Assembly: GCA_015709205.1 (NCBI GenBank)
Contig: JACCQO010000011.1
Span: 36,102-100,101 of the forward strand
Reading direction: 5' to 3'
DNA: 64,000 bases
DNA from: Desulfovibrionaceae bacterium
Lineage (GTDB): Bacteria; Desulfobacterota; Desulfovibrionia; Desulfovibrionales; Desulfovibrionaceae
Shown piece by piece: positions 1 through 64,000 of the stretch; the stretch's first letter is position 1, and each line of letters opens with the position of its first letter. The notes below the pieces were generated by a model that was given only the letters and a program-made list of their open reading frames with translations, was not told the DNA's origin and made no database searches. The position numbers were made by a program, and so were the translations under genes.

Positions 1-1635
1 CGGGTTCATGCCCAGGCCGGGCACGAAGCCCGTGCGGCCGAAGAACTCGCTCTCGGTGGCCTTGGCGCCCTCGGGCATGCGGTTCTCGGTCGCGATGGTC
101 TTCAGGGCCGCGTCCGCGGCCTCCTTGGCCTTGGCCATGCCGGCCTCGCGCTTGATGGTGTCGCGGATCTCGGCCGTGAGCTGCTCCAGGGGCTTGAACT
201 CCACGTCGCGGCGCTCCAGCACCTTGACGAGCATGTAGCCCTGCTGGGTGGACAGGGGCGCGTCCAGGGTCACGCCGGCCTGGGTGTCGAAGAGCGTGCC
301 CGCGCCCTGGGCGTCCACGCCCAGCGCCGCCCCGGCCTGCTGGCGGGTGAACAGCTTGGTCTTCCTCGCGCTCAGGCCCATGGAGTCGGCCACCTGGTCG
401 AGCTCCTGCCCGGCCACGACCTGCTCGATGGCCTGGTCCAGGGCGTCGGAGAGCCTGTCCCCGGCCTTGTCCTCGGCCAGACGCTTGCGGATCTCGTCTT
501 CGACCTCGGGCAGGGGCTTCTGGTGCGCCTCCTTGTGCTCCTCCACCTGGATCAGGTGCCAGCCGAAGCGGGTGCGCACGGGCTGGCTGACCTGCCCGGG
601 CTTGAGCCCGAAGGCGGCCTCCTCGAAGGGCTCGACCATCTGGCCGCGGCCGAACCAGCCGAGCTCGCCGCCGTTGGTCTTGGACGGCCCCTCGGAATAC
701 TCCTTGGCCATCTTGCCGAAGTCCTCGCCCTTCTGGATCCTGAGGTAGATCTTCATTATCTTGTCGCGCGCGGCCGCCACCTCGGCGTCCGGGGCGTTCT
801 CGGCCGCCTGGATGAGGATGTGGCGCGCCTTGACCTTCTCGTCCTCGAAGAAATAGCGCTCCTTGTTCTTGTCGTAGTACGCCTGGACCTCCTCGTCGCT
901 CACGCGCTCGCGCCCGGCCAGGGCCGCGGGCGTGAAGGACAGGTACTCCACCGCGATGCGCGGCGGCAGCTGGTAGCGGTCCTTGTGCGCCGCGTAGTAG
1001 TCCGCCACCTGCTTGTCGTCCACCTTCATGTCCTCCACGAAGGCGGCCCAGGGGAAGGCGGCGTAGGCCAGGCTGCGTTCCTCGCGGGCAAAGGCGAAGG
1101 CCGCGTGCGCCGTGTCCTCGTTCACCTCGGCGGGCAGGGTCACGTAGTCGTGCAGCTTGCGGACCACGAGGTCCTTGCGGAAGTCGCTCTCGAAGGCCGC
1201 CGGGCTCAGCCGTTGCGCGCCGAGCATATGCTCGTAGACCTGGTGGTCGAACTTGCCCTCGGCGTTGTGGAACACGGCGATGTCGCGGATGGCGTCGGAG
1301 AGCTCCACGTCGGAGACCGTGACGCCCAGCCGCTTGGCCTCCTGGAGGAGCAGGGCGGTGGAGATCATCTGGTTGAGGATCTGGGCCTTGTAGTGCAGGC
1401 GCGCAAGGTCCTCAGAGCTGACCTTGGGGTTCTGCTGGCGCAGGTTCTCCACGCTGCGGCGGTAGATGTCCTCGAAGTCCTTGATCAGGATGGGCTCGTC
1501 GTTGACCAGCGCCACGGTGGCCGATTTGTTCGTGCGCGAGGAGAAACCGAACCCGAGGATGAAGACGAGGATGATCACCGCGAAGGCGACCTTGATGCCC
1601 CAGGACTGGGCGTTTTGGCGGATGATGTCGAGCAT
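1..1635 (-). CDS. ppiD: PpiD/SurA-like periplasmic peptidyl-prolyl isomerase (3' end beyond window)
   Basis: Membrane-anchored periplasmic foldase; PpiD-type proteins help newly exported outer-membrane and periplasmic proteins to fold. Residues 1-13 are polar, followed by one hydrophobic segment (about 14-31), giving an N-in, C-out topology. A SurA-like N-terminal helical domain follows, then a parvulin (PpiC) domain around residues 260-360 with the typical ARHIL opening and the GGELGWFGRGQM and FGWHLIQV stretches. The ATG at 1635 has a GGAG ribosome site just upstream. At least 545 codons are present and the reading frame is still open at base 1, so the C-terminus is missing. It lies 108 bases downstream of the aconitase gene on the same strand. 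Parvulin family membership is clear; the PpiD rather than SurA label rests on the N-terminal membrane anchor. Confidence 0.92.
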   Translation of the reverse strand, partial: MLDIIRQNAQSWGIKVAFAVIILVFILGFGFSSRTNKSATVALVNDEPILIKDFEDIYRRSVENLRQQNPKVSSEDLARLHYKAQILNQMISTALLLQEAKRLGVTVSDVELSDAIRDIAVFHNAEGKFDHQVYEHMLGAQRLSPAAFESDFRKDLVVRKLHDYVTLPAEVNEDTAHAAFAFAREERSLAYAAFPWAAFVEDMKVDDKQVADYYAAHKDRYQLPPRIAVEYLSFTPAALAGRERVSDEEVQAYYDKNKERYFFEDEKVKARHILIQAAENAPDAEVAAARDKIMKIYLRIQKGEDFGKMAKEYSEGPSKTNGGELGWFGRGQMVEPFEEAAFGLKPGQVSQPVRTRFGWHLIQVEEHKEAHQKPLPEVEDEIRKRLAEDKAGDRLSDALDQAIEQVVAGQELDQVADSMGLSARKTKLFTRQQAGAALGVDAQGAGTLFDTQAGVTLDAPLSTQQGYMLVKVLERRDVEFKPLEQLTAEIRDTIKREAGMAKAKEAADAALKTIATENRMPEGAKATESEFFGRTGFVPGLGMNP

Positions 1636-1743
1636 GCTTTCTCCGGTTGCGTGTCGGCGGCAGGCCGGTTCCCGCCGCCGTGTATGGATGTCCAGGACCC
1701 GGGGCGCGCCCCGGCTATGGCCCCGGCCGATCAGGCCGGGCGG

Positions 1744-3663
1744 TCAGGCCCTGACGTAATTGAGCAGGCCGCCTGCCTTGATAATGGCCAGTTCCTTGTC
1801 CGTCAAATCGTTGCCCACGCGCACCTCGCCCGCGCCCTCCACGGTCAGGGCGATCTCGCCGCCCGGGACGATCTCCCCGGCCGGGATGGTCAGCCTGGCG
1901 CCCTGGGGGATGCGCTCGTAGTCGTCCTTGTCCGCGAGCAGCAGCGGCAGGATGCCGAAGTTGACCAGGTTGGCGCGGTGGATGCGCGCCAGGGACTTGG
2001 CCACCACCGCGCGCACGCCCAGGTGGCGCGGGGCCAGGGCCGCGTGCTCGCGGCTCGATCCCTGGCCGTAGTTCTCGCCGCCCAGGATCACGCCCGTGCC
2101 CGCCTCGCGCATGCGCGCCGGGAAGGTCGCGTCCACGCGGTTGAACACGTATTCGCTGATGGCCGGGACGTTGGAACGCAGGGCGATGATCGTGCTGCCC
2201 GCGGGCATGATGTGGTCGGTGGTGATGTTGTCGCCGACCTTCAGGGCCACGGACGATTCGATGGTCGCGGGCAGGGGCGCGAAGTCCTCCAGGGCCACGA
2301 TGTTCGGCCCGCGCACGATGCGCACGCCCTGGGCGTCGTCGGGCTCGGGCGGGTAGATGAACAGGTGCGCGATGGAGGGCACGTTGTTGGGCATGTCGGG
2401 CTTGTACGGCGGATCGCCCCACTCGGAGAGGTCGAAGATGCCGCCGTCGATGGCCGCGCGGGCCGCCACCAGCGGGCTGACCAGGTAGACCTGGGCGTCC
2501 TGGGTGCCGCTGCGGCCCTCGAAGTTGCGGTTGAAGGTGCGCAGGCTGATCCCGCCGGAGTTGGGCGAGCCGCCCACGCCGATGCACGGGCCGCAGGCGC
2601 ATTCCAGGATGCGCGCGCCGGCGTCGATGAACGAGCCGATGAGGTCGGCCTCGGCGAGCATCTTGAGCACCAGCTTGGAGCCCGGGGCGATGAACAGGTC
2701 CGTGTTCTCGGCCACGAGCTCCTTGTCCAGGATGCGCGCCACGGACCACAGGTCCGTGTAGGAGGAGTTGGTGCACGAGCCGATGCAGACCTGGTCCACC
2801 GTGAGGCCCTCCAGCTCGCGAATCGGCTTGACCTTGTCGGGCATGTGCGGACAGGCGGCCAGCGGCTCCAGGGCCGAAAGGTCGATCTCGATGGTCTCGT
2901 CGTAGGTCGCGTCCGCGTCCGCGCCGAGCTCCACGAACTCCTTGGGGCGGCGCATCAGGTCGAGCCAGGAGAAGGTGCGCTCGTCGCTGGGAAAGATCGA
3001 GGTCGTGGCGCCGAGTTCCGCGCCCATGTTGCAGATGGTCGCGCGGTCCGTGACCGAGAGGGTGGCCACGCCCGGGCCGGTGTACTCGAAGACCCTGCCC
3101 ACGCCGCCCTTGACCGTGACCAGGCCGAGCAGGTGCAGGATCACGTCCTTGGGCGTGGCCCAGCCGCGCAGCTCGCCCGTGAGGTGCACGTTGACGACCT
3201 TGGGCATGGTGATGGCGTAGGGCTTGCCGGCCATGGCCATGGCCACGGAGAGCCCGCCCGCGCCCATGGCCAGCGATCCCACGCCGCCCGCGGTGGGCGT
3301 GTGCGAGTCCGAGCCGATGAGCGTGCGGCCCGGCCGGGCGAAGTGCTCCAGGTGCAGCTGGTGGCAGATGCCCGTGCCCGCCGGGGAGAAGACGATCCCG
3401 TACTTCTTGGCCACGGATTGCAGGTAGCGGTGGTCGTCCGGGTTGCGGAAGCCGACCTGCAGGGTGTTGTGGTCCACGTAGCTGACGGACAGCTCGGTCC
3501 TGACGCGGTCCACGCCCATGGCCTCGAACTGGAGGTAGGCCATGGTGCCGGTGGCGTCCTGGGTCAGGGTCTGGTCGATGGAAAGCTCGATTTCCGCGCC
3601 CGGCGTCATCTCGCCGGAAACCAGGTGGTCGCGGATGATCTTGTGCGTCAGGGAAAGGCCCAT
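1744..3663 (-). CDS. Aconitate hydratase (short, Aquifex-type)
   Basis: Converts citrate to isocitrate through cis-aconitate with a [4Fe-4S] cluster, here feeding glutamate/2-oxoglutarate synthesis rather than a full oxidative cycle (inference). The 639-residue protein is shorter than AcnA or AcnB (near 900) and matches the roughly 640-residue single-chain class with the swivel domain at the C-terminus. Cluster cysteines lie in CIGSCTNSS (near residue 295) and CACGPCIG (near 357). Other family stretches are GSDSHTPTAGG in the N-terminal half and SSREHAA in the swivel domain. The ATG at 3663 follows the small coiled-coil gene by 28 bases, suggesting cotranscription. The fold is shared with homoaconitase and isopropylmalate isomerase, but the one-chain layout favours aconitase. 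Confidence 0.93.
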   Translation of the reverse strand: MGLSLTHKIIRDHLVSGEMTPGAEIELSIDQTLTQDATGTMAYLQFEAMGVDRVRTELSVSYVDHNTLQVGFRNPDDHRYLQSVAKKYGIVFSPAGTGICHQLHLEHFARPGRTLIGSDSHTPTAGGVGSLAMGAGGLSVAMAMAGKPYAITMPKVVNVHLTGELRGWATPKDVILHLLGLVTVKGGVGRVFEYTGPGVATLSVTDRATICNMGAELGATTSIFPSDERTFSWLDLMRRPKEFVELGADADATYDETIEIDLSALEPLAACPHMPDKVKPIRELEGLTVDQVCIGSCTNSSYTDLWSVARILDKELVAENTDLFIAPGSKLVLKMLAEADLIGSFIDAGARILECACGPCIGVGGSPNSGGISLRTFNRNFEGRSGTQDAQVYLVSPLVAARAAIDGGIFDLSEWGDPPYKPDMPNNVPSIAHLFIYPPEPDDAQGVRIVRGPNIVALEDFAPLPATIESSVALKVGDNITTDHIMPAGSTIIALRSNVPAISEYVFNRVDATFPARMREAGTGVILGGENYGQGSSREHAALAPRHLGVRAVVAKSLARIHRANLVNFGILPLLLADKDDYERIPQGARLTIPAGEIVPGGEIALTVEGAGEVRVGNDLTDKELAIIKAGGLLNYVRA

Positions 3664-3691
3664 GTGCGGCTCCTTGCTGCTGTGGGGTGCG

Positions 3692-3958
3692 TCATTCCTC
3701 GCCGAAATAGAGGATCCTCTTGATCTGCCTGCGCCGGGTGTCCAACTCCACGTCCAGGCGCAGCTTGTCCTGGCGCAGGCCGAATATCTCCTGGGCGTGG
3801 AAGACCCCGGTGGCGGGGTCCTCGGCGGCCATCAATGCCTTGATGCGCGCGAGCACGTCGCGCTGCTCGGTCTCGAACCGCTCGATCTCCGCCTCCAGGG
3901 AGGCGATCCGGCTAGAGCTTGATGCGCCTGCGGGCGGGTTGGCCGTCGGTCGGGACAT
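3692..3958 (-). CDS. Small coiled-coil protein of unknown function
   Basis: An 88-residue protein, not recognised as a named family. After about 17 residues of Ser/Pro/Ala-rich sequence it is almost wholly charged and helical, with heptad-like stretches (ASLEAEIERFETEQRDVLARI, then a second helix LRQDKLRLDVELDTRRRQIK) and no membrane segment. The ATG at 3958 is chosen because AAGGAG lies at ideal spacing upstream. The first 47 bases overlap, in another frame, the 3' end of the AroA-like gene, so the two are probably translationally coupled. The aconitase gene follows after 28 bases. It could be a partner or stabiliser of either neighbour; nothing in the sequence decides. Confidence 0.75.
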   Translation of the reverse strand: MSRPTANPPAGASSSSRIASLEAEIERFETEQRDVLARIKALMAAEDPATGVFHAQEIFGLRQDKLRLDVELDTRRRQIKRILYFGEE

Positions 3959-5792
3959 CGCCGCTCTCCTTGGGGGTTGCGTACTTGTAGAAGGTGGCCA
4001 CCGGCGCGGGCAGGCCGTTGTACACGGACCAGTAGCCCGGCAGTTCGGCGCTGACCACGGCCGGATTGCCCAGCCCCAGCCCCGGGCGGGCCAGGGCGGC
4101 CAGGGACAGGGCCAGGCCCCAGGCGGCGCTGGGCGCGAGCCAGGCCGTGCGGCGGCGCTGCACCCCCGAGGGGGTGAGCACCAGTCCCGAGGCTCCGGCG
4201 TCGTCCGTCTCGCCGGACGCGTCGGCTTCCGCATCCGCGCCGAAGACGTCCACGGCCAGTCCCAGGCGCGCGCAGAACTCCGTGGCCGGGCCCGCGGCCG
4301 CGGCGGCCACGTCCGGCGGGCAGAGCACGCGCACCTTGCGGCCGTCGGCCATGGCCCAGCCCGCGGCCAGGGCGCAGGCCAGGGGCACGTGCGCGGCCAG
4401 GCCCGGGCGGAGCGCCGCCGGGCAGGCCGCGCCTGCGGCGCACGCGGCGCGCACGCCCTCGGCGTCCACGGTCACGTCCAGCCCGGCCTGGCGCAGCAGG
4501 TCCAGCAGGGCCTCGGCCCCGGCGTTGGAACGCGGCCAGCGGCCCGTCAGGCGCACGGAGCCGCCCTCGCGGCCCGAGGCGGCCAGGGCCGCGGGCAGGG
4601 CCAGCAGGGAGGCGGAAAAGATCGGGGCCAGGGGGAGCAGTTCGGACGCGGCCGGAGGCACGGGCACGCCCGGCGTCACCGCGAGCCGACCCGGGGCGAG
4701 TTCGGCCGGGATGCCGAACAGGGCCAGGGACTCCGCGGCCTGGATGAGCAGATCGTGGAGCTCGGCGGCGACGGGCAGGTCGGCGTCCCAGGTCAGGGTG
4801 AGCCCGCGCTCGAAGGTGGGCGCGGCCAGGGCCAGGCCGAGCACGGCCGCGGGCGCGAGCCCGGCGGCCAGATCGGAGGACAGGTCCAGGCCGTCGGCGG
4901 CCACCCCCGAGGTCTCCACGCGCACGGGCAACCCCCAGGACTTGGGCACCACGGGCGAAAGGCGCGCACCCAGGCGGGGCAGCACCTTGTCCAGGGGCCG
5001 CAGGTCCGCGCCCTTGAGGTCCGGCCCGCCGGTGAAGCGGATCTGGCCGTGGCGGGTCAGGGCCAGGGGGGCCAGGAGGTGGAAATTGGTGAGGTCGTCG
5101 CCCACGTACACGGGGCCGTCGGCCGCATCCGCGAGCAGGCGCGCGCGGCCCGCGCCGCGCGAGACGAGCGCGCCTTCCTCCCAGGACAGGGTCGCGCCCA
5201 TCTGGTTGAGGGCCTTGACCAGGCCCACCAGGGGGTCGTTGACCAGCACGCGCGCAAGGTGCAGGGGCGCTTCGGCCTGGGCGGCGAGCACGGCCCAGAT
5301 GCGCGCGGCCAGCGGCGAGGTGGGGCCGGGGATGTCCACGGCCAGGGGCTCGCGCCGGGGGGTGAGCAGGAAGCCGGTGGGGGCTTCGTCGGCCGGCCCC
5401 TGGGCCTTGCGCATGTCCAGGGACTGGACCATGTCGAAGAGGCGGCGGATGAGCTTGGGGTCGCCGCCGTGGGTGGTGGTGTCGTCCTCCCAGACGCGCC
5501 AGAGGTCCATTTCCTGGGCCGTGTCCGGCCCGCGGCGGACGCGGGTCTTGAAGGCCTTGGCCGCCAGGCGGGAGCGGCGGCCGAGGAGCTTGAGGATGTG
5601 GCGGTCGAGGGTCTTGATGTCCTCGATCAGTTCTTCCTTGTAGGAAGGCCTGTCGTCCTTGTAGGGCTTGTCGTCCTCGCGGGGGGAGCCGTCGTCTCCG
5701 AAGGAGGGGGCGTCGTCCCTGTGCCCGGGCCGTTGGCCCCTGGACGAGAAGCGTTGGTCCTTCAACGAGGACCTGTCGTCGTGATCATGCAT
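3912..5792 (-). CDS. EPSP-synthase-fold protein with N-terminal chorismate-mutase-like helix; probable pseudoenzyme
   Basis: A 626-residue protein with three parts. Residues 1-50 are highly charged (Asp, Arg, Lys, His) and low in complexity. Residues 51-86 resemble the first long helix of AroQ-type chorismate mutase (DIKTLDRHILKLLGRRSRLA). From about 150 to 610 it follows the two-lobed EPSP synthase (AroA) fold: a region like the NAGTAMRPL motif, a region like SSQ (here SSD) and the closing NPAVVSAELPGYW, like NPECVAKSFPEYW. The catalytic signatures are lost: the usual KETDR reads CPPDV, the DHR motif reads SAA, and NAGTAM is replaced by GDDLTNFHLL. A regulatory or scaffolding role in aromatic synthesis is possible but unproven. 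The gene starts at 5792 with an AGGAA site upstream and overlaps the next gene by 47 bases. Confidence 0.8.
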   Translation of the reverse strand: MHDHDDRSSLKDQRFSSRGQRPGHRDDAPSFGDDGSPREDDKPYKDDRPSYKEELIEDIKTLDRHILKLLGRRSRLAAKAFKTRVRRGPDTAQEMDLWRVWEDDTTTHGGDPKLIRRLFDMVQSLDMRKAQGPADEAPTGFLLTPRREPLAVDIPGPTSPLAARIWAVLAAQAEAPLHLARVLVNDPLVGLVKALNQMGATLSWEEGALVSRGAGRARLLADAADGPVYVGDDLTNFHLLAPLALTRHGQIRFTGGPDLKGADLRPLDKVLPRLGARLSPVVPKSWGLPVRVETSGVAADGLDLSSDLAAGLAPAAVLGLALAAPTFERGLTLTWDADLPVAAELHDLLIQAAESLALFGIPAELAPGRLAVTPGVPVPPAASELLPLAPIFSASLLALPAALAASGREGGSVRLTGRWPRSNAGAEALLDLLRQAGLDVTVDAEGVRAACAAGAACPAALRPGLAAHVPLACALAAGWAMADGRKVRVLCPPDVAAAAAGPATEFCARLGLAVDVFGADAEADASGETDDAGASGLVLTPSGVQRRRTAWLAPSAAWGLALSLAALARPGLGLGNPAVVSAELPGYWSVYNGLPAPVATFYKYATPKESGDVPTDGQPARRRIKL

Positions 5793-5905
5793 GGTCGGGT
5801 TCCTGAGGAATGGGAAATGACCTGCTTACGTAGCCCGAATCCGCCGCGGAGGCAATGGGAAACCTTGCGGTGCGCGCACCCGGGCCAGGCGCGCGCAATG
5901 GTTGC

Positions 5906-5935
5906 AAAAAAAGGGGGCGTCCGCGGACGCCCCCC
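5906..5935 (-). terminator. Rho-independent terminator of sat
   Basis: Read on the minus strand, a GC-rich stem (GGGGGCGTCC paired with GGACGCCCCC) at 5913-5935 is followed by seven T residues at 5906-5912. It sits about 30 bases downstream of the sat stop codon. Confidence 0.9.
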
Positions 5936-5963
5936 TGCAATGCAGCGAACGGAAGAGATCAGA

Positions 5964-7250
5964 CTACATGGTGGAGCCGGAGGCGGCCTTCTGCATCTTG
6001 ATCTCGACCTTTTCGGTCAGGCCTTCGTAGTAGGCGCGCAGCAGGACCAGGACCTCTTCGCGACCGAAGTGGTCGGGCACCTCGGCGCCCTCGGAAAGGG
6101 CCTTGCGCAGCTTGGTGCCGGAGAGCACCACGCGGTCGGCCTTGTCGTGCGGGCAGGTGCGCAGGGAGGCCATGCCGTCGCACTTGTAGCAGTAGAAGGT
6201 CCAGTCGATCTTCAGGGGCTCGCACAAGAGCTTCTTGCCCGGATCGGGGCACTCCTCGCCCTGGTAGGGGATGCGGTCGAAGATCTCCTGCGCCTCGAAC
6301 ATGCCGTAGAAGTCGCCCACGCCGGCGTGGTCGCGGCCGATGATCATGCGGTTGACGCCGTAGTTCTGGCGGAAGGTGGCGTGCAGCAGGCCCTCGCGGG
6401 GACCGGCGTAGCGCATGTCGAGGGGATAGCCGCCCTGGACCACGTTGGCTTCCACGAAGTAGCCCTTCACCAGGGTGTCGATGCACTTCACGCGGACTTC
6501 GGCCGGGATGTCACCGGGCTTCAGGTTGCCGATCAGGGAGTGGATGATGACGCCGTCGCAGACTTCCACGGCGATCTTGCACAGGTACTCGTGGGAGCGG
6601 TGCATGGGGTTGCGCAGCTGCAGGGCGGCGACGTTGGCCCAGCCCTTCTCGTCGAAGATCTTGCGGGTCTCGGCGGGGCGCAGGTAGATGCCTTTGTACT
6701 TGGTGGGGTACTCGCCCTCGGAGAGAACCTTCACGGTGCCGGCCAGGCAGATGGGCTTGCGGGCCATGACCATCTGGACGCCGGGATGGTCCTTCAGCGC
6801 GACGGCCATGAAGTCGCCCTGCGAATCCTCGCCGGCGCCCTTGTAGCACATCTCGGACTCCCACTTCTTTTCGTCCTCGCTCATGGCGAACTTCTCGGAC
6901 ACCTTCATGGTGGCGTAGATTTCGCCGTTGCGCTGCAGGGTGATCTCGTCGCCTTCCTTGATGTCGGCGGCGTCTTCCTCGCTCACGGCGGATACGATGG
7001 GCACGGGCCAGAAGGTGCCGTCGGCCATGGTCATGTTCTCGCAGACACTCTTCCAGTCGGCCTTGGTCATGAAGCCGGACAGCGGAGAGAAGCCGCCGAT
7101 GCCCATCATGATCAGGTCGCCCTTTTCCTGGGCGGTGATTTCAACCTTCTTCAGGCCGGCGGCCTTCTTCAGCTCGGCTTCGCGCTCGGCGCCTTCGAGC
7201 AGGCAGCACACCAGGCCCTTACCACCATGGGGGGGAACCAGTTTCGACAT
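5964..7250 (-). CDS. sat: Sulfate adenylyltransferase (ATP sulfurylase)
   Basis: Activates sulfate with ATP to adenosine 5'-phosphosulfate (APS) and pyrophosphate in the cytoplasm, the first step of dissimilatory sulfate reduction. The 428-residue, homo-oligomeric Sat type is shown by the nucleotide-binding QLRNPMHRSHE motif, GRDHAGVGDFYG, and a cysteine set (CYKCDGMASLRTCPH) that binds zinc in this class. The start at 7250 (MSKLVPPHGGKG) is preferred over an in-frame ATG at 7286 because TGGAGG lies nine bases upstream of 7250 and this N-terminus matches the Desulfovibrio enzyme. It is transcribed away from aprBA, from a likely promoter near 7386-7414. Having sat beside apr and qmo is notable, since in D. 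vulgaris, from memory, sat is elsewhere. Confidence 0.98.
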   Translation of the reverse strand: MSKLVPPHGGKGLVCCLLEGAEREAELKKAAGLKKVEITAQEKGDLIMMGIGGFSPLSGFMTKADWKSVCENMTMADGTFWPVPIVSAVSEEDAADIKEGDEITLQRNGEIYATMKVSEKFAMSEDEKKWESEMCYKGAGEDSQGDFMAVALKDHPGVQMVMARKPICLAGTVKVLSEGEYPTKYKGIYLRPAETRKIFDEKGWANVAALQLRNPMHRSHEYLCKIAVEVCDGVIIHSLIGNLKPGDIPAEVRVKCIDTLVKGYFVEANVVQGGYPLDMRYAGPREGLLHATFRQNYGVNRMIIGRDHAGVGDFYGMFEAQEIFDRIPYQGEECPDPGKKLLCEPLKIDWTFYCYKCDGMASLRTCPHDKADRVVLSGTKLRKALSEGAEVPDHFGREEVLVLLRAYYEGLTEKVEIKMQKAASGSTM

Positions 7251-7385
7251 TTGACTAAGCCTCCATTTAATTAGGTTGTAAGCCAACGGACGAATCAGCG
7301 GCGGGAGGGCGGGTCGATGCGCCCATCGCGCCGTGGGAGTTCAAGAAAACGTGCTCCCTTTTTTTATCATTTAAGACGGAGTGCA

Positions 7386-7414
7386 GTTATTGTGAAAAAA
7401 AGCGCACATGTCAA
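7386..7414 (-). promoter_or_regulatory. Candidate sigma-70 promoter of sat
   Basis: On the minus strand a perfect TTGACA (7409-7414) is followed after 17 bases by AATAAC (7386-7391), placing transcription start near 7379 and giving a leader of about 130 bases. The spacer and -10 overlap TTGTGAA, which resembles one half of a Rex operator, but the second half is poor and wrongly spaced. Confidence 0.5.
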
Positions 7415-7439
7415 GCAACGGCCAGGATTTTTGCAACGT

Positions 7440-8280
7440 ACTGGTTTTCAAAGAATATATCTCATCTCCCCGTCCGATTCTCCGGACTGAAGACGATGCG
7501 ACCACGCGGCCCGGCCCCTCGCAGGACGCGGCCGGGCGGCACGGGCGAGTGCCAGGAGCATAGCCGGGATGTCGCTGCCAGGCAACACGTTCGCGCGCCC
7601 GGTGGGATAAAAAGTGGGGACGGCATTGTGGCGGGCGGCGCAGGCCCTCGGCAGGCGGTGCGCGCACGGTGACGGATCGCGGGCGGGCGCGGCCTGCCCG
7701 TGCGGCCGCATTGGAAACGGTGCCGATACTGTCTGTGCCGCCAGGCGGGCGCCCGTCGCGCGCAGGAGCGGGCCCGGCCTGCCGGGAAGAAGGGGAAGGT
7801 CTCGTTGCACGTGGGCCGCGCGGGGGACCCCGGCGAGATGGAACGCGCGGTTCGGCCCACGCGCGCATTGCGCCGCGCCGCAGGCTCGGAGCGAACGGCT
7901 GGCCACTCCGCCGCCCGCTCGGGAGGGCGGCTGGCCGCGCCGCGCACGCGCATGACCGCACCGCAGCGACGAGGCACTGCAAGCCCCGCTGCGGACCAGG
8001 GCCGCGGTTCTTGAGGCATCGCGCCGGTCGGCCATGCATTCCGTCCCTTCTGCCCGCCCCATCTGTCCAGCCTCATTTGGCCAGCCCCCTGCCCGATGCG
8101 CCGCTCTGCGGCAGTGGGAAACCGGGATGCGCCCGTACCCGCCCGGAGCCCGGGGCGATCCCTGCAACTGCGCCGGCGGGGGGAAGGGATGCTTCGGGGA
8201 GGGGCGACGCCCGACACCGCGCACGCATCCTCGTGAAAATTAGGACGATCCCGGAAGTACCATTGGCGAGGAGACAGGTG
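7440..8280. other. Gene-free GC-rich interval between sat and aprB
   Basis: No convincing gene is seen in this part of the 1.58-kb sat-aprB interval. Open frames exist on both strands but are Arg/Pro/Ala-rich, lack ribosome sites and match nothing recognised. The remainder (8281-8833) holds AT-rich DNA, the apr promoter and a terminator-like hairpin. It could be the remains of a lost gene or a long regulatory region. Confidence 0.5.
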
Positions 8281-8286
8281 CATTAG

Positions 8287-8306
8287 GGAATATTATAGGA
8301 TATTCC
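8287..8306. repeat. Palindrome upstream of the apr promoter
   Basis: Perfect seven-base arms, GGAATAT and ATATTCC, flank a six-base centre. A related GGAATATCC occurs in inverted sense at 8383-8391. Both lie upstream of the proposed apr promoter, in an AT-rich island, and could be activator sites; no known regulator is assigned. Confidence 0.35.
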
Positions 8307-8483
8307 AGCATGTTAAGTCTTGAATGCCGTGTCGGTTCAAGGTGCGGCGGGGCCTTGCAAGGTTTGGCTAATCCATGTATAGGGAATATCCTTCAACCCA
8401 GTCGCGAAGGGCTTTGTGATTTCTCGGACAAGACGTATTCGCGGCGGGACGGGGCCGCTGGCGGCCTCCGGGCCCAGGGTGAG

Positions 8484-8511
8484 TTGACACGATGGCGGGA
8501 CCTTGTTAAAT
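8484..8511 (+). promoter_or_regulatory. Candidate sigma-70 promoter of aprBA
   Basis: A perfect TTGACA at 8484-8489 is followed after 16 bases by TTAAAT at 8506-8511. It would give a leader of about 315 bases before aprB. A Rex-type operator covers the -10 box. Confidence 0.55.
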
Positions 8512-8520
8512 ATTGCACAA
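8503..8520. promoter_or_regulatory. Rex-type redox operator over the aprBA -10 box
   Basis: The 18-base sequence TTGTTAAATATTGCACAA matches the Rex pattern TTGTGAA-N4-TTCACAA at 12 of 14 fixed positions with the correct four-base centre. Rex is an NADH/NAD-sensing repressor known to control sulfate-reduction genes, including sat, in Desulfovibrio. The overlap with the -10 box would block RNA polymerase directly. Confidence 0.6.
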
Positions 8521-8716
8521 GCAACTTGTGGTTTTTCTGTAACCAACTTACATCGCTAATGATCGAGGCTGACCAGTTGAATCTGAAACGGTTCAGGGAG
8601 CAAGACGGCCGCACGGGCCGCGCCGGCGCCGAGGGCGCGTGCGCGGGCGTCTGGCGACGTTTGTCGCGCCGTTTTGTCTGTGGTGCCGGCCGGGTCTGAG
8701 AGCTCATAGCCAGAAA

Positions 8717-8751
8717 GGGCAGGGTGCCGGGAGTGCGGTCCCTGCTTTTTT
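8717..8751 (+). terminator. Terminator-like hairpin within the aprBA leader
   Basis: GCAGGG (8719-8724) pairs with CCCTGC (8740-8745) and is followed directly by six T residues. It lies between the proposed apr promoter and the aprB start, so it is either a leader attenuator or the end of a short RNA made upstream. Confidence 0.5.
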
Positions 8752-8833
8752 CATCCGCCGCCAGCGGCGGGCATGAGTCAGTGAGTTAGGAAATTCGGTT
8801 CAACCCTATTAACCAATTCAGTTGGAGGAAAGT

Positions 8834-9310
8834 ATGCCGACTTTTGTTGATCCGCAAAAGTGTGATGGATGCAAGGGTGGCGAAAAGACCGCTTGCATGT
8901 ACATCTGCCCCAACGACCTGATGATCCTGGATGCCGACGAGATGAAGGCGTACAACCAGGAGCCCGATGCGTGCTGGGAGTGCTACTCCTGCGTGAAGAT
9001 CTGCCCGCAGGGCGCCATCACGGCCCGCCCGTACGCCGACTTCGCGCCCATGGGCGGCACCAGCATCCCGATGCGCGGCTCCGAAGACATCATGTGGACC
9101 ATCAAATTCCGCAACGGTTCCGTGAAACGCTTCAAGTTCCCCATCCGCACCACCCCTGAAGGCTCCATCAACGCCTTCGCCGGCAAGCCCGAGCCTGCCG
9201 ACCTGGACAACGAGCTGCTGTACACCGAGACCGCCCTGGTCGAGCCCAAGGCGTTCGTGGCCGAGAAGGCCCAGATCCAGGAAGCGGACAAGACGGTTGT
9301 GCTCAAGTAG
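8834..9310 (+). CDS. aprB: Adenylylsulfate reductase, beta (iron-sulfur) subunit
   Basis: Electron-transfer subunit of APS reductase, which reduces APS to sulfite and AMP. The 158-residue protein carries two [4Fe-4S] sites: CDGCKGGEKTACMYICP near the N-terminus, with the spaced insertion typical of AprB, and CWECYSCVKICP near residues 47-58. The C-terminal tail, which wraps around AprA in known structures, is present. The ATG at 8834 (MPTFVDP) is preferred to an ATG 12 bases earlier because GGAGG lies at 8824-8828 and this N-terminus is conserved. aprA follows after 57 bases with its own strong ribosome site. Electrons are thought to come from QmoABC, encoded just downstream. Confidence 0.98.
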   Translation: MPTFVDPQKCDGCKGGEKTACMYICPNDLMILDADEMKAYNQEPDACWECYSCVKICPQGAITARPYADFAPMGGTSIPMRGSEDIMWTIKFRNGSVKRFKFPIRTTPEGSINAFAGKPEPADLDNELLYTETALVEPKAFVAEKAQIQEADKTVVLK

Positions 9311-9367
9311 CGCGACGACGATCAACCAGTTTCAATCGCAAACATTCTTCCCGAAGGAGAATATACA

Positions 9368-11362
9368 ATGCCGATGATTCCGATGAAAGAGGCTCCTCGT
9401 GGCGTTGCTATCGCCGAGCCGACCGTTGTCGAAAAGGACCTGGACATCCTGCTGGTTGGTGGCGGCATGGGTTGCTGCGGCGCGGCCGTCGAGGTCGTGG
9501 CCTGGGCCAACAAGTTCGCTCCCGACCTGAAGATCCTGCTGGTCGACAAGGCCGCCCTCGAGCGCTCCGGCGCCGTGGCGCAGGGCCTGTCCGCCATCAA
9601 CACCTACATGGGCAAGAACGACGCCGACGACTACGTGCGCATGGTCCGCACCGACCTGATGCACCTCGTGCGCGACGACCTCATCTTCGACCTGGGCCGT
9701 CACGTGGACGACTCCGTGCACCTGTTCGAAGAGTGGGGCCTGCCCGTATGGGTCAAGAAGGACGGCAAGAACATGGACGGCGCCGCCGCCAAGGCCGCCG
9801 GCCTGTCCATCCGCACCGGTTCCGACCCGGTCCGCTCCGGCCGCTGGCAGATCATGATCAACGGCGAGTCCTACAAGTGCATCGTGGCCGAGGCCGCGAA
9901 GAACGCCCTGGGCGAGGACCGCATCCAGGAGCGCGTGTTCATCGTCAAGCTGCTCCTCGACAAGAATCAGCCCAACCGCATCGCCGGCGCCGTGGGCTTC
10001 AACCTGCGCGAGAACAAGGTCCACATCTACAAGGCCAACGCCATCCTGGTGGCCTGCGGCGGCGCCGTGAACGTGTACAAGCCCCGCTCCACCGGTGAGG
10101 GCATGGGCCGCGCCTGGTACCCCGTCTGGAACGCCGGTTCGACCTACACCATGTGCGCGCAGGTCGGCGCCGAGATGACCATGATGGAAAACCGCTTCGT
10201 CCCCGCCCGCTTCAAGGACGGTTACGGCCCGGTCGGCGCCTGGTTCCTGCTGTTCAAGGCCAAGGCCACGAACTTCAAGGGCGAGGACTACTGCGTGACC
10301 AACCGCGCCATGCTGAAGCCCTACGAGGATCGCGGTTACGCCAAGGGCAACGTCATCCCGACCTGCCTGCGCAACCACATGATGCTCCGCGAGATGCGTG
10401 AAGGCCGCGGCCCGATCTACATGGACACCAAGTCCGCCCTGCTGGACGCCTTCGCGACCATGTCCCCGGCCGAGCAGAAGCACCTCGAGGCCGAGGCCTG
10501 GGAAGACTTCCTCGACATGTGCGTTGGTCAGGCCAACCTGTGGGCCGCCACCAACTGCGCCCCCGAGGAGCGCGGCTCCGAGATCATGCCCACCGAGCCG
10601 TACCTGCTGGGCTCCCACTCCGGCTGCTGCGGCATCTGGGTTTCCGGTCCGGACGAGGCCTGGGTTCCCGAGGACTACAAGGTCAAGGCCGACAACGGCA
10701 AGGTCTACAACCGCATGACCACGGTCAACGGTCTGTTCACCTGCGCCGACGGCGTCGGCGCCTCCGGCCACAAGTTCTCCTCCGGCTCCCACGCCGAGGG
10801 CCGCATGGCCGGCAAGCAGCTCGTGCGCTGGTGCGTGGACCACAAGGACTACAAGCCCGAAGTCGCCGAGACCGCCGACGAGCTGAAGCAGCTCATCTAC
10901 CGGCCGTTCGCCAACTTCGAGGCCGGCAAGGGCGCTTCCACGGACGCCGTTGTCAACCCCGAGTACATCTCTCCCAAGAACTTCATGATGCGCCTGATCA
11001 AGTGCACCGACGAGTACGGCGGTGGCTGCGGCACGTACTACACCTGCTCCGCGGCTTCCCTGGACACCGGTTTCTGGCTGATGGGCATGATGGAGGAGGA
11101 CTCCGAGAAGCTGGCCGCCCGTGACCTGCACGAGCTGCTGCGCTGCTGGGAGAACTACCACCGCCTGTGGACCGTCCGCCTGCACATGCAGCACATCAAG
11201 TTCCGCGAAGAGTCCCGCTACCCGGGCTTCTACTACCGTGCGGACTTCATGGCCATCGACGACGCCAAGTGGCGCTGCTTCGTCAACTCCAAGTACGATC
11301 CGAAGACGGGTGAGACCACCCTGTTCAAGAAGCCGTACTACAAGATCATCCCTGACGCCTAA
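9368..11362 (+). CDS. aprA: Adenylylsulfate reductase, alpha (FAD) subunit
   Basis: Catalytic flavoprotein of APS reductase in the cytoplasm; the FAD N5 adds to APS sulfur and sulfite is released. The 664-residue chain belongs to the fumarate reductase/succinate dehydrogenase flavoprotein superfamily. An FAD-binding motif (ILLVGGGMGCCGAA) lies near residue 28 and the chain has the full length of Desulfovibrio AprA. A GAAGGAG site precedes the ATG. A strong terminator 14 bases past the stop separates it from qmoA, so aprBA and qmoABCD may be separate transcripts or linked only by readthrough. Codon use is strongly biased to C-ending codons, as expected for one of the cell's most abundant enzymes. 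Confidence 0.98.
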   Translation: MPMIPMKEAPRGVAIAEPTVVEKDLDILLVGGGMGCCGAAVEVVAWANKFAPDLKILLVDKAALERSGAVAQGLSAINTYMGKNDADDYVRMVRTDLMHLVRDDLIFDLGRHVDDSVHLFEEWGLPVWVKKDGKNMDGAAAKAAGLSIRTGSDPVRSGRWQIMINGESYKCIVAEAAKNALGEDRIQERVFIVKLLLDKNQPNRIAGAVGFNLRENKVHIYKANAILVACGGAVNVYKPRSTGEGMGRAWYPVWNAGSTYTMCAQVGAEMTMMENRFVPARFKDGYGPVGAWFLLFKAKATNFKGEDYCVTNRAMLKPYEDRGYAKGNVIPTCLRNHMMLREMREGRGPIYMDTKSALLDAFATMSPAEQKHLEAEAWEDFLDMCVGQANLWAATNCAPEERGSEIMPTEPYLLGSHSGCCGIWVSGPDEAWVPEDYKVKADNGKVYNRMTTVNGLFTCADGVGASGHKFSSGSHAEGRMAGKQLVRWCVDHKDYKPEVAETADELKQLIYRPFANFEAGKGASTDAVVNPEYISPKNFMMRLIKCTDEYGGGCGTYYTCSAASLDTGFWLMGMMEEDSEKLAARDLHELLRCWENYHRLWTVRLHMQHIKFREESRYPGFYYRADFMAIDDAKWRCFVNSKYDPKTGETTLFKKPYYKIIPDA

Positions 11363-11375
11363 AGGATGAGCTCCC

Positions 11376-11412
11376 GCGGCTGCGGGCCGAAACGGCCCGC
11401 AGCCGCTTTTTT
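11376..11412 (+). terminator. Rho-independent terminator of aprBA
   Basis: A 14-base perfect stem (11376-11389 with 11393-11406, three-base loop) is followed by six T residues, 14 bases beyond the aprA stop codon. Confidence 0.93.
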
Positions 11413-11515
11413 GCCGTAAAGCGGTCTAAGCCCTGGCAGTGACTCTATTTTTTTCGTCGTTGCCTTGGCTTAGGCCGTTTTGACAGAAGGCCATAACCCG
11501 TAGGGAGGATTAGGA

Positions 11516-12748
11516 ATGTCGAACTCCATACTTGTTGTCGGGGGCGGATTCAGCGGGATCACCGCCGCCCTTGAAGCCGCGGAAGTCGGCTACGAAGTGT
11601 TCATCGTGGAGAAAGGACCCTACCTGGGCGGAAGAGTGGCGCAGCTGAACAAATATTTCCCGAAGCTCTGCCCTCCGTCCTGCGGTCTGGAGATCCAGTT
11701 CCAGCGCATCAAGAAAAACCCCAACGTCAAGTTCTTCACCCTGGCCGAGGTCACCTCGGTCTCCGGCTCCGCCGGCAACTACACCGTCAAGGTCAAGATC
11801 AAGCCCCGCTACGTGGGCCCGGCCGGCGCGGACCTGCACGAACTGGCCCAGGAACTTTCCGCCGACGTGCCCAACCCCTTCGAGTTCGGCCTGTCCAACC
11901 GCAAGGCGCTCTACATGGACGTGCCTTTCGCCTTCCCGTACCGCTACGTGCTGGACCGCGACAAGCTGACCAGGGACGACGAGAACCTGCTGGCCAAGTC
12001 CATCTACCTGGACCTCAACGACACCGAGCGCGAGATCGAGCTCACCGTCGGCTCCATCGTCCTGGCCACCGGCTGGAAGCCCTACGACGTGACCAACCTG
12101 TCCAACCTGGGCGCGGGCTCGGTTGCCGACTGTATTTCCAACATGCAGATGGAGCGGCTGGCCGCGGCGAGCGGCCCCACCGGCGGCCAGATCGTGCGTC
12201 CCTCGGACGGCAAGGCCCCCAAGAGCGTGGCCTTCGTGCAGTGCGCCGGTTCGCGCGACCAGAACCACCTCAACTACTGTTCCTACATCTGCTGCATGGC
12301 CTCCCTCAAGCAGGCCCGCTACGTGCGTGAGCAGTACCCCGACGCCAAGGTGACGATCTTCTACATCGACCTGCGCACCCCCGAGCGCTACCAGAAGTTC
12401 GCCCAGGTGACCCTGGCCGACGACGGGATCACCGCCGTCAAGGGCAAGGTCGCCGCTGTGGAGCAGGGCGCGGGGCAGGTGTTGGTCACGGTGGAGGACG
12501 CCGTGCGCGGCGCCAAGTACCAGCAAGGTTTCGACCTCGTCGTCCTGGCCACGGGCATGCAGCCCAGCCTGGCCGGTGAGAAGACCCCCTTCGGCGCCAT
12601 GGTGGACGAGGACGGCTTCGTCATCGCCGGGGCGGAGCAGGGCATTTTCGCCGCCGGATGCGCCAAGAAGCCGCTGGACGTCATGAAGTCCGCGCAGTCC
12701 GCCACCGGCGCGGCGCTCAAAGCGATTCAAACGGTGAGAGGGAGGTAG
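11516..12748 (+). CDS. qmoA: Quinone-interacting membrane-bound oxidoreductase subunit QmoA
   Basis: Soluble FAD-binding subunit of the Qmo complex, homologous to part of heterodisulfide reductase HdrA, which passes electrons between the menaquinone pool and APS reductase. The 410-residue protein opens with a dinucleotide-binding motif (VVGGGFSGITAALEAA) and the EKGPYLGGR continuation seen in HdrA flavoproteins, followed by a cysteine pair (LCPPSCGLE). A second conserved stretch, FVQCAGSRD, and CSYICCMASLKQA follow in the middle. A GGAGG site precedes the ATG at 11516. qmoB starts six bases after the stop, indicating tight coupling. Confidence 0.96.
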   Translation: MSNSILVVGGGFSGITAALEAAEVGYEVFIVEKGPYLGGRVAQLNKYFPKLCPPSCGLEIQFQRIKKNPNVKFFTLAEVTSVSGSAGNYTVKVKIKPRYVGPAGADLHELAQELSADVPNPFEFGLSNRKALYMDVPFAFPYRYVLDRDKLTRDDENLLAKSIYLDLNDTEREIELTVGSIVLATGWKPYDVTNLSNLGAGSVADCISNMQMERLAAASGPTGGQIVRPSDGKAPKSVAFVQCAGSRDQNHLNYCSYICCMASLKQARYVREQYPDAKVTIFYIDLRTPERYQKFAQVTLADDGITAVKGKVAAVEQGAGQVLVTVEDAVRGAKYQQGFDLVVLATGMQPSLAGEKTPFGAMVDEDGFVIAGAEQGIFAAGCAKKPLDVMKSAQSATGAALKAIQTVRGR

Positions 12749-12754
12749 CGCGAC

Positions 12755-15022
12755 ATGGCCGAGAAAATAGGTGTCTACTTCGACAAGTCGAGCATCGGCC
12801 CGTACTTCGACTACGACGAGCTCGTCGAGTTCGTCGAATCCAAGTTCGGCGGCCTGTGCCCCGCGGTCAAGGCCCATCCGCTGCTGGCCGGCGAAGACGG
12901 CCGCAAGATGATCCAGCAGGACCTCGATGACGGCGTCATCGACAGCGTGCTGGTGTGCGGCGCCACGCCGCGCGTGGACTGGGAGTTCTACAAGTTCGGC
13001 AACGACGTGCTCGTGGACCGCGTCAACCTGCGCGAGCACTGTGTGCTCTCCTACATGGAGCCCGACGGCAGCGTGCCCGAGCTCACCGAGGACACGCCCG
13101 AGCTGCTCCTGGCCCTGGCCAAGGACTACATCTCCATGGGCGTGACCAAGCTACAGAAATGCAAGATCCCGCACCCCGAGGAGATCGCCTCCAGCGAGAC
13201 GATCCTCGTGCTCGGCGGCGGCTGGACCGGCCTGACCGCGGCCCTGGACGCCTCCAAGGCGGGCCACCCCGTGGTCGTGGTCGAGAAGGCGGCCGAACTG
13301 GGCGGCTACGCGGCCAAGATGTTCAAGTCCACCCCGCTGACCTACCCGCACAACACGGCGCAGGATTCCGGCATCGAGGCCAAGATCGCCGCGGTGCAGG
13401 CCGACGAGAACATCAAGGTCTTCACCTCCGCCACCCTCGTGCAGCTCAAGGGCGCGCCCGGCACCTACGAGGCCGTGCTCTCGGGCGGCGAGACCCTGAA
13501 GGTCGGCGCCGTGGTCCTGGCCACCGGCTGGGTGCCGCAGTCCACCGACGTGCTCAAGCCCCTGGGCTACGGCTCCTCCCCGGCCATAGTCACCACCCTG
13601 GAGCTGGAGGAGATGGCCAAAAGGGGCGAGCTCAAGGCCGGCGCCAAGGTTGCCTTCGTGCTCAACACCGAGTCCTGCGTGGGCCCCGAGGCCTTCCAGA
13701 AGCTGGAGAAGTGCGACGAGGAGGCCCCGGCCGAGGCGGCCAAGCCCGCCGCCGAGGGCGAGGAAGAGGAAGCGTACGTGCACGAGGACCTCGAGACCTC
13801 GCGCCACCTGCCCTACGCCAGCGCCGTGAACACCATGGTCGTCCTCAAGCAGGCCGGCTACGTGGCCGACAACGGCGGCATCGCCTACGTCTTCTACGAC
13901 CACATGATCGTGCCCGGCATCCACGAGCGGTTCTACAAGGCCGCCCAGGACAAGCTCGGCGTGATGATGACCAAGGCCGCCATCGCGGGCATCGAGCCCG
14001 ACGGCGACGGCGTGCTGGTCAAGGCCGCGGACACCCTCATCGGCGAGGACCTGGAAGTGAAGGTGGACCTGGTCGTGCTGCCCACGGGCATGGTCCCGGC
14101 CACGGCCAAGGATCCGGTCATGAACTTCGAGTACCGCCAGGGCCCGGCCTTCCCGGACCTGGACCTCTTCGACGGGTTCGCGGACTCCAACTACATCTGC
14201 TTCCCTTACGAGACCCGGCGCACCGGCGTCTACGCGGCCGGCGCAATCCGCCAGCCGATGATGCTCGACGCGGCCGAGGACGATGCCGCGGGCGCGGCGC
14301 TCAAGGCCATCCAGTGCCTGGAGTCCATCAACCGCGGCGTCTCCGTGCACCCGCGCTCGGGCGACAATTCCTACCCGGTGTTCAACTTCGTGCGCTGCAC
14401 CCAGTGCAAGCGCTGCACCGAGGAATGCCCCTTCGGCGCGCTGGACGACGACGAGAAGGGCACGCCGCTGCCCAACCCGACGCGCTGCCGCCGCTGCGGC
14501 ACGTGCATGGGCGCCTGCCCCGAGCGCGTCATCTCCTTCGACACCTACAACATCGACCAGATCGGTTCGATGATCAAACAGATCCATGTGCCCGAGAACA
14601 TGGACACGGACGGCCCGCGCGTGCTCATCCTGGCCTGCGAGAACGACGCCTACCCGGCGCTGGACATGGCCGCGCAGCGCGGCCACCACTGGAGCCCCTA
14701 CGTGCGCATCCTGCCGGTGCGCTGCCTGGGCTCGGTCAACGCCATCTGGGTCGCGGACGCCATGAGCAAGGGCATGGACGGCGTGATGCTGCTCGGCTGC
14801 AAGTACGGCGACGACTACCAGTGCCACTTCGTCAAGGGGTCGGAGATCTGCAACCGCAGAAAGACGAACATCGCCGAAACGCTGGAGCGCCTCGGCGTGG
14901 AGCCCGACCGCGTGGAGCAGTACGAGATCGCCATCGACGAGTACGACAAGGTCCCGGTCTTGATCGAGGAATTCCTTGCAATGATCATGGAAAAGGGCCC
15001 CAACCCGTTCAAGGGTTATTAG
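12755..15022 (+). CDS. qmoB: Quinone-interacting membrane-bound oxidoreductase subunit QmoB
   Basis: Second soluble flavin/iron-sulfur subunit of Qmo. The 755-residue protein combines an HdrA-like region with a dinucleotide-binding motif (VLGGGWTGLTAALDA, near residue 150), two [4Fe-4S] ferredoxin motifs (CTQCKRCTEECP from about residue 548 and CRRCGTCMGACP from about 578), and a C-terminal MvhD/FrhD-like domain with cysteines such as GCKYGDDYQCHF. A Glu/Ala-rich linker lies near residues 325-345. QmoB is thought to contact AprAB and to allow electron confurcation or bifurcation, which remains debated. It sits between qmoA and qmoC with gaps of 6 and 12 bases. Confidence 0.96.
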   Translation: MAEKIGVYFDKSSIGPYFDYDELVEFVESKFGGLCPAVKAHPLLAGEDGRKMIQQDLDDGVIDSVLVCGATPRVDWEFYKFGNDVLVDRVNLREHCVLSYMEPDGSVPELTEDTPELLLALAKDYISMGVTKLQKCKIPHPEEIASSETILVLGGGWTGLTAALDASKAGHPVVVVEKAAELGGYAAKMFKSTPLTYPHNTAQDSGIEAKIAAVQADENIKVFTSATLVQLKGAPGTYEAVLSGGETLKVGAVVLATGWVPQSTDVLKPLGYGSSPAIVTTLELEEMAKRGELKAGAKVAFVLNTESCVGPEAFQKLEKCDEEAPAEAAKPAAEGEEEEAYVHEDLETSRHLPYASAVNTMVVLKQAGYVADNGGIAYVFYDHMIVPGIHERFYKAAQDKLGVMMTKAAIAGIEPDGDGVLVKAADTLIGEDLEVKVDLVVLPTGMVPATAKDPVMNFEYRQGPAFPDLDLFDGFADSNYICFPYETRRTGVYAAGAIRQPMMLDAAEDDAAGAALKAIQCLESINRGVSVHPRSGDNSYPVFNFVRCTQCKRCTEECPFGALDDDEKGTPLPNPTRCRRCGTCMGACPERVISFDTYNIDQIGSMIKQIHVPENMDTDGPRVLILACENDAYPALDMAAQRGHHWSPYVRILPVRCLGSVNAIWVADAMSKGMDGVMLLGCKYGDDYQCHFVKGSEICNRRKTNIAETLERLGVEPDRVEQYEIAIDEYDKVPVLIEEFLAMIMEKGPNPFKGY

Positions 15023-15034
15023 GAGGAGATGGAT

Positions 15035-16216
15035 ATGGCTCAGAGAATCGAACCCGACCTGCAGTTTATAAAAGAGTTGCAAGAGGTTGGCGGGGAGTCG
15101 CTGAAGAAGTGCTATCAGTGCGCGACCTGCTCCGTCGCCTGCCCCATCTCCCCGTCCGCGAACCCGTACCCGCGCAAGGAGATGGTCTGGGCGCAGTGGG
15201 GCCTCAGGGACAAGCTGCTCAACAATCCCGACATCTGGCTCTGCCACAACTGCGGCACCTGCTCGGACCTGTGTCCGCGCGGCGCCAAGCCCGGCGACCT
15301 GCTGGCGGCCCTGCGCAACATGGCCTACCAGCGGATCAATCCGCTGCCCTGCATCGGCAAGTGGATGACCTCGGCCAAGTACCTGCCCATCCTGGCGGGC
15401 ATCCCGGCGCTCCTCTACCTGGTCCTGTGGATCATCAGCGCCAACTTCGTGGCCGGCTCCGCCTTCCCGGTGGCCGAGGGCGGCAAGATCGTCTACGGCG
15501 AGCTCTTCTATGAGCTCTACTTCATCGACCCGGTCTTCGTGACCCTGGCCGTGATCGTCGCGGGCGTCTTTTTCGTCGGGGTCAGGAACCTCATCGCCTC
15601 CCTGAAACCCGAGGGCCAGGTGCTCAAGCTCGGCCCCGGGGCCGACAAGTCCTGGGTCTGCTGCCTGATCGACGTGATCAAGGAAGAGGTCCTCACGCAC
15701 AAGAAGTTCCAGGACTGCGGCGCGGACAAGGCCGACCGCAAGATCGGCCACATGGCGCTGTTCTACGGCTTCGTGTGTCTGGCCGTGGTCACGGGCCTGC
15801 TGGCCGCCGGGTTCTGGACCCAGATGATCCTGGGCTGGGTGGGCATCCACGTCCACAACCCGTTCCACACGCCCATGAGCTTCGCCAACCCGAACAAGTG
15901 GCTGGCCATCGTCGGCGCGGTGCTGCTGCTCACCGGCCTGGTGCTGCTCACGGTGCGCCGCCTGTCGCTCGACCCCAAGAAGTCCGCGTCCAACTACTAC
16001 GACTGGTATCTTCTGGGCGTGATCTGGGCCGTGGCCGTGACCGGCGTGCTGAGCATGCTGCTGCGCCTTTCGGGCGTGGCCACGCTGGCCTTCCCCATGT
16101 ACTATCTGCACCTGATCGCGGTGTTCATGCTCTTTGCGTACCTGCCCTGGTCCAAGCTGGGGCACCTGGTGTACCGCACCGCCGCGCTCACCTACGTGCG
16201 CTACATGGGACGCTAG
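15035..16216 (+). CDS. qmoC: Quinone-interacting membrane-bound oxidoreductase subunit QmoC
   Basis: Membrane subunit of Qmo that exchanges electrons with menaquinone. The N-terminal HdrC-like part has two cysteine motifs (CYQCATCSVACP near residue 25 and CHNCGTCSDLCP near residue 70) for [4Fe-4S] clusters. The C-terminal two thirds resemble HdrE/NarI-type cytochrome b, with about six hydrophobic segments and several histidines placed for heme ligation. The start is taken at 15035 rather than the in-frame ATG at 15029, because AGGAGG at 15021-15026 is eight bases from the former and only two from the latter. The encoded protein has 393 residues. Confidence 0.94.
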   Translation: MAQRIEPDLQFIKELQEVGGESLKKCYQCATCSVACPISPSANPYPRKEMVWAQWGLRDKLLNNPDIWLCHNCGTCSDLCPRGAKPGDLLAALRNMAYQRINPLPCIGKWMTSAKYLPILAGIPALLYLVLWIISANFVAGSAFPVAEGGKIVYGELFYELYFIDPVFVTLAVIVAGVFFVGVRNLIASLKPEGQVLKLGPGADKSWVCCLIDVIKEEVLTHKKFQDCGADKADRKIGHMALFYGFVCLAVVTGLLAAGFWTQMILGWVGIHVHNPFHTPMSFANPNKWLAIVGAVLLLTGLVLLTVRRLSLDPKKSASNYYDWYLLGVIWAVAVTGVLSMLLRLSGVATLAFPMYYLHLIAVFMLFAYLPWSKLGHLVYRTAALTYVRYMGR

Positions 16217-16286
16217 CCCGCCTGCGGGATGACCATCCAACCGAAAAAGCGAAACCAAGTTTTGCCGATACATCAAGGAGGCCGAT

Positions 16287-16976
16287 ATGTCTGACGAAGG
16301 TCGCAGGGTTTTCAAGACGGAAACCATACTCGCTCTTCTGAGCGGCAAAGGTGGCAATGGCGTGGGCGATCTGCTCGGTTACCTGACGGGCCGCGAGCTG
16401 AGCGCGCAGGAAGAGGGCATCGTCGCCCCCCTGTGCCGCGCGTGGGTCTGCAGCCTGAACCCCGCGTTCCTGAAGGGCGCGCCCGCCGAGGCCAACGTGT
16501 CCATCACCCCGATTCCCCTGGAGGACGTCGGGTCCATCACCGCGCTGCTCGACACCCTGGCCGCCAACGCCGCGACCATCGCCGAGCAGAAGGGCGCCAT
16601 CGAGGACCTGGAAGGCCAGGTCGCCGAACTGACCCCCTTCCAGGGCAAGACCGCGGACCTGACCAAGAAGGTCGAGTCCCTGGAGGCCAAGATCGCCACC
16701 CTGGAGGGCGAGAAGAAGGAACTGGCCAAGGCCAACGCCGAGTTCTCCGGCAAGCTGGCCGTCGACGAGTCCGAACTGACCAGCACGGTCAAGGACATCG
16801 TGGAAAAGGCCGTCAAGGCCGCCGTGGCCAGCCTGCCCGTGGGCGTTCCCGGCGCGGCTCCCGCCGAGGGCGGCGAGGTTGCGGCCGAGGCCGCTCCGGC
16901 CGAGGAGACCGGCGGCGTGCCCGACACCTTCGGGTTCGGCGCTTCCGGTTCCGACGGCGACGGGTTCGGCTTCTAG
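16287..16976 (+). CDS. qmoD: Conserved Qmo-operon protein QmoD
   Basis: A 229-residue protein matching the small promoter-distal gene of the Desulfovibrio qmoABCD operon, whose function is not settled. The N-terminal 85 residues look globular. Residues 90-150 form a charged coiled coil (repeats of the type QKGAIEDLEGQVAELT). An Ala/Pro/Glu-rich linker follows, and the tail is rich in Gly, Phe and Ser (DTFGFGASGSDGDGFGF). There is no signal peptide or membrane segment. It begins 70 bases after qmoC with an AAGGAGG site and ends before a strong terminator, so it is the last gene of the unit. A chaperone or tethering role for the complex is a guess. Confidence 0.85.
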   Translation: MSDEGRRVFKTETILALLSGKGGNGVGDLLGYLTGRELSAQEEGIVAPLCRAWVCSLNPAFLKGAPAEANVSITPIPLEDVGSITALLDTLAANAATIAEQKGAIEDLEGQVAELTPFQGKTADLTKKVESLEAKIATLEGEKKELAKANAEFSGKLAVDESELTSTVKDIVEKAVKAAVASLPVGVPGAAPAEGGEVAAEAAPAEETGGVPDTFGFGASGSDGDGFGF

Positions 16977-16997
16977 CCCGACGCACGACGTGCACGA

Positions 16998-17036
16998 AAG
17001 GCCCCGTTCCGCTGCGGCGGAACGGGGCCTTTTTTG
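16998..17036 (+). terminator. Rho-independent terminator of qmoABCD
   Basis: A long stem (AGGCCCCGTTCCGC paired with its complement across a three-base loop) at 16999-17031 runs into a T tract. It lies 22 bases beyond the qmoD stop codon. Confidence 0.93.
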
Positions 17037-17167
17037 CGGCCTCCCGATCATTGCGCGCCAGGCGCCGGCCGCTGCGGAATGCCCGAGCGCGCGCGGGCGC
17101 GGCCGGGTGCGGCCGTCGGAGCAGGAAGAGCGTTGTGGGAATCGGCGGCGGTTTTTTGGGGCGGGCC

Positions 17168-18454
17168 TCAGGCCTCGGCCGGACGCCGTCCGGCGCGCCG
17201 CGCGGCCAGGATCTTGAGGCCCAGGGAGGCGGCGCACACGGCCAGGGCGATGGCCAGGGCCAGGCGCAGGGTGCCCGGAGCGCCGAAGCGGTCCATGACC
17301 GCGGCGAAGACCAGGGGCGAGACGGCGGAGACCAGGAAGCTCGGGGCGAGCAGCCGGCCGACCACCGTGCCGTAGGTCGCGACGTCGAAGAAGATCAGGG
17401 GCAGGGAGCCGCGGGTGATGGAAAGGATGCCGTTGCCCACGCCGTAGCAGAGCACGAAGGCTGCGGCCGTGGCCACGGCCGCGGCGGACGGGCCCGCGTC
17501 GCAGTCCGGGACCGGACCCGCGATCGGGGGCAGGGCCGGGGACGTGGCCAGGACCAGCGGCAGGGCGAAGGCCAGGGGCAGGGCCAGGCCCGCGATCAGG
17601 TTGAGAGTGGCGGGATGCAAGCGGCCCCGTCCGGCGACCACGGAGAGCCGGGCCAGGAACTGGCCCACGCCGAAGAGCAGGGCCAGGGAAACGGACAGGG
17701 ACGCGGGCAACCCCAGTCCCTGGAGGATGGCGATGACGTGCGCGGCCATGCCCGTGCTGATGCCCGTGGTCAGGGCGAAGAGCAGGGCGTAGAGCGCGGC
17801 GGCCAGGAGCGCGTCGCGGCGCGGGCCGGGCGTGATGGCCGGAGCGGTCGGGCAGGCGCCGGAAGAGCCGTCCCGGGGCTGGCCGGACCTGTCGTCTGCG
17901 GCGCGGCCGCGCGGGAGGGAAAGGTTGAGCGGCGCAATGGCCAGGGCCAGGCCCGCATAGGCCAGCAGCGCGCCGCGCCAGCCCAGCGCCCCGGCCAGGG
18001 CGTGCCCCAGGGGCCAGAAGCAGGTGGAGGCCAGGCCGCCGAGCAGGGTGATCTGGGCCATGGGCCCGCGCGCCGTCGCGCCGCCCAGGCGCGTGAGCGC
18101 GGCAAAGGCCGCGTCGTAGAGCATGGCGCGCATGGCCAGCCCCAGGCAGGCCCAGGCCGCGTAGTAGAGGGGCATGGCCTGCGCGACCGCGATTCCGGCC
18201 AATCCTAGGGCCGCGCACAGCGCCCCGGCGCCCATGACCGGCCCGCCGCCCCAGCGGTCCACGCAACGGCCCACCAGGGGCGAGGCCAGGCCCATGACCA
18301 CCAGGGCCACGGAAAACCCCGCGTAGATCGCGGCGCGACCCCAACCCAGCTCGGCGGTCATGGACTCGCCGAACACGCCGATGGCGTAGTGGGTCACGCC
18401 CCAGGCCATGAGTTGGGAGATCCCCAGGCGCAGGACGCAGCCGCGCGTGATCAT
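17168..18454 (-). CDS. Major facilitator superfamily transporter
   Basis: A 428-residue inner-membrane protein with about twelve hydrophobic segments in two bundles separated by a polar, Arg/Asp-rich central loop (around residues 190-220), typical of MFS permeases. Between segments 2 and 3 the stretch SPLVGRCVDRWGGGPVM is a version of the MFS motif A (GxxxDRxGRR). The substrate is not evident; monocarboxylate-porter and drug-efflux groups are both possible. The ATG at 18454 overlaps the TGA of the acetyltransferase gene (ATGA), so the two are translationally coupled. This pairing suggests that the acetylated compound or its parent is exported, which is inference. Confidence 0.85.
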   Translation of the reverse strand: MITRGCVLRLGISQLMAWGVTHYAIGVFGESMTAELGWGRAAIYAGFSVALVVMGLASPLVGRCVDRWGGGPVMGAGALCAALGLAGIAVAQAMPLYYAAWACLGLAMRAMLYDAAFAALTRLGGATARGPMAQITLLGGLASTCFWPLGHALAGALGWRGALLAYAGLALAIAPLNLSLPRGRAADDRSGQPRDGSSGACPTAPAITPGPRRDALLAAALYALLFALTTGISTGMAAHVIAILQGLGLPASLSVSLALLFGVGQFLARLSVVAGRGRLHPATLNLIAGLALPLAFALPLVLATSPALPPIAGPVPDCDAGPSAAAVATAAAFVLCYGVGNGILSITRGSLPLIFFDVATYGTVVGRLLAPSFLVSAVSPLVFAAVMDRFGAPGTLRLALAIALAVCAASLGLKILAARRAGRRPAEA

Positions 18455-19068
18455 CGCGTTGGAGCGGCCGGACGGCCCGTGGCGGCGGTCTGGTCGGTGT
18501 CGGTCGGCGGCGTCGCGTCGCCCGGACCCAGGGCCCGCTGCATGAGCACGGAGTCCAGCCAGCGGCCGAGCTTGAAGCCCACGTGGCCGAGCGTGCCCGC
18601 ATGGCGGAAGCCCAACCGCGCGTGCAGGCCGATGGAGCCCAGGTTTTCCGAATTGCCGATGACCGCGATCATCTGCCGCCACGGCCCGGCCTCGCACCGG
18701 GCGATGAGCGCGGCCAACAGGGCGCGGCCGATGCCGAGGCGGTGCATGTCCCCGGCCACGTACACGGAATCCTCCAAGGTGAAGCGGTAGCCCGAACGGC
18801 CGTGGTAGGGCGATGCGTAGCAGTAGCCCGTCACGCGGCCGCGGATCTCGGCGACCAGATAGGGCAAGCCCCGGTCCAGGACCTTCGCGCGCCGGGCCAA
18901 CATCTCATCCACCGTGGGCGGGATCTCCTCGAACGAGGCCAGGCCTTGCAGCACCTCCGGGGCGTAGATGGCATGGATGGCGTTCATGTCCTCGGGTGCG
19001 GCGTCCCGGATCACGAGATCGGCGCGGGCTGCGGAACCGGCGGGGGCCGGAGAGGGGGAACGGGGCAT
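18451..19068 (-). CDS. GNAT-family N-acetyltransferase (phosphinothricin acetyltransferase-like)
   Basis: Transfers an acetyl group from acetyl-CoA to an amine. The 205-residue protein starts VIRDAAPEDMNAIHAIYAPEVLQG and continues with SFEEIPPT, the pattern of the phosphinothricin/methionine sulfone acetyltransferase (Pat/MddA) group. The acetyl-CoA pyrophosphate-binding motif appears as HRLGIGRALL around residue 110, followed by the NSENLGSIGLHARLGFRHAG helix and strand. The ATG at 19068 is chosen because AAGGAG lies six bases upstream; the longer frame back to 19188 has a composition unlike protein. It diverges from the LysR gene across 140 bases and overlaps the MFS gene by four bases. True substrates are more likely amino-acid analogues than the herbicide. 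Confidence 0.85.
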   Translation of the reverse strand: MPRSPSPAPAGSAARADLVIRDAAPEDMNAIHAIYAPEVLQGLASFEEIPPTVDEMLARRAKVLDRGLPYLVAEIRGRVTGYCYASPYHGRSGYRFTLEDSVYVAGDMHRLGIGRALLAALIARCEAGPWRQMIAVIGNSENLGSIGLHARLGFRHAGTLGHVGFKLGRWLDSVLMQRALGPGDATPPTDTDQTAATGRPAAPTR

Positions 19069-19179
19069 GGGGGCTCCTTGCGCGCATGGCGCGGGTTGCT
19101 CGGAAGCCGCGCGTTCCGTTTGCTGCGCACGGCGTGTTCGGGTGTAGCCGGAGCCGTTGAATAAGTAAATGCTTGACAA

Positions 19180-19196
19180 TTTATGCAACGTATAAA
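19180..19196. promoter_or_regulatory. Candidate LysR-type operator (T-N11-A palindrome)
   Basis: TTTATGCAACGTATAAA forms an imperfect palindrome containing the T-N11-A core bound by LysR regulators. It lies in the divergent gap between the LysR gene and the acetyltransferase gene, just downstream of a TTGACA at 19173-19178, in an AT-rich patch. Confidence 0.45.
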
Positions 19197-19208
19197 TAAA
19201 TTTTTGGA

Positions 19209-20180
19209 ATGGACGATCTCAAGCTGGAGTGGCTGCACACCTTCGCCATGGTCGCGGCGCTGGGTTCGTTTTCCCGGGCCGCGGCCCGCCTGGGCGTGAC
19301 GCAGCCCGCGGTGAGCCAGCAGGTGCGGCGGCTGGAAACGCTCCTGGGCGTGCGGCTGGTGGAGCGGATCGGCCGCCGCGCCACGCCCACCCCGGCGGGT
19401 CAGGAACTGGTCGAGCACTGTCGCCGGGTGGACGAGGCCGTGGCCGGGGCGCGGCAGGCCATGGCCCGCCACGCGCACGGCGCCTTGGGCCGGGTGCGCA
19501 TCGGCACCGGGGCCACGGCGTGCATCTATCTGCTGCCGCCCGTGCTCCAGGACCTCAAGCGCCGCTTCCCGTCCCTGGAGATCATGGTGCGCACGGGCAA
19601 CACGGCCGACGTGCTCAAGGACCTGGAGGACAATGCCCTGGACGTGGGCCTGGTCACGCTGCCCGCGGCCGGGCGCATGTTCGACGTGACGCCGGTCTTC
19701 GAGGACGCCTACGTGGCCATTGCCGCGGCCCACGCCAATCCGCTGCCCGAGGTGGTCACGCCGGAGTCCCTGGCCGACCTGCCCGTGCTGCTCTTCGAGG
19801 CGGGCGGCAACACGCGGCTGCGGGTGGACCAGTGGTTCGCCCGGGCCGGAGTCGGCATCACGCCGGTGATGAGCCTGGGCAACGTGGAGGCGATCAAGCG
19901 GCTGGTGGCCGCGGGCCTGGGCTGCGCGGTGCTGCCGGGGTCGGCCGTCAGCGGCCCGGAGGGGAAAGTGAAGGACGGGGACGGGCCGGATGGGATCAGG
20001 CCGGGCGGGATCGGGCGGGACGCGGACAACGGGCTTGCGGTGCGGCCCCTGGCCCCGGCCCTCGTCCGCCAGTTGGCCCTGGTGCTGCGGCGCGACAAGA
20101 TCCTGGACAAGGGACTGCGCGAGACGGTCAAGACCCTGCGCACCCTGCACGCCCCGGGCAGCTTGAACACCTTGGAATGA
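19209..20180 (+). CDS. LysR-family transcriptional regulator
   Basis: A 323-residue regulator with an N-terminal winged helix-turn-helix (LHTFAMVAALGSFSRAAARLGVTQPAVSQQVRRLE, residues 9-43) and a periplasmic-binding-like effector domain from about residue 92. It faces the acetyltransferase/MFS pair across a short AT-rich gap with a T-N11-A palindrome and probably controls it and itself. The effector domain carries an unusual Gly/Asp/Arg-rich insertion near residues 248-276, absent from typical LysR proteins. No good ribosome site precedes the ATG, and the nearest promoter-like elements lie so close that the transcript may have almost no leader. Confidence 0.92.
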   Translation: MDDLKLEWLHTFAMVAALGSFSRAAARLGVTQPAVSQQVRRLETLLGVRLVERIGRRATPTPAGQELVEHCRRVDEAVAGARQAMARHAHGALGRVRIGTGATACIYLLPPVLQDLKRRFPSLEIMVRTGNTADVLKDLEDNALDVGLVTLPAAGRMFDVTPVFEDAYVAIAAAHANPLPEVVTPESLADLPVLLFEAGGNTRLRVDQWFARAGVGITPVMSLGNVEAIKRLVAAGLGCAVLPGSAVSGPEGKVKDGDGPDGIRPGGIGRDADNGLAVRPLAPALVRQLALVLRRDKILDKGLRETVKTLRTLHAPGSLNTLE

Positions 20181-20402
20181 ACCCGGCCGGCCGGACGCGG
20201 CACGCGGCGGCAGGGCCCGTGCCGTCCTGTTTTTCATGCCTCGGAAATTTCGGGGGACGTTTCCGTACGTCGCCCCATGGCGTGCGCCCGGCGGGCCGGA
20301 TGTGGCGTACGACCAGGGGAAATACGGAAAGTTCTTTATCAGGAGGGAAAAGTGCACTATTGTCATTCGCGGACGTGGCGCGAAAACGTATAGGTGGAAG
20401 CT

Positions 20403-21593
20403 ATGATACCACGCACAGTGGCCGTGTCGTTGCGGGCCGTCGTGCTCGCCGTGCTCCTGGTGGCGACGTTGGCGGGATGTTCCAAGGACAAGGGCGGCGC
20501 GGACGTGGACGCCGAACGGGCCGCCGCCCTGCTGGGGCCGGTGCTGCGCATCGGCGTGCTCAGTCCCATGACCGGGGATTTCGCCGAGGACGGGCAGGAC
20601 ATCGTCAACGGCGTGAAAACCGCGGTGGCGCAGTTCGCCCCGGGCGGCAAGCTGACGGGCTTCGGCCCCTTCACGCAGGTCGAACTGCAGAGCGAGGACA
20701 CCGGGTGCGACCCGCGTCAGGCCGCGCTCTGGGCCCGCTCCATGGTCGAGGCCAAGGTCAACGCCGTGATCGGCGCGTACTGTTCCGGGGCCACGCTGGA
20801 GGCCGCCGAGACCCTGGACCGCTGGGGCGTGCCCCTGCTCACGCCCGCGTCCACGAACATGGACGTCACGGGCCGCGGGTGGCCCTACGTCTTTCGCCTC
20901 TGCGGCAACGACCTGGCCCAGGCCGTGGCCGCCGTGCGCTTCATGCACGAGCGCCGCGCCGTGCGCTCCCTGTTCCTCGTGGACGACGGCACCGAATATT
21001 CCCGGAACCTGGCCGACTACGTGGAGGTCCAGGCCAAGGACGCCTCCATCAAGATCGTGGGCCGCGAGGCCGTGGACATGGGCCAGCAGGACTACGCGGC
21101 CGTGCTCCAGAAGGTCAAGGCGGCCGCGCCGGACATGTTCTACGTCTCGCTGCAGAACGCGGACGCGGGCAGCCGGATGATCTCCCAGGCGCGCAAGGCG
21201 GGGGTGACGGCCCAGATCATGAGCCAGGACGCGGTGCGCCACCAGCGCTTCATCAAGTCCGCCTGGAAGGCCGCCGAGGGCGTGTACTTCACCTTTGCCA
21301 AGATCGACCGCGACCGGCCGGAATACAGGAATTTCGCCGCCCTGTACCGCAAGTTGGGCTACGGCGAGCCGGGGTCCTATTCGGCCTCGGCCTACGACGC
21401 GGCCCTGGTGCTGCTCACGGCCATCCGGAAGGCGGGCGGCGCAGCGCCGGACGCCATCCGCGACCAGCTCCTGGCCATGGACGTGGAGGGCGCGTCCAAG
21501 CGCATCCTCTTCCGCAACAACGGCGACACCGAGGCCGCCTACGTGGTCCAGCGCGTGGAGAACGGCCGTTTCGTGGACGTCTGGGCCCCGTAG
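20403..21593 (+). CDS. ABC-type branched-chain amino acid (LivJ-like) solute-binding lipoprotein
   Basis: Extracytoplasmic ligand-binding protein of 396 residues. The N-terminus has a lipoprotein signal (hydrophobic run ending LVATLAGCS, lipobox cysteine near residue 23). The mature part has the type I periplasmic-binding fold: IGVLSPMTGDFAEDGQDIVNGVKTAV is the LivJ/Leu-Ile-Val signature, and GAYCSGATLEAAETL and PLLTPAST follow. The ATG at 20403 has GGTGGAA just upstream; an earlier in-frame GTG lies inside that site. No permease or ATPase genes are nearby, so it is an orphan that may work with a distant transporter. A terminator follows at 21618. Confidence 0.9.
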   Translation: MIPRTVAVSLRAVVLAVLLVATLAGCSKDKGGADVDAERAAALLGPVLRIGVLSPMTGDFAEDGQDIVNGVKTAVAQFAPGGKLTGFGPFTQVELQSEDTGCDPRQAALWARSMVEAKVNAVIGAYCSGATLEAAETLDRWGVPLLTPASTNMDVTGRGWPYVFRLCGNDLAQAVAAVRFMHERRAVRSLFLVDDGTEYSRNLADYVEVQAKDASIKIVGREAVDMGQQDYAAVLQKVKAAAPDMFYVSLQNADAGSRMISQARKAGVTAQIMSQDAVRHQRFIKSAWKAAEGVYFTFAKIDRDRPEYRNFAALYRKLGYGEPGSYSASAYDAALVLLTAIRKAGGAAPDAIRDQLLAMDVEGASKRILFRNNGDTEAAYVVQRVENGRFVDVWAP

Positions 21594-21617
21594 GCCCGCG
21601 TCACTCCGGAAACGAAG

Positions 21618-21650
21618 AACGTCCCGCCGGGCAACCCGGCGGGACGTTTT
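21618..21650 (+). terminator. Rho-independent terminator after the solute-binding gene
   Basis: A near-perfect stem (AACGTCCCGCCGGG with its complement, three-base loop) ends in TTTT, 25 bases past the stop codon. On the opposite strand it could also act for the ahb operon. Confidence 0.85.
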
Positions 21651-21689
21651 GGTGTGCCGCGCGGGCGTCCTCGCCGCAGGCGCGCCAGA

Positions 21690-21744
21690 AAGTTTGGGAG
21701 AGTCCGGAGAACCCTTTTCAAAGGGTTCGCCGGCCGCCGGAGGC
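21690..21744. repeat. REP-like intergenic element with perfect palindrome
   Basis: A perfect inverted repeat, GAACCCTTTTCAAAGGGTTC (21709-21728), lies between TTTGGGAGAGTCCGGA and GCCGGCCGCCGGAGGC. Elements of this form recur between genes in Desulfovibrio genomes (recollection). The last 16 bases of the window look like the start of a second copy. Here it lies between convergent transcripts and may also stop the ahb operon. Confidence 0.5.
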
Positions 21745-21764
21745 ATGCCCCGTGGGGCAATCAC

Positions 21765-22319
21765 CTAGTCGCCGTCCTCGCCGCCGTCCGCATCCGTGGC
21801 GTCCGGCCCGTCGCCGTCGTGCATCCTGAAGTCCACGCGGATCTTGAAGAGCTTTTCCGCAGGCAGGTTGAGGATCTCGATGCCGGTCTTGGCCGTGATT
21901 TCGGCCAGGGTGGCGCAGACCATGTCCCAGGACGGGCCGATGAAGGTGAACCAGACGTTGTAGGCGTTCTCGCGCAGGTAGTTGTGCGTCACGTTGGGGT
22001 GGCGGTTGACCTCGGCGATGAAGGATTCGAGCCGGTCTTCGGGGACCTTGGCCGCGCAGAGCGTGGAGCGGAAGCCGAGCTTTTTGGACTGGAAGTTGGC
22101 CCCGATGCGCCGGATCACGCCGGAAGCGCGCAGGGCGCGCACGCGTTCGAGGACCTCGTCCTCGGCCAGGCCCACCTGCGCGCCGACCTCGGCGTAGGGG
22201 CGCGGGGCCAGGGGGAAGGCCGTCTGGATGATGTCCAGGATCTTCTTGTCGTAGGTGTCCATGGGCTGCGCTGGCTGCTTGGGCTGCGCTGACTGGGCGG
22301 ATTGCGTGGGCTGGGGCAT
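21765..22319 (-). CDS. ahbB: Siroheme decarboxylase subunit AhbB
   Basis: With AhbA, removes two acetate carboxyls from siroheme to give 12,18-didecarboxysiroheme in the alternative heme pathway. The 184-residue protein has the Lrp/AsnC-like layout of the NirD/L/G/H-AhbA/B family: a helix-turn-helix-like part (DKKILDIIQTAFPLAPRPYAEVGAQVGLAEDEVLERVRAL) and a C-terminal RAM-like domain with TLCAAKVPEDR, VTHNYLRENAYNVWFT and LPAEKLFKI. The ATG at 22319 has CGGAG upstream, so the Gln/Ala/Pro-rich first 19 residues are probably translated; an internal ATG at 22262 lacks a ribosome site. The C-terminal tail is acidic. ahbA is not in this window. Confidence 0.93.
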   Translation of the reverse strand: MPQPTQSAQSAQPKQPAQPMDTYDKKILDIIQTAFPLAPRPYAEVGAQVGLAEDEVLERVRALRASGVIRRIGANFQSKKLGFRSTLCAAKVPEDRLESFIAEVNRHPNVTHNYLRENAYNVWFTFIGPSWDMVCATLAEITAKTGIEILNLPAEKLFKIRVDFRMHDGDGPDATDADGGEDGD

Positions 22320-22342
22320 GGGCGCTCCGTGGGGCTGCGGGC

Positions 22343-23572
22343 CTAGCACGCCTGGGGGGTGCGGCACTTGACCGGGGTGTAGGAGCACAGCGGCTCCTCC
22401 TGCATGTAGTCGCCCTGCATGGTGTGCGCGCGGGCGCGGCAGCCGCCGCAAAAGGCGTGGTACTCGCACTTGCCGCACTTGCCCTTGTATTCCTCCTGGT
22501 TGCGGAACTGGAGGAAGGGCTTGGAGGTGCGCCAGATCTCCGGGAACGGGGTCTTGGACACGTCGCCGCAGTTCAGGTCCAGGTAGCCGCAGGGCTGCAC
22601 GATGCCGGTGTGGGAGATGAAGCAGAACCCGGTGCCGCCCAGGCAGCCGCGCGTGAGCGCGTCCATGCCGAAGGTGTCCGGCGAGACCTTGACGCCCTCC
22701 TCGCGCGCGCGCTGGCGCATGATCCGGTAGTAGTGCGGCGCGCAGGTGGCCTTGAGGTGCATGTCCGTGGTCTTGCGGAAGTCGTAGAACCAGTTGAGCA
22801 CCTCCTCGTACTCGGCGGCGGAGATGATCTCGTTGCCGAGCTCGGCCCCGCGGCCCGTGGGCACGAGCAGGAAGATGTGCCACGCGGCCGCGCCCAGGTC
22901 GCGGGCCAGGTGGAAGATGTCCTTGAACAGGCCCATGTTGTGGCGCGTGACCGTGGTGTTGATCTGGAACTCGACTCCCGCGTCCTTGAGAAAGCCGATG
23001 CCGCGCAGGGAGGCGTCGAAGGCCCCGGGCACGCCGCGGAACACGTCGTGGTCCGCGGCCGTGGGCGCGTCGATGGAGATGGAGCAGCGCTGCACGCCGA
23101 CCTCCTTCATGCGCCGGGCGTTCTCCGGGGTGATCAGCGTGCCGTTGGGGGCCATGACGCAGCGCAGGCCGCGCCCGTCGGCGTGGGCGATGAGCTCGAA
23201 GATGTCCGGCCGGAGCAGCGGCTCGCCGCCCGTGAAGATGATGATCGGGTTGCCGACCTCGGGGAAGGTGTCGATGAGCGCCTTGGCCCGCTCGGTGGAG
23301 AACTCGCCCGGATATGGCTCCGGGTGCGCCTCGGCGCGGCAGTGCTTGCAGGCCAGGTTGCAGGAGCGGGTGACCTCCCAGGCGATCAGGCGGCAGGCCG
23401 GGGTGCCGTCGGCCAGCGTTCTGGGCGGCATGCCGTTCTTGCCCCCGTGTCCGCCCGGATGTCCGCCCGGATGTCCGCCGCCCGGATGTCCCGCGCCCGG
23501 ATGCCCTCCGGGATGTCCCGCGCCCGGATGGCCCTCGCCCTCGCAGCCGGTGTGGATGCCGTGTTCGTTCAT
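22343..23572 (-). CDS. ahbD: Heme b synthase AhbD (radical SAM)
   Basis: Oxidatively decarboxylates the two propionates of Fe-coproporphyrin III to the vinyl groups of heme. The 409-residue protein has the radical SAM cluster motif CNLACKHC (residues 71-78), the GGEP motif, and a C-terminal SPASM-like cysteine set (CLGGTGFC, CGYLDLNCG, CGKCEYHAFCGGC) for an auxiliary cluster. The opening RLIAWEVTRSCNL favours AhbD over AhbC. The first 45 residues are extraordinary: a run of Gly-His-Pro-Gly repeats that might bind metal. It starts one base beyond the hemB stop codon and is followed by ahbB after 23 bases. Confidence 0.88.
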   Translation of the reverse strand: MNEHGIHTGCEGEGHPGAGHPGGHPGAGHPGGGHPGGHPGGHGGKNGMPPRTLADGTPACRLIAWEVTRSCNLACKHCRAEAHPEPYPGEFSTERAKALIDTFPEVGNPIIIFTGGEPLLRPDIFELIAHADGRGLRCVMAPNGTLITPENARRMKEVGVQRCSISIDAPTAADHDVFRGVPGAFDASLRGIGFLKDAGVEFQINTTVTRHNMGLFKDIFHLARDLGAAAWHIFLLVPTGRGAELGNEIISAAEYEEVLNWFYDFRKTTDMHLKATCAPHYYRIMRQRAREEGVKVSPDTFGMDALTRGCLGGTGFCFISHTGIVQPCGYLDLNCGDVSKTPFPEIWRTSKPFLQFRNQEEYKGKCGKCEYHAFCGGCRARAHTMQGDYMQEEPLCSYTPVKCRTPQAC

Positions 23573-23573
23573 G

Positions 23574-24551
23574 CTATCCGTTCATCAGCCGAAGCACGTC
23601 TTCGGCGAAGTAGGTGAGGATCAGGTCCGCCCCGGCGCGCTTGATGGCCGTGAGCGATTCCAGGACCACGGCGTTCTCGTCGATCCAGCCGTTGGACGCC
23701 GCGGCCTTGATCATCGAGTACTCGCCGCTGACGTGGTAGGCGGCCAGGGGACAGTCGTAGCGGTCCTTCAGGCGCGTGAGCACGTCCAGGTAGGGCAGGG
23801 CGGGCTTGACCATGAGCATGTCCGCGCCCTCGGCGTAGTCCGCCTCGGCCTCGCGCAGCCCCTCGCGGCCGTTGGCCGGGTCCATCTGGTAGGTCTTGCG
23901 GTCCCCGAACTTGGGCGCGGACTCGGCGGCCTCGCGGAACGGGCCGTAAAAGGCCGAGGCGTACTTGACCGCGTAGGACATGATCGGGGTCTCGGTGAGC
24001 CCGGCCTGGTCCAGGGCGGTGCGGATGGCCGCCACGCGGCCGTCCATCATGTCCGAGGGCGCGATGACGTCCGCGCCCGCCCGGGCCTGGGAGACGGCGG
24101 TCTTGGCCAGCAGCTCCAGGGTCGGGTCGTTGAGCACCCGGCCCTCCTTCACCAGGCCGCAGTGGCCGTGCGAGGTGTATTCGCACAGGCACGTGTCCGC
24201 GACCACGACCACGTCCGGGAAGCGCTCCTTGATGCGCCGCGTGGCCTGCTGCACGATGCCGTCGCGGGCGTAGGCCTGGGTGCCGACCTCGTCCTTGGTC
24301 TCGGGAATGCCGAAGAGCATCAGGGCCTTGAGCCCCAGTTTCACGGCCATCTCCACGCGCTCCACGAGCTTGTCCAGGCCGTACTGGTACTGCCCGGGCA
24401 TGGAGGAGATGGGGTTCATGGCCTCGGGATCGCCCTGGGCCGCGAAATACGGCTGGATCAGGTCCTGGGGGCGGATCTCGGTCTCGCGCACCAGTTCGCG
24501 CAGCGTGGCGGTCGTGCGCAGGCGGCGGCCGCGATGGAATTCCTGGAACAT
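23574..24551 (-). CDS. hemB: Delta-aminolevulinic acid dehydratase (porphobilinogen synthase)
   Basis: Condenses two 5-aminolevulinate molecules to porphobilinogen, the first shared tetrapyrrole step. The 325-residue chain shows the cysteine-type zinc site [14 protein letters not shown] and both Schiff-base lysines, in [15 protein letters not shown] and [11 protein letters not shown]. The N-terminal arm that supports octamer formation is present. The ATG at 24551 has GGAGG upstream. It lies between ahbC and ahbD, so early and late heme steps are in one operon, while siroheme itself is made by genes elsewhere. Confidence 0.98.
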
Positions 24552-24579
24552 GCGTTCCTCCGCAGTTCTTGCCGCGCCG

Positions 24580-25764
24580 TTATGGCTTGGCGATTTCGTC
24601 GTCGGTCAGGTAGCAGGCCGGGTCCGGTGCCCATTCGTCGCCGTAGTAGGCCTCGGCGCGGGCGCGGAAGTTTCCGGCGCAGATGTTCAGGAAGCGGCAC
24701 GTGGCGCAACGGCCCTTGACGTGCCTTTTCTTGTCCTTGAGCTTGTGCAGCAGCTCGATCTCCGGGTCCATCCAGATCTCGGAAAACGGCCGTTCGAGCA
24801 CGTTGCCGAAGGTGTGGTTGCGCCAGAACTGGTCCGCGTGGACCTTGCCGTCCCAGGAGATGCAGCCGATGCCCCGGCCGGAGTTGTTGCCCTCGTTGTA
24901 CTGCAGCAGCTCGAAGACCTCCTCGGCGCGCTTGGGGTCCTCCTTGAGCAGCCGCATCCACAGGTAGGGCCCGTCACAGTGGTTGTCCACGGTGAGGACC
25001 TCCTTCTCCAGCCCGTCGTCGAACATCTCGCGCGTCTTGTCCATGATCAGGTCCACCACGGCGCGGGTCTCGGCGTGGTCCAGGTCCTCGTCGATGAGCT
25101 CGGAGCCGCGGCCGGAATAGACCAGGTGGTAGAAACAGATGCGCGGCACTTCCAGGTCGCGCACGAGCTGGAAGAGGTGCGGAATCTCGGCGGCGTTGCG
25201 CTTGTTGATGGTGAAGCGCAGCCCGACCTTGAGCCCCTCGGCCTTGCAGTTCTCCACGGCCTTGAGCGCCTTGCGGTAGGCCCCGGGCACGCCGCGGAAG
25301 CGGTCGTGGACCTCTTCGGCCCCGTCCAGGGAGATGCCCACGTAGGAAAGGCCCACTTCCTTGAGCTCCTGGGCCTTTTCCTGGGTGATCAGGGTTCCGT
25401 TGGTGGAGATGACCGCACGCATGCCCTTGGCGCGGGCGTGCTTGGCCAGCTCGATCAGGTCGCGGCGCACCAGGGGCTCGCCGCCGGAAAAGAGCATTAC
25501 CGGCGCACCGAAGGCGGCCAAGTCGTCGATCATGGCCTTGGCCTGTTCGGTGCCGATGTCGTCCTGGCCCTGCTCGTCGATGGCGTGCGCGTAGCAGTGC
25601 ACGCACTTGAGGTTGCAGCGCTGGGTCATGTTCCAGACCACGACGGGCTTCTTGTCCAGGGCGAATTGCAGCAGGTGGGACGGGAGCTTGCCGGACTCGC
25701 GCCCGTAGCGCAGGGCGTCGGAGGGCTCGACCTGTCCGCAGAACAGCTTGGAAATACCGATCAT
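24580..25764 (-). CDS. ahbC: 12,18-didecarboxysiroheme deacetylase AhbC (radical SAM)
   Basis: Removes the two acetate side chains of didecarboxysiroheme to yield Fe-coproporphyrin III. The 394-residue protein is NirJ-like: [22 protein letters not shown] holds the radical SAM cysteines (CNLKCVHC), followed by FSGGEPL and the C-terminal [26 protein letters not shown] region that resembles NirJ and distinguishes it from AhbD. C-terminal cysteines [10 protein letters not shown] could hold a second cluster. The ATG at 25764 with GGAG upstream is chosen over an in-frame start 99 bases earlier. It is the first gene of ahbC-hemB-ahbD-ahbB. Confidence 0.88.
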
Positions 25765-25818
25765 GACGTCTCCATTGGGGGGAAGTTTCCAGGCCCGGTG
25801 GGCACAAGTGCGCCCCTG

Positions 25819-25846
25819 AATATAAAGGCTTGCCCCGGGAAAGCAA
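25819..25846 (-). promoter_or_regulatory. Candidate promoter of the ahbC-hemB-ahbD-ahbB operon
   Basis: On the minus strand TTGCTT (25841-25846) and TATATT (25819-25824, five of six matches to the consensus) are separated by 16 bases, with a start near 25812, about 48 bases before ahbC. A CCCCGGG/CCCGGGG stem partly overlapping the -35 may end the upstream lipoprotein transcript. Confidence 0.45.
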
Positions 25847-25892
25847 CCCCGGGGTTTCCCCAAAATATGGAGTGTGATGCCGGTTGGTTAGG

Positions 25893-26738
25893 CTAGAATA
25901 GCGGCTGCTCGCGCAGGGGCGCGGGCTGGGCGGCGGCCTTGTCGGCGGGCTTGCCCGTTGCGTTCGCGGACGCGTCGGCGGGCGCGGCCGGAGCCTGACC
26001 CGCGGCCTGCCAGGCCCTGACCGGCCGGCCCATGTCGTGGGCCAGGGCCGTGACCACGGCGTAGACCGGGTCGTCGGGCAGCCGCGACTCGCGCGTGGTG
26101 AAGATCCAATCCTGGGTCAGCTCGCGCGTGACCGAGCCGCCCTGCTGGATGGACCAGAGCATCTGGCCGTTGATGGCGTCCCAGATCTCGATGTTCAGGG
26201 CGATGCGCGTATCGCCGGCCGTGCCCCCGGCGTAGAAGTAGGTCACGTCGCCGCCGACGGCCAGGTCCGCGCCCACGGCGCGCGCCGCGGCCGCGGCTTC
26301 GGCCCCGCCGGGCCAGGTCGCGGCCTCGGCGAACTCGAAGACCGGAAACACGGTTTCGGCCAGCCAGGCGCGCCAGAAGGTGCGGCCGATCTCGCGGCCC
26401 AGATGCGTGGAGCCGTCGATGTTCTGGCGCACGCGCAGGGGCAGGAAGATGGCCGAGAGTTCGCGGGTGGGCGGCGTGACGGGCTGCACGGCGACGCGCG
26501 GCGGCTCGCGGCGCACGTTTTCGTCCACGTACAGCTTGCTGCGCGCGCCCAGGTCGCCGGTGTAGCCGTAGCGGTCGATCCGTTCGGTGGCTGCCTGGCA
26601 GCCGCCGAGCAGCACGGCCAGGGCGCAGAGCGCGAGCAGGGCCGGGAGGGCCGGACCGCGGCGGGGCGCGGCGTTGCGCGCGGCGGCGGAGGCGGCGGGA
26701 CGTGCGGAAAGGGGCTGGCGGTGGTCGCGTGCGGTCAT
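25893..26738 (-). CDS. Putative lipoprotein of unknown function
   Basis: A 281-residue protein, not recognised as a named family. After a basic N-terminus of about 30 residues it has a hydrophobic run ending AVLLGGC, a lipobox with its cysteine near residue 47, so it is probably lipid-anchored. The mature part (RIDRYGYTGDLGARSKLYVDENV, then PPRVAVQPVTPPT) looks globular with beta-rich stretches in the middle (GGDVTYFYAGGTAGDTRIALNIEIWDAING), somewhat like lipoproteins that assemble envelope complexes. The final 45 residues are Ala/Pro-rich. The long, Arg-rich leader before the hydrophobic core is unusual. It begins 158 bases after the end of the next gene upstream. Confidence 0.75.
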   Translation of the reverse strand: MTARDHRQPLSARPAASAAARNAAPRRGPALPALLALCALAVLLGGCQAATERIDRYGYTGDLGARSKLYVDENVRREPPRVAVQPVTPPTRELSAIFLPLRVRQNIDGSTHLGREIGRTFWRAWLAETVFPVFEFAEAATWPGGAEAAAAARAVGADLAVGGDVTYFYAGGTAGDTRIALNIEIWDAINGQMLWSIQQGGSVTRELTQDWIFTTRESRLPDDPVYAVVTALAHDMGRPVRAWQAAGQAPAAPADASANATGKPADKAAAQPAPLREQPLF

Positions 26739-26896
26739 GGCTGTCCTCGTGCGGCCGCGCGGCGGAACCCGGGTGTCGGTTTCCCGGCGCGGCCCTGTGT
26801 GCTGCACGGGGCATTGCAAGATGGATGCCGCGCGGCGGCCCGGCGGCCCGGGATGGCGGATGGCGGATGGCGACGGGGCGGCGGGCCGTGGCCGAC

Positions 26897-27244
26897 CTAC
26901 TGCAGCCGCGTGGTCGGCGAGGGCGCGGTGGCCACGGTCTCGATGAGCTGGGTGCGCGACTGCAGCAGGCTGGCGCGCAGCTCCAGCCGCTTTTCCGGCG
27001 GCAGCCGCCGGAAGGAGGGCCCCCCGGCCAGGCGCTCCAGCCGTTCCATCTCGGCCTGGATGTGTTTGATGCGGCCGTGGAACTCGTGTTCGCGCGGCCA
27101 GATGCCCTCGGCCAGCCGGGCCAGGTGGGCCAGCTCGCGGGCCAGGGCGCGGAAGGATTCCGGGTCCAGCTCGCGGCGCAGCTCGCGCGCGGTGCGCCGA
27201 CTCAGCCGCCAGGCGGCGATGCGCTGCAGGAGACGGGCGAACAT
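26897..27244 (-). CDS. Small basic helical protein of unknown function
   Basis: A 115-residue, Arg/Leu/Glu-rich protein predicted to be almost all helix, with no membrane segment or cysteines and no recognised family. The ATG at 27244 is used; an in-frame TTG six bases earlier is also possible. It starts 27 bases after the zinc-ribbon/Yip1 gene and is probably cotranscribed with it and with the lipoprotein gene that follows. The composition agrees with a real coding region of this genome, but evidence is limited to frame, length and context. Confidence 0.6.
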   Translation of the reverse strand: MFARLLQRIAAWRLSRRTARELRRELDPESFRALARELAHLARLAEGIWPREHEFHGRIKHIQAEMERLERLAGGPSFRRLPPEKRLELRASLLQSRTQLIETVATAPSPTTRLQ

Positions 27245-27271
27245 GGCCAAGGCTCGCGCTGCCGGTTGCGC

Positions 27272-28453
27272 CTAGCGCAGGGGCCCGCCGGGCGGCTGGT
27301 GCAGGGAGGCGAGCAGCAGCACGCCGAGCACAAAGACCACAGGCAGGAGCAGGGCCAGGGCCAGGCGCGGGAAGGACGTGCGGTGGATCTGCTTGAGGCC
27401 GATGAAGGTGACGATCAGCGACCAGCTCATGGCCACCACCGGGCCCACGTAGGGCACGGCGTTGAGGACCATGGGCGCCGCGCCGTAGCACACGGCGCGG
27501 AAGGTGCCCTCGAAGCCGCTCTTGCCCGCGCGCACGAGCAGGAGGAAGAGATGGCAGACCGCGGCGTTGATGAACACGCCGAGCACGAGCAGGGCGGGCA
27601 GCACGGCCATGAGCATGAGCAGGTCCGTGGCGGCCATGGTCTCGGGCAGGGAGAAGGAGGTCTGCAGCCAGAGCTGGGGCAGGCCGAGGCGGTCCCAGGC
27701 GAATTCGCAGAGAAAGGCGAAGAGGTTCAGGAGCACGGCGAAGGCCAGGGGCCGCGTCAGGGCCCCGTTCAGGGGCATGGTCTGGAAGAAGAGCGGGGCC
27801 GAGAGCATGCCGCGCCTGATGGTCTGGAACAGGCCCGGGAAGAAGCCGTACCTGTCCATGCGCTCCCAGGGTACGTCCACGGTCACGTGGTCGTGGGCGT
27901 CGGCCGCGGCCCAGCCCGGGCCGAAGGGGTCGGCCTCGGTGTCGGCATCGGCATGCCCGGACGCCCTGTCGCGGGAAGCGTCCTGGTCGGCATGGCTCTG
28001 GGGCCGCGCGTCGGGGGCGCGCCACGGCTCGGCCGGTTGGGCTGGTTCGGCCGCTTGGGCCGGTTCGCTCGGGGCCTCGGGGGGCGCGTCCGCATCGGCG
28101 TCGCGATCGGCGTCGCGATCGGCCGCTCGATCGGAAAATCCGTCGGGCGGGGTCATGGCCTCCAGCCGCTGCCACACGTCCTGGGCCGTGGGCTCGACGG
28201 GCTCGGCGGGGGCGGCGGGCTCGGCGTCCGGCGCGTCCTGCGCGGAGCGGGCCGCGGAAGCATCGGAGGCTGCGGGTTCATCGGGAGTCGCGGCGGCCTC
28301 GGGCTCCTCGATGAGGAACTCGTCCTCCGGAGGCAGCTCGCGGAACTTGAATTTTTCCTTGCACCTCGGGCAAGTGGCCACGACAGCGCGCGGCGGCAGC
28401 TTGTCTTCGGGCACTTCCCGGGCGAATTGGCAGTTGGGGCAGATGATTTGCAT
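27272..28453 (-). CDS. Zinc-ribbon and Yip1-domain membrane protein
   Basis: A 393-residue protein with three parts. Residues 1-40 form an MJ0042-type zinc ribbon (CPNCQFAREVPEDKL and CPRCKEKFKF). Residues 50-190 are a disordered Asp/Ala/Pro/Glu-rich linker with short repeats of Ala-Asp-Arg-Asp type. From about 195 the chain has five hydrophobic segments of the Yip1 family, including PYVGPVVAMSWSLIVTFIGLKQIH. Such proteins are common in deltaproteobacteria; their role is not established. It lies first in a likely three-gene set with the small basic protein and the lipoprotein. Confidence 0.82.
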   Translation of the reverse strand: MQIICPNCQFAREVPEDKLPPRAVVATCPRCKEKFKFRELPPEDEFLIEEPEAAATPDEPAASDASAARSAQDAPDAEPAAPAEPVEPTAQDVWQRLEAMTPPDGFSDRAADRDADRDADADAPPEAPSEPAQAAEPAQPAEPWRAPDARPQSHADQDASRDRASGHADADTEADPFGPGWAAADAHDHVTVDVPWERMDRYGFFPGLFQTIRRGMLSAPLFFQTMPLNGALTRPLAFAVLLNLFAFLCEFAWDRLGLPQLWLQTSFSLPETMAATDLLMLMAVLPALLVLGVFINAAVCHLFLLLVRAGKSGFEGTFRAVCYGAAPMVLNAVPYVGPVVAMSWSLIVTFIGLKQIHRTSFPRLALALLLPVVFVLGVLLLASLHQPPGGPLR

Positions 28454-28559
28454 GGGGCTACCTTGAAAGAGGCTGCAAAGCGGTATTTGTAGCTGGTCCG
28501 GCAGCGGGAATCAACCCGCGTTTTGACGCGCCCGGTCGCTCGCCGCGGCGCGCCTGGGC

Positions 28560-30044
28560 TCAGCCCTTGGACGGAATTTCGGGCAGCAGCAGGCGGACGA
28601 GGGCGCGCGGGGGGGGCGCGGCCTCGTCGCCCCGCGACGCCGGTCCGGTCAGGTCGCCCCGCGACGCCGGTCCGGTCAGGTCGCCCCGCGACGCCGGTCC
28701 GGCCGGGGGCGGTCCGGCCAGCGGCAGGGCCGAAAGGGGCAGAGACGGGTGCGCCGGGTTGAGGCGGTGGGCCACCGCGCCCCCCGCGGCGCGGCTGAAG
28801 AGGTCGAGCTTGCGCTCCAGCTCCTCGCGCGACTTGCGCACCCGGCTGTAGTGGTCGATGGGCGCGTCGGCCAGGATGCCCGCCGGGCCGTTCGCGCCGG
28901 TGAGCACCTCGTGCACCGGGCGGCGGAAGCGCAGCCGTTCGGAGCGGCGGAACAGGCGCAACTGCAGGTCCGGCCAGAGCCCGTAGCCCACGAGCGCGCG
29001 GTCGCCTGCGCCGGTCAGGGTGCGCCGGGGCAGGAACCAGAAGTCCGCGCCGCCGCGCGCGCGGTCGCGCTCCAGCACGGCGGGCAGCCCGGCCCACACG
29101 CCCGGGGCCGGTTCCTCGTCGCCGTCCAGGTAGAACACCCAGTCGCCGGTGCACAGGTCGAGCATGCGGTTGCGCTGGGCCGCGAAGTGCAGTTCCAGGG
29201 GATGGGCGACCTGGCGCAGGGCCACGGCCGGATCCAGCCGCGCGGCGGCCGGGTGCTCGGGCACGGATTCCGCGTCCCAGACCACGCAGAGCTCGTGGAC
29301 CCAGGGGGGCACCTGGGCGAAGAAGCGCTCCAGCCCGGGTTCGTCCGGGTGCAGGATGGCGGCCACGGACAGGGTGGGCGCGGGGGGTGCGGGCGCGTCC
29401 GGAGACGGGCCCGGGTCGCGGCGCAGGGCCAGCAGGGTGCGCTGGAGCGCGGTCAGCGCGTCGCGCGCCGGACCGGCCGGGACCTCGGGGTTGCGCATCA
29501 TCAGCGCATGCTCCGGGGCCGGGCCGAAGGCGGCCAGGAGCAGGAGCACGGCCCAGGGCGAGGTGTCCGCCAGGAGCCGGCAGGGGCCGTCGTCGGTCCA
29601 CCAGGCCAGGGGCGGGCCGGGCCGTCCGCTGCGCAGGTGGGCCTGGATCGTGGCCTGCACGGCCCCGGGGTCCAGGCCGACCACGGTCAACCGCGTTCCC
29701 CCGGGAAAGGCCGGGGCCGGAGGCTGCGCGGCGCTCGGCCCGGCGTTCGCTACGGGCCGGGCCAGCCGCTCGGCCAGCCGCTCGGCTATCCGGCCGCTCC
29801 CGTAGCCCAGGAGCACGAGATCGCGCTTGCCCGAGGCGGCCAGGGCAGTGGCGGCGCGGGCCACGAAACGGTCGGCGGCGGCGTCCCCGGTCGCCTTCCC
29901 GACTGCGTCCCCGGTCGCGTCCCCGGTCGCGTCTCCGTCGGCGGCCTCCGGCGGCCGTTCGCCGGGCGTCGCGGCATCGCGCAGGCCGAAATGCAGCAGC
30001 TCCAGGGTGTAGGTCTTGAAGGGATGCTGGGCGGGACGTGTCAT
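28560..30044 (-). CDS. Glycosyltransferase family 2-like protein with repeat-bearing tails
   Basis: A 494-residue protein whose middle (residues about 225-440) is a GT-A glycosyltransferase of the type seen in lipopolysaccharide core and flagellin glycosylation: LSVAAILHPDEPGLERFFAQV, AQRNRMLDLCTGDWVFYLDGDEEP (the DxD-like metal site) and PVHEVL. The N-terminal 220 residues resemble no domain I can name. The gene carries two low-complexity repeats: GDAT-type units near residues 37-55 and three nearly exact copies of GPASRGDLT near the C-terminus, encoded by 27-base DNA repeats. Its place between a second glycosyltransferase and other genes beside fliD, fliS and flagellin suggests flagellin or surface glycosylation. 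Confidence 0.8.
   Translation of the reverse strand: MTRPAQHPFKTYTLELLHFGLRDAATPGERPPEAADGDATGDATGDAVGKATGDAAADRFVARAATALAASGKRDLVLLGYGSGRIAERLAERLARPVANAGPSAAQPPAPAFPGGTRLTVVGLDPGAVQATIQAHLRSGRPGPPLAWWTDDGPCRLLADTSPWAVLLLLAAFGPAPEHALMMRNPEVPAGPARDALTALQRTLLALRRDPGPSPDAPAPPAPTLSVAAILHPDEPGLERFFAQVPPWVHELCVVWDAESVPEHPAAARLDPAVALRQVAHPLELHFAAQRNRMLDLCTGDWVFYLDGDEEPAPGVWAGLPAVLERDRARGGADFWFLPRRTLTGAGDRALVGYGLWPDLQLRLFRRSERLRFRRPVHEVLTGANGPAGILADAPIDHYSRVRKSREELERKLDLFSRAAGGAVAHRLNPAHPSLPLSALPLAGPPPAGPASRGDLTGPASRGDLTGPASRGDEAAPPPRALVRLLLPEIPSKG
28626..28702. repeat. 27-base tandem repeat, just under three copies
   Basis: Units begin at 28626, 28653 and 28680, identical as far as the third, partial copy runs. 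Each encodes nine residues (GPASRGDLT) of the glycosyltransferase on the minus strand. The length is a multiple of three, so copy-number change would keep the frame. Confidence 0.85.
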
Positions 30045-30086
30045 GGGATGGTGTGCCGTCGCTCCTGTCGTGCGCCGTGCGCCGCC

Positions 30087-31229
30087 TCAGGCCCGCGCGC
30101 GCTCGGCCAGGACCGCATCATAGATGGATTCCAGCCGCCGGACAACCGCCTGCACGCGGTATTCGCGTTGCGCCTTGGCCTGTCCGGCCGCTCCCATGCG
30201 TCGGGCCTCGGCCGGGTCCAGCAGCAGCCGGGCCAGGGCCGCGGCGTAGTCCCCGGCGTCGCGCGCCACCAGGCCGGTGACGCCGTGCTCCACCAGTTCG
30301 AGTTGGGCGTTGTCGCGCGGCGGCGGGCAGGGGTGCGTGACCACCGGCAGCCCGGCGGCCATGGCCTCGGCAATGGCCAGGCCGAAGCTCTCGCCCGTGT
30401 CGTTGGCGTGGGCCAGCACGCTGATGGAGGCCAGGAATTCGCCCAGGGCGCGCTCGCCCACGAGGGGGTCCACGAACTCCACCACGTCCTCCACGCCCAG
30501 TTCCGCCACCCGGGCGCGGGCCGCGTCCGTGCCGCCGACCACGCGGTAGACCAGCCCGGGCACGCGCCGGGCCAGTTCGGGCACGAAATCCAGGGCCAGG
30601 TCCGACCACTTGCCCGGGTCCGGGCGCGAGAGGCGGCCGACCACGGGCTTCGAGAAATCGCGGCCCGCGCCGAAGGGGGCCAGGAAGTCCGTGTCCACGG
30701 GGTTGTGCAGCACGCCGTGGCGCGGGTCGTCCGGCGCGATCCTTCCGGCGGCCGCCAGACGCGCGCGGCAGAAGTCGGAGACGTACAGGTGGCGGTCGAT
30801 GCAGGCGGCCAGGGGGGTGGGATCGTGGCGGCCGAAGACGTTGGTCTCCACCAGGGCGGGCAGGCCCTTGGGCGGCCCGGCGGGCCGTCCGGCGGCGCGC
30901 GTGGCGCGCGCCAGTTTCACGGGCCGGATCAGCGCGGGCTCGGGCCAGCCGCCGCGGTGTACGTGCACCACGTCCGGGGCGAAACGCAGCAGCACGGAGA
31001 GCAGGTCGCCGCCCACGAAGGTCGGCACGGACACGGCGCGCAGCATGGGGGCGCGCTCGCCGTCCGCCGCGCCCCAGGCCGCGACCTCGAAGCGCGCGCG
31101 GTCCAGGTGCGCGGCAAAGAGCTGCAGGACCTTTTCCGTGCCGCCGGGGCCGAATCCCTTGGCCACGTGCAGCACGCGCACGCGCTTCTCGCTTCCGGGC
31201 CGGTCCGGCGGGTGGTGTTCCGAGGCCAT
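30087..31229 (-). CDS. Glycosyltransferase family 4 (GT-B)
   Basis: A 380-residue cytoplasmic transferase of the GT-B fold. The N-terminal domain starts VRVLHVAKGFGPGGTEKVLQLFAAHLD, and the C-terminal donor-binding domain holds VVGRLSRPDPGKW and the E-x7-E element in ESFGLAIAEAMAAGLPVVT, typical of family 4. Donor and acceptor sugars cannot be read from the sequence. It lies 42 bases upstream of the family 2-like gene and 148 bases downstream of fliS, with a terminator between, so it may be only partly cotranscribed with the flagellar genes. Flagellin glycosylation is the simplest reading of the context. Confidence 0.88.
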   Translation of the reverse strand: MASEHHPPDRPGSEKRVRVLHVAKGFGPGGTEKVLQLFAAHLDRARFEVAAWGAADGERAPMLRAVSVPTFVGGDLLSVLLRFAPDVVHVHRGGWPEPALIRPVKLARATRAAGRPAGPPKGLPALVETNVFGRHDPTPLAACIDRHLYVSDFCRARLAAAGRIAPDDPRHGVLHNPVDTDFLAPFGAGRDFSKPVVGRLSRPDPGKWSDLALDFVPELARRVPGLVYRVVGGTDAARARVAELGVEDVVEFVDPLVGERALGEFLASISVLAHANDTGESFGLAIAEAMAAGLPVVTHPCPPPRDNAQLELVEHGVTGLVARDAGDYAAALARLLLDPAEARRMGAAGQAKAQREYRVQAVVRRLESIYDAVLAERARA

Positions 31230-31272
31230 GGCGTTCCGTCCTGTGTCCTGCGCCGCGCGCCGCGCGGCGGGC

Positions 31273-31296
31273 GCAAAAAGGGCGGTCCCTGACCGC
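31273..31296 (-). terminator. Rho-independent terminator of fliD-fliS
   Basis: On the minus strand the stem GGGCGGT/ACCGCCC (31278-31296) is followed by five T residues (31273-31277), about 80 bases after the fliS stop codon. Confidence 0.8.
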
Positions 31297-31377
31297 CCCT
31301 CGCCGCGTTCCGTTTCGCGTCTCTCCCGCTTGGCCGTGCGCGCGGGGCCGGTTCCCCGGGCCGCGTGCCGGGCCGCG

Positions 31378-32037
31378 CTATTCGCCCTTGCGCTCGGACA
31401 TCCTGCGATAGGCGTTGGCCCCGGCCATGGGCCGCGCCCCGCCCTGGGCGGGGTGTGGGCCGCCCGCCGCGGGCGGCATCAGCGGATAGACGTTGGCCCC
31501 CGGCCTGGGGGACTGGGCTGCGGGGTGCTGCTGCGCCGCGGCCGCGGCGTATCCGGCTCCGGCGCGCATGGCCGCGCCCGCTCCGCCCGCGGCCCCGGCC
31601 GCGCCCATGGGCGAGGCCACGCCGCGCGCCGAGGGGCCCTGGCGGTCCGGCGGCGTATCGGGCTGGGGCGCGCCCAGGGCCGCCACCTGGGCGAAGGCCT
31701 CGCGCAGCCCGCCGAGGATCTTGATGACCTCGTCCACGTAGCTCACGTCCATCTTCAGGTTGGCGTTGAGCAGCCGCGTGTTGCAGTAGAAGTAGAGCTT
31801 GTGCAGGTTGTCGGCCAGGTCGCCGCCCTTCTGGGGGTTGAGGCTGGCGTCGAGTTCGGAGATCACGTCGATGGCCTTGGAGAGCAGGATGCCCTTGGCC
31901 GCGAAGTCGCGCTCGGCGATCTTGTCCTTGGCCTGGTTGAGAAACTTCACGGCCCCGTCGTAGAGCATCAGCAACAGGTCGCCCTGGGTGGTGGTTCCGA
32001 CCTGGGTGGAAAAATACGCGTGGGCGGCTTTGTTCAT
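31378..32037 (-). CDS. fliS: Flagellin chaperone FliS with long Ala/Gly/Pro tail
   Basis: Cytoplasmic chaperone that binds flagellin's C-terminal helix and prevents early polymerisation. Residues 1-118 match FliS in full (AYFSTQVGTTTQGDLLLMLYDGAVKFLNQAKDKI near the start, and the NLHKLYFYCNTRLLNANLKMD helix). The remaining 100 residues are an Ala/Gly/Pro-rich tail with Gln and His, nearly doubling the usual length of about 125. Nothing suggests a second folded domain. The gene starts 12 bases after fliD, the normal fliD-fliS pairing. Confidence 0.93.
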   Translation of the reverse strand: MNKAAHAYFSTQVGTTTQGDLLLMLYDGAVKFLNQAKDKIAERDFAAKGILLSKAIDVISELDASLNPQKGGDLADNLHKLYFYCNTRLLNANLKMDVSYVDEVIKILGGLREAFAQVAALGAPQPDTPPDRQGPSARGVASPMGAAGAAGGAGAAMRAGAGYAAAAAQQHPAAQSPRPGANVYPLMPPAAGGPHPAQGGARPMAGANAYRRMSERKGE

Positions 32038-32049
32038 GGATGCTCCCGG

Positions 32050-33756
32050 TTAATTGGAGGAAAGCTGGTTGACCTGGTTGCTCAGCGAGGTCTGGAGCTT
32101 GTCGTAGTAGCCCAGCGTCGCCTCCAGGCGCGCGTACTTGGCGCGCAGGGTCTGCTCCATCTTGAGCAACCGCTTGTCCTCATAGTCGATCTTTTCGTCG
32201 ATCGACTTCATGATGTCGTCGTAATTGTCCTCGAGGATGTGCAACGGGCCGGTGGTGGAATTGGTCAGGTCGGCGAGCAGGGCGTCCATTTCCTGCATCT
32301 TGCCTTCCTTGAGCCGGATGTTGCCTTCGTAGCTTCCCGCGGTGAAGTTGTTGACCTTGACGACCATGCCCCGGGAGCCGCCGGTGTCCTGCGAGGTGAT
32401 CGTGTGCGTCGTGTTGTCCCAGGTCGCCGCCACGCCGTTGATGGACGCGGAGGTGATGTCGCCCGCTGCGTCCACGGTATACTTCACGCCGTACTTGCCG
32501 GCCTTGGTGATGCCGTCGATCTGCGAATAGAAGCCGAAGTCGCTGGAGTCCGACGCCCCTTCACTGTCGATGGCGAAGAGCTCTGCCACGAGATCCGGAT
32601 ACTTTTCCAGGGCCTCGTCCAGGGCCTCCTCGTCCAGGGTCAGCAGCCCGTTGGTCACCGAGCCCTCTTCCGCGTCGGTGAGGATGCCGATTTGCGACAG
32701 CGAGGTCAACTTGTCGCCCTGGCCCGTGGCGGCGTTGTAGTACTCGAAGCCCACCGCCTTGCTGGCGATGGCCGACTTGAGCTGGCTGTCGATGAGCTGC
32801 ACCCCGTAGTTGCCCGTGAGCAGGGAGCCCTGGGAGGTGATGTCGATGGATTTGTTCAGCGAGGCCAGTTTTATGGTCTTGGTTCCCTTGGTGACCTTGG
32901 TCAGGTCCCGGATCAGGGAGCGCACGTCGTTGACCGCGGAGACGAAGTTGCGGACCTTCTCCTTGATGGCCTCCTTGTCCGTGGCCACCGTGATCAGCGC
33001 GGAACCGATGCCCGTGGTGTCCTTGAGCTGGAAGGTTACGCCCGGGACCACGTTGTCGACGGAGTTGGAGTCGGACTCGATCCAGCCCGACGTGGGCCAT
33101 CCGTCCACGCGGATCTGGGAGCTCTGGTTGGTCTGGGTCACGGCCCAGCCCGCGCTGGAAACCACCAGGTCGGCGTCGTCGCCCATGTCCAGGCCGCGCA
33201 CCTGCAGGAAGGTGTTCGTGCCGTCGGAAAGGGTGGACATGCGCACGCCGGGGTTGTCCGGGTTGCTGTTGAAGAGGTTCACGAATTCCTGGACCGTGGT
33301 GTTGGCGGCCACGTTCAGGGAATAGTCCTGGCCCGCGTAGTGGTAGTTCCAGGTGATGTCCGAGAGGGTGAAGGCGTCCGCGGAGTCGGCGTAGGCCGTG
33401 GAGTCCGTGAGGATGGCGTTCTGGGCCAGACGGTTGACCTGGACGTAGTGGGCGCCCTCTTCGGCCTCGGCGTTCACCGTTGCGGTGACGTAGGTGTCCG
33501 CCGTGGACGAGGCCGTCTTGACCAGGAACTCGTTGAGCGAGTCCATGCTGCCCAGCGTGGTCTTGAGGGAGAGCAGCTTGGTGTTGAGCTCCTGGAAGGC
33601 GGCGTTCTTGGTTTCCCACTCCGTGCGCCACAGCTCCAGGCGCTTCTTGTGGATGGATTCGACCTCGAGGAGCTGGTCGATCATCGTGGTGAAGTCCGTG
33701 CCCGAGCCCAGGCCGGTGAAGCTGATCGAACCGGATATGGTGTTCGTCTCTGCCAT
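32050..33756 (-). CDS. fliD: Flagellar hook-associated protein 2 (filament cap)
   Basis: Forms the cap at the tip of the flagellum under which flagellin polymerises. The 568-residue protein has the FliD N-terminal region (GSISFTGLGSGTDFTTMIDQLLEVES, then an LSLKTTLGSMDSLNEF helix) and a C-terminal coiled coil (from about residue 495) ending LYDKL-like sequence and NQVNQLSS. There is no signal peptide, as expected for export through the flagellar apparatus. The upstream 150 bases hold the flagellin terminator but no clear sigma-28 promoter, so readthrough or a different sigma factor may drive it. Confidence 0.96.
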   Translation of the reverse strand: MAETNTISGSISFTGLGSGTDFTTMIDQLLEVESIHKKRLELWRTEWETKNAAFQELNTKLLSLKTTLGSMDSLNEFLVKTASSTADTYVTATVNAEAEEGAHYVQVNRLAQNAILTDSTAYADSADAFTLSDITWNYHYAGQDYSLNVAANTTVQEFVNLFNSNPDNPGVRMSTLSDGTNTFLQVRGLDMGDDADLVVSSAGWAVTQTNQSSQIRVDGWPTSGWIESDSNSVDNVVPGVTFQLKDTTGIGSALITVATDKEAIKEKVRNFVSAVNDVRSLIRDLTKVTKGTKTIKLASLNKSIDITSQGSLLTGNYGVQLIDSQLKSAIASKAVGFEYYNAATGQGDKLTSLSQIGILTDAEEGSVTNGLLTLDEEALDEALEKYPDLVAELFAIDSEGASDSSDFGFYSQIDGITKAGKYGVKYTVDAAGDITSASINGVAATWDNTTHTITSQDTGGSRGMVVKVNNFTAGSYEGNIRLKEGKMQEMDALLADLTNSTTGPLHILEDNYDDIMKSIDEKIDYEDKRLLKMEQTLRAKYARLEATLGYYDKLQTSLSNQVNQLSSN

Positions 33757-33835
33757 GTTTTTTTTCCCCGGGAAAATTTTTCCGACGATTTTCTCCGGTG
33801 GGGCTCGTGCAAGGCCCGTTCCAGGGCCCGAGGGC

Positions 33836-33869
33836 GCGAAAGGCCGGACCGCCTCCAGGCGGTCCGGCC
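33836..33869 (-). terminator. Terminator of the minus-strand flagellin gene
   Basis: A 12-base perfect stem (GGCCGGACCGCC and its complement, four-base loop) at 33842-33869 is followed on the minus strand by TTTC. The T tract is short, so termination may be partial. Confidence 0.65.
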
Positions 33870-33906
33870 GTCATCGTCTATGGGCGCCGGACGCGTGCGT
33901 GCACTA

Positions 33907-34797
33907 CTAGCCGCCCAGCAGCTGCATGGCCAGACGCGGCAGGGAGTTGGCCTGGGCCAGCATGGCCACCGCGGACTGGGTGAGGATCTGGTTGCGCACG
34001 AAGTTGGTCATTTCCAGGGACACGTCCACGTCCGAGATCTGGGACTCGGCGGCCTGCATGTTCTCGGCCTGGGTCTGCAGGTTGGTCACGGTGTTCTGCA
34101 GCCGGTTCTGCAGGGCGCCCAGGGAGGCGCGGATCTTGTCCTTGGAGATGATGGCGTCGTTGAGCGCCACCAGGGCCTGCTGCGCACCCTGCTGGGTGGA
34201 GATGGAGAAGCCCGCGCCCGCGGCGGACTGGTTGCCCACGCCCAGGGCCGAGGCCGTGGCCGTGCCGATCTGGATGTAGTAGTAGTCCTCGGCGCTGTCG
34301 TTGGCCGTGCCGAAGTGCACCTTGAGCTTGCCCTGGGCCTGCATGCCGGACCCGTCGTGCGAGGTGGCCGAGAGGTTGCCGTTGAGCAGGTAGATGCCGT
34401 TGAAGTCCGTGGCGTTGGCGATTCGGGTGATTTCCGAGGCCATGGCCTGGTACTCGGAATCGATCATCAACCGCTGGTCGGAGTTGTAGGTGCCGGTGGC
34501 CGCCTGTTCGGCCAGTTCCTTCATGCGGATGAGCTTCTCGTCGATGACCTGCAGGGCGCCGTCGGCCGTCTGGATCAGGCTGATGGCGTCGTTGGCGTTG
34601 CGCACGCCTTGGTTCAGGGCGGTGATGTCCGCCTTCATGAGCTCGCGGATGGCCAGCCCCGCGGCGTCGTCGGCCGCGGTGCCGATGCGCAGGCCCGAGG
34701 AGAGGCGCCGGGTTGAAACCGACAGGTTGCCATAGGCGCTGCCGAGGTTCCGCGCGGCGTTCATGGCCATCAGGTTGTGATTGATAACGAGCGACAT
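33907..34797 (-). CDS. fliC: Flagellin, copy 1
   Basis: Filament subunit of 296 residues with conserved N-terminal (SLVINHNLMAMNAARNL, then RRLSSGLRI) and C-terminal (ESQISDVDVSLEMTNFVRNQILTQSAVAMLAQANSLP, ending in LGG) helices and a short central domain. It is identical in protein to the flagellin at 40235-41125 except for three residues among the first 39 (Met12, Gly19, Gly39 here). Its codons differ freely from the other copy in the first 138 bases and not at all in the stretches compared after that. A sigma-28-type promoter lies 122 bases upstream, and an AAGGAGG site precedes the ATG. The two copies point away from each other. Confidence 0.97.
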   Translation of the reverse strand: MSLVINHNLMAMNAARNLGSAYGNLSVSTRRLSSGLRIGTAADDAAGLAIRELMKADITALNQGVRNANDAISLIQTADGALQVIDEKLIRMKELAEQAATGTYNSDQRLMIDSEYQAMASEITRIANATDFNGIYLLNGNLSATSHDGSGMQAQGKLKVHFGTANDSAEDYYYIQIGTATASALGVGNQSAAGAGFSISTQQGAQQALVALNDAIISKDKIRASLGALQNRLQNTVTNLQTQAENMQAAESQISDVDVSLEMTNFVRNQILTQSAVAMLAQANSLPRLAMQLLGG

Positions 34798-35168
34798 GTT
34801 GTTTCCTCCTTGAAAGAAAATGGCGTCCTTGCCGTGTTGGTTTCCAGGTCCCGTGCTCCGGGGGCCCGCTCCTAACGAAGACCGCCTTGGAAGCGGTTCC
34901 CCCCCATTCCTGCCCCTCTGATCGTCCCCCTTAAAAAAAACTTAAGGGTTTATTTAGACATATTAACTTCAATAATTGCATTGTGTTATAGTACAATTTC
35001 AAAAAAAGATTCGCGGAGGAACAGGGAAAAGCGCCCGCCTTGAACAGATTGGCACGAAAAAAAGCTCCCGGCCGGGGGGGAAGCACGGCAAGGCAGGTCC
35101 GGAAGCGGGGCGGTTCGGAGGAGCGGAGGGGGAAAGGCTTGCGCGAACGGTCGTCGTTGGCGAGGGGC
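34798..35168. other. Flagellin leader and AT-rich interval
   Basis: This 371-base interval holds the flagellin leader and its sigma-28-type promoter (34919-34945), then an AT-rich patch at 34950-35020 that may aid the promoter. A small palindrome, ATTGT-N8-ACAAT, lies near 34987-35004. No gene is seen. Confidence 0.6.
34919..34945 (-). promoter_or_regulatory. Sigma-28 (FliA) type promoter of flagellin copy 1
   Basis: On the minus strand TTAAGTTT (34938-34945), an 11-base spacer, and GACGATCA (34919-34926) match TAAAGTTT-N11-GCCGATAA at 7 and 6 of 8 positions. The leader would be about 114 bases, nearly the same as for copy 2. Confidence 0.75.
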
Positions 35169-36044
35169 TCAGCCGTGCAGCAAATCGCGCAGGCGGCGGC
35201 GGGCGTCCTGCGGGTCCAGGCCCCGGTTCGCGGCGATGGCCGCAAGATTTTCTTCGGCGTCCGAGGGCCGCAGGTAGAGCGGCTCCACGGGCTCGTCGGA
35301 ATAGGCCGCTTCGGCCGCGGCCTCCAGCAGGGCGGCGCAGCCCGGGGTCTCCAGGGCCCCGTCCAGGCGCACGACCCCGGCCAGGCGCTCGCGGAAAAAG
35401 ACGGCGTTGCGGCGCAGTCCCGTGCCGAGGACGAACACGGCCGGGGCGGCTTGCGCGTTCTCCATCTCGGCCGCGGCCTCCTCCAGGTTCGCGGCGCGGG
35501 GCCCGGCCAGCGGTGCGGGCCTGCGTGGGGCGAAGTCGAAGGGCTGGAGATAGACCTGATTGCGCCGCGAGTGGGTGCAGACGTAGAGCCGCGCGCCGGG
35601 CGCGGGCGGCGGGCCCAGGCGGCGGGCGTTGCGCGCCAGCAGGGCCATGTGGTCCAGCCCGGCCATGGGCGCGCCCGCGGAAAGGGCCAGCCCCAGGGCC
35701 GTGGCCAGCACGAGCCTGAGGCCCGTGAAGCTGCCCGGCCCGCGCACGCAGGCCACGCCGTCCAGGTCCTCGGGGCGCACGGCGCAGCGGGCCAGGGCGT
35801 CGGCCAGCAGCGGGGCGAGGAACTGCATGGCCCGGCCGGGCACCACCCATTCCTGGAAGAAGAGCGGCAGCACGGCCGGGGGCGCGGGCTCATGGCCCGC
35901 CGTCACGCCCTTGGCCGCGTCCGGTGCGGCGCAGCGCGCCAGTCCGATCTGCAGCCGCTCCTCCGCGCCGCCCAGCGCGAGCAGCAGCCGTTGGCCCGCG
36001 GGCTCGCCGGGCCTGGGGCTAGGAGAAGATCCGGGCGATGTCAT
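35169..36044 (-). CDS. tsaB: tRNA threonylcarbamoyladenosine biosynthesis protein TsaB
   Basis: Scaffold protein that works with TsaD and TsaE to make the t6A modification at position 37 of ANN-decoding tRNAs. The 291-residue protein has the ASKHA-like fold marks of TsaB: RLLLALGGAEERLQIGLA at the start and DLDGVACVRGPGSFTGLRLVLATALGLA in the middle, the most conserved part of the family. It is longer than E. coli TsaB (231) through an extended C-terminus. Its start at 36044 overlaps the rseP 3' end by 26 bases. It is the last gene of the uppS-cdsA-dxr-rseP-tsaB set. Confidence 0.9.
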   Translation of the reverse strand: MTSPGSSPSPRPGEPAGQRLLLALGGAEERLQIGLARCAAPDAAKGVTAGHEPAPPAVLPLFFQEWVVPGRAMQFLAPLLADALARCAVRPEDLDGVACVRGPGSFTGLRLVLATALGLALSAGAPMAGLDHMALLARNARRLGPPPAPGARLYVCTHSRRNQVYLQPFDFAPRRPAPLAGPRAANLEEAAAEMENAQAAPAVFVLGTGLRRNAVFFRERLAGVVRLDGALETPGCAALLEAAAEAAYSDEPVEPLYLRPSDAEENLAAIAANRGLDPQDARRRLRDLLHG

Positions 36045-37083
36045 TGTAGAAGGCCAGGGCCATGAGGGTGAGCAGCAGGAGCAGGCCCACGCGCGTGGCC
36101 AGGTCGCGCACGCGCTGGCTGATGGGCCGGCGGAAGACGATCTCCATGGTGAAGAAGAGGATGTGTCCGCCGTCGAGCACCGGAATGGGCAGGAGGTTAA
36201 GCAGCCCCAGGTTGACGCTGATCAGCGCGGCCAGGGCCAGGACCGAGCCCACGCCCTGCTTGGCCTGCCTGGAGACGAGTTGGGCGATGAGGATGGGCCC
36301 GCCCACGGTCTCCAGGGGAATGATGCGCTCGATGATCTTCTGGAACCCCTGGGCCGTGATGGAGATCATCGCCCAGGTCTGCTCCAGCCCGGCCACGGCC
36401 GAGGAGGAGCCCGTGAGCGGGACGTTCACCGTCTCGCCCGCGGCGTAGATGCCGATCAGCGGGGTGCGGATCTCCTCGCCGAAGATGTTCTTGCGCACGT
36501 CCAGCTCGGGGCGGACCTGCACCGTGAAGGAGCGGCCGTCGCGGCGGATGTCCATGGCCAGGGTGCGGCCTTGGCTGCGCTGGATGGTCTCCGAAAGGTC
36601 GCGCCAGTAGGCGATGGGCGCGCCGTCGATGGCTGTGACGGAGTCGCCGGGCTCGATGCCCGCGGCCATGGCCGGGCTGTCCGCGCGCACCTGGCCGATG
36701 ACCGGCAGCAGCTCCACCTGGCCCTGGGCCCAGAGCAGCCCCCAGTAGATCAGCCAGGCCAGGAGCAGATTGAAGAGCGGCCCGGCCACGGCCACCAGGA
36801 TGCGGTGCAGGGGCGGGCGGCGGAAGAAGGAGGAGTCGGGCCCGAACTCGGCGGGCGGCTCCTCGTCCTCGCTTTCGCCGACCATGTTCACGTAGCCGCC
36901 CAGGGGGATGGCCGAGAGGCGGTATTCGGTGTTGCCGATCTTCTTCCAGAGCAACCGCCGCCCGAAGCCCAGGGAGAAGGTCTTGACCCCGATGCCCAGG
37001 AGCCGGGCGGCCAGGAAGTGCCCGAGTTCGTGAAAAAAGATCAGTCCGCCGAGGACCACGATGACCGCGATGGCGCCGAGCAT
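36019..37083 (-). CDS. rseP: Site-2 intramembrane zinc metalloprotease RseP
   Basis: Cleaves transmembrane proteins such as anti-sigma factors within the membrane. The 354-residue protein has the zinc motif HELGH at residues 18-22 in the first membrane segment, a second segment near 95-115, a periplasmic PDZ domain with GIEPGDSVTAIDG, and the NLLPIPVLDGGH motif in a later segment, which supplies the third zinc ligand. One PDZ domain is evident instead of the two in E. coli. It sits ten bases downstream of dxr, the common bacterial order. Confidence 0.96.
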   Translation of the reverse strand: MLGAIAVIVVLGGLIFFHELGHFLAARLLGIGVKTFSLGFGRRLLWKKIGNTEYRLSAIPLGGYVNMVGESEDEEPPAEFGPDSSFFRRPPLHRILVAVAGPLFNLLLAWLIYWGLLWAQGQVELLPVIGQVRADSPAMAAGIEPGDSVTAIDGAPIAYWRDLSETIQRSQGRTLAMDIRRDGRSFTVQVRPELDVRKNIFGEEIRTPLIGIYAAGETVNVPLTGSSSAVAGLEQTWAMISITAQGFQKIIERIIPLETVGGPILIAQLVSRQAKQGVGSVLALAALISVNLGLLNLLPIPVLDGGHILFFTMEIVFRRPISQRVRDLATRVGLLLLLTLMALAFYNDIARIFS

Positions 37084-37092
37084 ATCGTTCCT

Positions 37093-38388
37093 TTACGGGG
37101 CGGTGCGTTCCGCCCGGGCTATCCATTCCCCGACCGTGCGCCGGGTGGCCGCATCCAGGGCCTGAATGGCCGCAAGGTCCGCCGCGCCGGAGGAGACGTC
37201 CATCTCGTCCAGGGCGCGGCCGATGAGGGCCGGGATGTCCAGGAAGCGGATGCGGTCCGCCAGGAAGGCGGCCACGGCCGCCTCGTTGGCCGCGTTGAGC
37301 ACCACGGGCAGTTCCGGCCCTCCGGCCAGGGCGCGCATGGCCAGCTGCAGACACGCGAAGGAAGATAGGTCCGGCTCCTCGAAGGTCAAGGTCCCGGCGC
37401 GCACCAGGTCCAGCGGCTGCATGGAGAGCGGCAGCCGGTGCGGGAAGGACAGGCAGTAGGCGATGGGGATGCGCATGTCGGGCGCGCCCAGGTGCGCCAG
37501 GAACGAGCCGTCGCGGTAGTGCACCAGGGAGTGAACGATGGACTGCGGGTGCACGACCACGCCGATGCGCTCCAGCCCCACGCCGTAGAGGTGGCAGGCC
37601 TCGATGACCTCCAGCCCCTTGTTCATCAGCGTGGCCGAGTCGATGGTGATCTTCGCGCCCATGGACCAGTTGGGGTGGTTGAGGGCCTGCTCGCGCGTGA
37701 CCGAACCCAGGAAGCCCAGGTCGCGGCCGCGGAAGGGCCCGCCCGAGGCCGTGAGCACGATGCGCTCCACGTCGGCCAGGTCGTGCCCGGCCAGGGCCTG
37801 GAACACGGCGTTGTGTTCCGAGTCCACGGGCAGGACCACGGCCCCGGAGCGGCGGCAAACGGTGCGGAACAGGTCGCCCGCCAGGACCAGGGATTCCTTG
37901 TTGGCCAGGGCCACGACCTTGCCGGTCTCGGCCGCGGCCAGGGTCGGCGCGAGCCCGGCCGCGCCCACCTGGGCGGCCAGGACCATGGCGGCGTCCGGGT
38001 GCGTGGCCATGGCCACGTAGCCGTCCTGGCCGGTGACGATCTCGGGCCTGTACCCCGTGGGCAGCAGGGCGCGCAGCCGGTCCGCGGCCGCGCCGTCCAG
38101 CGCGCCGAGCAGGCGCGGCCGCCACACGGCCGCCTGCGCGGCCAGACGCTCCATGTTGCGCGCCCCGGCCAGGCCGACCACGCGGAAACGCTCCGGATGC
38201 TCGGCCACGACCTTCAGGGCCGAGACGCCGATGGAGCCCGTGGAACCGAGGAGCAGGAGCGGACGCGGCCCGCGGTCGTCCAGCAGGGGGCTGTGCAGGG
38301 GCGAGATGTAGGCGGCCGCCGGGCGGGCGGCGGAAGCGGCGTCGGGGCGGGCGTCGGCCGGCGGCGTGGCGGGGCTAGAAGAAGACAT
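37093..38388 (-). CDS. dxr: 1-deoxy-D-xylulose 5-phosphate reductoisomerase
   Basis: Converts DXP to 2-C-methylerythritol 4-phosphate with NADPH, the committed step of the MEP isoprenoid pathway. The 431-residue protein begins with about 40 extra residues, then the NADPH motif LLLLGSTGSIGVSAL. The catalytic metal and substrate loops appear as LPVDSEHNAVFQAL and ASGGPFRGRD, and the flexible loop contains HPNWSMGAKITIDSATLMNKGLE. The start at 38388 overlaps cdsA by 14 bases; a shorter start is possible because the first residues are poorly conserved in the family. Products feed UppS in the same operon. Confidence 0.96.
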   Translation of the reverse strand: MSSSSPATPPADARPDAASAARPAAAYISPLHSPLLDDRGPRPLLLLGSTGSIGVSALKVVAEHPERFRVVGLAGARNMERLAAQAAVWRPRLLGALDGAAADRLRALLPTGYRPEIVTGQDGYVAMATHPDAAMVLAAQVGAAGLAPTLAAAETGKVVALANKESLVLAGDLFRTVCRRSGAVVLPVDSEHNAVFQALAGHDLADVERIVLTASGGPFRGRDLGFLGSVTREQALNHPNWSMGAKITIDSATLMNKGLEVIEACHLYGVGLERIGVVVHPQSIVHSLVHYRDGSFLAHLGAPDMRIPIAYCLSFPHRLPLSMQPLDLVRAGTLTFEEPDLSSFACLQLAMRALAGGPELPVVLNAANEAAVAAFLADRIRFLDIPALIGRALDEMDVSSGAADLAAIQALDAATRRTVGEWIARAERTAP

Positions 38389-39190
38389 GGACGGTCCTTG
38401 CCAGGGCGTAGACCGGCGCGGCCAGCAGCAGCCCGTCGATGCGGTCCAGGATGCCGCCGTGGCCGGGCAGCAGGCACCCGGAGTCCTTGACGTCCAGGCT
38501 GCGCTTGAGGGCCGACTCCACCAGGTCGCCGATCTGGCCCGCCACGGAGAGCAGCACGCCGAGCACGATCCAGGCCCACCAGGAGGCCGCGCCCCAGACG
38601 CCCCCCACCAGCAGGCACGCGGCCACGGCCGCGCCCAGGCCGCCGAAGCTGCCCGCCCAGGTCTTCTTCGGGCTCACGGCGGGCCAGAGCTTCCTGCCGC
38701 CGATCAGGTTTCCGGCGTAGTAGGCCCCGGTGTCCGAGGCAAAGGTGGTCAGCAGGACCATGGCCGTCTCGGCCGGGCTCATGGTCACGAAGAACTGCAG
38801 CATGCCGGGCACGTAGATGAGCCCGGTGACCGTGACCATGGCCGCGGAAAAGGCCTTGGGCGTCTCCCCGGCGTTGCGCGCGGCCTGGGCGAAGGCCACG
38901 GTGTAGCCCACGCCCGTGAGCCAGAAGGCGGCCACGAGCAGGGCCAGGGCGGCGTGCGGCCTACCGCCGAAGGCCGCGGCCAGCAGGGCCGCGCCCATGG
39001 CCAGCCCCAGGATGCGGAAGAAGGTGAACCGCCCGGTGGGCCAGAACAGCGCGTAGAATTCCCAGAGCCCGAGCATGGAGAAGGTCACCACGGCGGCGAA
39101 GATGAAGGGGCCGCCCGCGAACAGGGCAGCGACCACGATGGCCGTGAGCACGGCCGCGGTGGCCAGCCGTTTGGCGTGGGATGCGCTCAT
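38375..39190 (-). CDS. cdsA: Phosphatidate cytidylyltransferase
   Basis: Makes CDP-diacylglycerol from phosphatidate and CTP in the inner membrane. The 271-residue protein has about seven hydrophobic segments and the family signature near the C-terminus (SDTGAYYAGNLIGGRKLWPAVSPKKTWAGSFGG, followed by GQIGDLVESALKRSLDVKDSG and GHGGILDRIDGL, with the paired aspartates that bind metal). The ATG at 39190 overlaps the uppS stop (ATGA) and its end overlaps dxr, so translation is coupled along the operon. Confidence 0.95.
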   Translation of the reverse strand: MSASHAKRLATAAVLTAIVVAALFAGGPFIFAAVVTFSMLGLWEFYALFWPTGRFTFFRILGLAMGAALLAAAFGGRPHAALALLVAAFWLTGVGYTVAFAQAARNAGETPKAFSAAMVTVTGLIYVPGMLQFFVTMSPAETAMVLLTTFASDTGAYYAGNLIGGRKLWPAVSPKKTWAGSFGGLGAAVAACLLVGGVWGAASWWAWIVLGVLLSVAGQIGDLVESALKRSLDVKDSGCLLPGHGGILDRIDGLLLAAPVYALARTVHVFF

Positions 39191-39939
39191 GATTCGTTCT
39201 CCCGTGCGGCGGAGGGTGCGCCGTGCTCCGGCCGGGCGCCGTAGCGCCGATCACGGCGGCCGAAGGCCGCCAAAGCCTCGTCCAGGGCCGCGGCGTCGAA
39301 ATCGGGCCAGAGGGTCTCGGTGAAGTGGAATTCGCTGTAGGCGGCCTGGAAGAGCAGGTAGTTGGACAACCGCATCTCGCCGCTGGTGCGGATGATCAGG
39401 TCCGGATCGGGCTGGCCCGAGGTGTAGAGGCGCTCGGCGATGGCCTCCTCGGTGATGGCCTCGCCCGCCAGGCCGTCGGCGGCCAGGGCGCGGGCCGCGT
39501 GCACGATCTCGGCGCGGCCGGAATAGTTCAGGGCCAGGTTCAGGATCATGGCCTCGCCGTGGCGCGTGCGCGCCATGGCGTGCTCCAGGGCCTTGCGCAC
39601 GGCAAAGGGCAGTCCCTGGAAATCGCCCAGCACGCGCAGCTGGATGGACTGTTCCACCAGGTTGTCCAGCTCGCGCTTGAGAAAGGCCACCAGCAGGTCG
39701 AAGAGAAAGCTCACTTCGTCCTTGGGCCGGGCCCAGTTCTCCTTGGAGAACGTGTATAGCGTCAGGTGGCGGATGCCGCGCTCACGGCAGGCGGTGACGA
39801 CGGCCTTGGCCGCCTCGGTGCCGGCCTGGTGGCCCTTGCTCCTGGGCAGACCCCGCTGTTCGGCCCAGCGCCCGTTGCCGTCCATGATGATGGCCAGGTG
39901 CACGGGGATGGTCCGCGGGGCGTTGCCGGGTTTTTCCAT
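39187..39939 (-). CDS. uppS: Undecaprenyl diphosphate synthase (isoprenyl transferase)
   Basis: Adds isopentenyl units in cis to farnesyl diphosphate to make the lipid carrier for peptidoglycan and O-antigen. The 250-residue protein shows the full cis-prenyltransferase set: HLAIIMDGNGRWAEQRGLPRSKGHQAG near the N-terminus, LTLYTFSKENWARP, and RTSGEMRLSNYLLFQAAYSEFHF with the C-terminal DF. An AAGG site precedes the ATG at 39939. First gene of the five-gene operon; a likely promoter is near 39990-40018. Confidence 0.96.
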   Translation of the reverse strand: MEKPGNAPRTIPVHLAIIMDGNGRWAEQRGLPRSKGHQAGTEAAKAVVTACRERGIRHLTLYTFSKENWARPKDEVSFLFDLLVAFLKRELDNLVEQSIQLRVLGDFQGLPFAVRKALEHAMARTRHGEAMILNLALNYSGRAEIVHAARALAADGLAGEAITEEAIAERLYTSGQPDPDLIIRTSGEMRLSNYLLFQAAYSEFHFTETLWPDFDAAALDEALAAFGRRDRRYGARPEHGAPSAARENES

Positions 39940-39989
39940 TGTTTAAGACCTTAAAATGATTGAACCCAAGTGTACGTTCGACCTGTGCA

Positions 39990-40018
39990 TGTGTAAAGGA
40001 TTTGGTGCACCCGGTCAA
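39990..40018 (-). promoter_or_regulatory. Weak candidate promoter of the uppS operon
   Basis: On the minus strand TTGACC (40013-40018) is followed after 17 bases by TACACA (39990-39995). The -10 is poor (three of six). It lies back to back with the flagellin copy 2 promoter. Confidence 0.35.
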
Positions 40019-40086
40019 GGACGGGAAAGCCGGCGGCGGCACCCGCCCCGCAGGGACGCGGGGCCCGAAAATAAAGGGCTCTGCGC

Positions 40087-40113
40087 TAAAGAAAAGCTTC
40101 GTTTGGACGATAG
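40087..40113 (+). promoter_or_regulatory. Sigma-28 (FliA) type promoter of flagellin copy 2
   Basis: TAAAGAAA (40087-40094), exactly 11 bases, then GACGATAG (40106-40113) match the FliA pattern TAAAGTTT-N11-GCCGATAA at 5 and 6 of 8 positions. The leader would be about 115 bases. An extra AAGGAGG at 40141-40147, not followed by a gene, is a possible CsrA-type site. Confidence 0.78.
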
Positions 40114-40234
40114 GTACCATTGCGAGGAAATCCATAACCCAAGGAGGTGCGCCCGAGGAGATATCGTTTCAGAGCAGCAGCATTCATCAACCGTTGCACA
40201 GCAAGGAAGCTGAACAACTTTCAAGGAGGAAAAC

Positions 40235-41125
40235 ATGTCCCTTGTCATCAACCACAACTTGATGGCCGCGAACGCCGCGCGCAATCTGAGCAGCGCATAC
40301 GGCAACCTGTCCGTTTCAACCCGCCGCCTCTCTTCGGGCCTGCGCATCACTACAGCGGCCGACGACGCCGCCGGGCTGGCCATCCGCGAGCTCATGAAGG
40401 CGGACATCACCGCCCTGAACCAAGGCGTGCGCAACGCCAACGACGCCATCAGCCTGATCCAGACGGCCGACGGCGCCCTGCAGGTCATCGACGAGAAGCT
40501 CATCCGCATGAAGGAACTGGCCGAACAGGCGGCCACCGGCACCTACAACTCCGACCAGCGGTTGATGATCGATTCCGAGTACCAGGCCATGGCCTCGGAA
40601 ATCACCCGAATCGCCAACGCCACGGACTTCAACGGCATCTACCTGCTCAACGGCAACCTCTCGGCCACCTCGCACGACGGGTCCGGCATGCAGGCCCAGG
40701 GCAAGCTCAAGGTGCACTTCGGCACGGCCAACGACAGCGCCGAGGACTACTACTACATCCAGATCGGCACGGCCACGGCCTCGGCCCTGGGCGTGGGCAA
40801 CCAGTCCGCCGCGGGCGCGGGCTTCTCCATCTCCACCCAGCAGGGTGCGCAGCAGGCCCTGGTGGCGCTCAACGACGCCATCATCTCCAAGGACAAGATC
40901 CGCGCCTCCCTGGGCGCCCTGCAGAACCGGCTGCAGAACACCGTGACCAACCTGCAGACCCAGGCCGAGAACATGCAGGCCGCCGAGTCCCAGATCTCGG
41001 ACGTGGACGTGTCCCTGGAAATGACCAACTTCGTGCGCAACCAGATCCTCACCCAGTCCGCGGTGGCCATGCTGGCCCAGGCCAACTCCCTGCCGCGTCT
41101 GGCCATGCAGCTGCTGGGCGGCTAA
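40235..41125 (+). CDS. fliC: Flagellin, copy 2
   Basis: Second flagellin of 296 residues, differing from copy 1 only at residues 12 (Ala), 19 (Ser) and 39 (Thr). N- and C-terminal polymerisation helices are intact, with RRLSSGLRI near residue 29 and FVRNQILTQSAVAMLAQAN near the end. An AAGGAGG site lies six bases before the ATG. The DNA from about codon 47 to the stop is identical to copy 1 in all stretches compared, then diverges abruptly past the shared stop-codon bases, which marks recent gene conversion. It stands alone between divergent uppS and convergent frr, with its own promoter and terminator. Confidence 0.97.
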   Translation: MSLVINHNLMAANAARNLSSAYGNLSVSTRRLSSGLRITTAADDAAGLAIRELMKADITALNQGVRNANDAISLIQTADGALQVIDEKLIRMKELAEQAATGTYNSDQRLMIDSEYQAMASEITRIANATDFNGIYLLNGNLSATSHDGSGMQAQGKLKVHFGTANDSAEDYYYIQIGTATASALGVGNQSAAGAGFSISTQQGAQQALVALNDAIISKDKIRASLGALQNRLQNTVTNLQTQAENMQAAESQISDVDVSLEMTNFVRNQILTQSAVAMLAQANSLPRLAMQLLGG

Positions 41126-41169
41126 CACGCGATTCAGGCCCGGGCCTGACTCAATACCGAAGAAGAGAG

Positions 41170-41204
41170 ACGGGCCGTCCGGCTGTGCCGGACGGCCCGT
41201 TTTT
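41170..41204 (+). terminator. Rho-independent terminator of flagellin copy 2
   Basis: A 14-base perfect stem (41170-41183 with 41187-41200, three-base loop) followed by TTTTT-like tract. It may also serve frr on the other strand. Confidence 0.9.
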
Positions 41205-41259
41205 ACGCGTTCGCCGCGCCGGTGCGGGCCCTGGCCCGTGTCCGGCGCGCCCCTGGGGC

Positions 41260-41814
41260 TCAGATCTCCATGATTTCCTTTTCCTTGGCCCCGAGCACCT
41301 CGTCGGCCTTGGCCACGTAGGCGTCCGTGAGCTTCTGGACCTCGTCCTGGCCGTGGCGCATCTCGTCCTCGGTCAGCTCCTTGTCGTTCTTCTTTTTCTT
41401 GAGGGCGTCGTTGCCGTCGCGGCGCACGTTGCGCACCGCGACCTTGCACTCCTCGGTGTACTTGCGCGCGACCTTGACGAGTTCCTTGCGGCGCTCCTCG
41501 GTCAGCGGCGGAATGTTGATGCGGATCAGCTTGCCGTCGTTGACGGGATTGAGGCCCAGGTCGGACTTGAGCAGGGCCTTTTCCACGTCGCCGAAGGCGT
41601 TGCGGTCCCAGGGCTGGATGGTGATGGACCGGCTGTCGGGCACGGTGACCGACGCGATCTGGTTGAGCGGCGTGGGCGTGCCGTAGTAGTCCACGCGCAC
41701 GTCGTCCACCAGGGATGTGGAGGCCCGCCCGGTGCGCAGCTTGGAGAAGTCGCGCTCCAGGTTGGTGATGGCCTTTTCCATTCTATCCTCGATGTCGAGA
41801 AGCAGAGCGTCCAT
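41260..41814 (-). CDS. frr: Ribosome recycling factor
   Basis: Splits post-termination ribosomes together with EF-G. The 184-residue protein is of normal length and has the three-helix-bundle sequence with [34 protein letters not shown] and the C-terminal [31 protein letters not shown]. It starts four bases past the pyrH stop, in the usual pyrH-frr pair. Confidence 0.98.
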
Positions 41815-41818
41815 GATC

Positions 41819-42541
41819 TTATTCGCCTCCTTGGACTATGGTGCCGACGTCCTCTCCGCTGACCACCCGCTTGATGTTGCCGGTCTTGAAGATGTTGAAG
41901 ACCGCGATGGGCAGGTTGTTGTCCATGGCCAGGGAGATGGCGGTGGAATCCATTACCTTGAGCCGGCGCTGCAAAGTCTCGATGTAGGTCAGATGCTTGA
42001 ACATGACCGCGTCCGGGTGGAGCAGGGGGTCCTTGTCGTAGACGCCGTCCACCTTGGTGGCCTTGAGGATCGCGTTGGTCTTCAGCTCCATGGCCCGCAG
42101 CGCCGCGGCGGTGTCCGTGGTGAAGAACGGGTTGCCCGTGCCCGCGGCGCAGATGACCACGCGGCCCTTCTCCAGGTGACGGATGGCCCGGCGGCGAATG
42201 TAGGGCTCGCAGACCTCGCGCATGGTGATGGCGCTCATCACGCGGGTGGCGCAGCCCTGCTTCTCCAGCTGGTCCTGCACGCCGATGGCGTTGAGCACCG
42301 TGGCGAGCATGCCCATGTAGTCCGCCGAGGCCCGGTCCATGCCCTGGGCCGAGGCGGAGATGCCCCGGAAGATGTTGCCGCCGCCGATGACCAGGGCGAC
42401 CTCGACGCCCATGTTCACGACCTCTGCGATTTCCTTGCAGAACGTCGAAACGGCTTCGGGTTCAATACCGAATTTTTGGTCACCGGCCAAGGCCTCGCCG
42501 CTGAGTTTGAGCAGGATGCGCTTGAAACGCAGGTCGCTCAT
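41819..42541 (-). CDS. pyrH: Uridylate kinase
   Basis: Phosphorylates UMP to UDP; a hexameric amino-acid-kinase-fold enzyme, allosterically controlled by UTP and GTP. The 240-residue chain has [12 protein letters not shown] at the N-terminus, [23 protein letters not shown] and [17 protein letters not shown]. The ATG at 42541 follows GGGAGG; an ATG 12 bases upstream overlaps that site and is rejected. A terminator lies between it and tsf, so pyrH-frr probably has its own promoter in 42542-42640. Confidence 0.98.
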
Positions 42542-42642
42542 GGAGCCTCCCATGGTCTTAGGTGTTGCTGACGTGGGCCGCGTCCGCCGTGCGCCCGGAA
42601 ACGGATCCGACCTCGGCCGGGACGGGCCGGAGGGCGGCGGAT

Positions 42643-42666
42643 AAAAAAAACGGGCCTTGCGGCCCG
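42643..42666 (-). terminator. Rho-independent terminator of rpsB-tsf
   Basis: On the minus strand CGGGCC/GGCCCG with a four-base loop (extended by A/T pairs) is followed by eight T residues at 42643-42650, just after tsf. Confidence 0.88.
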
Positions 42667-42678
42667 TTTTCTCAGGTC

Positions 42679-43275
42679 TTATTCGGCGCCGAGCTGCATT
42701 CTTACGAACCGCCCGATCTGGATGTTTTCTCCAAGCACCGCGACCAGCTCGTTGACCAGGTCCTGGATGGTCAGCTTGTCGTCGCGGATGTAGGCCTGCT
42801 CCAGGAGGCAGACCTCCTTGTAGTACTTCTTGACGCGGCCTTCCACGATCTTCTCCACGATCTGGGCGGGCTTGCCTTCCTGCAGGCCCTGCTGGCGATA
42901 GATTTCCTTCTCGCGCTCGAGGTTCTCGCTGGGCAGCTCGTCGGGGGAGACGCACAGGGGGCTGGCCGCGGCGATCTGCATGGCCACGTTCTTGGCGAAC
43001 TCCTGGAACTTGTCGCTCTTGGCCACGAAGTCCGTCTCGCACTTGACCTCGACCATGACGCCGATCTTGCCGTTGGAGTGGATGTAGTTGCCGATGACGC
43101 CTTCGCTGGCCTCGCGGTCGGCGCGCTTGGCGGCCTTGGCGATGCCCTTCTTGCGCAGCCAGTCGATGGCCTTCTGCTCGTCGCCGCCGCTTTCGGCCAG
43201 CGCCTTCTTGCAGTCCATCATTCCGGCTCCGGTCTTGTCACGCAGGGCTTTGACCTGCTGTGCGGAAATGGCCAT
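42679..43275 (-). CDS. tsf: Translation elongation factor Ts
   Basis: Nucleotide exchange factor for EF-Tu. The 198-residue form, shorter than E. coli EF-Ts (283), is the type common outside the gammaproteobacteria. The N-terminal UBA-like helices ([28 protein letters not shown]) and the core [14 protein letters not shown] are present. It starts 48 bases after rpsB, the standard order, and ends before a terminator. Confidence 0.98.
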
Positions 43276-43323
43276 GTCTCGTCGTCCTCCTGAAAGTCTG
43301 TGGAATCTCTTCGTGATCCGGGG

Positions 43324-44154
<831 letters not shown>

Positions 44155-44184
44155 GGAAAGACTCCTTTGGGTTTGGGTGTCCTC

Positions 44185-44238
44185 CACCGTGGCGTAAGGC
44201 CCTCCGACCCGAAGGCACCCGGGAGCCGAACCACGGTG
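44185..44238 (-). promoter_or_regulatory. Hairpin in the rpsB leader
   Basis: Perfect eight-base arms (44185-44192 and 44231-44238) enclose a 38-base internal region, ending 17 bases upstream of the rpsB ribosome site. There is no T tract, so it is not a terminator. S2 represses its own operon through the leader in other bacteria, and this is the natural candidate site. Confidence 0.4.
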
Positions 44239-44346
44239 TGTGTGGTTGCGAAGCAGGTCTGCATAGACCATTTCGCGCCGGTGCGCAAGTGCCGCGGCGC
44301 GGATTTTTCCGGCCCGGCCGCGCCGGCTCCGGCCCGTTCGCCGGGC

Positions 44347-45153
44347 CTACTGCAGGGGCGGTTCCGACTCCTCGTCGCCCTCGTCCCCCTCGGCCCGTTC
44401 GGCCTGCTCGGCCTCGGCCACCGGGTTCACCAGCACGCCGACCCGCTCGATCTCCACGCGCACCTCGTCCCCGGCCTTGATGGCCGTGGAGCCCGACGGC
44501 GTGCCCGTGAGGATCACGTCCCCGGGCATCAGGGTCATGATCCCGGAGACGTAGCTGACGATGTCCAGGGGCTTGAAGAGCATGTTCGCGGTGGTGGACT
44601 GCTGGGCCACCTCGCCGTTGACCAGGGTGCGCAGCACGAGGTTGCCCGGATCGTCCACCTCGGTCTCGATCCACGGGCCGATGGGGCAGAAGGTGTCGAA
44701 ACCCTTGGCCCGGCCGTACTGGCCGTCCTTCTTCTGCAGGTCGCGGGCGGTCACGTCGTTGCCGCAGCAGTAGCCGAAGACGTAGGGCGCGGCCTCGGCG
44801 GCCGAGACGTTGCGGCAGGCGCGGCCCATGACCACGGCCAGTTCGCCCTCGTGGGCCACGTGCGTGGACTGGGGCGGCAGCACGATGGGCTGGCCGGGGC
44901 CGACGACCGCGGACGGCGGCTTGAGGAAGAGCACGGGCTCGTCGGGCAGGTCGTGGGCGAACTCCTCGGCGTGCTCGGCGTAGTTGAAGCCCAGGCAGAT
45001 GATCTTGGTGGGGGTGACCGGGGCCAGGACCAGGGCCTGGTCGATGGGCACGGGGCCTTCGACGGGCGTGTCCTTGCTCAGGGGCCGGACGGTCTGGCCG
45101 TCGATGGTGCCGTAGAAGATGGTGTTCCGGTAGCGGACGCGGACGACGCGCAT
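44347..45153 (-). CDS. Fumarylacetoacetate hydrolase (FAH) family protein
   Basis: A 268-residue metal-dependent hydrolase/decarboxylase of the FAH fold. Marks are CLGFNYAEHAEEF, VLFLKPPSAVVGPG, the metal ligands in HEGELAVVMGR, GNDVTARDLQKKDGQYGRAKGFDTFCPIGP and VILTGTPSG. Members include acylpyruvases and oxaloacetate decarboxylases, and the exact substrate is not readable. The ATG at 45153 follows GAGGAGG. The last 20 residues are acidic. It lies upstream of rpsB on the same strand, with about 190 bases between them. Confidence 0.9.
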   Translation of the reverse strand: MRVVRVRYRNTIFYGTIDGQTVRPLSKDTPVEGPVPIDQALVLAPVTPTKIICLGFNYAEHAEEFAHDLPDEPVLFLKPPSAVVGPGQPIVLPPQSTHVAHEGELAVVMGRACRNVSAAEAAPYVFGYCCGNDVTARDLQKKDGQYGRAKGFDTFCPIGPWIETEVDDPGNLVLRTLVNGEVAQQSTTANMLFKPLDIVSYVSGIMTLMPGDVILTGTPSGSTAIKAGDEVRVEIERVGVLVNPVAEAEQAERAEGDEGDEESEPPLQ

Positions 45154-45308
45154 GAAGCCTCCTCGATGGGTTCGGATGGCGTGGGACGATGCCGATCGGG
45201 CCATGCTAGCACGGCCTTCGGAGACCTGTCCAAGGCGAATCCGGCGAAACCGGAGCGGCGGCCCCGGCCCGGAGCCTCGTTCGCCGCGACGGCGCAGGGC
45301 GCGCCGCG

Positions 45309-46964
45309 CTACACGGTCATGATCAGCGGCAGGACCACGGGGTCGCGCTCGAGCACCTTGCGGAAGAAGCGCCGCAGCGAGGAGCGGATGCGGTCCTTGA
45401 GCTTGACGACCTCGCCGGGCGGGATGTTCTCGAAGATGTCCAGCACGATGCACTTGGCGTCCTCGAGCACGTGGCTGTACTCCTGCTCGAAGACGAATCC
45501 CTTGGAAATGATGTTCGGGCCCACGAGGATCTCGCCGGTCTGCTCGTCGATGACGATGGTCACGACCACGAGCCCGCCGCCGCCCAGGAGCTGGCGCTCC
45601 TTGATCACGGACTGGCCCACGTCGCCCACGCCCTTGCCGTCCACGTAAATGGCGTCCACGGGCACCTTTTCCTCGAAGCGCACGCCGCCCTCGTGCAGCG
45701 TCAGGGGGTCGCCGTTCTCCAGCAGGATGGTGCGCTCCGGCGGCACGCCGCACTCCTGGGCCAGGCGACAGTGCTTGACCAGGTGGCGGTATTCGCCGTG
45801 CACGGGCACGAAGTGGCGCGGTTTGACCGTCTCGAGCATGAGCCGGAGTTCCTCGCGGTGGGCGTGGCCCGAGGCGTGGATGCCCTGGACGCGCTCGTAG
45901 AGCACCTCCGCGCCGAGGCGGTAGAGGTTGTTGATGACCTTGGCGATGGCCCGGGCGTTGCCGGGAATGATGCGCGAGGACATGATCACCAGGTCGCCGC
46001 GGTGCACGCGCAGCTGGCGGTGCTCGCAGCAGGACAGGCGCGCCAGGGCCGAGAGCGGTTCGCCCTGGGACCCGGTGACCAGGAGCACGACCTTCTCGTC
46101 CGCGTGGCCGGGCAGTTCCTCCAGGCTGATGAAGGTGTCCGGCGGCAGGCGCAGGAACCCGAGCTGGCTGGCCAGCTCGATGTTGCCGAGGATGGACTTG
46201 CCGGACACGGCCACCTTGCGCCCGGTCTGCTGGGCCAGGTCGAAGATCTCCTGGATGCGCTGGATGTGGCTGGAAAAGAGCGTGACCAGGATGCGGCCCG
46301 TGGCCTTGTGGAAGACCTCGCGCAGCGAGGCGCGGATCTCGCGCTCGGTCAGCGAGTAGCCCTCGCGCTCCACGTTGGTGGAGTCGCTCATCAGCAGGTG
46401 CACGCCCTCGGCGGAAAAGGAGCGGAAGGCATCCAGGTCCGTGGCGTGGCCGTCCAGGGGGTTGGGGTCGATCTTGAAGTCGCCGGTGTGCACGATGCGC
46501 CCGGCGGGCGTCTCGATGCCCAGGCCGTAGCCCTGGACGATGGAGTGGCAGACCGGGAAGAAGTTCACGGCCAGGTCGCCGAAGACCTTGCGCTCGCCCG
46601 CCCGGGCCTCCACCAGGGTGGTGTGGCGGTCCAGGTTGTGCTCGCGCAGCTTGTTCTCGGCCAGGGCCAGGGTGAAGCGCGAGCCGACCACGGGCGCGTC
46701 CACGTAGGGCAGGAGCCAGGGCAGCGCGCCGATGTGGTCCTCGTGGGCGTGGGTCACGAGGATGGCCTTGAGCTTGGCCTTGTTGGCCAGGATGTGGTCG
46801 AAGCGGGGAATGACCACGTCCACGCCGAGCAGGTAGTCGTCCGGGAACATCAGGCCGCAGTCCACGACGATCATGGACGTGGCCGTGGAGACGACCATGC
46901 AGTTGAGGCCGATCTGGCCGAGCCCGCCCAGCGGGGTGATGGTCACGCTGCCGGAATCAGGCAT
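45309..46964 (-). CDS. rnj: Ribonuclease J
   Basis: Metallo-beta-lactamase/beta-CASP ribonuclease with 5'-3' exo- and endonuclease activity in mRNA decay and rRNA processing. The 551-residue length is normal. The zinc site VTHAHEDHIGALPWLL (HxHxDH) is near residue 70, with MSDSTN and SSHIQRI as beta-CASP motifs and HASGHAHREEL near residue 370. The ATG at 46964 overlaps the end of plsC by eight bases, implying cotranscription. Confidence 0.95.
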   Translation of the reverse strand: MPDSGSVTITPLGGLGQIGLNCMVVSTATSMIVVDCGLMFPDDYLLGVDVVIPRFDHILANKAKLKAILVTHAHEDHIGALPWLLPYVDAPVVGSRFTLALAENKLREHNLDRHTTLVEARAGERKVFGDLAVNFFPVCHSIVQGYGLGIETPAGRIVHTGDFKIDPNPLDGHATDLDAFRSFSAEGVHLLMSDSTNVEREGYSLTEREIRASLREVFHKATGRILVTLFSSHIQRIQEIFDLAQQTGRKVAVSGKSILGNIELASQLGFLRLPPDTFISLEELPGHADEKVVLLVTGSQGEPLSALARLSCCEHRQLRVHRGDLVIMSSRIIPGNARAIAKVINNLYRLGAEVLYERVQGIHASGHAHREELRLMLETVKPRHFVPVHGEYRHLVKHCRLAQECGVPPERTILLENGDPLTLHEGGVRFEEKVPVDAIYVDGKGVGDVGQSVIKERQLLGGGGLVVVTIVIDEQTGEILVGPNIISKGFVFEQEYSHVLEDAKCIVLDIFENIPPGEVVKLKDRIRSSLRRFFRKVLERDPVVLPLIMTV

Positions 46965-47682
46965 TGCGCATCTCCAGGAAACGTTGGTTCATGCGCGCGC
47001 GCAGTTCGTCGCGGAACAGCTCGCGCTCCTTGATGTCGTAACTGCCCGGGAGCACGGGCGCAAGGGCCTCCACGCGCACCACGCGGTGCGGCCCCAGGCG
47101 CAGCCGTTTGCGCGGCAGGATGCGCTCGGTGCCGGCGATGACCAGGGGCACCACCGGGCGGCCGCACTTGAGGGCCATGATCATGCCGCCGATCTGGAAG
47201 GGCCCCATCTCGCCCGGCACGCGGGCGCGCGTGCCCTCGGGAAAGATGACCACGGAGCAGCCCTTGGCGGTCTGGCCCGCGGCGTAGTCGATGCTCTTCA
47301 TGGCCTTGCGCGGGTTGCCGCGGTCGATGGGCACGTGCCCGGCCGCGCGCAGGGCCATGCCGAACAGGGGAATCCGGAACAGGCTTTCCTTGGCCACGTA
47401 GCCGATCCAGTAGCGGCGCAGCGCGGCGTAGAGCACCAGGATATCCATGTTGCTGGAATGGTTGGGCATGAAGATCACACCGGTCGCCCCGGGCTCGGGC
47501 GCGGCGGAGAGGTCCACGTCCAGCCGCACGCCCGCGAAGAACAGGGCCAGCCGCGACCAGGTGACCCCGGACCAGCGTCCGGCGCGTCCCTCGGGCAGGA
47601 TGGGCCCGAAGAGCACGGCCGTGAGCGAAAAGAAGGCGGTCAGGGGGAAGAACCAGATGTAGAACCAGAGTGTGCGGATCAT
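46957..47682 (-). CDS. plsC: 1-acyl-sn-glycerol-3-phosphate acyltransferase
   Basis: Acylates lysophosphatidate to phosphatidate, the substrate of CdsA encoded earlier in the window. The 241-residue membrane-associated protein has an N-terminal hydrophobic segment, the catalytic NHSSNMD (HX4D) motif near residue 75, and FPEGTRAR near residue 143. No good ribosome site precedes the ATG at 47682, so the start is less certain than the family. It overlaps rnj by eight bases. Confidence 0.93.
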   Translation of the reverse strand: MIRTLWFYIWFFPLTAFFSLTAVLFGPILPEGRAGRWSGVTWSRLALFFAGVRLDVDLSAAPEPGATGVIFMPNHSSNMDILVLYAALRRYWIGYVAKESLFRIPLFGMALRAAGHVPIDRGNPRKAMKSIDYAAGQTAKGCSVVIFPEGTRARVPGEMGPFQIGGMIMALKCGRPVVPLVIAGTERILPRKRLRLGPHRVVRVEALAPVLPGSYDIKERELFRDELRARMNQRFLEMRNA

Positions 47683-47822
47683 GTCGCGTGGGGGTTGTGG
47701 TCTCGGTGCGCACGGCGCCGCTCGTGCGCCGCCCACATTCCTGTAGCCGATGTTCCCGCGCACCACAACCGGCGGCGCGGAAAGGTCCGGTCCCCGGCGT
47801 CCCGGGCGGACGAGCGGGCGCC

Positions 47823-48152
47823 TCAGCGCTTGCGCAGGGCCACCAGCCGCGCGCCGCCGAACATGTACACCGCGCCCAGCGCCATGTAGAGCGCCTTGGC
47901 CAGGGTGGAGATGTCGCCCGCGGCCATGGCGATGGAGGCCACCTGCACGCCCGCGACCAGGAAGAGCACGCCGATGACCGCGCAGGCCAGGGTGTTGCGC
48001 ATGGCGAAGAGCCCGAGCAGGAAGTAGAGGCCCACGGCCACGAAGCGGATGGTCGTCTCCTGGGTGCCGGAGGGGGCGGCCAAGTGCGTCCACACGGCTT
48101 GGCCCGTGCGCAGGCCCACGAGCACGGTGATGAGCATCTTGCGTTCGTTCAT
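47823..48152 (-). CDS. Small four-helix membrane protein (tandem paralog A)
   Basis: A 109-residue integral membrane protein of unknown function with about three to four hydrophobic segments and a basic C-terminus (ARLVALRKR). It is homologous to the next gene upstream; the shared pattern includes LxAxRN in the middle, a Gly/Ala-rich third segment, and a GAxYxxxGxRLxxLR end. The two lie 40 bases apart and likely arose by duplication. The ribosome site (AGGAGA) is present. Both resemble small hypothetical membrane proteins, with nothing to suggest a substrate. Confidence 0.72.
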   Translation of the reverse strand: MNERKMLITVLVGLRTGQAVWTHLAAPSGTQETTIRFVAVGLYFLLGLFAMRNTLACAVIGVLFLVAGVQVASIAMAAGDISTLAKALYMALGAVYMFGGARLVALRKR

Positions 48153-48192
48153 GCGAGGTCTCCTTGAGGGTGCCGGGAAGGCGCGGGCGCGG

Positions 48193-48531
48193 TCAGTCCG
48201 CGTGGCGCAGGAAGAACAGGCGCAGCCCCACGATGCAGTAGAACGCGCCGAGCGCGGCGTAGCCCAGGCGCAGGGTGATGGTCAAGGCCGCGTCGGGCGC
48301 GAAGACCGTGGCCGCGGACGTGGCCCCGTTGACCAGCACCAGGGCCGCGAGGATCACGCAGGCCCAGGCCATGTTCCGCCAGGCCAGCACCGAAAGGATC
48401 AGGTAGATGAACAGCGCGCCCAGGAAGGTCTGCAGGGCGGTCTCCGTGAATCCCGCGCGCCAGGTGTGCAGGGTGGAGTCGAGCATGCGCACGGCCAGGT
48501 GGGCCAGGATGAGCCAGCGTTTTTGGGTCAT
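48193..48531 (-). CDS. Small four-helix membrane protein (tandem paralog B)
   Basis: A 112-residue membrane protein, paralogous to the gene at 47823-48152. Hydrophobic segments lie near residues 6-14, 32-48, 53-72 and 85-107, and the C-terminus reads GLRLFFLRHAD. The ATG at 48531 lacks a clear ribosome site, and an in-frame TTG 54 bases upstream is less likely because its product would begin with an Arg/Pro/Thr-rich stretch. Function unknown. Confidence 0.7.
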   Translation of the reverse strand: MTQKRWLILAHLAVRMLDSTLHTWRAGFTETALQTFLGALFIYLILSVLAWRNMAWACVILAALVLVNGATSAATVFAPDAALTITLRLGYAALGAFYCIVGLRLFFLRHAD

Positions 48532-48636
48532 GGCGTTCGTGGTCGGGGTTGGGCGCGTTCCGTTTCCGCTGGGCGCGCGGTGCAAAGGCTACCCGGCGCG
48601 CACCGGACCGTCAACGCGCGCGTCCGGGCTTTCCGG

Positions 48637-48668
48637 AAAAAAGGGGGCCGCCCGTGCGGGCGGCCCCC
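48637..48668 (-). terminator. Rho-independent terminator of the EF-G-like gene
   Basis: On the minus strand a GC stem of about 12 base pairs (48643-48668) is followed by six T residues (48637-48642), about 25 bases past the stop codon. Confidence 0.9.
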
Positions 48669-48690
48669 TTGGTCCTGCGTCGGGGCGCGG

Positions 48691-50751
48691 CTATTCCTCG
48701 CCCTTCTTGTGGTCGGCGATGACCTTTTCGGCCACCGGCGGCGGCGCCTCCTCGTAGTGGTCGAAGACCATGGTGAAGAGCCCCTGGCCGCCGGTCATGG
48801 ACGAGAGGTCCTGGGCGTACTGGAGCACCTCGCTCATGGGCACGTGGGCGCGCACCTCGGTGACGCCCGCGTTGGAATCCGAGCCGAGAACCTTGCCGCG
48901 GCGGCTGGAAAGGTCGCCGATGACGTCGCCCATGAAGTTGTCCGGAATGGAGACCGTGCAGAGCACGATGGGTTCGAGCAGGATCGGCTTGGCCGTTTCC
49001 ATGGCCTTCTTGAAGGCCAGGGAGCCCGCGACCTTGAAGGCCATTTCCGAGGAGTCCACGGTGTGGAAGCTGCCGTCGTAGACCTCGGCGCTGAAGTCCA
49101 CCATGGGGAAGCCCGCAAGGTAGCCGCGCGCCGCGGCCTCCTGGATGCCCTTGTCCACGGCCGGGATGTACTGGCGCGGGATCACGCCGCCCACGATGGC
49201 GTCGATGTACTCGTAGCCCTCGCCGCGCGGCCTGGGCGCGAAGCGCACCCAGCAGTCGCCGAACTGGCCGCGGCCGCCGGACTGCTTCTTGTGGCGTCCC
49301 TGGACCTCGGCCTTGCCCTTGATGGTCTCGCGGTAGGGAATCTTGGGCGTCTTGAGCACGATCTCGGTCTTGTAGCGGCGCTTGGCCTTTTCCACGGAGA
49401 GCTCGATGTGCAGCTGGCCCATGCCCGCGAGCAGGATGTCGCCGGTTTCCTCGTCGCGGGAGAGGTTCAGGTTGATGTCCTCGTCCAGCAGCTTGGCCAC
49501 GGCGGAATAGACCTTGTCCTCCTCGCCCTTTTCCTTGGCGGCCAGGGCGTAGGTGATCAGCGTGGGCGGCAGGGCGGGCAACCGCGGCTTGAAGACGTCC
49601 TTGCCCTCGCCGAGCACGTCGCCGGTGGAGGTGTTCTTGAGCTTGGCCACGGCCACCAGCGCGCCCGGGCCCTGGGGCTCCTTGGAGGCGTTCTGGTTCT
49701 TGCCCTGCAGCAGCAGGAGCTGGCCCACGCGCTCGGTTTCCTCGGCGGTCACGTTCTGCAGGGTGGAGTCGGCCTTGAGCGTGCCGCTGACCACGCGCAG
49801 GATGTTCAACTGGCCCGCGAAGGGGTCGGCGATGGACTTGAACACGAAGCAGGAGAGGGGTTCGTCCGGGGAGCTGGCGCGCTCGTTGCCCTCGGCGTCG
49901 GTCCAGGGGGCGTGCTCCAGGGGGGAGGGGAAGAGTTCCTGGATGGTCTGCAGCACCTTGGCCCCGCCCTTGTTCTGCAGGGCGGCGGTGGCGATGACCG
50001 GGGTCAGCTCGCCGGAGAGCACGCCCTTCTTCAGGGCCGCGGTCAGGTCCTCGCCGGAGAGCTCGCCCTCTTCGAGGTACTTTTCCATGAGCTCTTCGTC
50101 GCTCTCGGCGATGTTCTCGATGGTCGTCTCGCGCAGGACCTGCACGTCGTCGGCCATGTCCGCGGGGATCTCGCCCTCGGTCACGGCGCCGTCCGCACCG
50201 AAGATCGTAGCCTTGTTCGCGAGCACGTCCACGATGCCGGTGAAGGCGTCCTGCTTGCCGATGGGCAACCCCAGGAGCACGGGCTTGATGCCCAGGCCGG
50301 AGGTCAGGCTGTCGAAGGCCATGTCGTAGTCGGCCCGGTCGCGGTCGAGCTTGTTGATGCAGACCAGGGCGGGCAGCCCGGCCCTCTTCACGTCCTCCCA
50401 GAGCTTTTTGGTCAGCGGGCGCACGCCGTCCACGGCGTCGACCACGAAGACCACGGCGTCCACGGCGGCGAGCATGTAGCCCAGGTCGCCGATGAAGTTG
50501 GTGTCGCCTGGGGTGTCGATGAGGAAGTGGGCGTTCTTCTGCCAGGCGAAGCTGGCCACCGCGGGCTGGATCGAGCCGCGGCGCTTGATCTCCTCGGGCT
50601 CGTAGTCGAGCAGGGTGGTGCCTTCCTCGACCTTGCCGATGCGGTTGATGACGCCGGATTGGAACAGCAGCATCTCGGCGATGGTGGTTTTGCCGCATCC
50701 GCCCGTCCCCACGAGCGCATACGTGCGTTGGCTATCAAGGTTCTTCGACAT
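48691..50751 (-). CDS. Elongation factor G-like translational GTPase
   Basis: A 686-residue GTPase with all five EF-G domains: G domain with P-loop GTGGCGKTT (residues 16-24), DTPGDTNF (G3) and NKLDRD (G4); domain II; domain III with GMGQLHIEL; domain IV with SGGRGQFGDCWVRFAPRPRG; and domain V ending in the VLQYAQDLSSMTGGQGLFTM region. The P-loop differs from the AHIDAGKTT of housekeeping EF-G, which places it in the divergent EF-G-like (often called EF-G II) group whose role is unclear. Start at 50751 with GGGAGAGG upstream. Housekeeping fusA is presumably elsewhere. Confidence 0.9.
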   Translation of the reverse strand: MSKNLDSQRTYALVGTGGCGKTTIAEMLLFQSGVINRIGKVEEGTTLLDYEPEEIKRRGSIQPAVASFAWQKNAHFLIDTPGDTNFIGDLGYMLAAVDAVVFVVDAVDGVRPLTKKLWEDVKRAGLPALVCINKLDRDRADYDMAFDSLTSGLGIKPVLLGLPIGKQDAFTGIVDVLANKATIFGADGAVTEGEIPADMADDVQVLRETTIENIAESDEELMEKYLEEGELSGEDLTAALKKGVLSGELTPVIATAALQNKGGAKVLQTIQELFPSPLEHAPWTDAEGNERASSPDEPLSCFVFKSIADPFAGQLNILRVVSGTLKADSTLQNVTAEETERVGQLLLLQGKNQNASKEPQGPGALVAVAKLKNTSTGDVLGEGKDVFKPRLPALPPTLITYALAAKEKGEEDKVYSAVAKLLDEDINLNLSRDEETGDILLAGMGQLHIELSVEKAKRRYKTEIVLKTPKIPYRETIKGKAEVQGRHKKQSGGRGQFGDCWVRFAPRPRGEGYEYIDAIVGGVIPRQYIPAVDKGIQEAAARGYLAGFPMVDFSAEVYDGSFHTVDSSEMAFKVAGSLAFKKAMETAKPILLEPIVLCTVSIPDNFMGDVIGDLSSRRGKVLGSDSNAGVTEVRAHVPMSEVLQYAQDLSSMTGGQGLFTMVFDHYEEAPPPVAEKVIADHKKGEE

Positions 50752-51211
50752 GTGCCTCTCCCTAGGATTTGTGGTGTTTCCGTCCCCCGGACCGGGGGTT
50801 GCATACCCACTGGGACGCGCGCGCATCCTGATTTTACGAAGGATTAGTCATAGGAAGGAGGAAAGAAAGATGTCAAGCCCTATCTCCAGCGGGGCAGGCG
50901 GGCAGGGCCCGCTGCCGGTGGGCGAACGGCTTGTGCCGCAGTGGGGATGGGGCGGGCAGGGCCCGCTGCCGGTGGGCGAACGGCTTGTTTCGCGGTGGGG
51001 ATGGGGCTTTCCCCCGTTCGCATCTCGGGGGGAAGGGGGGGGCAGCGGTTCGGCGGCGCGGTGCGTCAGGCATGGGGTTTTATTCCGGGGGCCGCTCATG
51101 TACACTGGCCCACCCCACGTCGCGGAAATCCCTCCGCGCGTGGCCCCGGCCGTCTGTTCGGCCCGTGAACGACAACCGGCGGCCCCGGCCGCATTCATAT
51201 GGAGAGAGCGA
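50752..51211. other. Divergent intergenic region with tandem repeat
   Basis: This 460-base interval between the EF-G-like gene and the M16C peptidase gene holds both promoters and a two-copy 54-base repeat. The frame of the peptidase is open through it, but the predicted translation is low in complexity and unlike the family, so it is taken as non-coding. Confidence 0.55.
50898..51005. repeat. Tandem 54-base repeat, two copies
   Basis: Copies at 50898-50951 and 50952-51005 differ at only a few positions. The period is 18 codons and the frame is continuous with the downstream peptidase, where it would encode GGQGPLPVGERLVPQWGW twice. No known role. Confidence 0.85.
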
Positions 51212-54200
51212 GTGAGCACGAAGCAGCACGGGTTCGTCCTGGTGGAGGAGCGCGACCTGGCCGAGGCCCGGTCCCGCGCGCGGCTGTGGCGGCACGAGGC
51301 CACCGGCGCGGAGGTCCTGTCCCTGGTCAACGCGGACGAGAACAAGGTCTTCGGCGTGGCCCTGCGCACGCCGCCGTCGGACTCCACGGGCGTGGCCCAC
51401 ATCCTGGAGCATTCCGTGCTCTGCGGCAGCGAGAAGTACCCGCTCAAGGAGCCCTTCGTGGAGCTGCTCAAGGGCTCGCTGCAGACCTTCCTGAACGCCT
51501 TCACCTACCCGGATAAGACCTGCTATCCCGTGGCCTCCACCAACCGGCAGGACTTCTACAACCTCATGGACGTGTACCTGGACGCGGTCTTCTTCCCGCG
51601 CATCGACGCCGACGTGCTGCGCCAGGAGGGCTGGCACGTGGAGGTGCCCGATGCGCCCGGGGACGGCGGCGAAGACGCGCCGGAGCCCGCGTTCAAGGGC
51701 GTGGTCTACAACGAGATGAAGGGCGCGTATTCCTCGCCGGACAGCGTGCTTGCCGAATACACGCAGCAGGCCCTGTTCCCGGACGTGACCTACGGCCTGG
51801 ATTCGGGCGGCGACCCGGCGGCCATCCCGGACCTGACCTTCGAGGCCTTCAAGGAGTTCCACCGCGTCAACTACCACCCCTCCAACGCGCGCTTCTTCGT
51901 ATACGGCGATGCGGACGAGGCCGAGAACCTGGCGCGCATCGCGGCCTACGTGGAGCGGTTTGCGGCGCTGCGGCCGGACGAGCTGCGGCCGGGTCCGGGG
52001 CTGCAGCCGCGCTTCGACGCCCCGCGCTTCGTGCGCCGCGCCTACGCGGCCGGTCCGGCGGCGGATTTCGAGGACGATGCCGCGGACGAGGGCACGGACG
52101 AGGCCGAAGGTGAGGCCGCAGACGGGGCCGCAGACGAGGCCGAAAACGGGGGCGAGCGGCGGCGCTGCATGCTCACCGTCTCCTGGCTTCTGGATCAGGC
52201 CGTGGACGTGGAAACGGCCCTGGCCCTGGACATCCTGGAGGAGGCCCTCACGGGCATGCCCGCCTCGCCGCTGCGCAAGGCGCTCATGGATTCCGGCCTG
52301 GGCGAGGACCTCACCGGCGGCCTGGAGGACGAACTGCGCCAGATGTTCCTTTCCACGGGCCTCAAGGGCATGGCCGAGGCCGACGCCGGGCGCGTGGAGG
52401 CGCTGGTGCTGGACACGCTGCGCACCCTGGCCGAGGACGGCCTGGGCGCGGACGCCATCGAGGCCGCGCTGAACACCGTGGAGTTCGACCTGCGGGAGAT
52501 GAACACCGGGTCCTTCCCGCGCGGCCTGCACCTCTGGCTGCGCTCGCTGACCACCTGGCTGCACGGCGGCGATCCCTTCGCGCCCATGGCCTTCGAAGCG
52601 CCCCTGGCCGCGCTCAAGGCGCGGCTGGCCGCGGGCGAGCCGGTCTTCGAGGACCTCATCCGCACCCGGCTGCTGGACAACCCGCACCGCGTGACCCTGC
52701 TGCTGGCGCCGGACGAGACCCTGCAGGCCCGGCGCGACGCCGAGGAGCGCGCGCGCGTGGCCGCCAAGGTGGCCGAGCGGGCGGCGGCGCTGCGCGCGGA
52801 CGAGCGTTCGGCCCTGGCCGAACTGGCCGCCGAGACCGCGCGGCTGGCCGAGCTGCAGGAGGCCGAAGACAGCCCCGAGGCCCTGGCGACCCTGCCGACC
52901 CTGGCCCTTTCCGACCTCGATCCGGACCCGCGCTACATTCCGCTGGCCGTGGAGCGCGACCGCGCCGGGTGCGACGTGCTCCTGCACGACCTGCCCACGG
53001 ACGGCATCGTCTACCTGGACCTGGCCTTCGACCTTGCCGGGCTGCGCGCCGACGACCTGCCCGTGGCCGTGCTGCTGGGCCGCGCGCTCACGGAGATGGG
53101 CACGCGCCGCCGCTCCTTCGTGGACATGGGCATGCGCATCGCCCAGAAGACCGGCGGCGTGTGGCCGCAGGTGGCCACGGGCGCGACCCTGCTGCCCGGC
53201 GGCGCGCCCCTGGGCCTGCTGACCCTGCGGGCCAAGGCCACCCTGGACAAGGGACCGGACCTGCTGGACATCCTCGGCGAACTGCTGCTGGAGGCCGATC
53301 TCTCCGACATGGCGCGGCTCAGGCAGATAGTGCTGGAGGAAAAGGCGCGCCAGGAGCAGCGGTTGGTGCCCTCGGGCCACCAGGTGGTGGCCACGCGGCT
53401 GGGCGCGCGGCGCGGCCGCTGGGGCTGGATGAGCGAGATGGCCGGCGGCGTGGAGTTTCTCAAGGCCGTGCGGCGGCTGGCCGCGCGCATGGATACGGAC
53501 CCGGATGGCGTGCGCGCGGAGTTCGAGCGAGTGCGCGGTGCGCTGGTCACGCGCGCGCGCGTCACGGCCAACCTCACCCTGGACGCCTCCGACTGCGGCG
53601 CGGTGCGCGACGGGCTCTCCGGCCTGCTCGGCGCGCTGCCCGGGGGCGGCGGGGAGCGCCCGGCCTGGGAACCGCGCGCGCTGCCGGAGCGCGAGGGGCT
53701 GGCCATTCCGGCGCAGGTCAACTACGTGGGCAAGGGCTTCTCGCTCTTCGACGCGGGCTATTCCTTCCACGGCTCGGCCCTGGTCATCGCCAAGCACCTG
53801 CGCACCGGCCCGCTCTGGGATCGCGTGCGCGTGCGCGGCGGGGCCTACGGCGCGTTCGCCCTGTTCAACCAGATATCCGGGGCCATGGCCTTCGCCTCCT
53901 ACCGCGACCCGAATCTCGCGCGCACCCTGCGCGTGTTCGACGAGTGCGCGGACTACCTGCGCGCCTTCGCGCCCACGCCCGAGACCCTGGCCAAGGCCGT
54001 GATCGGGGCCATCGGCGACATCGACAGCTACATGCTGCCGGACGCCAAGGGCTGGGTGTCCATGACCCGCCGCTTGTCGGGCATCGACGACGCCTACCTC
54101 AAGCGCGTGCGCGACGAGGCCCTGGCCACCACGGCCGAACACTTCCGCGAGTTCGGCGCGTATCTGGCCGAGGGGGCCAAGCGCGGCTGCGTCACGGTGC

Positions 54201-54259
54201 TCGGCGGCCGCGCCGGGCTGGAGGCGGCCGAAGACCTGGAGATCGAGGATTTGCTGTAG
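51212..54259 (+). CDS. Zinc metallopeptidase of the M16C (presequence protease PreP) family
   Basis: A 1015-residue peptidase made of four M16 domains forming a closable chamber that degrades peptides. The inverted zinc motif HILEH is near residue 55 ([23 protein letters not shown]), with the third ligand in [12 protein letters not shown] near residue 170. A Glu/Asp/Ala-rich insertion lies near residues 285-315. The GTG at 51212 has GGAGAG upstream and gives the family length; a longer in-frame version would add about 115 repetitive residues. There is no signal peptide, so it acts in the cytoplasm. panB follows 86 bases later. Confidence 0.92.
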   Translation: [1015 protein letters not shown]

Positions 54260-54345
54260 CGCGCGGGACGCGGCGCGTCGGCGGACGTGCGCGCCGCATT
54301 CCGGGCAAACGCGGGCCCGGATCCGGACCCGCAGGAGGAAGACGC

Positions 54346-55161
54346 ATGAACAAGGTCATCACCGCGCCGGACATCAAGGCGCGCAAGGGCTCCAAGCCCA
54401 TCGCCATGCTCACGGCCTACGACTATCCCACGGCGAGGCTGGTGGAAAAAAGCGGCATCGACCTGATCCTGGTGGGCGATTCCCTGGCCATGGTCGTGCT
54501 CGGCCGCGAGGACACGCTCTCGCTGACCGTGGACGAGATGCTCCACCACGTGAAGGCCGTGGCGCGCGGCTGCGAGCGCGCCCTGGTGGTCGCGGACATG
54601 CCCTTCCTCTCCTACGAGCCGGACGTGGCCGAGGCCGTGCGCAACGCCGGGCGCATGCTCAAGGAGGGCGGCGCGCGCGCCGTGAAGCTGGAGTCGGCCT
54701 CGGGCGTGCTGCCGCAGGTGCGCGCGATCATCGCGGCGGGCATCCCGGTCATGGGCCACGTGGGGCTCACGCCGCAGCGCGTGGCCGAACTCGGCGGGTT
54801 CAAGGTCCAGGGCCGCGAGGGCCCGGCCGCGGACCGCATCGTGGAGGAGGCCCGCGCCCTGGACCAGGCCGGGTGCTTCGCCATCGTGCTCGAAGCCATC
54901 CCCGCGGACCTGGCCGCGCGCATCACCGCCGAGGTGGGGGCGCCGACCATCGGCATCGGCGCGGGCCCGCGCTGCGACGGGCAGGTCCTGGTCTACCACG
55001 ACGTGGTCGGCCTGTTCGACCGCTTCGTGCCCAAGTTCGTGAAGAAGTACGCCGACGTGTCCGTCGATCTGGTGGCCGCGCTCACGGCCTACCGCGAGGA
55101 GGTCGAGGCCGGGACCTTCCCGGATGCGGACCATTCCTTCGGCACGATCCCCGCGGCCTGA
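54346..55161 (+). CDS. panB: 3-methyl-2-oxobutanoate hydroxymethyltransferase
   Basis: Transfers a hydroxymethyl group from methylene-tetrahydrofolate to alpha-ketoisovalerate, giving ketopantoate for pantothenate and CoA. The 271-residue enzyme has the TIM-barrel family motifs MLTAYDYPTARLVEKSGID, LVGDSLAMVVLG, MPFLSYE, VKLESASG, VMGHVGLTPQ and GIGAGPRCDGQVLVYHD. AGGAGG precedes the ATG. panC and panD are not in this window. Confidence 0.98.
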   Translation: MNKVITAPDIKARKGSKPIAMLTAYDYPTARLVEKSGIDLILVGDSLAMVVLGREDTLSLTVDEMLHHVKAVARGCERALVVADMPFLSYEPDVAEAVRNAGRMLKEGGARAVKLESASGVLPQVRAIIAAGIPVMGHVGLTPQRVAELGGFKVQGREGPAADRIVEEARALDQAGCFAIVLEAIPADLAARITAEVGAPTIGIGAGPRCDGQVLVYHDVVGLFDRFVPKFVKKYADVSVDLVAALTAYREEVEAGTFPDADHSFGTIPAA

Positions 55162-55330
55162 GCGCGCCGTCGCGTCCCGGCGTTGCGCGCCCGGAGCGCT
55201 CGCCGGGCGCGGTTTCGGGATGCGGTCCCCGCGTGTTTCCGACGGTCGGCCGTTGTACGGGCTTTTCTTGCTGCACGGACCGTTTGCGTGTAGGAAGGCA
55301 GGACAAAACGCCATCTGGAGGCGCGACGCC

Positions 55331-55762
55331 ATGAAGGATCCCCAGACCATCTTCCACGAATACCTGGTGCGCAACAAGCTCAAGATGACCCCGCAGCGGA
55401 GGCTCATCCTGGAGGTATTTCTGGCGTCCGGCGAGCACCTCGCTTCGGAGGAACTCTACCGCCAGGTGCGCGACCGCGACCCGTCCATCGGCCAGGCCAC
55501 GGTCTACCGGACCCTGAAACTGCTGCACGACGCGGGCATCGCGGGCTCCTACCACTTCGGCGACGGCGTGGTGCGCTACGAGCCGCGCTATGGCCAGCAG
55601 CACCACGACCACCTGATCTGCGAGCGCTGCGGCAAGAACATCGAGGTGGTGGACGAGAAGATCGAGCGCTTGCAGGAGGAACTGGCCAAGCGCCACGGCT
55701 TCGTGCTCACCGGCCATCGCATGTACCTCTACGGCCTCTGCTCCGAGTGCCGCACGGCCTGA
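55331..55762 (+). CDS. fur: Fur-family metalloregulator
   Basis: A 143-residue regulator with an N-terminal winged helix (residues 1-80, including KMTPQRRLILEVFLASGEHLASEELYRQVRDRDPSIGQATVYRTLKLL) and a C-terminal dimer domain with the HHDHLICERCGK metal/zinc region and a final CSEC pair that completes the structural zinc site. Fur (iron) is favoured over PerR or Zur because Fur-type boxes precede two iron-related loci further right, but this is context. TGGAGG lies upstream of the ATG at 55331. No Fur box is visible before the gene itself. Confidence 0.93.
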   Translation: MKDPQTIFHEYLVRNKLKMTPQRRLILEVFLASGEHLASEELYRQVRDRDPSIGQATVYRTLKLLHDAGIAGSYHFGDGVVRYEPRYGQQHHDHLICERCGKNIEVVDEKIERLQEELAKRHGFVLTGHRMYLYGLCSECRTA

Positions 55763-55846
55763 GCCTTTCGTCCCGTCCACAAACGGAAGCGTTTCGGCAA
55801 CGCCCCGTTCTCCCTCCGACACAGAGATGCGACAAAGGATTGCACC

Positions 55847-57037
55847 ATGCCCATAGAAAAGCTTGTGATCAAGAACTACAAGGCTTTTCGCGATGCAGTG
55901 CTGACGAATATCCCCAGGTTCTCCGTTGTTGTCGGTGCGAATGGAACGGGAAAGACGACGTTGTTCGACGTCTTTGGATTTCTGAAGGACTGCCTGACCT
56001 ACAACGTAACGCGGGCGCTGCAGCGGCGTGGCGGGTTCAAGGAGGTCTGTTCTCGCGGGGTCGCCGACGGGCCCATTTCCATCGAGGTGCAGTTCCGCCA
56101 CGTCATCAACAAGCGAGACCGGCTCGTAACGTACTATCTTGAGATCGGGAACGAAGAGGACCGTCCCGTGGTGACGCGCGAGATCCTGCGCTACAAGCGC
56201 GGGCGGCATGGCAAACCGTACCATTTCCTCGATTTTTCGCACGGGAAGGGGACTGCGATAAAAAACGAGGACGACTTCGACGAGGCGGACAAGAAGCTGG
56301 ATCCGGAGCCGAGCGTGCTGGACAGCCCGGACATCCTCGCCGTCAAGGGTATCGGCCAGTTCACGCGTTTCAAGGCCGCCAACGCCTTTCGCCAGTTGCT
56401 GGAAAACTGGCACGTGTCGGACATCCACATCAGCGATACGCGCGGCAGCAAGGACGTCACCGGAGATGACGAACACCTGTCGGTTTCCGGCGACAACCTG
56501 CAGTTGGTCGCCAACAATCTGTTCCACGAGCACCGGGAGGTGTTCGACGCCATCCTGGGCAAGATGCAGCGGCGCGTGCCGGGCGTGACGTCCGTGCAGC
56601 CGTCGGAGACGGACGATGGGAGGCTGCTCCTGAAATTCCAGGACGGGGCGTTCCGGGACCCGTTCATCGACCGTTACGTATCCGACGGCACGATGAAGAT
56701 GTTCGCCTATCTCGTCCTTCTGCATGATCCAGCCCCCAGGCCGCTGCTGTGCGTCGAGGAGCCGGAGAACCAGCTCTATCCGTCGCTGTTGCGGGAACTG
56801 GCCGAAGAGTTCAGGGAGTACGCGCAACGCGGCGGACAGGTCTTCGTTTCCACGCATTCTCCAGACTTCTTGAACGCTGCACGTCTTGAGGAGGTTTTTT
56901 GGCTCCAGAAGCAGGGCGGATACACGGTTGTCCGCCGGGCGAACGAGGACGAGCAGATCGCCGCCTACATGCGGGATGGCGACACCATGGGCGCTCTTTG
57001 GAAGCAGGGGCTCTTTTTCGGAGCCGATCCCGCATGA
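55847..57037 (+). CDS. AAA-family (OLD-like) ATPase of a two-gene module
   Basis: A 396-residue ATPase of the ABC/OLD-like AAA_21 type. Walker A is GANGTGKTT (residues 30-38) after the typical IEKLVIKNYKAFRDAVL opening. The signature-like YVSDGTMKMFAYLVLL precedes Walker B (LLCVEEPEN, about 300-308), and the histidine switch is in FVSTHSPDFLNAA (about 335-345). The middle is long and charged. The gene is clearly lower in GC and uses more A/T-ending codons than its neighbours, a sign of transfer. Its stop overlaps the start of a DUF4276 gene, so it makes a coupled pair. Such ATPase plus TOPRIM-like pairs occur among anti-phage systems, and this role is inferred. Confidence 0.88.
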   Translation: MPIEKLVIKNYKAFRDAVLTNIPRFSVVVGANGTGKTTLFDVFGFLKDCLTYNVTRALQRRGGFKEVCSRGVADGPISIEVQFRHVINKRDRLVTYYLEIGNEEDRPVVTREILRYKRGRHGKPYHFLDFSHGKGTAIKNEDDFDEADKKLDPEPSVLDSPDILAVKGIGQFTRFKAANAFRQLLENWHVSDIHISDTRGSKDVTGDDEHLSVSGDNLQLVANNLFHEHREVFDAILGKMQRRVPGVTSVQPSETDDGRLLLKFQDGAFRDPFIDRYVSDGTMKMFAYLVLLHDPAPRPLLCVEEPENQLYPSLLRELAEEFREYAQRGGQVFVSTHSPDFLNAARLEEVFWLQKQGGYTVVRRANEDEQIAAYMRDGDTMGALWKQGLFFGADPA

Positions 57038-57588
57038 GCACGCTGGTTTTTTGCCTGGAGGAGCCGTCCGCGAAAGCCATGCTCGAAGGCGTCCTGCCAC
57101 GCCTGCTTTCCGGCAGGAACGACTACCGGTTCATCGTTTTTGAAGGGAAGCAGGACATGCAGCGGGAGTTGCGGCGTAAGCTGCTGTTGTGGCAGGCTCC
57201 GGATTCCCGCTTCATCGTCGTTCGCGACCAGGATTCGGGGGACTGCGTGGCGGTGAAGCGCGCTTTGCGCGACATCTGCCGTAACGCTCATCGGCCCGAG
57301 GCCCTGGTGCGCATTGCCTGCCACCAATTGGAATCCTTTTACCTGGGCGATCTTGCCGCCGTGGAAGCCGGGCTTGGGGTGAGGGGGCTCGGCCAGCGGC
57401 AACGGACGAAAAAGTTCCGCAATCCAGATATGTTGTCCAACGCGCCTCAGGAACTCGAACGGCTGACGGGCAATCGCTACCAAAAGGTTGGCGGTTCGCG
57501 GGGCATCGGTCCGCATTTGCGGCTGACCGGTAATGCTTCCAGGAGCTTTTGCGCCCTTCTCGAAGGCATCCGGCGCCTGGACCAGTAA
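57034..57588 (+). CDS. DUF4276 (TOPRIM-like) partner protein
   Basis: A 184-residue protein of the DUF4276 type. The opening strand and acidic turn (LVFCLEEPSAKAMLEGVLPRLL, Glu9/Glu10) resemble the glutamate of TOPRIM nucleases; FIVVRDQDSGDC gives Asp65, Asp67 and Asp70; and HQLESFYLGD matches the ExxxLGD-type stretch of this family (Glu100, Asp106). These acidic residues could bind metal for nucleic-acid cleavage. The ATG overlaps the ATPase stop (ATGA). GC is lower than in flanking genes. An ATPase plus separate TOPRIM protein is the same architecture as the PARIS defence system, but the partner family differs, so it should not be called PARIS. Confidence 0.82.
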   Translation: MSTLVFCLEEPSAKAMLEGVLPRLLSGRNDYRFIVFEGKQDMQRELRRKLLLWQAPDSRFIVVRDQDSGDCVAVKRALRDICRNAHRPEALVRIACHQLESFYLGDLAAVEAGLGVRGLGQRQRTKKFRNPDMLSNAPQELERLTGNRYQKVGGSRGIGPHLRLTGNASRSFCALLEGIRRLDQ

Positions 57589-58089
57589 CTATGCCGGGGC
57601 GACCCGGAAGTTCCTCCGTCTTTCTCCCCGGCATGCCGTATCTATCCTGTCTCAACGGCCCATGAGTCCTGCACCGCACGACCGGCCGGAGGAGCACCCC
57701 AGTCCGACGCACCCCGACTGCGTCCGCCGTATCGGCGCAGGTCGGAAGCTGCCTGTTCGACAGCCTGACCCGCAATAGCGCCCGCCGCCCATCTCGGCCG
57801 CGCCCTTATCCGGTTTTCCCCTTGGACGTTTCGCCCGTTGCCCGTTCGCGCCCAAGGCGGGCGCACCGACGTCGGCTTGACTGCGCCGTCCGACCCATGC
57901 GCGCCGCGTCTCGACAATCCACCGAAAGTACATGGAAAAATTTTCCCAACTTTTTTTAAAAATCTAGTTGAAAATGAATTTCAATTTCGATAAGGTGGGG
58001 GCGAACAGTGAGACGAGAGAGCGGACGCGGTGCAAGGGCGACGAGATACCCACTCCGCGGGCCCCTCCCCCAACCACAGGAGAACGATC
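57589..58089. other. Intergenic region after the ATPase-DUF4276 pair
   Basis: A nine-base inverted repeat (57591-57599 with 57626-57634) lies just past the DUF4276 stop and may end its transcript. The next 300 bases are featureless. From 57930 the DNA turns AT-rich and holds a Fur box and promoter for the DUF2325 gene. No gene is seen. Confidence 0.5.
57968..57984. promoter_or_regulatory. Fur box upstream of the DUF2325 gene
   Basis: TTGAAAATGAATTTCAA holds a 7-1-7 palindrome, TGAAAAT-G-AATTTCA, with one mismatch to the symmetric Fur pattern. It overlaps a likely -35 (TTGAAA), so iron-loaded Fur would block transcription. Confidence 0.65.
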
Positions 58090-58377
58090 ATGGGTGCGGC
58101 ACTCATAGGCGGCATGGACAGGCTCAAGAGGGAGTACATCAACGAGGCCAGGAAGGCGGGCGTCAAGCTCAAGGTCTTCACCGGCAAGGAGCGCGGCATC
58201 GGCGGCCGTCTCGGCAGCGTGGACTTCGTGGTCCTGTTCACGGATAAGATTTCCCACTCTGCGCGCCGCGAGGCGGAGCAGGCAGCCAAGGCCAACGCCA
58301 TTCCCGTCTACCGGTTCCACTCTTCGGGCGTCTCCACGCTGCGCGAGTGCGTGCAGGGCGCCTGTAGGGCCAACTAG
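58090..58377 (+). CDS. DUF2325-domain protein under a Fur box
   Basis: A 95-residue cytoplasmic protein that is a single DUF2325 domain: LIGGMDRLKREYINEARKAGVKLKVFTGKERGIGGRLGSVDFVVLFTDKISHSARREAEQAAKANAIPVY followed by RFHSSGVSTLREC. The GGMDR loop and FTDKISHSA stretch are the most conserved parts. Function is unknown; the fold looks Rossmann-like. A Fur-type box sits about 105 bases upstream, so iron limitation probably induces it. An AGGAG site precedes the ATG, and a strong terminator follows, making it a one-gene unit. Confidence 0.85.
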   Translation: MGAALIGGMDRLKREYINEARKAGVKLKVFTGKERGIGGRLGSVDFVVLFTDKISHSARREAEQAAKANAIPVYRFHSSGVSTLRECVQGACRAN

Positions 58378-58408
58378 GCCCGCTTCCTGCCCTTTGCCCA
58401 GGACAGGC

Positions 58409-58445
58409 AACCCGCCGGACGGCAACCGTCCGGCGGGTTTTTTTT
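58409..58445 (+). terminator. Rho-independent terminator of the DUF2325 gene
   Basis: A 12-base perfect stem (58411-58422 with 58426-58437, three-base loop) is followed by eight T residues. Confidence 0.95.
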
Positions 58446-58544
58446 CGACGGTTCGCGGGCGGCCTGTGTGCGCGCGGCCAATTCGCTCGCAGCCGGGCCC
58501 TGCGCGCGGCCGGATCACGGCCGGCGGGCCAGGGCGACGATGCG

Positions 58545-59033
58545 CTAGGCCACGGCCTCGCGCGTGCGCGGTCCGGCCTCCTCGGCGTCGTCCGCGTCGG
58601 GAGCGGCCGAGTTGACCGACGCCGGGGACGTCGCCGCATTCCCACGCTTGCCGGCTGAGTCCTTTTCGGCCACGGCCTGCGCCCCGCCCAACTGCTGTTC
58701 GAACTTCGCGCCCCACAGCTGCAGTTCCCGCAGCACCGGCATCACCGAGCGGCCCAGGTCCGTGAGCGAATATTCCACGCGCGGCGGCACCTGCGGAAAG
58801 ACCTCGCGGTGCACCATGTCGTCCGCCTCCAGCTCCCTGAGCTGCTGCGTGAGCATCTTCTGCGTGATGCTCGGCACGGACCGCTTCAGCTCGCTGAAGC
58901 GCTGCGTGCCGCCCGTGGCCAGATGAAAGAGGATGATCGGCTTCCACTTGCCGCCGATGACCTGCAGGGCCAATTCCACCGTGCAGAAATAGATCCGGTT
59001 GCCGAGGACCTTCTGGGGACAGACGTCGGGCAT
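58545..59033 (-). CDS. HxlR-type transcriptional regulator
   Basis: A 162-residue winged-helix regulator. The HxlR signature runs from CTVELALQVIGGKWKPIILFHLATGGTQRFSELKRSVPSITQKMLTQQLRELEADDMVHREV and on to PPRVEYSLTDLGRSVMPVL. Two cysteines near the N-terminus (residues 5 and 17) could sense oxidants or electrophiles, as in related redox-responsive members. The last 45 residues are a disordered tail. It faces a nitroreductase gene across 297 bases containing an inverted repeat, the usual arrangement for HxlR control of an oxidoreductase. Confidence 0.92.
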   Translation of the reverse strand: MPDVCPQKVLGNRIYFCTVELALQVIGGKWKPIILFHLATGGTQRFSELKRSVPSITQKMLTQQLRELEADDMVHREVFPQVPPRVEYSLTDLGRSVMPVLRELQLWGAKFEQQLGGAQAVAEKDSAGKRGNAATSPASVNSAAPDADDAEEAGPRTREAVA

Positions 59034-59181
59034 GCTCTCTCCGGAACGCGCGGGGCGCGCCGGGGCTTGGGCCCCGGGTGCACGGCCGCGGCCGCGCCGT
59101 TCGGCGCGGGTTGCGGTTTCCTTCCGGGTGCTATGAGTCTCTGCGATACTATCAGACCACCGGGATGCTATTGCACCGGAA

Positions 59182-59209
59182 AGTATGTACTTGATTTTTT
59201 CACCATACT
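59182..59209. promoter_or_regulatory. Candidate HxlR operator
   Basis: AGTATG (59182-59187) and CATACT (59204-59209) form perfect arms with a 16-base gap in an AT-rich patch of the divergent region. The tract GTACTTGA within it resembles sites bound by HxlR-type regulators. Confidence 0.45.
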
Positions 59210-59330
59210 AGCCAAAAAGTGGAACCAGGTAAACCGCGCGTGGCGGCCCGGCCCGCGCCACTGCCGTCCCGGCCTCGCAGGCCGGGGGCCTGCGCGGAGC
59301 CCACGACCGCCAGCCCGCAAAGGAGGACCC

Positions 59331-59840
59331 ATGGACGCCCTGGAATGCATCCTCACCCGCCGCAGCGTGCGCGCCTACACCCCGGAACCCGTGACCGACG
59401 CCGAGATCCGCACCCTGCTGGAGGCCGCCATGGCCGCGCCCAGCGCCTGCAATCAGCAGCCCTGGGAGTTCGTCGTGGTGCGCGACCGCGAGACCCTGGC
59501 CAAGGTCGGCACCATCAACCCCCACGCCCGGATGGCGGCCAAGGCCCCGCTCGGCATCCTGGTCTGCGGCGACGCCACCCTGGAGAAGTGTCCCGGCTTC
59601 TGGGTCCAGGACTGCGCCGCCGCCGTGGAGAACCTGCTCCTGGCCGCGCGCGCCATGGGCCTCGGCGCGGTCTGGACCGCCGTCTTCCCCGTGGAGGAAC
59701 GCATCGCGGGCTACCGCGCCCTGTTCGGCGTGCCCGAGCGCGTCACGCCCATGGCCTTTCTCGTGGTCGGCCATCCGGCCGAGGAGCAGAAGCCCGCCGA
59801 GCGCTACAACCCCCAGCGCGTGCACCGCGACGCCTGGTAG
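59331..59840 (+). CDS. Nitroreductase-family FMN oxidoreductase
   Basis: A 169-residue FMN-dependent NAD(P)H oxidoreductase of the nitroreductase fold. Marks are ILTRRSVRAYTPEPVTDAEI with the phosphate-binding Arg/Ser pair, AAPSACNQQPWEFVVV, WVQDCAAAVENLLLAARAMGLGAVW, and the Cys-containing CGDATLEKCPGFW. Substrates could be nitro compounds, quinones or flavins. AAAGGAGG lies upstream of the ATG. It heads a two-gene unit with the flavin-reductase-like gene and diverges from the HxlR regulator that probably controls it. Confidence 0.93.
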   Translation: MDALECILTRRSVRAYTPEPVTDAEIRTLLEAAMAAPSACNQQPWEFVVVRDRETLAKVGTINPHARMAAKAPLGILVCGDATLEKCPGFWVQDCAAAVENLLLAARAMGLGAVWTAVFPVEERIAGYRALFGVPERVTPMAFLVVGHPAEEQKPAERYNPQRVHRDAW

Positions 59841-59873
59841 CCGCCGCCGGGGAACCGGCCGAGGAGAATCCGC

Positions 59874-60497
59874 ATGAGTTCCGAACATGCCGTGAACACG
59901 GACACCGGCGCGGGCCCGGACAAGGTCCGCCTCGGGCCCGTCAACGCCCTGTACCCGTCCCTGACCACCCTGGTCGGCGCGGTGGTGGACGGGCGGCCCA
60001 ATTTCCTGGCCGTGGCCCACGTGGGCATCATGAACCACGGCACCCCGCAGTACGTCTCGGTGGGGTTGAACAAGGCCCACCACACCCCGCGCGGCATCAC
60101 GGCCCACGGCGAGTTCAGCATCTGCCTGCCCGGCCGCGATCTGGTCGAGAAGACCGACTACGCCGGGCTGGTCAGCGGGCGGCGCACGGACAAGTCGCGC
60201 CTGTTCGACGTTTTCTTCGGCGACCTGGCCCACGCGCCGCTGATCCGCGAATGCCCGGTGTGCATGGAATGCCGCCTGGCGCGCGTGCTCGACTTCGAGA
60301 CCCACGACGTTTTCGTGGGCGAGATCGTCCAGACCCACGCGGACCGCGACGTGCTCGACGCCGGAGGGGCCATCGATGTCCGCGCCGTGGATCCGCTGCT
60401 CTTCGACATGGCCTCCCGGACCTACTGGGCCCTGGGCGAGCCTGCGGGCAAGTGCTGGTCCGCGGGCAAGGCCATGAAGGAACGTTTGGAGCCCTAG
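59874..60497 (+). CDS. Flavin reductase-like (FMN-binding split barrel) protein
   Basis: A 207-residue protein of the flavoredoxin/flavin-reductase-like type. The split-barrel pattern is seen in ALYPSLTTLVGAVVDGRPNFLAVAHVGIMNHGTPQYVSVGLNKAHHTPRGI and in FSICLPGRDLVEKTDYAGLVSG. Two cysteines occur close together in ECPVCMECRL. Flavoredoxins of Desulfovibrio transfer electrons and have been linked to thiosulfate and sulfite metabolism. It starts 33 bases after the nitroreductase gene, so the pair likely shares the HxlR-controlled promoter. Confidence 0.88.
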   Translation: MSSEHAVNTDTGAGPDKVRLGPVNALYPSLTTLVGAVVDGRPNFLAVAHVGIMNHGTPQYVSVGLNKAHHTPRGITAHGEFSICLPGRDLVEKTDYAGLVSGRRTDKSRLFDVFFGDLAHAPLIRECPVCMECRLARVLDFETHDVFVGEIVQTHADRDVLDAGGAIDVRAVDPLLFDMASRTYWALGEPAGKCWSAGKAMKERLEP

Positions 60498-60553
60498 CGG
60501 CGGGGTCGCCGTCGGGGCCGCCGCGCGTGGACGCTTCCTCCCCTTCGCGCGGC

Positions 60554-60592
60554 AAAAGAAAACGGGCCGCGCGGTTCGCCGCGCGGCCCGTT
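60554..60592 (-). terminator. Terminator of the feo operon
   Basis: A 14-base perfect stem with a TTCG-type tetraloop (60561-60592) is followed on the minus strand by TTTTCTTTT. It lies between convergent transcripts and could act in both directions. Confidence 0.88.
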
Positions 60593-60615
60593 CGCCGTTG
60601 CGCAAAGGGGAGCGG

Positions 60616-62808
60616 TCAGACCAGCGCGCCGATCTGGTACGCCAGCGTGGCCATGGTAAAGGCCAGCACCGTGTTGAAGCCCATGCTGAACAGGGCCCAG
60701 CCCCACGAGCCGGTCTCGTGCCTGATGGCCACCACGGACACGAAGCACGGCGCATACAGCATGGTGAACAGGATCATGCTCACCGCCGTGCGCGCGGACC
60801 AGTGCGGGTCCGCCGCGATGCGGTCGCTCAGGGCCCCGGATTCCTCCGGGTCCACGTCGCCCAGGGAGTACGCCGTGCCCAGGGTGGAGACGATGACCTC
60901 CTTGGCCGCGAACCCGCCGATGAGCGCGATGTTCGTGCGCCAGTCGAATCCGGCGGCGCGCGACACGGATTCCAGGGCGATGCCCATGCGTCCGGCGTAG
61001 GAGTCGCGCAGCGTCTCCTCGGCCCGGGTGAACTCCACTCGCTCGGCCATCTCCTGCAGCGAGGCGATCTCGGCCTCGTTGTTCGCGGCCCTGGCCGCGT
61101 CGAGCTGCGCCGCGATCTCGGCCGTCCGCGCGTCGAAGGCCGCGGCCTTCTCCTCGGTCATGCCCGGGAAGGTCATGGCCGCCCAGAGCAGCACGGAGAT
61201 GGCCAGGATCACGGTGCCCGCCTTCTTGATGTACTGCCAGGTGCGCTCCCAGGTGTGGATGGCCAGGCCGCGCGCCGTGGGCAGCCGGTAGGGCGGCAGC
61301 TCCATGACGAAGGGCGTGGACGGGCCGCGGATGATCGTGGAGCGCAGCAGCCGCGCCACGAGCAGGGCCGCGGTCCAGGCCCCCAGGGTGATCAGGAACA
61401 GGGCCTGGGTCTTGTCCTCGCTGAAGAACGCGGCCACCAGCAGGATGAACACCGGGAGCTTGGCGCCGCAGTTCATGTACGGGGCCGTGAGCAGGGTGGC
61501 CAGCTTCTCGCGGCGCGAGCGCAGCGTGCGCGCGGCGTAGATGCCGGGCACCGCGCAGCCGCCGCTGATGCCGCCGGAGATGATCAGCGGCATGACCGAG
61601 CAGCCGTGCAGCCCGAAGATGCGGAACACGCGGTCGAGCATGTAGGCCACGCGCGCCATGTAGCCGGAGTCCTCCAGGAAGGCGATCATCAGGAAGATGA
61701 TCATGATCAGCGGCACGAAGCCCATGACCCCGCCCACGCCGTCGATGATGCCCGAGACGATCAGGGACTGGAGCAGCCCCTCGGGCAGGATGGCCGTGGC
61801 CGTGTCGCCCAGCCAGCCGAAGAAGGACTCCATCCAGCCCATGGGCACCTCGCCCAGGGTGAAGGTCACCTGGTAGACCGCGTAGAGCACCAGGAGCATC
61901 AGGATCGGCCCCAGGAAGCGGTGCGTGAGCACCCGGTCCAGCCGGTCGGAAAACGCGATGCGCTCGGCGTGCGTGTCGCGCGAAAGCACGCCCTGCTTGA
62001 GAACCGAGCTGATGAATCCGTAGCGGTAGTCGGCGATCACGGCCTCGGGGTAGGTGTTCAAAGTGGCCTGCAGGTGCTCGGCCACCTGCGCGGCCATGGC
62101 CTCCAGCTCCAGGGACAGCGCGCCGTCGGCGTTCCGTCCGCGCGTGAGCACGGATTCGTCGTTTTCCAGGTACTTCAGCGCGGTCCAGCGCGCCGGATAG
62201 CGCTCGGTGAGCATCCCCCCGGTCTCGATCTTCGCGGCCATGGCCGCGAGCACCGGGTCCAGGTCCGGGCCGTAGCTGATGGACAGCGGCTTCCAGCGTT
62301 CGTCGCGCCGCGCGTCGGCCAGCTCGCCCGCCTTGACCATGAGCGTTTCCAGCCCGCGGCCCGTGCGCGCCACCGTGGCCGCCGCCGGAGAGCCCAGCAA
62401 CTCCTCCAGTCGCGGGACGTCGATGATCATGCCCTCGCGCTCGGCCTCGTCCATCATGTTCAGGCCCAGGGCCACGGGCACGCCCAGCTCCAGAAGCTGC
62501 ACCGTGAGATAGAGGTTTCTTTCCAGCGCGCCCGCGTTGAGCACGTGCACCACGCAGTCCGGCCGCTCCTCGGCCAGGAACTTGCGCGCCACCAGTTCCT
62601 CCTGCGTGTAGGCCGTGAGCGAATACGTGCCCGGCAGGTCCACCACGCGGAAGGTCCGCTCGCCCATCACGGCGCGGCCTTCCTTGTGCTCCACCGTGAT
62701 GCCCGGGTAGTTGCCCACGTGCTGGTGGGCGCCGGTGATGGCGTTGAACAGGGTCGTCTTGCCGGAGTTCGGGTTGCCGGCAAGGGCGATGGTGATCTCT
62801 TGTTTCAT
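60616..62808 (-). CDS. feoB: Ferrous iron transporter B
   Basis: Inner-membrane Fe(II) transporter driven or gated by an N-terminal G domain. The 730-residue protein has G1 GNPNSGKTT (residues 11-19), G3 DLPGTYS, G4 NMMDEAE, a helical GDI-like domain, and two membrane Gate regions with about ten hydrophobic segments including the CSVMPLIISGGISGGCAVPGI and PYMNCGAKLPVF motifs. A coiled region lies in the periplasmic or cytoplasmic loop near residues 555-600. It is the last gene of the operon, 25 bases after the second feoA, with an operon terminator beyond. Confidence 0.97.
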   Translation of the reverse strand: MKQEITIALAGNPNSGKTTLFNAITGAHQHVGNYPGITVEHKEGRAVMGERTFRVVDLPGTYSLTAYTQEELVARKFLAEERPDCVVHVLNAGALERNLYLTVQLLELGVPVALGLNMMDEAEREGMIIDVPRLEELLGSPAAATVARTGRGLETLMVKAGELADARRDERWKPLSISYGPDLDPVLAAMAAKIETGGMLTERYPARWTALKYLENDESVLTRGRNADGALSLELEAMAAQVAEHLQATLNTYPEAVIADYRYGFISSVLKQGVLSRDTHAERIAFSDRLDRVLTHRFLGPILMLLVLYAVYQVTFTLGEVPMGWMESFFGWLGDTATAILPEGLLQSLIVSGIIDGVGGVMGFVPLIMIIFLMIAFLEDSGYMARVAYMLDRVFRIFGLHGCSVMPLIISGGISGGCAVPGIYAARTLRSRREKLATLLTAPYMNCGAKLPVFILLVAAFFSEDKTQALFLITLGAWTAALLVARLLRSTIIRGPSTPFVMELPPYRLPTARGLAIHTWERTWQYIKKAGTVILAISVLLWAAMTFPGMTEEKAAAFDARTAEIAAQLDAARAANNEAEIASLQEMAERVEFTRAEETLRDSYAGRMGIALESVSRAAGFDWRTNIALIGGFAAKEVIVSTLGTAYSLGDVDPEESGALSDRIAADPHWSARTAVSMILFTMLYAPCFVSVVAIRHETGSWGWALFSMGFNTVLAFTMATLAYQIGALV

Positions 62809-62833
62809 GAAATTTCCTGTTGCTGAAGAAATG

Positions 62834-63070
62834 TTACAGGGGCTCGACCCGGATGTGGTCGGCCTCGTTGTTGCGCAGGGAAAGGGTGAACCCCTTCAGG
62901 CGCAGGGCCACGGGATCCCTGAGGGGCGCGCGGCCCACCACCTCGATCTCTGCGCCGGGCACCAGGCCCATGTCGCGGATCCGCCGACCCAGTTCTCCCC
63001 GGGCCTGGACCTCGGCGATGCGTGCAGGTTGCCCTTCCTTCAATTGGCGCAGGCAGATGGTCTCGGTCAT
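62834..63070 (-). CDS. feoA: FeoA-domain protein, second copy
   Basis: A 78-residue SH3-like cytoplasmic protein that assists FeoB. The family pattern is clear: LRQLKEGQPARIAEVQARGELGRRIRDMGLVPGAEIEVVGRAPLRDPVALRLKGFTLSLRNNEADHIRVE. This is the plain form without cysteines beyond one near the N-terminus. It lies directly before feoB, 25 bases away, and is probably its dedicated partner, while the first FeoA of the operon is longer and cysteine-rich. Confidence 0.93.
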   Translation of the reverse strand: MTETICLRQLKEGQPARIAEVQARGELGRRIRDMGLVPGAEIEVVGRAPLRDPVALRLKGFTLSLRNNEADHIRVEPL

Positions 63071-63134
63071 GAAGCACTCCCGCACGTAATGAGCCGACCC
63101 AGGGTCGGCTCCACGCGCATTTCGTTTTTGTGGT

Positions 63135-63455
63135 TCAGCGGGATCGGTCGGAAGCCGCCGGATCGGCGGCGCGTTCTGGCGCGGCCCCGCCCGGAGCCGC
63201 GCAGTGCGTGCAGCCGGGCGCGTCGGCTCTCGACGCCGCATCGGCGTCCGGCCGGTACTGTTGGAGAGAGCCGGAGGGAGGGGCGCCGGAACGCTCCGAA
63301 TGAGGTTGCCCCGAACCGGAGCACCCCCCCGAAGCGGAGCAGGATCCGCACCCGCAGCCGCACGACGCCTCGCCCTTGGCCTGGGCCATCAGGCGGCGCA
63401 CCATGTACGCGGCGGCCGCCCCGATGATGAGGACGACGATCAGGGATTCAAGCAT
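63135..63455 (-). CDS. FeoB-associated Cys-rich membrane protein
   Basis: A 106-residue protein with one N-terminal membrane helix (MLESLIVVLIIGAAAAYMVRRL) followed by a cysteine-rich patch (CGCGCGSCSASGGC, residues 32-45) and a further CTHC pair in a long Ala/Pro/Ser-rich tail. It fits the small FeoB-associated Cys-rich protein family, proposed to hold iron or an iron-sulfur cluster near FeoB. Typical members are near 50-60 residues, so the tail is an addition. GAGGAG precedes the ATG at 63455. It lies between the two feoA genes. Confidence 0.85.
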   Translation of the reverse strand: MLESLIVVLIIGAAAAYMVRRLMAQAKGEASCGCGCGSCSASGGCSGSGQPHSERSGAPPSGSLQQYRPDADAASRADAPGCTHCAAPGGAAPERAADPAASDRSR

Positions 63456-63469
63456 GCTGGACTCCTCGT

Positions 63470-63778
63470 TTACCGGCGGCCGGAAAAGTGGTCGCCGCAG
63501 GTACAGTGCCCGGGGGCGGCCATGGCCTGCGCGGAGTCGTCGTCGCTGTCCGCGGGACAGCAGAGGATCTTGCAACACAGGCCCTGGCCCAGCACCACGC
63601 TGGACCCGCGCACGTTCAGCCGCCGCGGACCCGAACCGTTGGAATCCACCACCACTGTCGTGCCGGGCGTCAGCCCCATCGCGCACAACCGCGCCCGAAC
63701 CTTGCGGCAATCGCACATGCCCGTGATCTTCACGGTGCTGCCGGCGGGAAACTGATCCAACGTGCGGGTGTTCTGCAT
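63470..63778 (-). CDS. feoA: FeoA-domain protein with Cys-rich extension, first copy
   Basis: A 102-residue protein whose first 72 residues are a FeoA domain (LDQFPAGSTVKITGMCDCRKVRARLCAMGLTPGTTVVVDSNG, with GQGLCCKILCC near its end). Cysteines at the two sides of the domain (CDC, C, CC, CC) and in the tail (CTC) are far more than usual, suggesting metal or cluster binding. It is the first gene of feoA-Cys-rich-feoA-feoB, with an AAGGA site upstream and a Fur box 34 bases before the ATG. Confidence 0.88.
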   Translation of the reverse strand: MQNTRTLDQFPAGSTVKITGMCDCRKVRARLCAMGLTPGTTVVVDSNGSGPRRLNVRGSSVVLGQGLCCKILCCPADSDDDSAQAMAAPGHCTCGDHFSGRR

Positions 63779-63811
63779 AACGTGTCCTTGTGTGCAATGG
63801 AGGTAAGCCCG

Positions 63812-63828
63812 TTGAAAATGATTGTCAA
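63812..63828. promoter_or_regulatory. Fur box of the feo operon
   Basis: TTGAAAATGATTGTCAA contains a 7-1-7 palindrome, TGAAAAT-G-ATTGTCA, one base from perfect. Read on the minus strand it ends in TTGACA (63823-63828), a likely -35 for the operon, so Fur would occlude the promoter. Confidence 0.7.
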
Positions 63829-64000
63829 GTGCATTTTTGGAATTCTGAAATTTCGAATGATTGCGCTGCTATCCATACCAACATCATCGACAACAAAACT
63901 CGGCCGCCGTGCGACGAGAAGCGGTGAGAGGTGGGGAGAGGAGAAAGGAAGACGAAGAGCCGGGGGAGGGGCGGGGGAGGAAGAGGGGACCCTTTCCAAA

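Follow-up and report, generated by a model that had tools for sequence, protein, structure and literature searches.

Gene pair and family assignment

Two adjacent genes on the same strand, both open in an ORF check, were found in the window, by which the whole analysed stretch of 64,000 nucleotides is meant. The upstream gene (55847..57037, + strand, ATG start) encodes a 396-residue ATPase of the ABC/OLD/SMC-head type; the downstream gene (57034..57588, + strand) encodes a 184-residue DUF4276 protein, the putative effector, which is predicted to be an OLD-type TOPRIM two-metal nuclease. The genes are coupled by an ATGA stop/start overlap (57034..57037, + strand), with the DUF4276 ATG within the ATPase stop, as the original prediction had it. 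The lower GC content described there was recovered in both measures: GC is 0.600 for the ATPase gene and 0.614 for the DUF4276 gene against 0.648–0.725 for eight nearby genes, and GC3 is 0.796 and 0.746, respectively, against 0.885–0.963, a foreign signature. The window copy is the sole DUF4276 match found in the source genome (98% complete). On a different contig (G000:C15:164144-164344), the same genome has a match to an OLD-like TOPRIM family (PF20469, E 5.3e-12).

The ATPase matches the Pfam family AAA_21 (1e-28, 101.7 bits, cut-off 27). Its translation contains the predicted motifs, which we take to be Walker A (GANGTGKTT), Walker B (LLCVEEPEN) and the H-switch (STHSPDF); residues G30, N32, G33, G35, K36, E304, E305 and H337 are invariant in 45 aligned ATPases (44 of the 49 listed references and the window copy). 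An AF2 model was obtained with a pLDDT of 85.8. The top Foldseek row for this model is the OLD nuclease 6p74 (E 1.4e-13); ranking by VIA Z instead puts SMC heads on top (20.3) and 6p74 at rank 49 (18.1). The ATPase is predicted to act as the sensor and gate of the nuclease.

With the models of PADLOC-DB 2.0.0, the best match of the ATPase is PDLC04144 (HEC-01; 7.2e-204, 675 bits) and that of the DUF4276 protein is PDLC04143 (HEC-01; 264 bits). AriA, GajA and other models score far below HEC-01 on the ATPase (best AriA model 3e-29; 101 bits for AriA PDLC02980). On these profile matches, the adjacency of both genes included, the pair is identified as HEC-01, an already catalogued candidate defence system, so its description as an undescribed system was wrong. 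HEC stands for Hma-embedded candidate (excerpt of PMC12988326, citing a 2024 preprint by Payne et al.); the excerpt attributes antiviral activity to several HECs and names HEC-06, not HEC-01. HEC-01 is already in print for Desulfovibrio piger, where it is listed in DefenseFinder output (excerpt of PMC12724379). The window differs from the HEC name in that no Hma gene was found among the seven neighbours scanned. The component labels of PADLOC are not uniform: of the models PDLC04143/04144, the one labelled 'A' fits the DUF4276 protein and the one labelled 'B' the ATPase, but the remaining 'A' models with a match (PDLC04174-04184) correspond to the ATPase.

The ATPases of Gabija, Septu and retrons (GajA, PtuA) belong to the same fold class, but none of the partners that go with them (helicase, HNH nuclease, reverse transcriptase) turned up among the seven neighbours scanned at the locus. 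Downstream, where DUF2325 at 58090 is the first gene recognized, these neighbours include no UvrD-like GajB helicase. A retron reverse transcriptase or msr/msd RNA was likewise not found: the seven neighbours gave no PADLOC match of any kind and the window gave no Rfam match at the gathering score.

Conserved residues and predicted fold of the DUF4276 protein

DUF4276 is the only Pfam family above cut-off for the downstream protein (3.6e-9, 37.6 bits, cut-off 30.2). The acidic residues singled out in the original prediction (Glu9/10, Asp65/67/70, Glu100) are all real and are each conserved in 49–56 of 56 aligned DUF4276 proteins; alignment A1 comprises 46 of the 49 listed references and the window copy. 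E9, D65, D67, K75 and D106 are present in 56/56, E100 in 55/56, E10 in 54/56 and D70 in 49/56. Three cysteines are nearly invariant (C71 55/56, C82 53/56, C96 54/56). Position 98 is Glu in 54 of the 56 proteins and Gln in the window copy, within codons 98–100 (Gln-Leu-Glu; 57325..57333, + strand); Ala and His occur at this position in locus L016 and in the viral locus L214, respectively.

The predicted DUF4276 model has an OLD-type TOPRIM fold carrying these conserved acids, in agreement with the TOPRIM-like site that had been proposed. Its Glu, DxD and further Glu were matched to the OLD residues by order and spacing, and a predicted helical domain is shared as well. Foldseek places the C-terminal region of OLD, which cuts DNA, as best match (E 9.8e-4, about 10% identity). 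Profile–profile comparison with eight OLD proteins using hhalign was not significant (probability 0.14%, E 0.32) and PDB sequence searches returned no TOPRIM match; the link between DUF4276 and TOPRIM is thus one of predicted fold. The OLD family (P2 Old, TsOLD, BpOLD and, as class 2, GajA) shares the ABC/SMC-type ATPase with the window system, but holds ATPase and TOPRIM in one chain rather than in two proteins, and its nuclease has no sequence-profile similarity to DUF4276.

No counterpart of the OLD metal-B helper E404 is evident in DUF4276, position 13 being Ala here. Together with Gln98 replacing a near-invariant Glu, this means that the window copy could be weakened. OLD itself has Thr at the position matching 98, and single OLD metal-site mutants had no discernible effect, so that the window copy, at a guess, is probably still active. 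A bolder reading, which we regard as doubtful, would make HEC-01 DUF4276 a separate OLD-type TOPRIM effector branch with a reorganized metal-B site (E98/E100 replacing E404/T506/E508), in which some copies, including the Gln98 window copy, might be tuned to nick rather than to degrade, and orphan ATPases, remaining where the effector was lost, might still serve some purpose, such as blocking the trigger or acting as a decoy for it. No description of such a branch was found in the literature searched, from which the term 'DUF4276' is itself absent.

Pairing, effector loss and mobility of the relatives

A search of the genome collection with the ATPase (query P0001) gave 70 loci. Their hosts include cyanobacteria, planctomycetes, proteobacteria, verrucomicrobia, spirochaetes, bacteroidetes and other groups. 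Pairing was assessed in 79 loci: the window's own, nine from relatives and all but one of the 70. DUF4276 lies within 250 bp of the ATPase in 69 of the 79, mostly overlapping it by 4 or 1 bases (gap of −4 in 28 and −1 in 23 of the paired loci). The other ten comprise one with DUF4276 adjacent by direct alignment (L005), two at contig ends and seven in which DUF4276 is missing, broken or a fragment. In the phylum, 69 of 395 genomes have PF14103 (DUF4276) matches, 107 in total. Starting from DUF4276, 28 of 30 fetched loci also contained the ATPase, and contig ends cut the other two; starting from the ATPase in the 395 genomes, with four candidates scored per genome, DUF4276 was directly downstream in 37 of 44 matches, and one of the seven exceptions is a split ATPase matched at its first piece, with DUF4276 following the second.

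Both genes are whole at 48 of the 70 genome loci. A full-length ATPase stands with a broken or missing DUF4276 at up to 13, the ATPase is broken at three (a mere fragment in L081), both are broken at two and four are cut by contig ends; L069, scored as broken, appears whole though divergent in tblastn. Loci with a full-length ATPase and a truncated or undetected DUF4276 include L042, L053, L031 and L066. DUF4276 is lost more often, although the ATPase gene has twice its length. The set is biased in this respect, the loci having been picked via the ATPase, and sequencing errors may account for some of the breaks. Preferential effector loss at such loci is possible, and loss of DUF4276 with the ATPase kept is as expected for a host-toxic effector. 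The same asymmetry, again in the ATPase-picked set, and the overlap of the two genes would also suit a type IV-style toxin–antitoxin pair, to which the mention of AbiEii in the Pfam description of AAA_21 might point. AAA_21 is, however, a broad ATPase model that HEC-01 far outscores (675 versus 102 bits), and neither protein matches a nucleotidyltransferase family; we consider this reading improbable.

Query P0002 matched 10 of 100 genomes including the source, two of the matches being partial (L008, L011). In the ATPase tree, from which L001, L002, L008, L011, L046, L072, L074, L077 and L081 were left out, the window copy is a long branch that groups with copies from Verrucomicrobiota and Spirochaetota (SH-aLRT 93, not starred); four copies from its own family are split over two other groups. 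A single clade for the five same-family copies was rejected (AU p 1.21e-6; quick tree, test chosen after viewing it). Ten records of the plasmid collection hold ATPase relatives, including four from Synechocystis and one 4.9-Mb Aeromonas record, and seven of the ten also match DUF4276. Synechocystis pSYSM carries the pair close to toxin–antitoxin and phosphorothioation-associated genes.

In one IMG/VR contig (L182, 4188-7668; the same contig as L213) HEC-01 is flanked by a CI repressor and an integrase, and Phage_GPD, P2 GpU and CII genes mark the contig as P2-like and prophage-like; both this copy and P2 Old are on P2-type elements. The arrangement recalls that of P2 Old. The pair in viral contig L214 adjoins an integrase-like ORF, an annotation read from the sequence. 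In viral contigs L215 and L216 (4973-7191) a HEC-01-like ATPase (57% identity) adjoins a second ABC ATPase, with DUF4276 not detected. Phage records gave two weak matches only (31 and 26% identity).

Among the matches listed, neighbours at other loci include HmaB, HmaC, type I and type III restriction, GajB-like, DRT, Wadjet JetC/JetD and SoFic proteins; many neighbours elsewhere are housekeeping genes. The PADLOC and Pfam scans covered 141 of 168 dereplicated neighbour genes (226 before dereplication; 27 short ones were dropped) and count families rather than genes with matches (the best 25 of 146, 109, 196 and 118 families), so that no island frequency follows from them; weak mads matches were excluded from the argument. 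By rough gene calling, the largest common neighbour cluster covers at most 13 of the 70 loci. Contexts vary, some with defence or phage genes, and the behaviour is mobile and of the defence type, as had been anticipated. The relatives have spread horizontally, some of them on prophage-like contigs, and we take the window pair to have been acquired horizontally as well. This patchy distribution, which does not track host relatedness and extends to plasmids and to sites beside phage integrases, argues against a chromosomal role. Archaeal Cran1 is reportedly an OLD-like ATPase of chromosomal maintenance or the cell cycle; a like role here, not in defence, is unlikely.

At the locus itself no mobile-element ends were recognized: the window contains no tRNA, and only short repeats, possibly due to chance, were seen. 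The window gave no promoter-like site and terminator-like sites at chance level (4 versus 3.7 expected). The ATPase gene starts 84 bp past fur, and the scan reported no terminator-like site between the two, as would suit a module that responds to iron and belongs with the fur and feo genes on its flanks. In none of nine P0002-matched loci from relatives, however, do the flanks (about 0.3 kb past the ATPase and 1.5 kb past DUF4276) contain fur, DUF2325 or panB, and such a module is very improbable. That the pair splits a group of iron genes was not borne out either. Among matches from relatives, 29 of 46 other fur loci and 29 of 58 other DUF2325 loci were fetched with flanks of up to about 1.5 kb (shorter at contig ends); no fur was adjoined by DUF2325 and no DUF2325 by fur, and neither was adjoined by panB or by the HxlR-like or nitroreductase-like window gene. 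The 100 relatives compared include no second genome of the source genus. The 501 bases 3' of the pair (57589-58089) hold no recognized gene, have a lowered GC of 0.62 and end, upstream of the DUF2325 gene, in an AT-rich stretch that we take to be Fur-box-like. Elsewhere in the window, the ORF at 8813-9307 reads like an adenylylsulfate reductase beta subunit, presumably in keeping with a sulfate reducer.

Proposed mechanism and its meaning

We consider it likely that HEC-01 here is a horizontally acquired two-gene split relative of OLD/PARIS-type defence, with an ABC ATPase as sensor and gate and a DUF4276 TOPRIM nuclease. Infection would trigger the system. The ATPase and DUF4276 would form a physical complex in which the ATPase senses the trigger and gates the nuclease in an ATP-dependent manner; the TOPRIM site would hold two Mg ions via Glu9, Asp65, Asp67 and Glu100. 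Once activated, DUF4276 would cleave nucleic acid in infected cells, and this activation may harm the host cell, amounting to abortive infection. Of the ATPase-gated metal-dependent nuclease originally proposed, the ATPase paired with a predicted TOPRIM-like nuclease has held up; the conserved acids and the mobility of the relatives are shown by the analysis, and the gating is what we infer.

The substrate would be DNA by a slight leaning over tRNA, since among solved structures the C-terminal region of OLD, which cuts DNA, comes closest. It is possible, though not favoured, that the same mechanism has an RNase as its effector, such as one that cleaves tRNA, on the model of PARIS, in which AriB becomes active once AriA has detected a phage protein. 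As in PARIS, the ABC ATPase and the TOPRIM nuclease are encoded by separate genes; AriB is a TOPRIM two-metal endoribonuclease (excerpt of PMC12409363), and the up to 13 of 70 loci that kept the ATPase and lost the effector fit a host-toxic one. The partner here is, however, DUF4276 and not DUF4435 (AriB), a family found in none of the 100 genomes, source included, and the best fold match is to OLD; AriB was absent from the best 50 Foldseek rows, which excludes nothing. The split PARIS pair has been discussed as a possible OLD class 4 (excerpt of PMC10568477).

The window pair is a new HEC-01 member with one unusual residue, and the analysis provides a testable mechanism for a catalogued candidate system. 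It offers residues for mutation and, in Gln98, a natural variant for comparison. If the mechanism is true, HEC-01 would stand alongside PARIS as a system with ATPase and nuclease split between two proteins, and its DUF4276 protein would count as a TOPRIM nuclease of the OLD type. The location of HEC-01 beside a P2-like integrase, in parallel to P2 Old, suggests that temperate phages carry HEC-01 against rivals.
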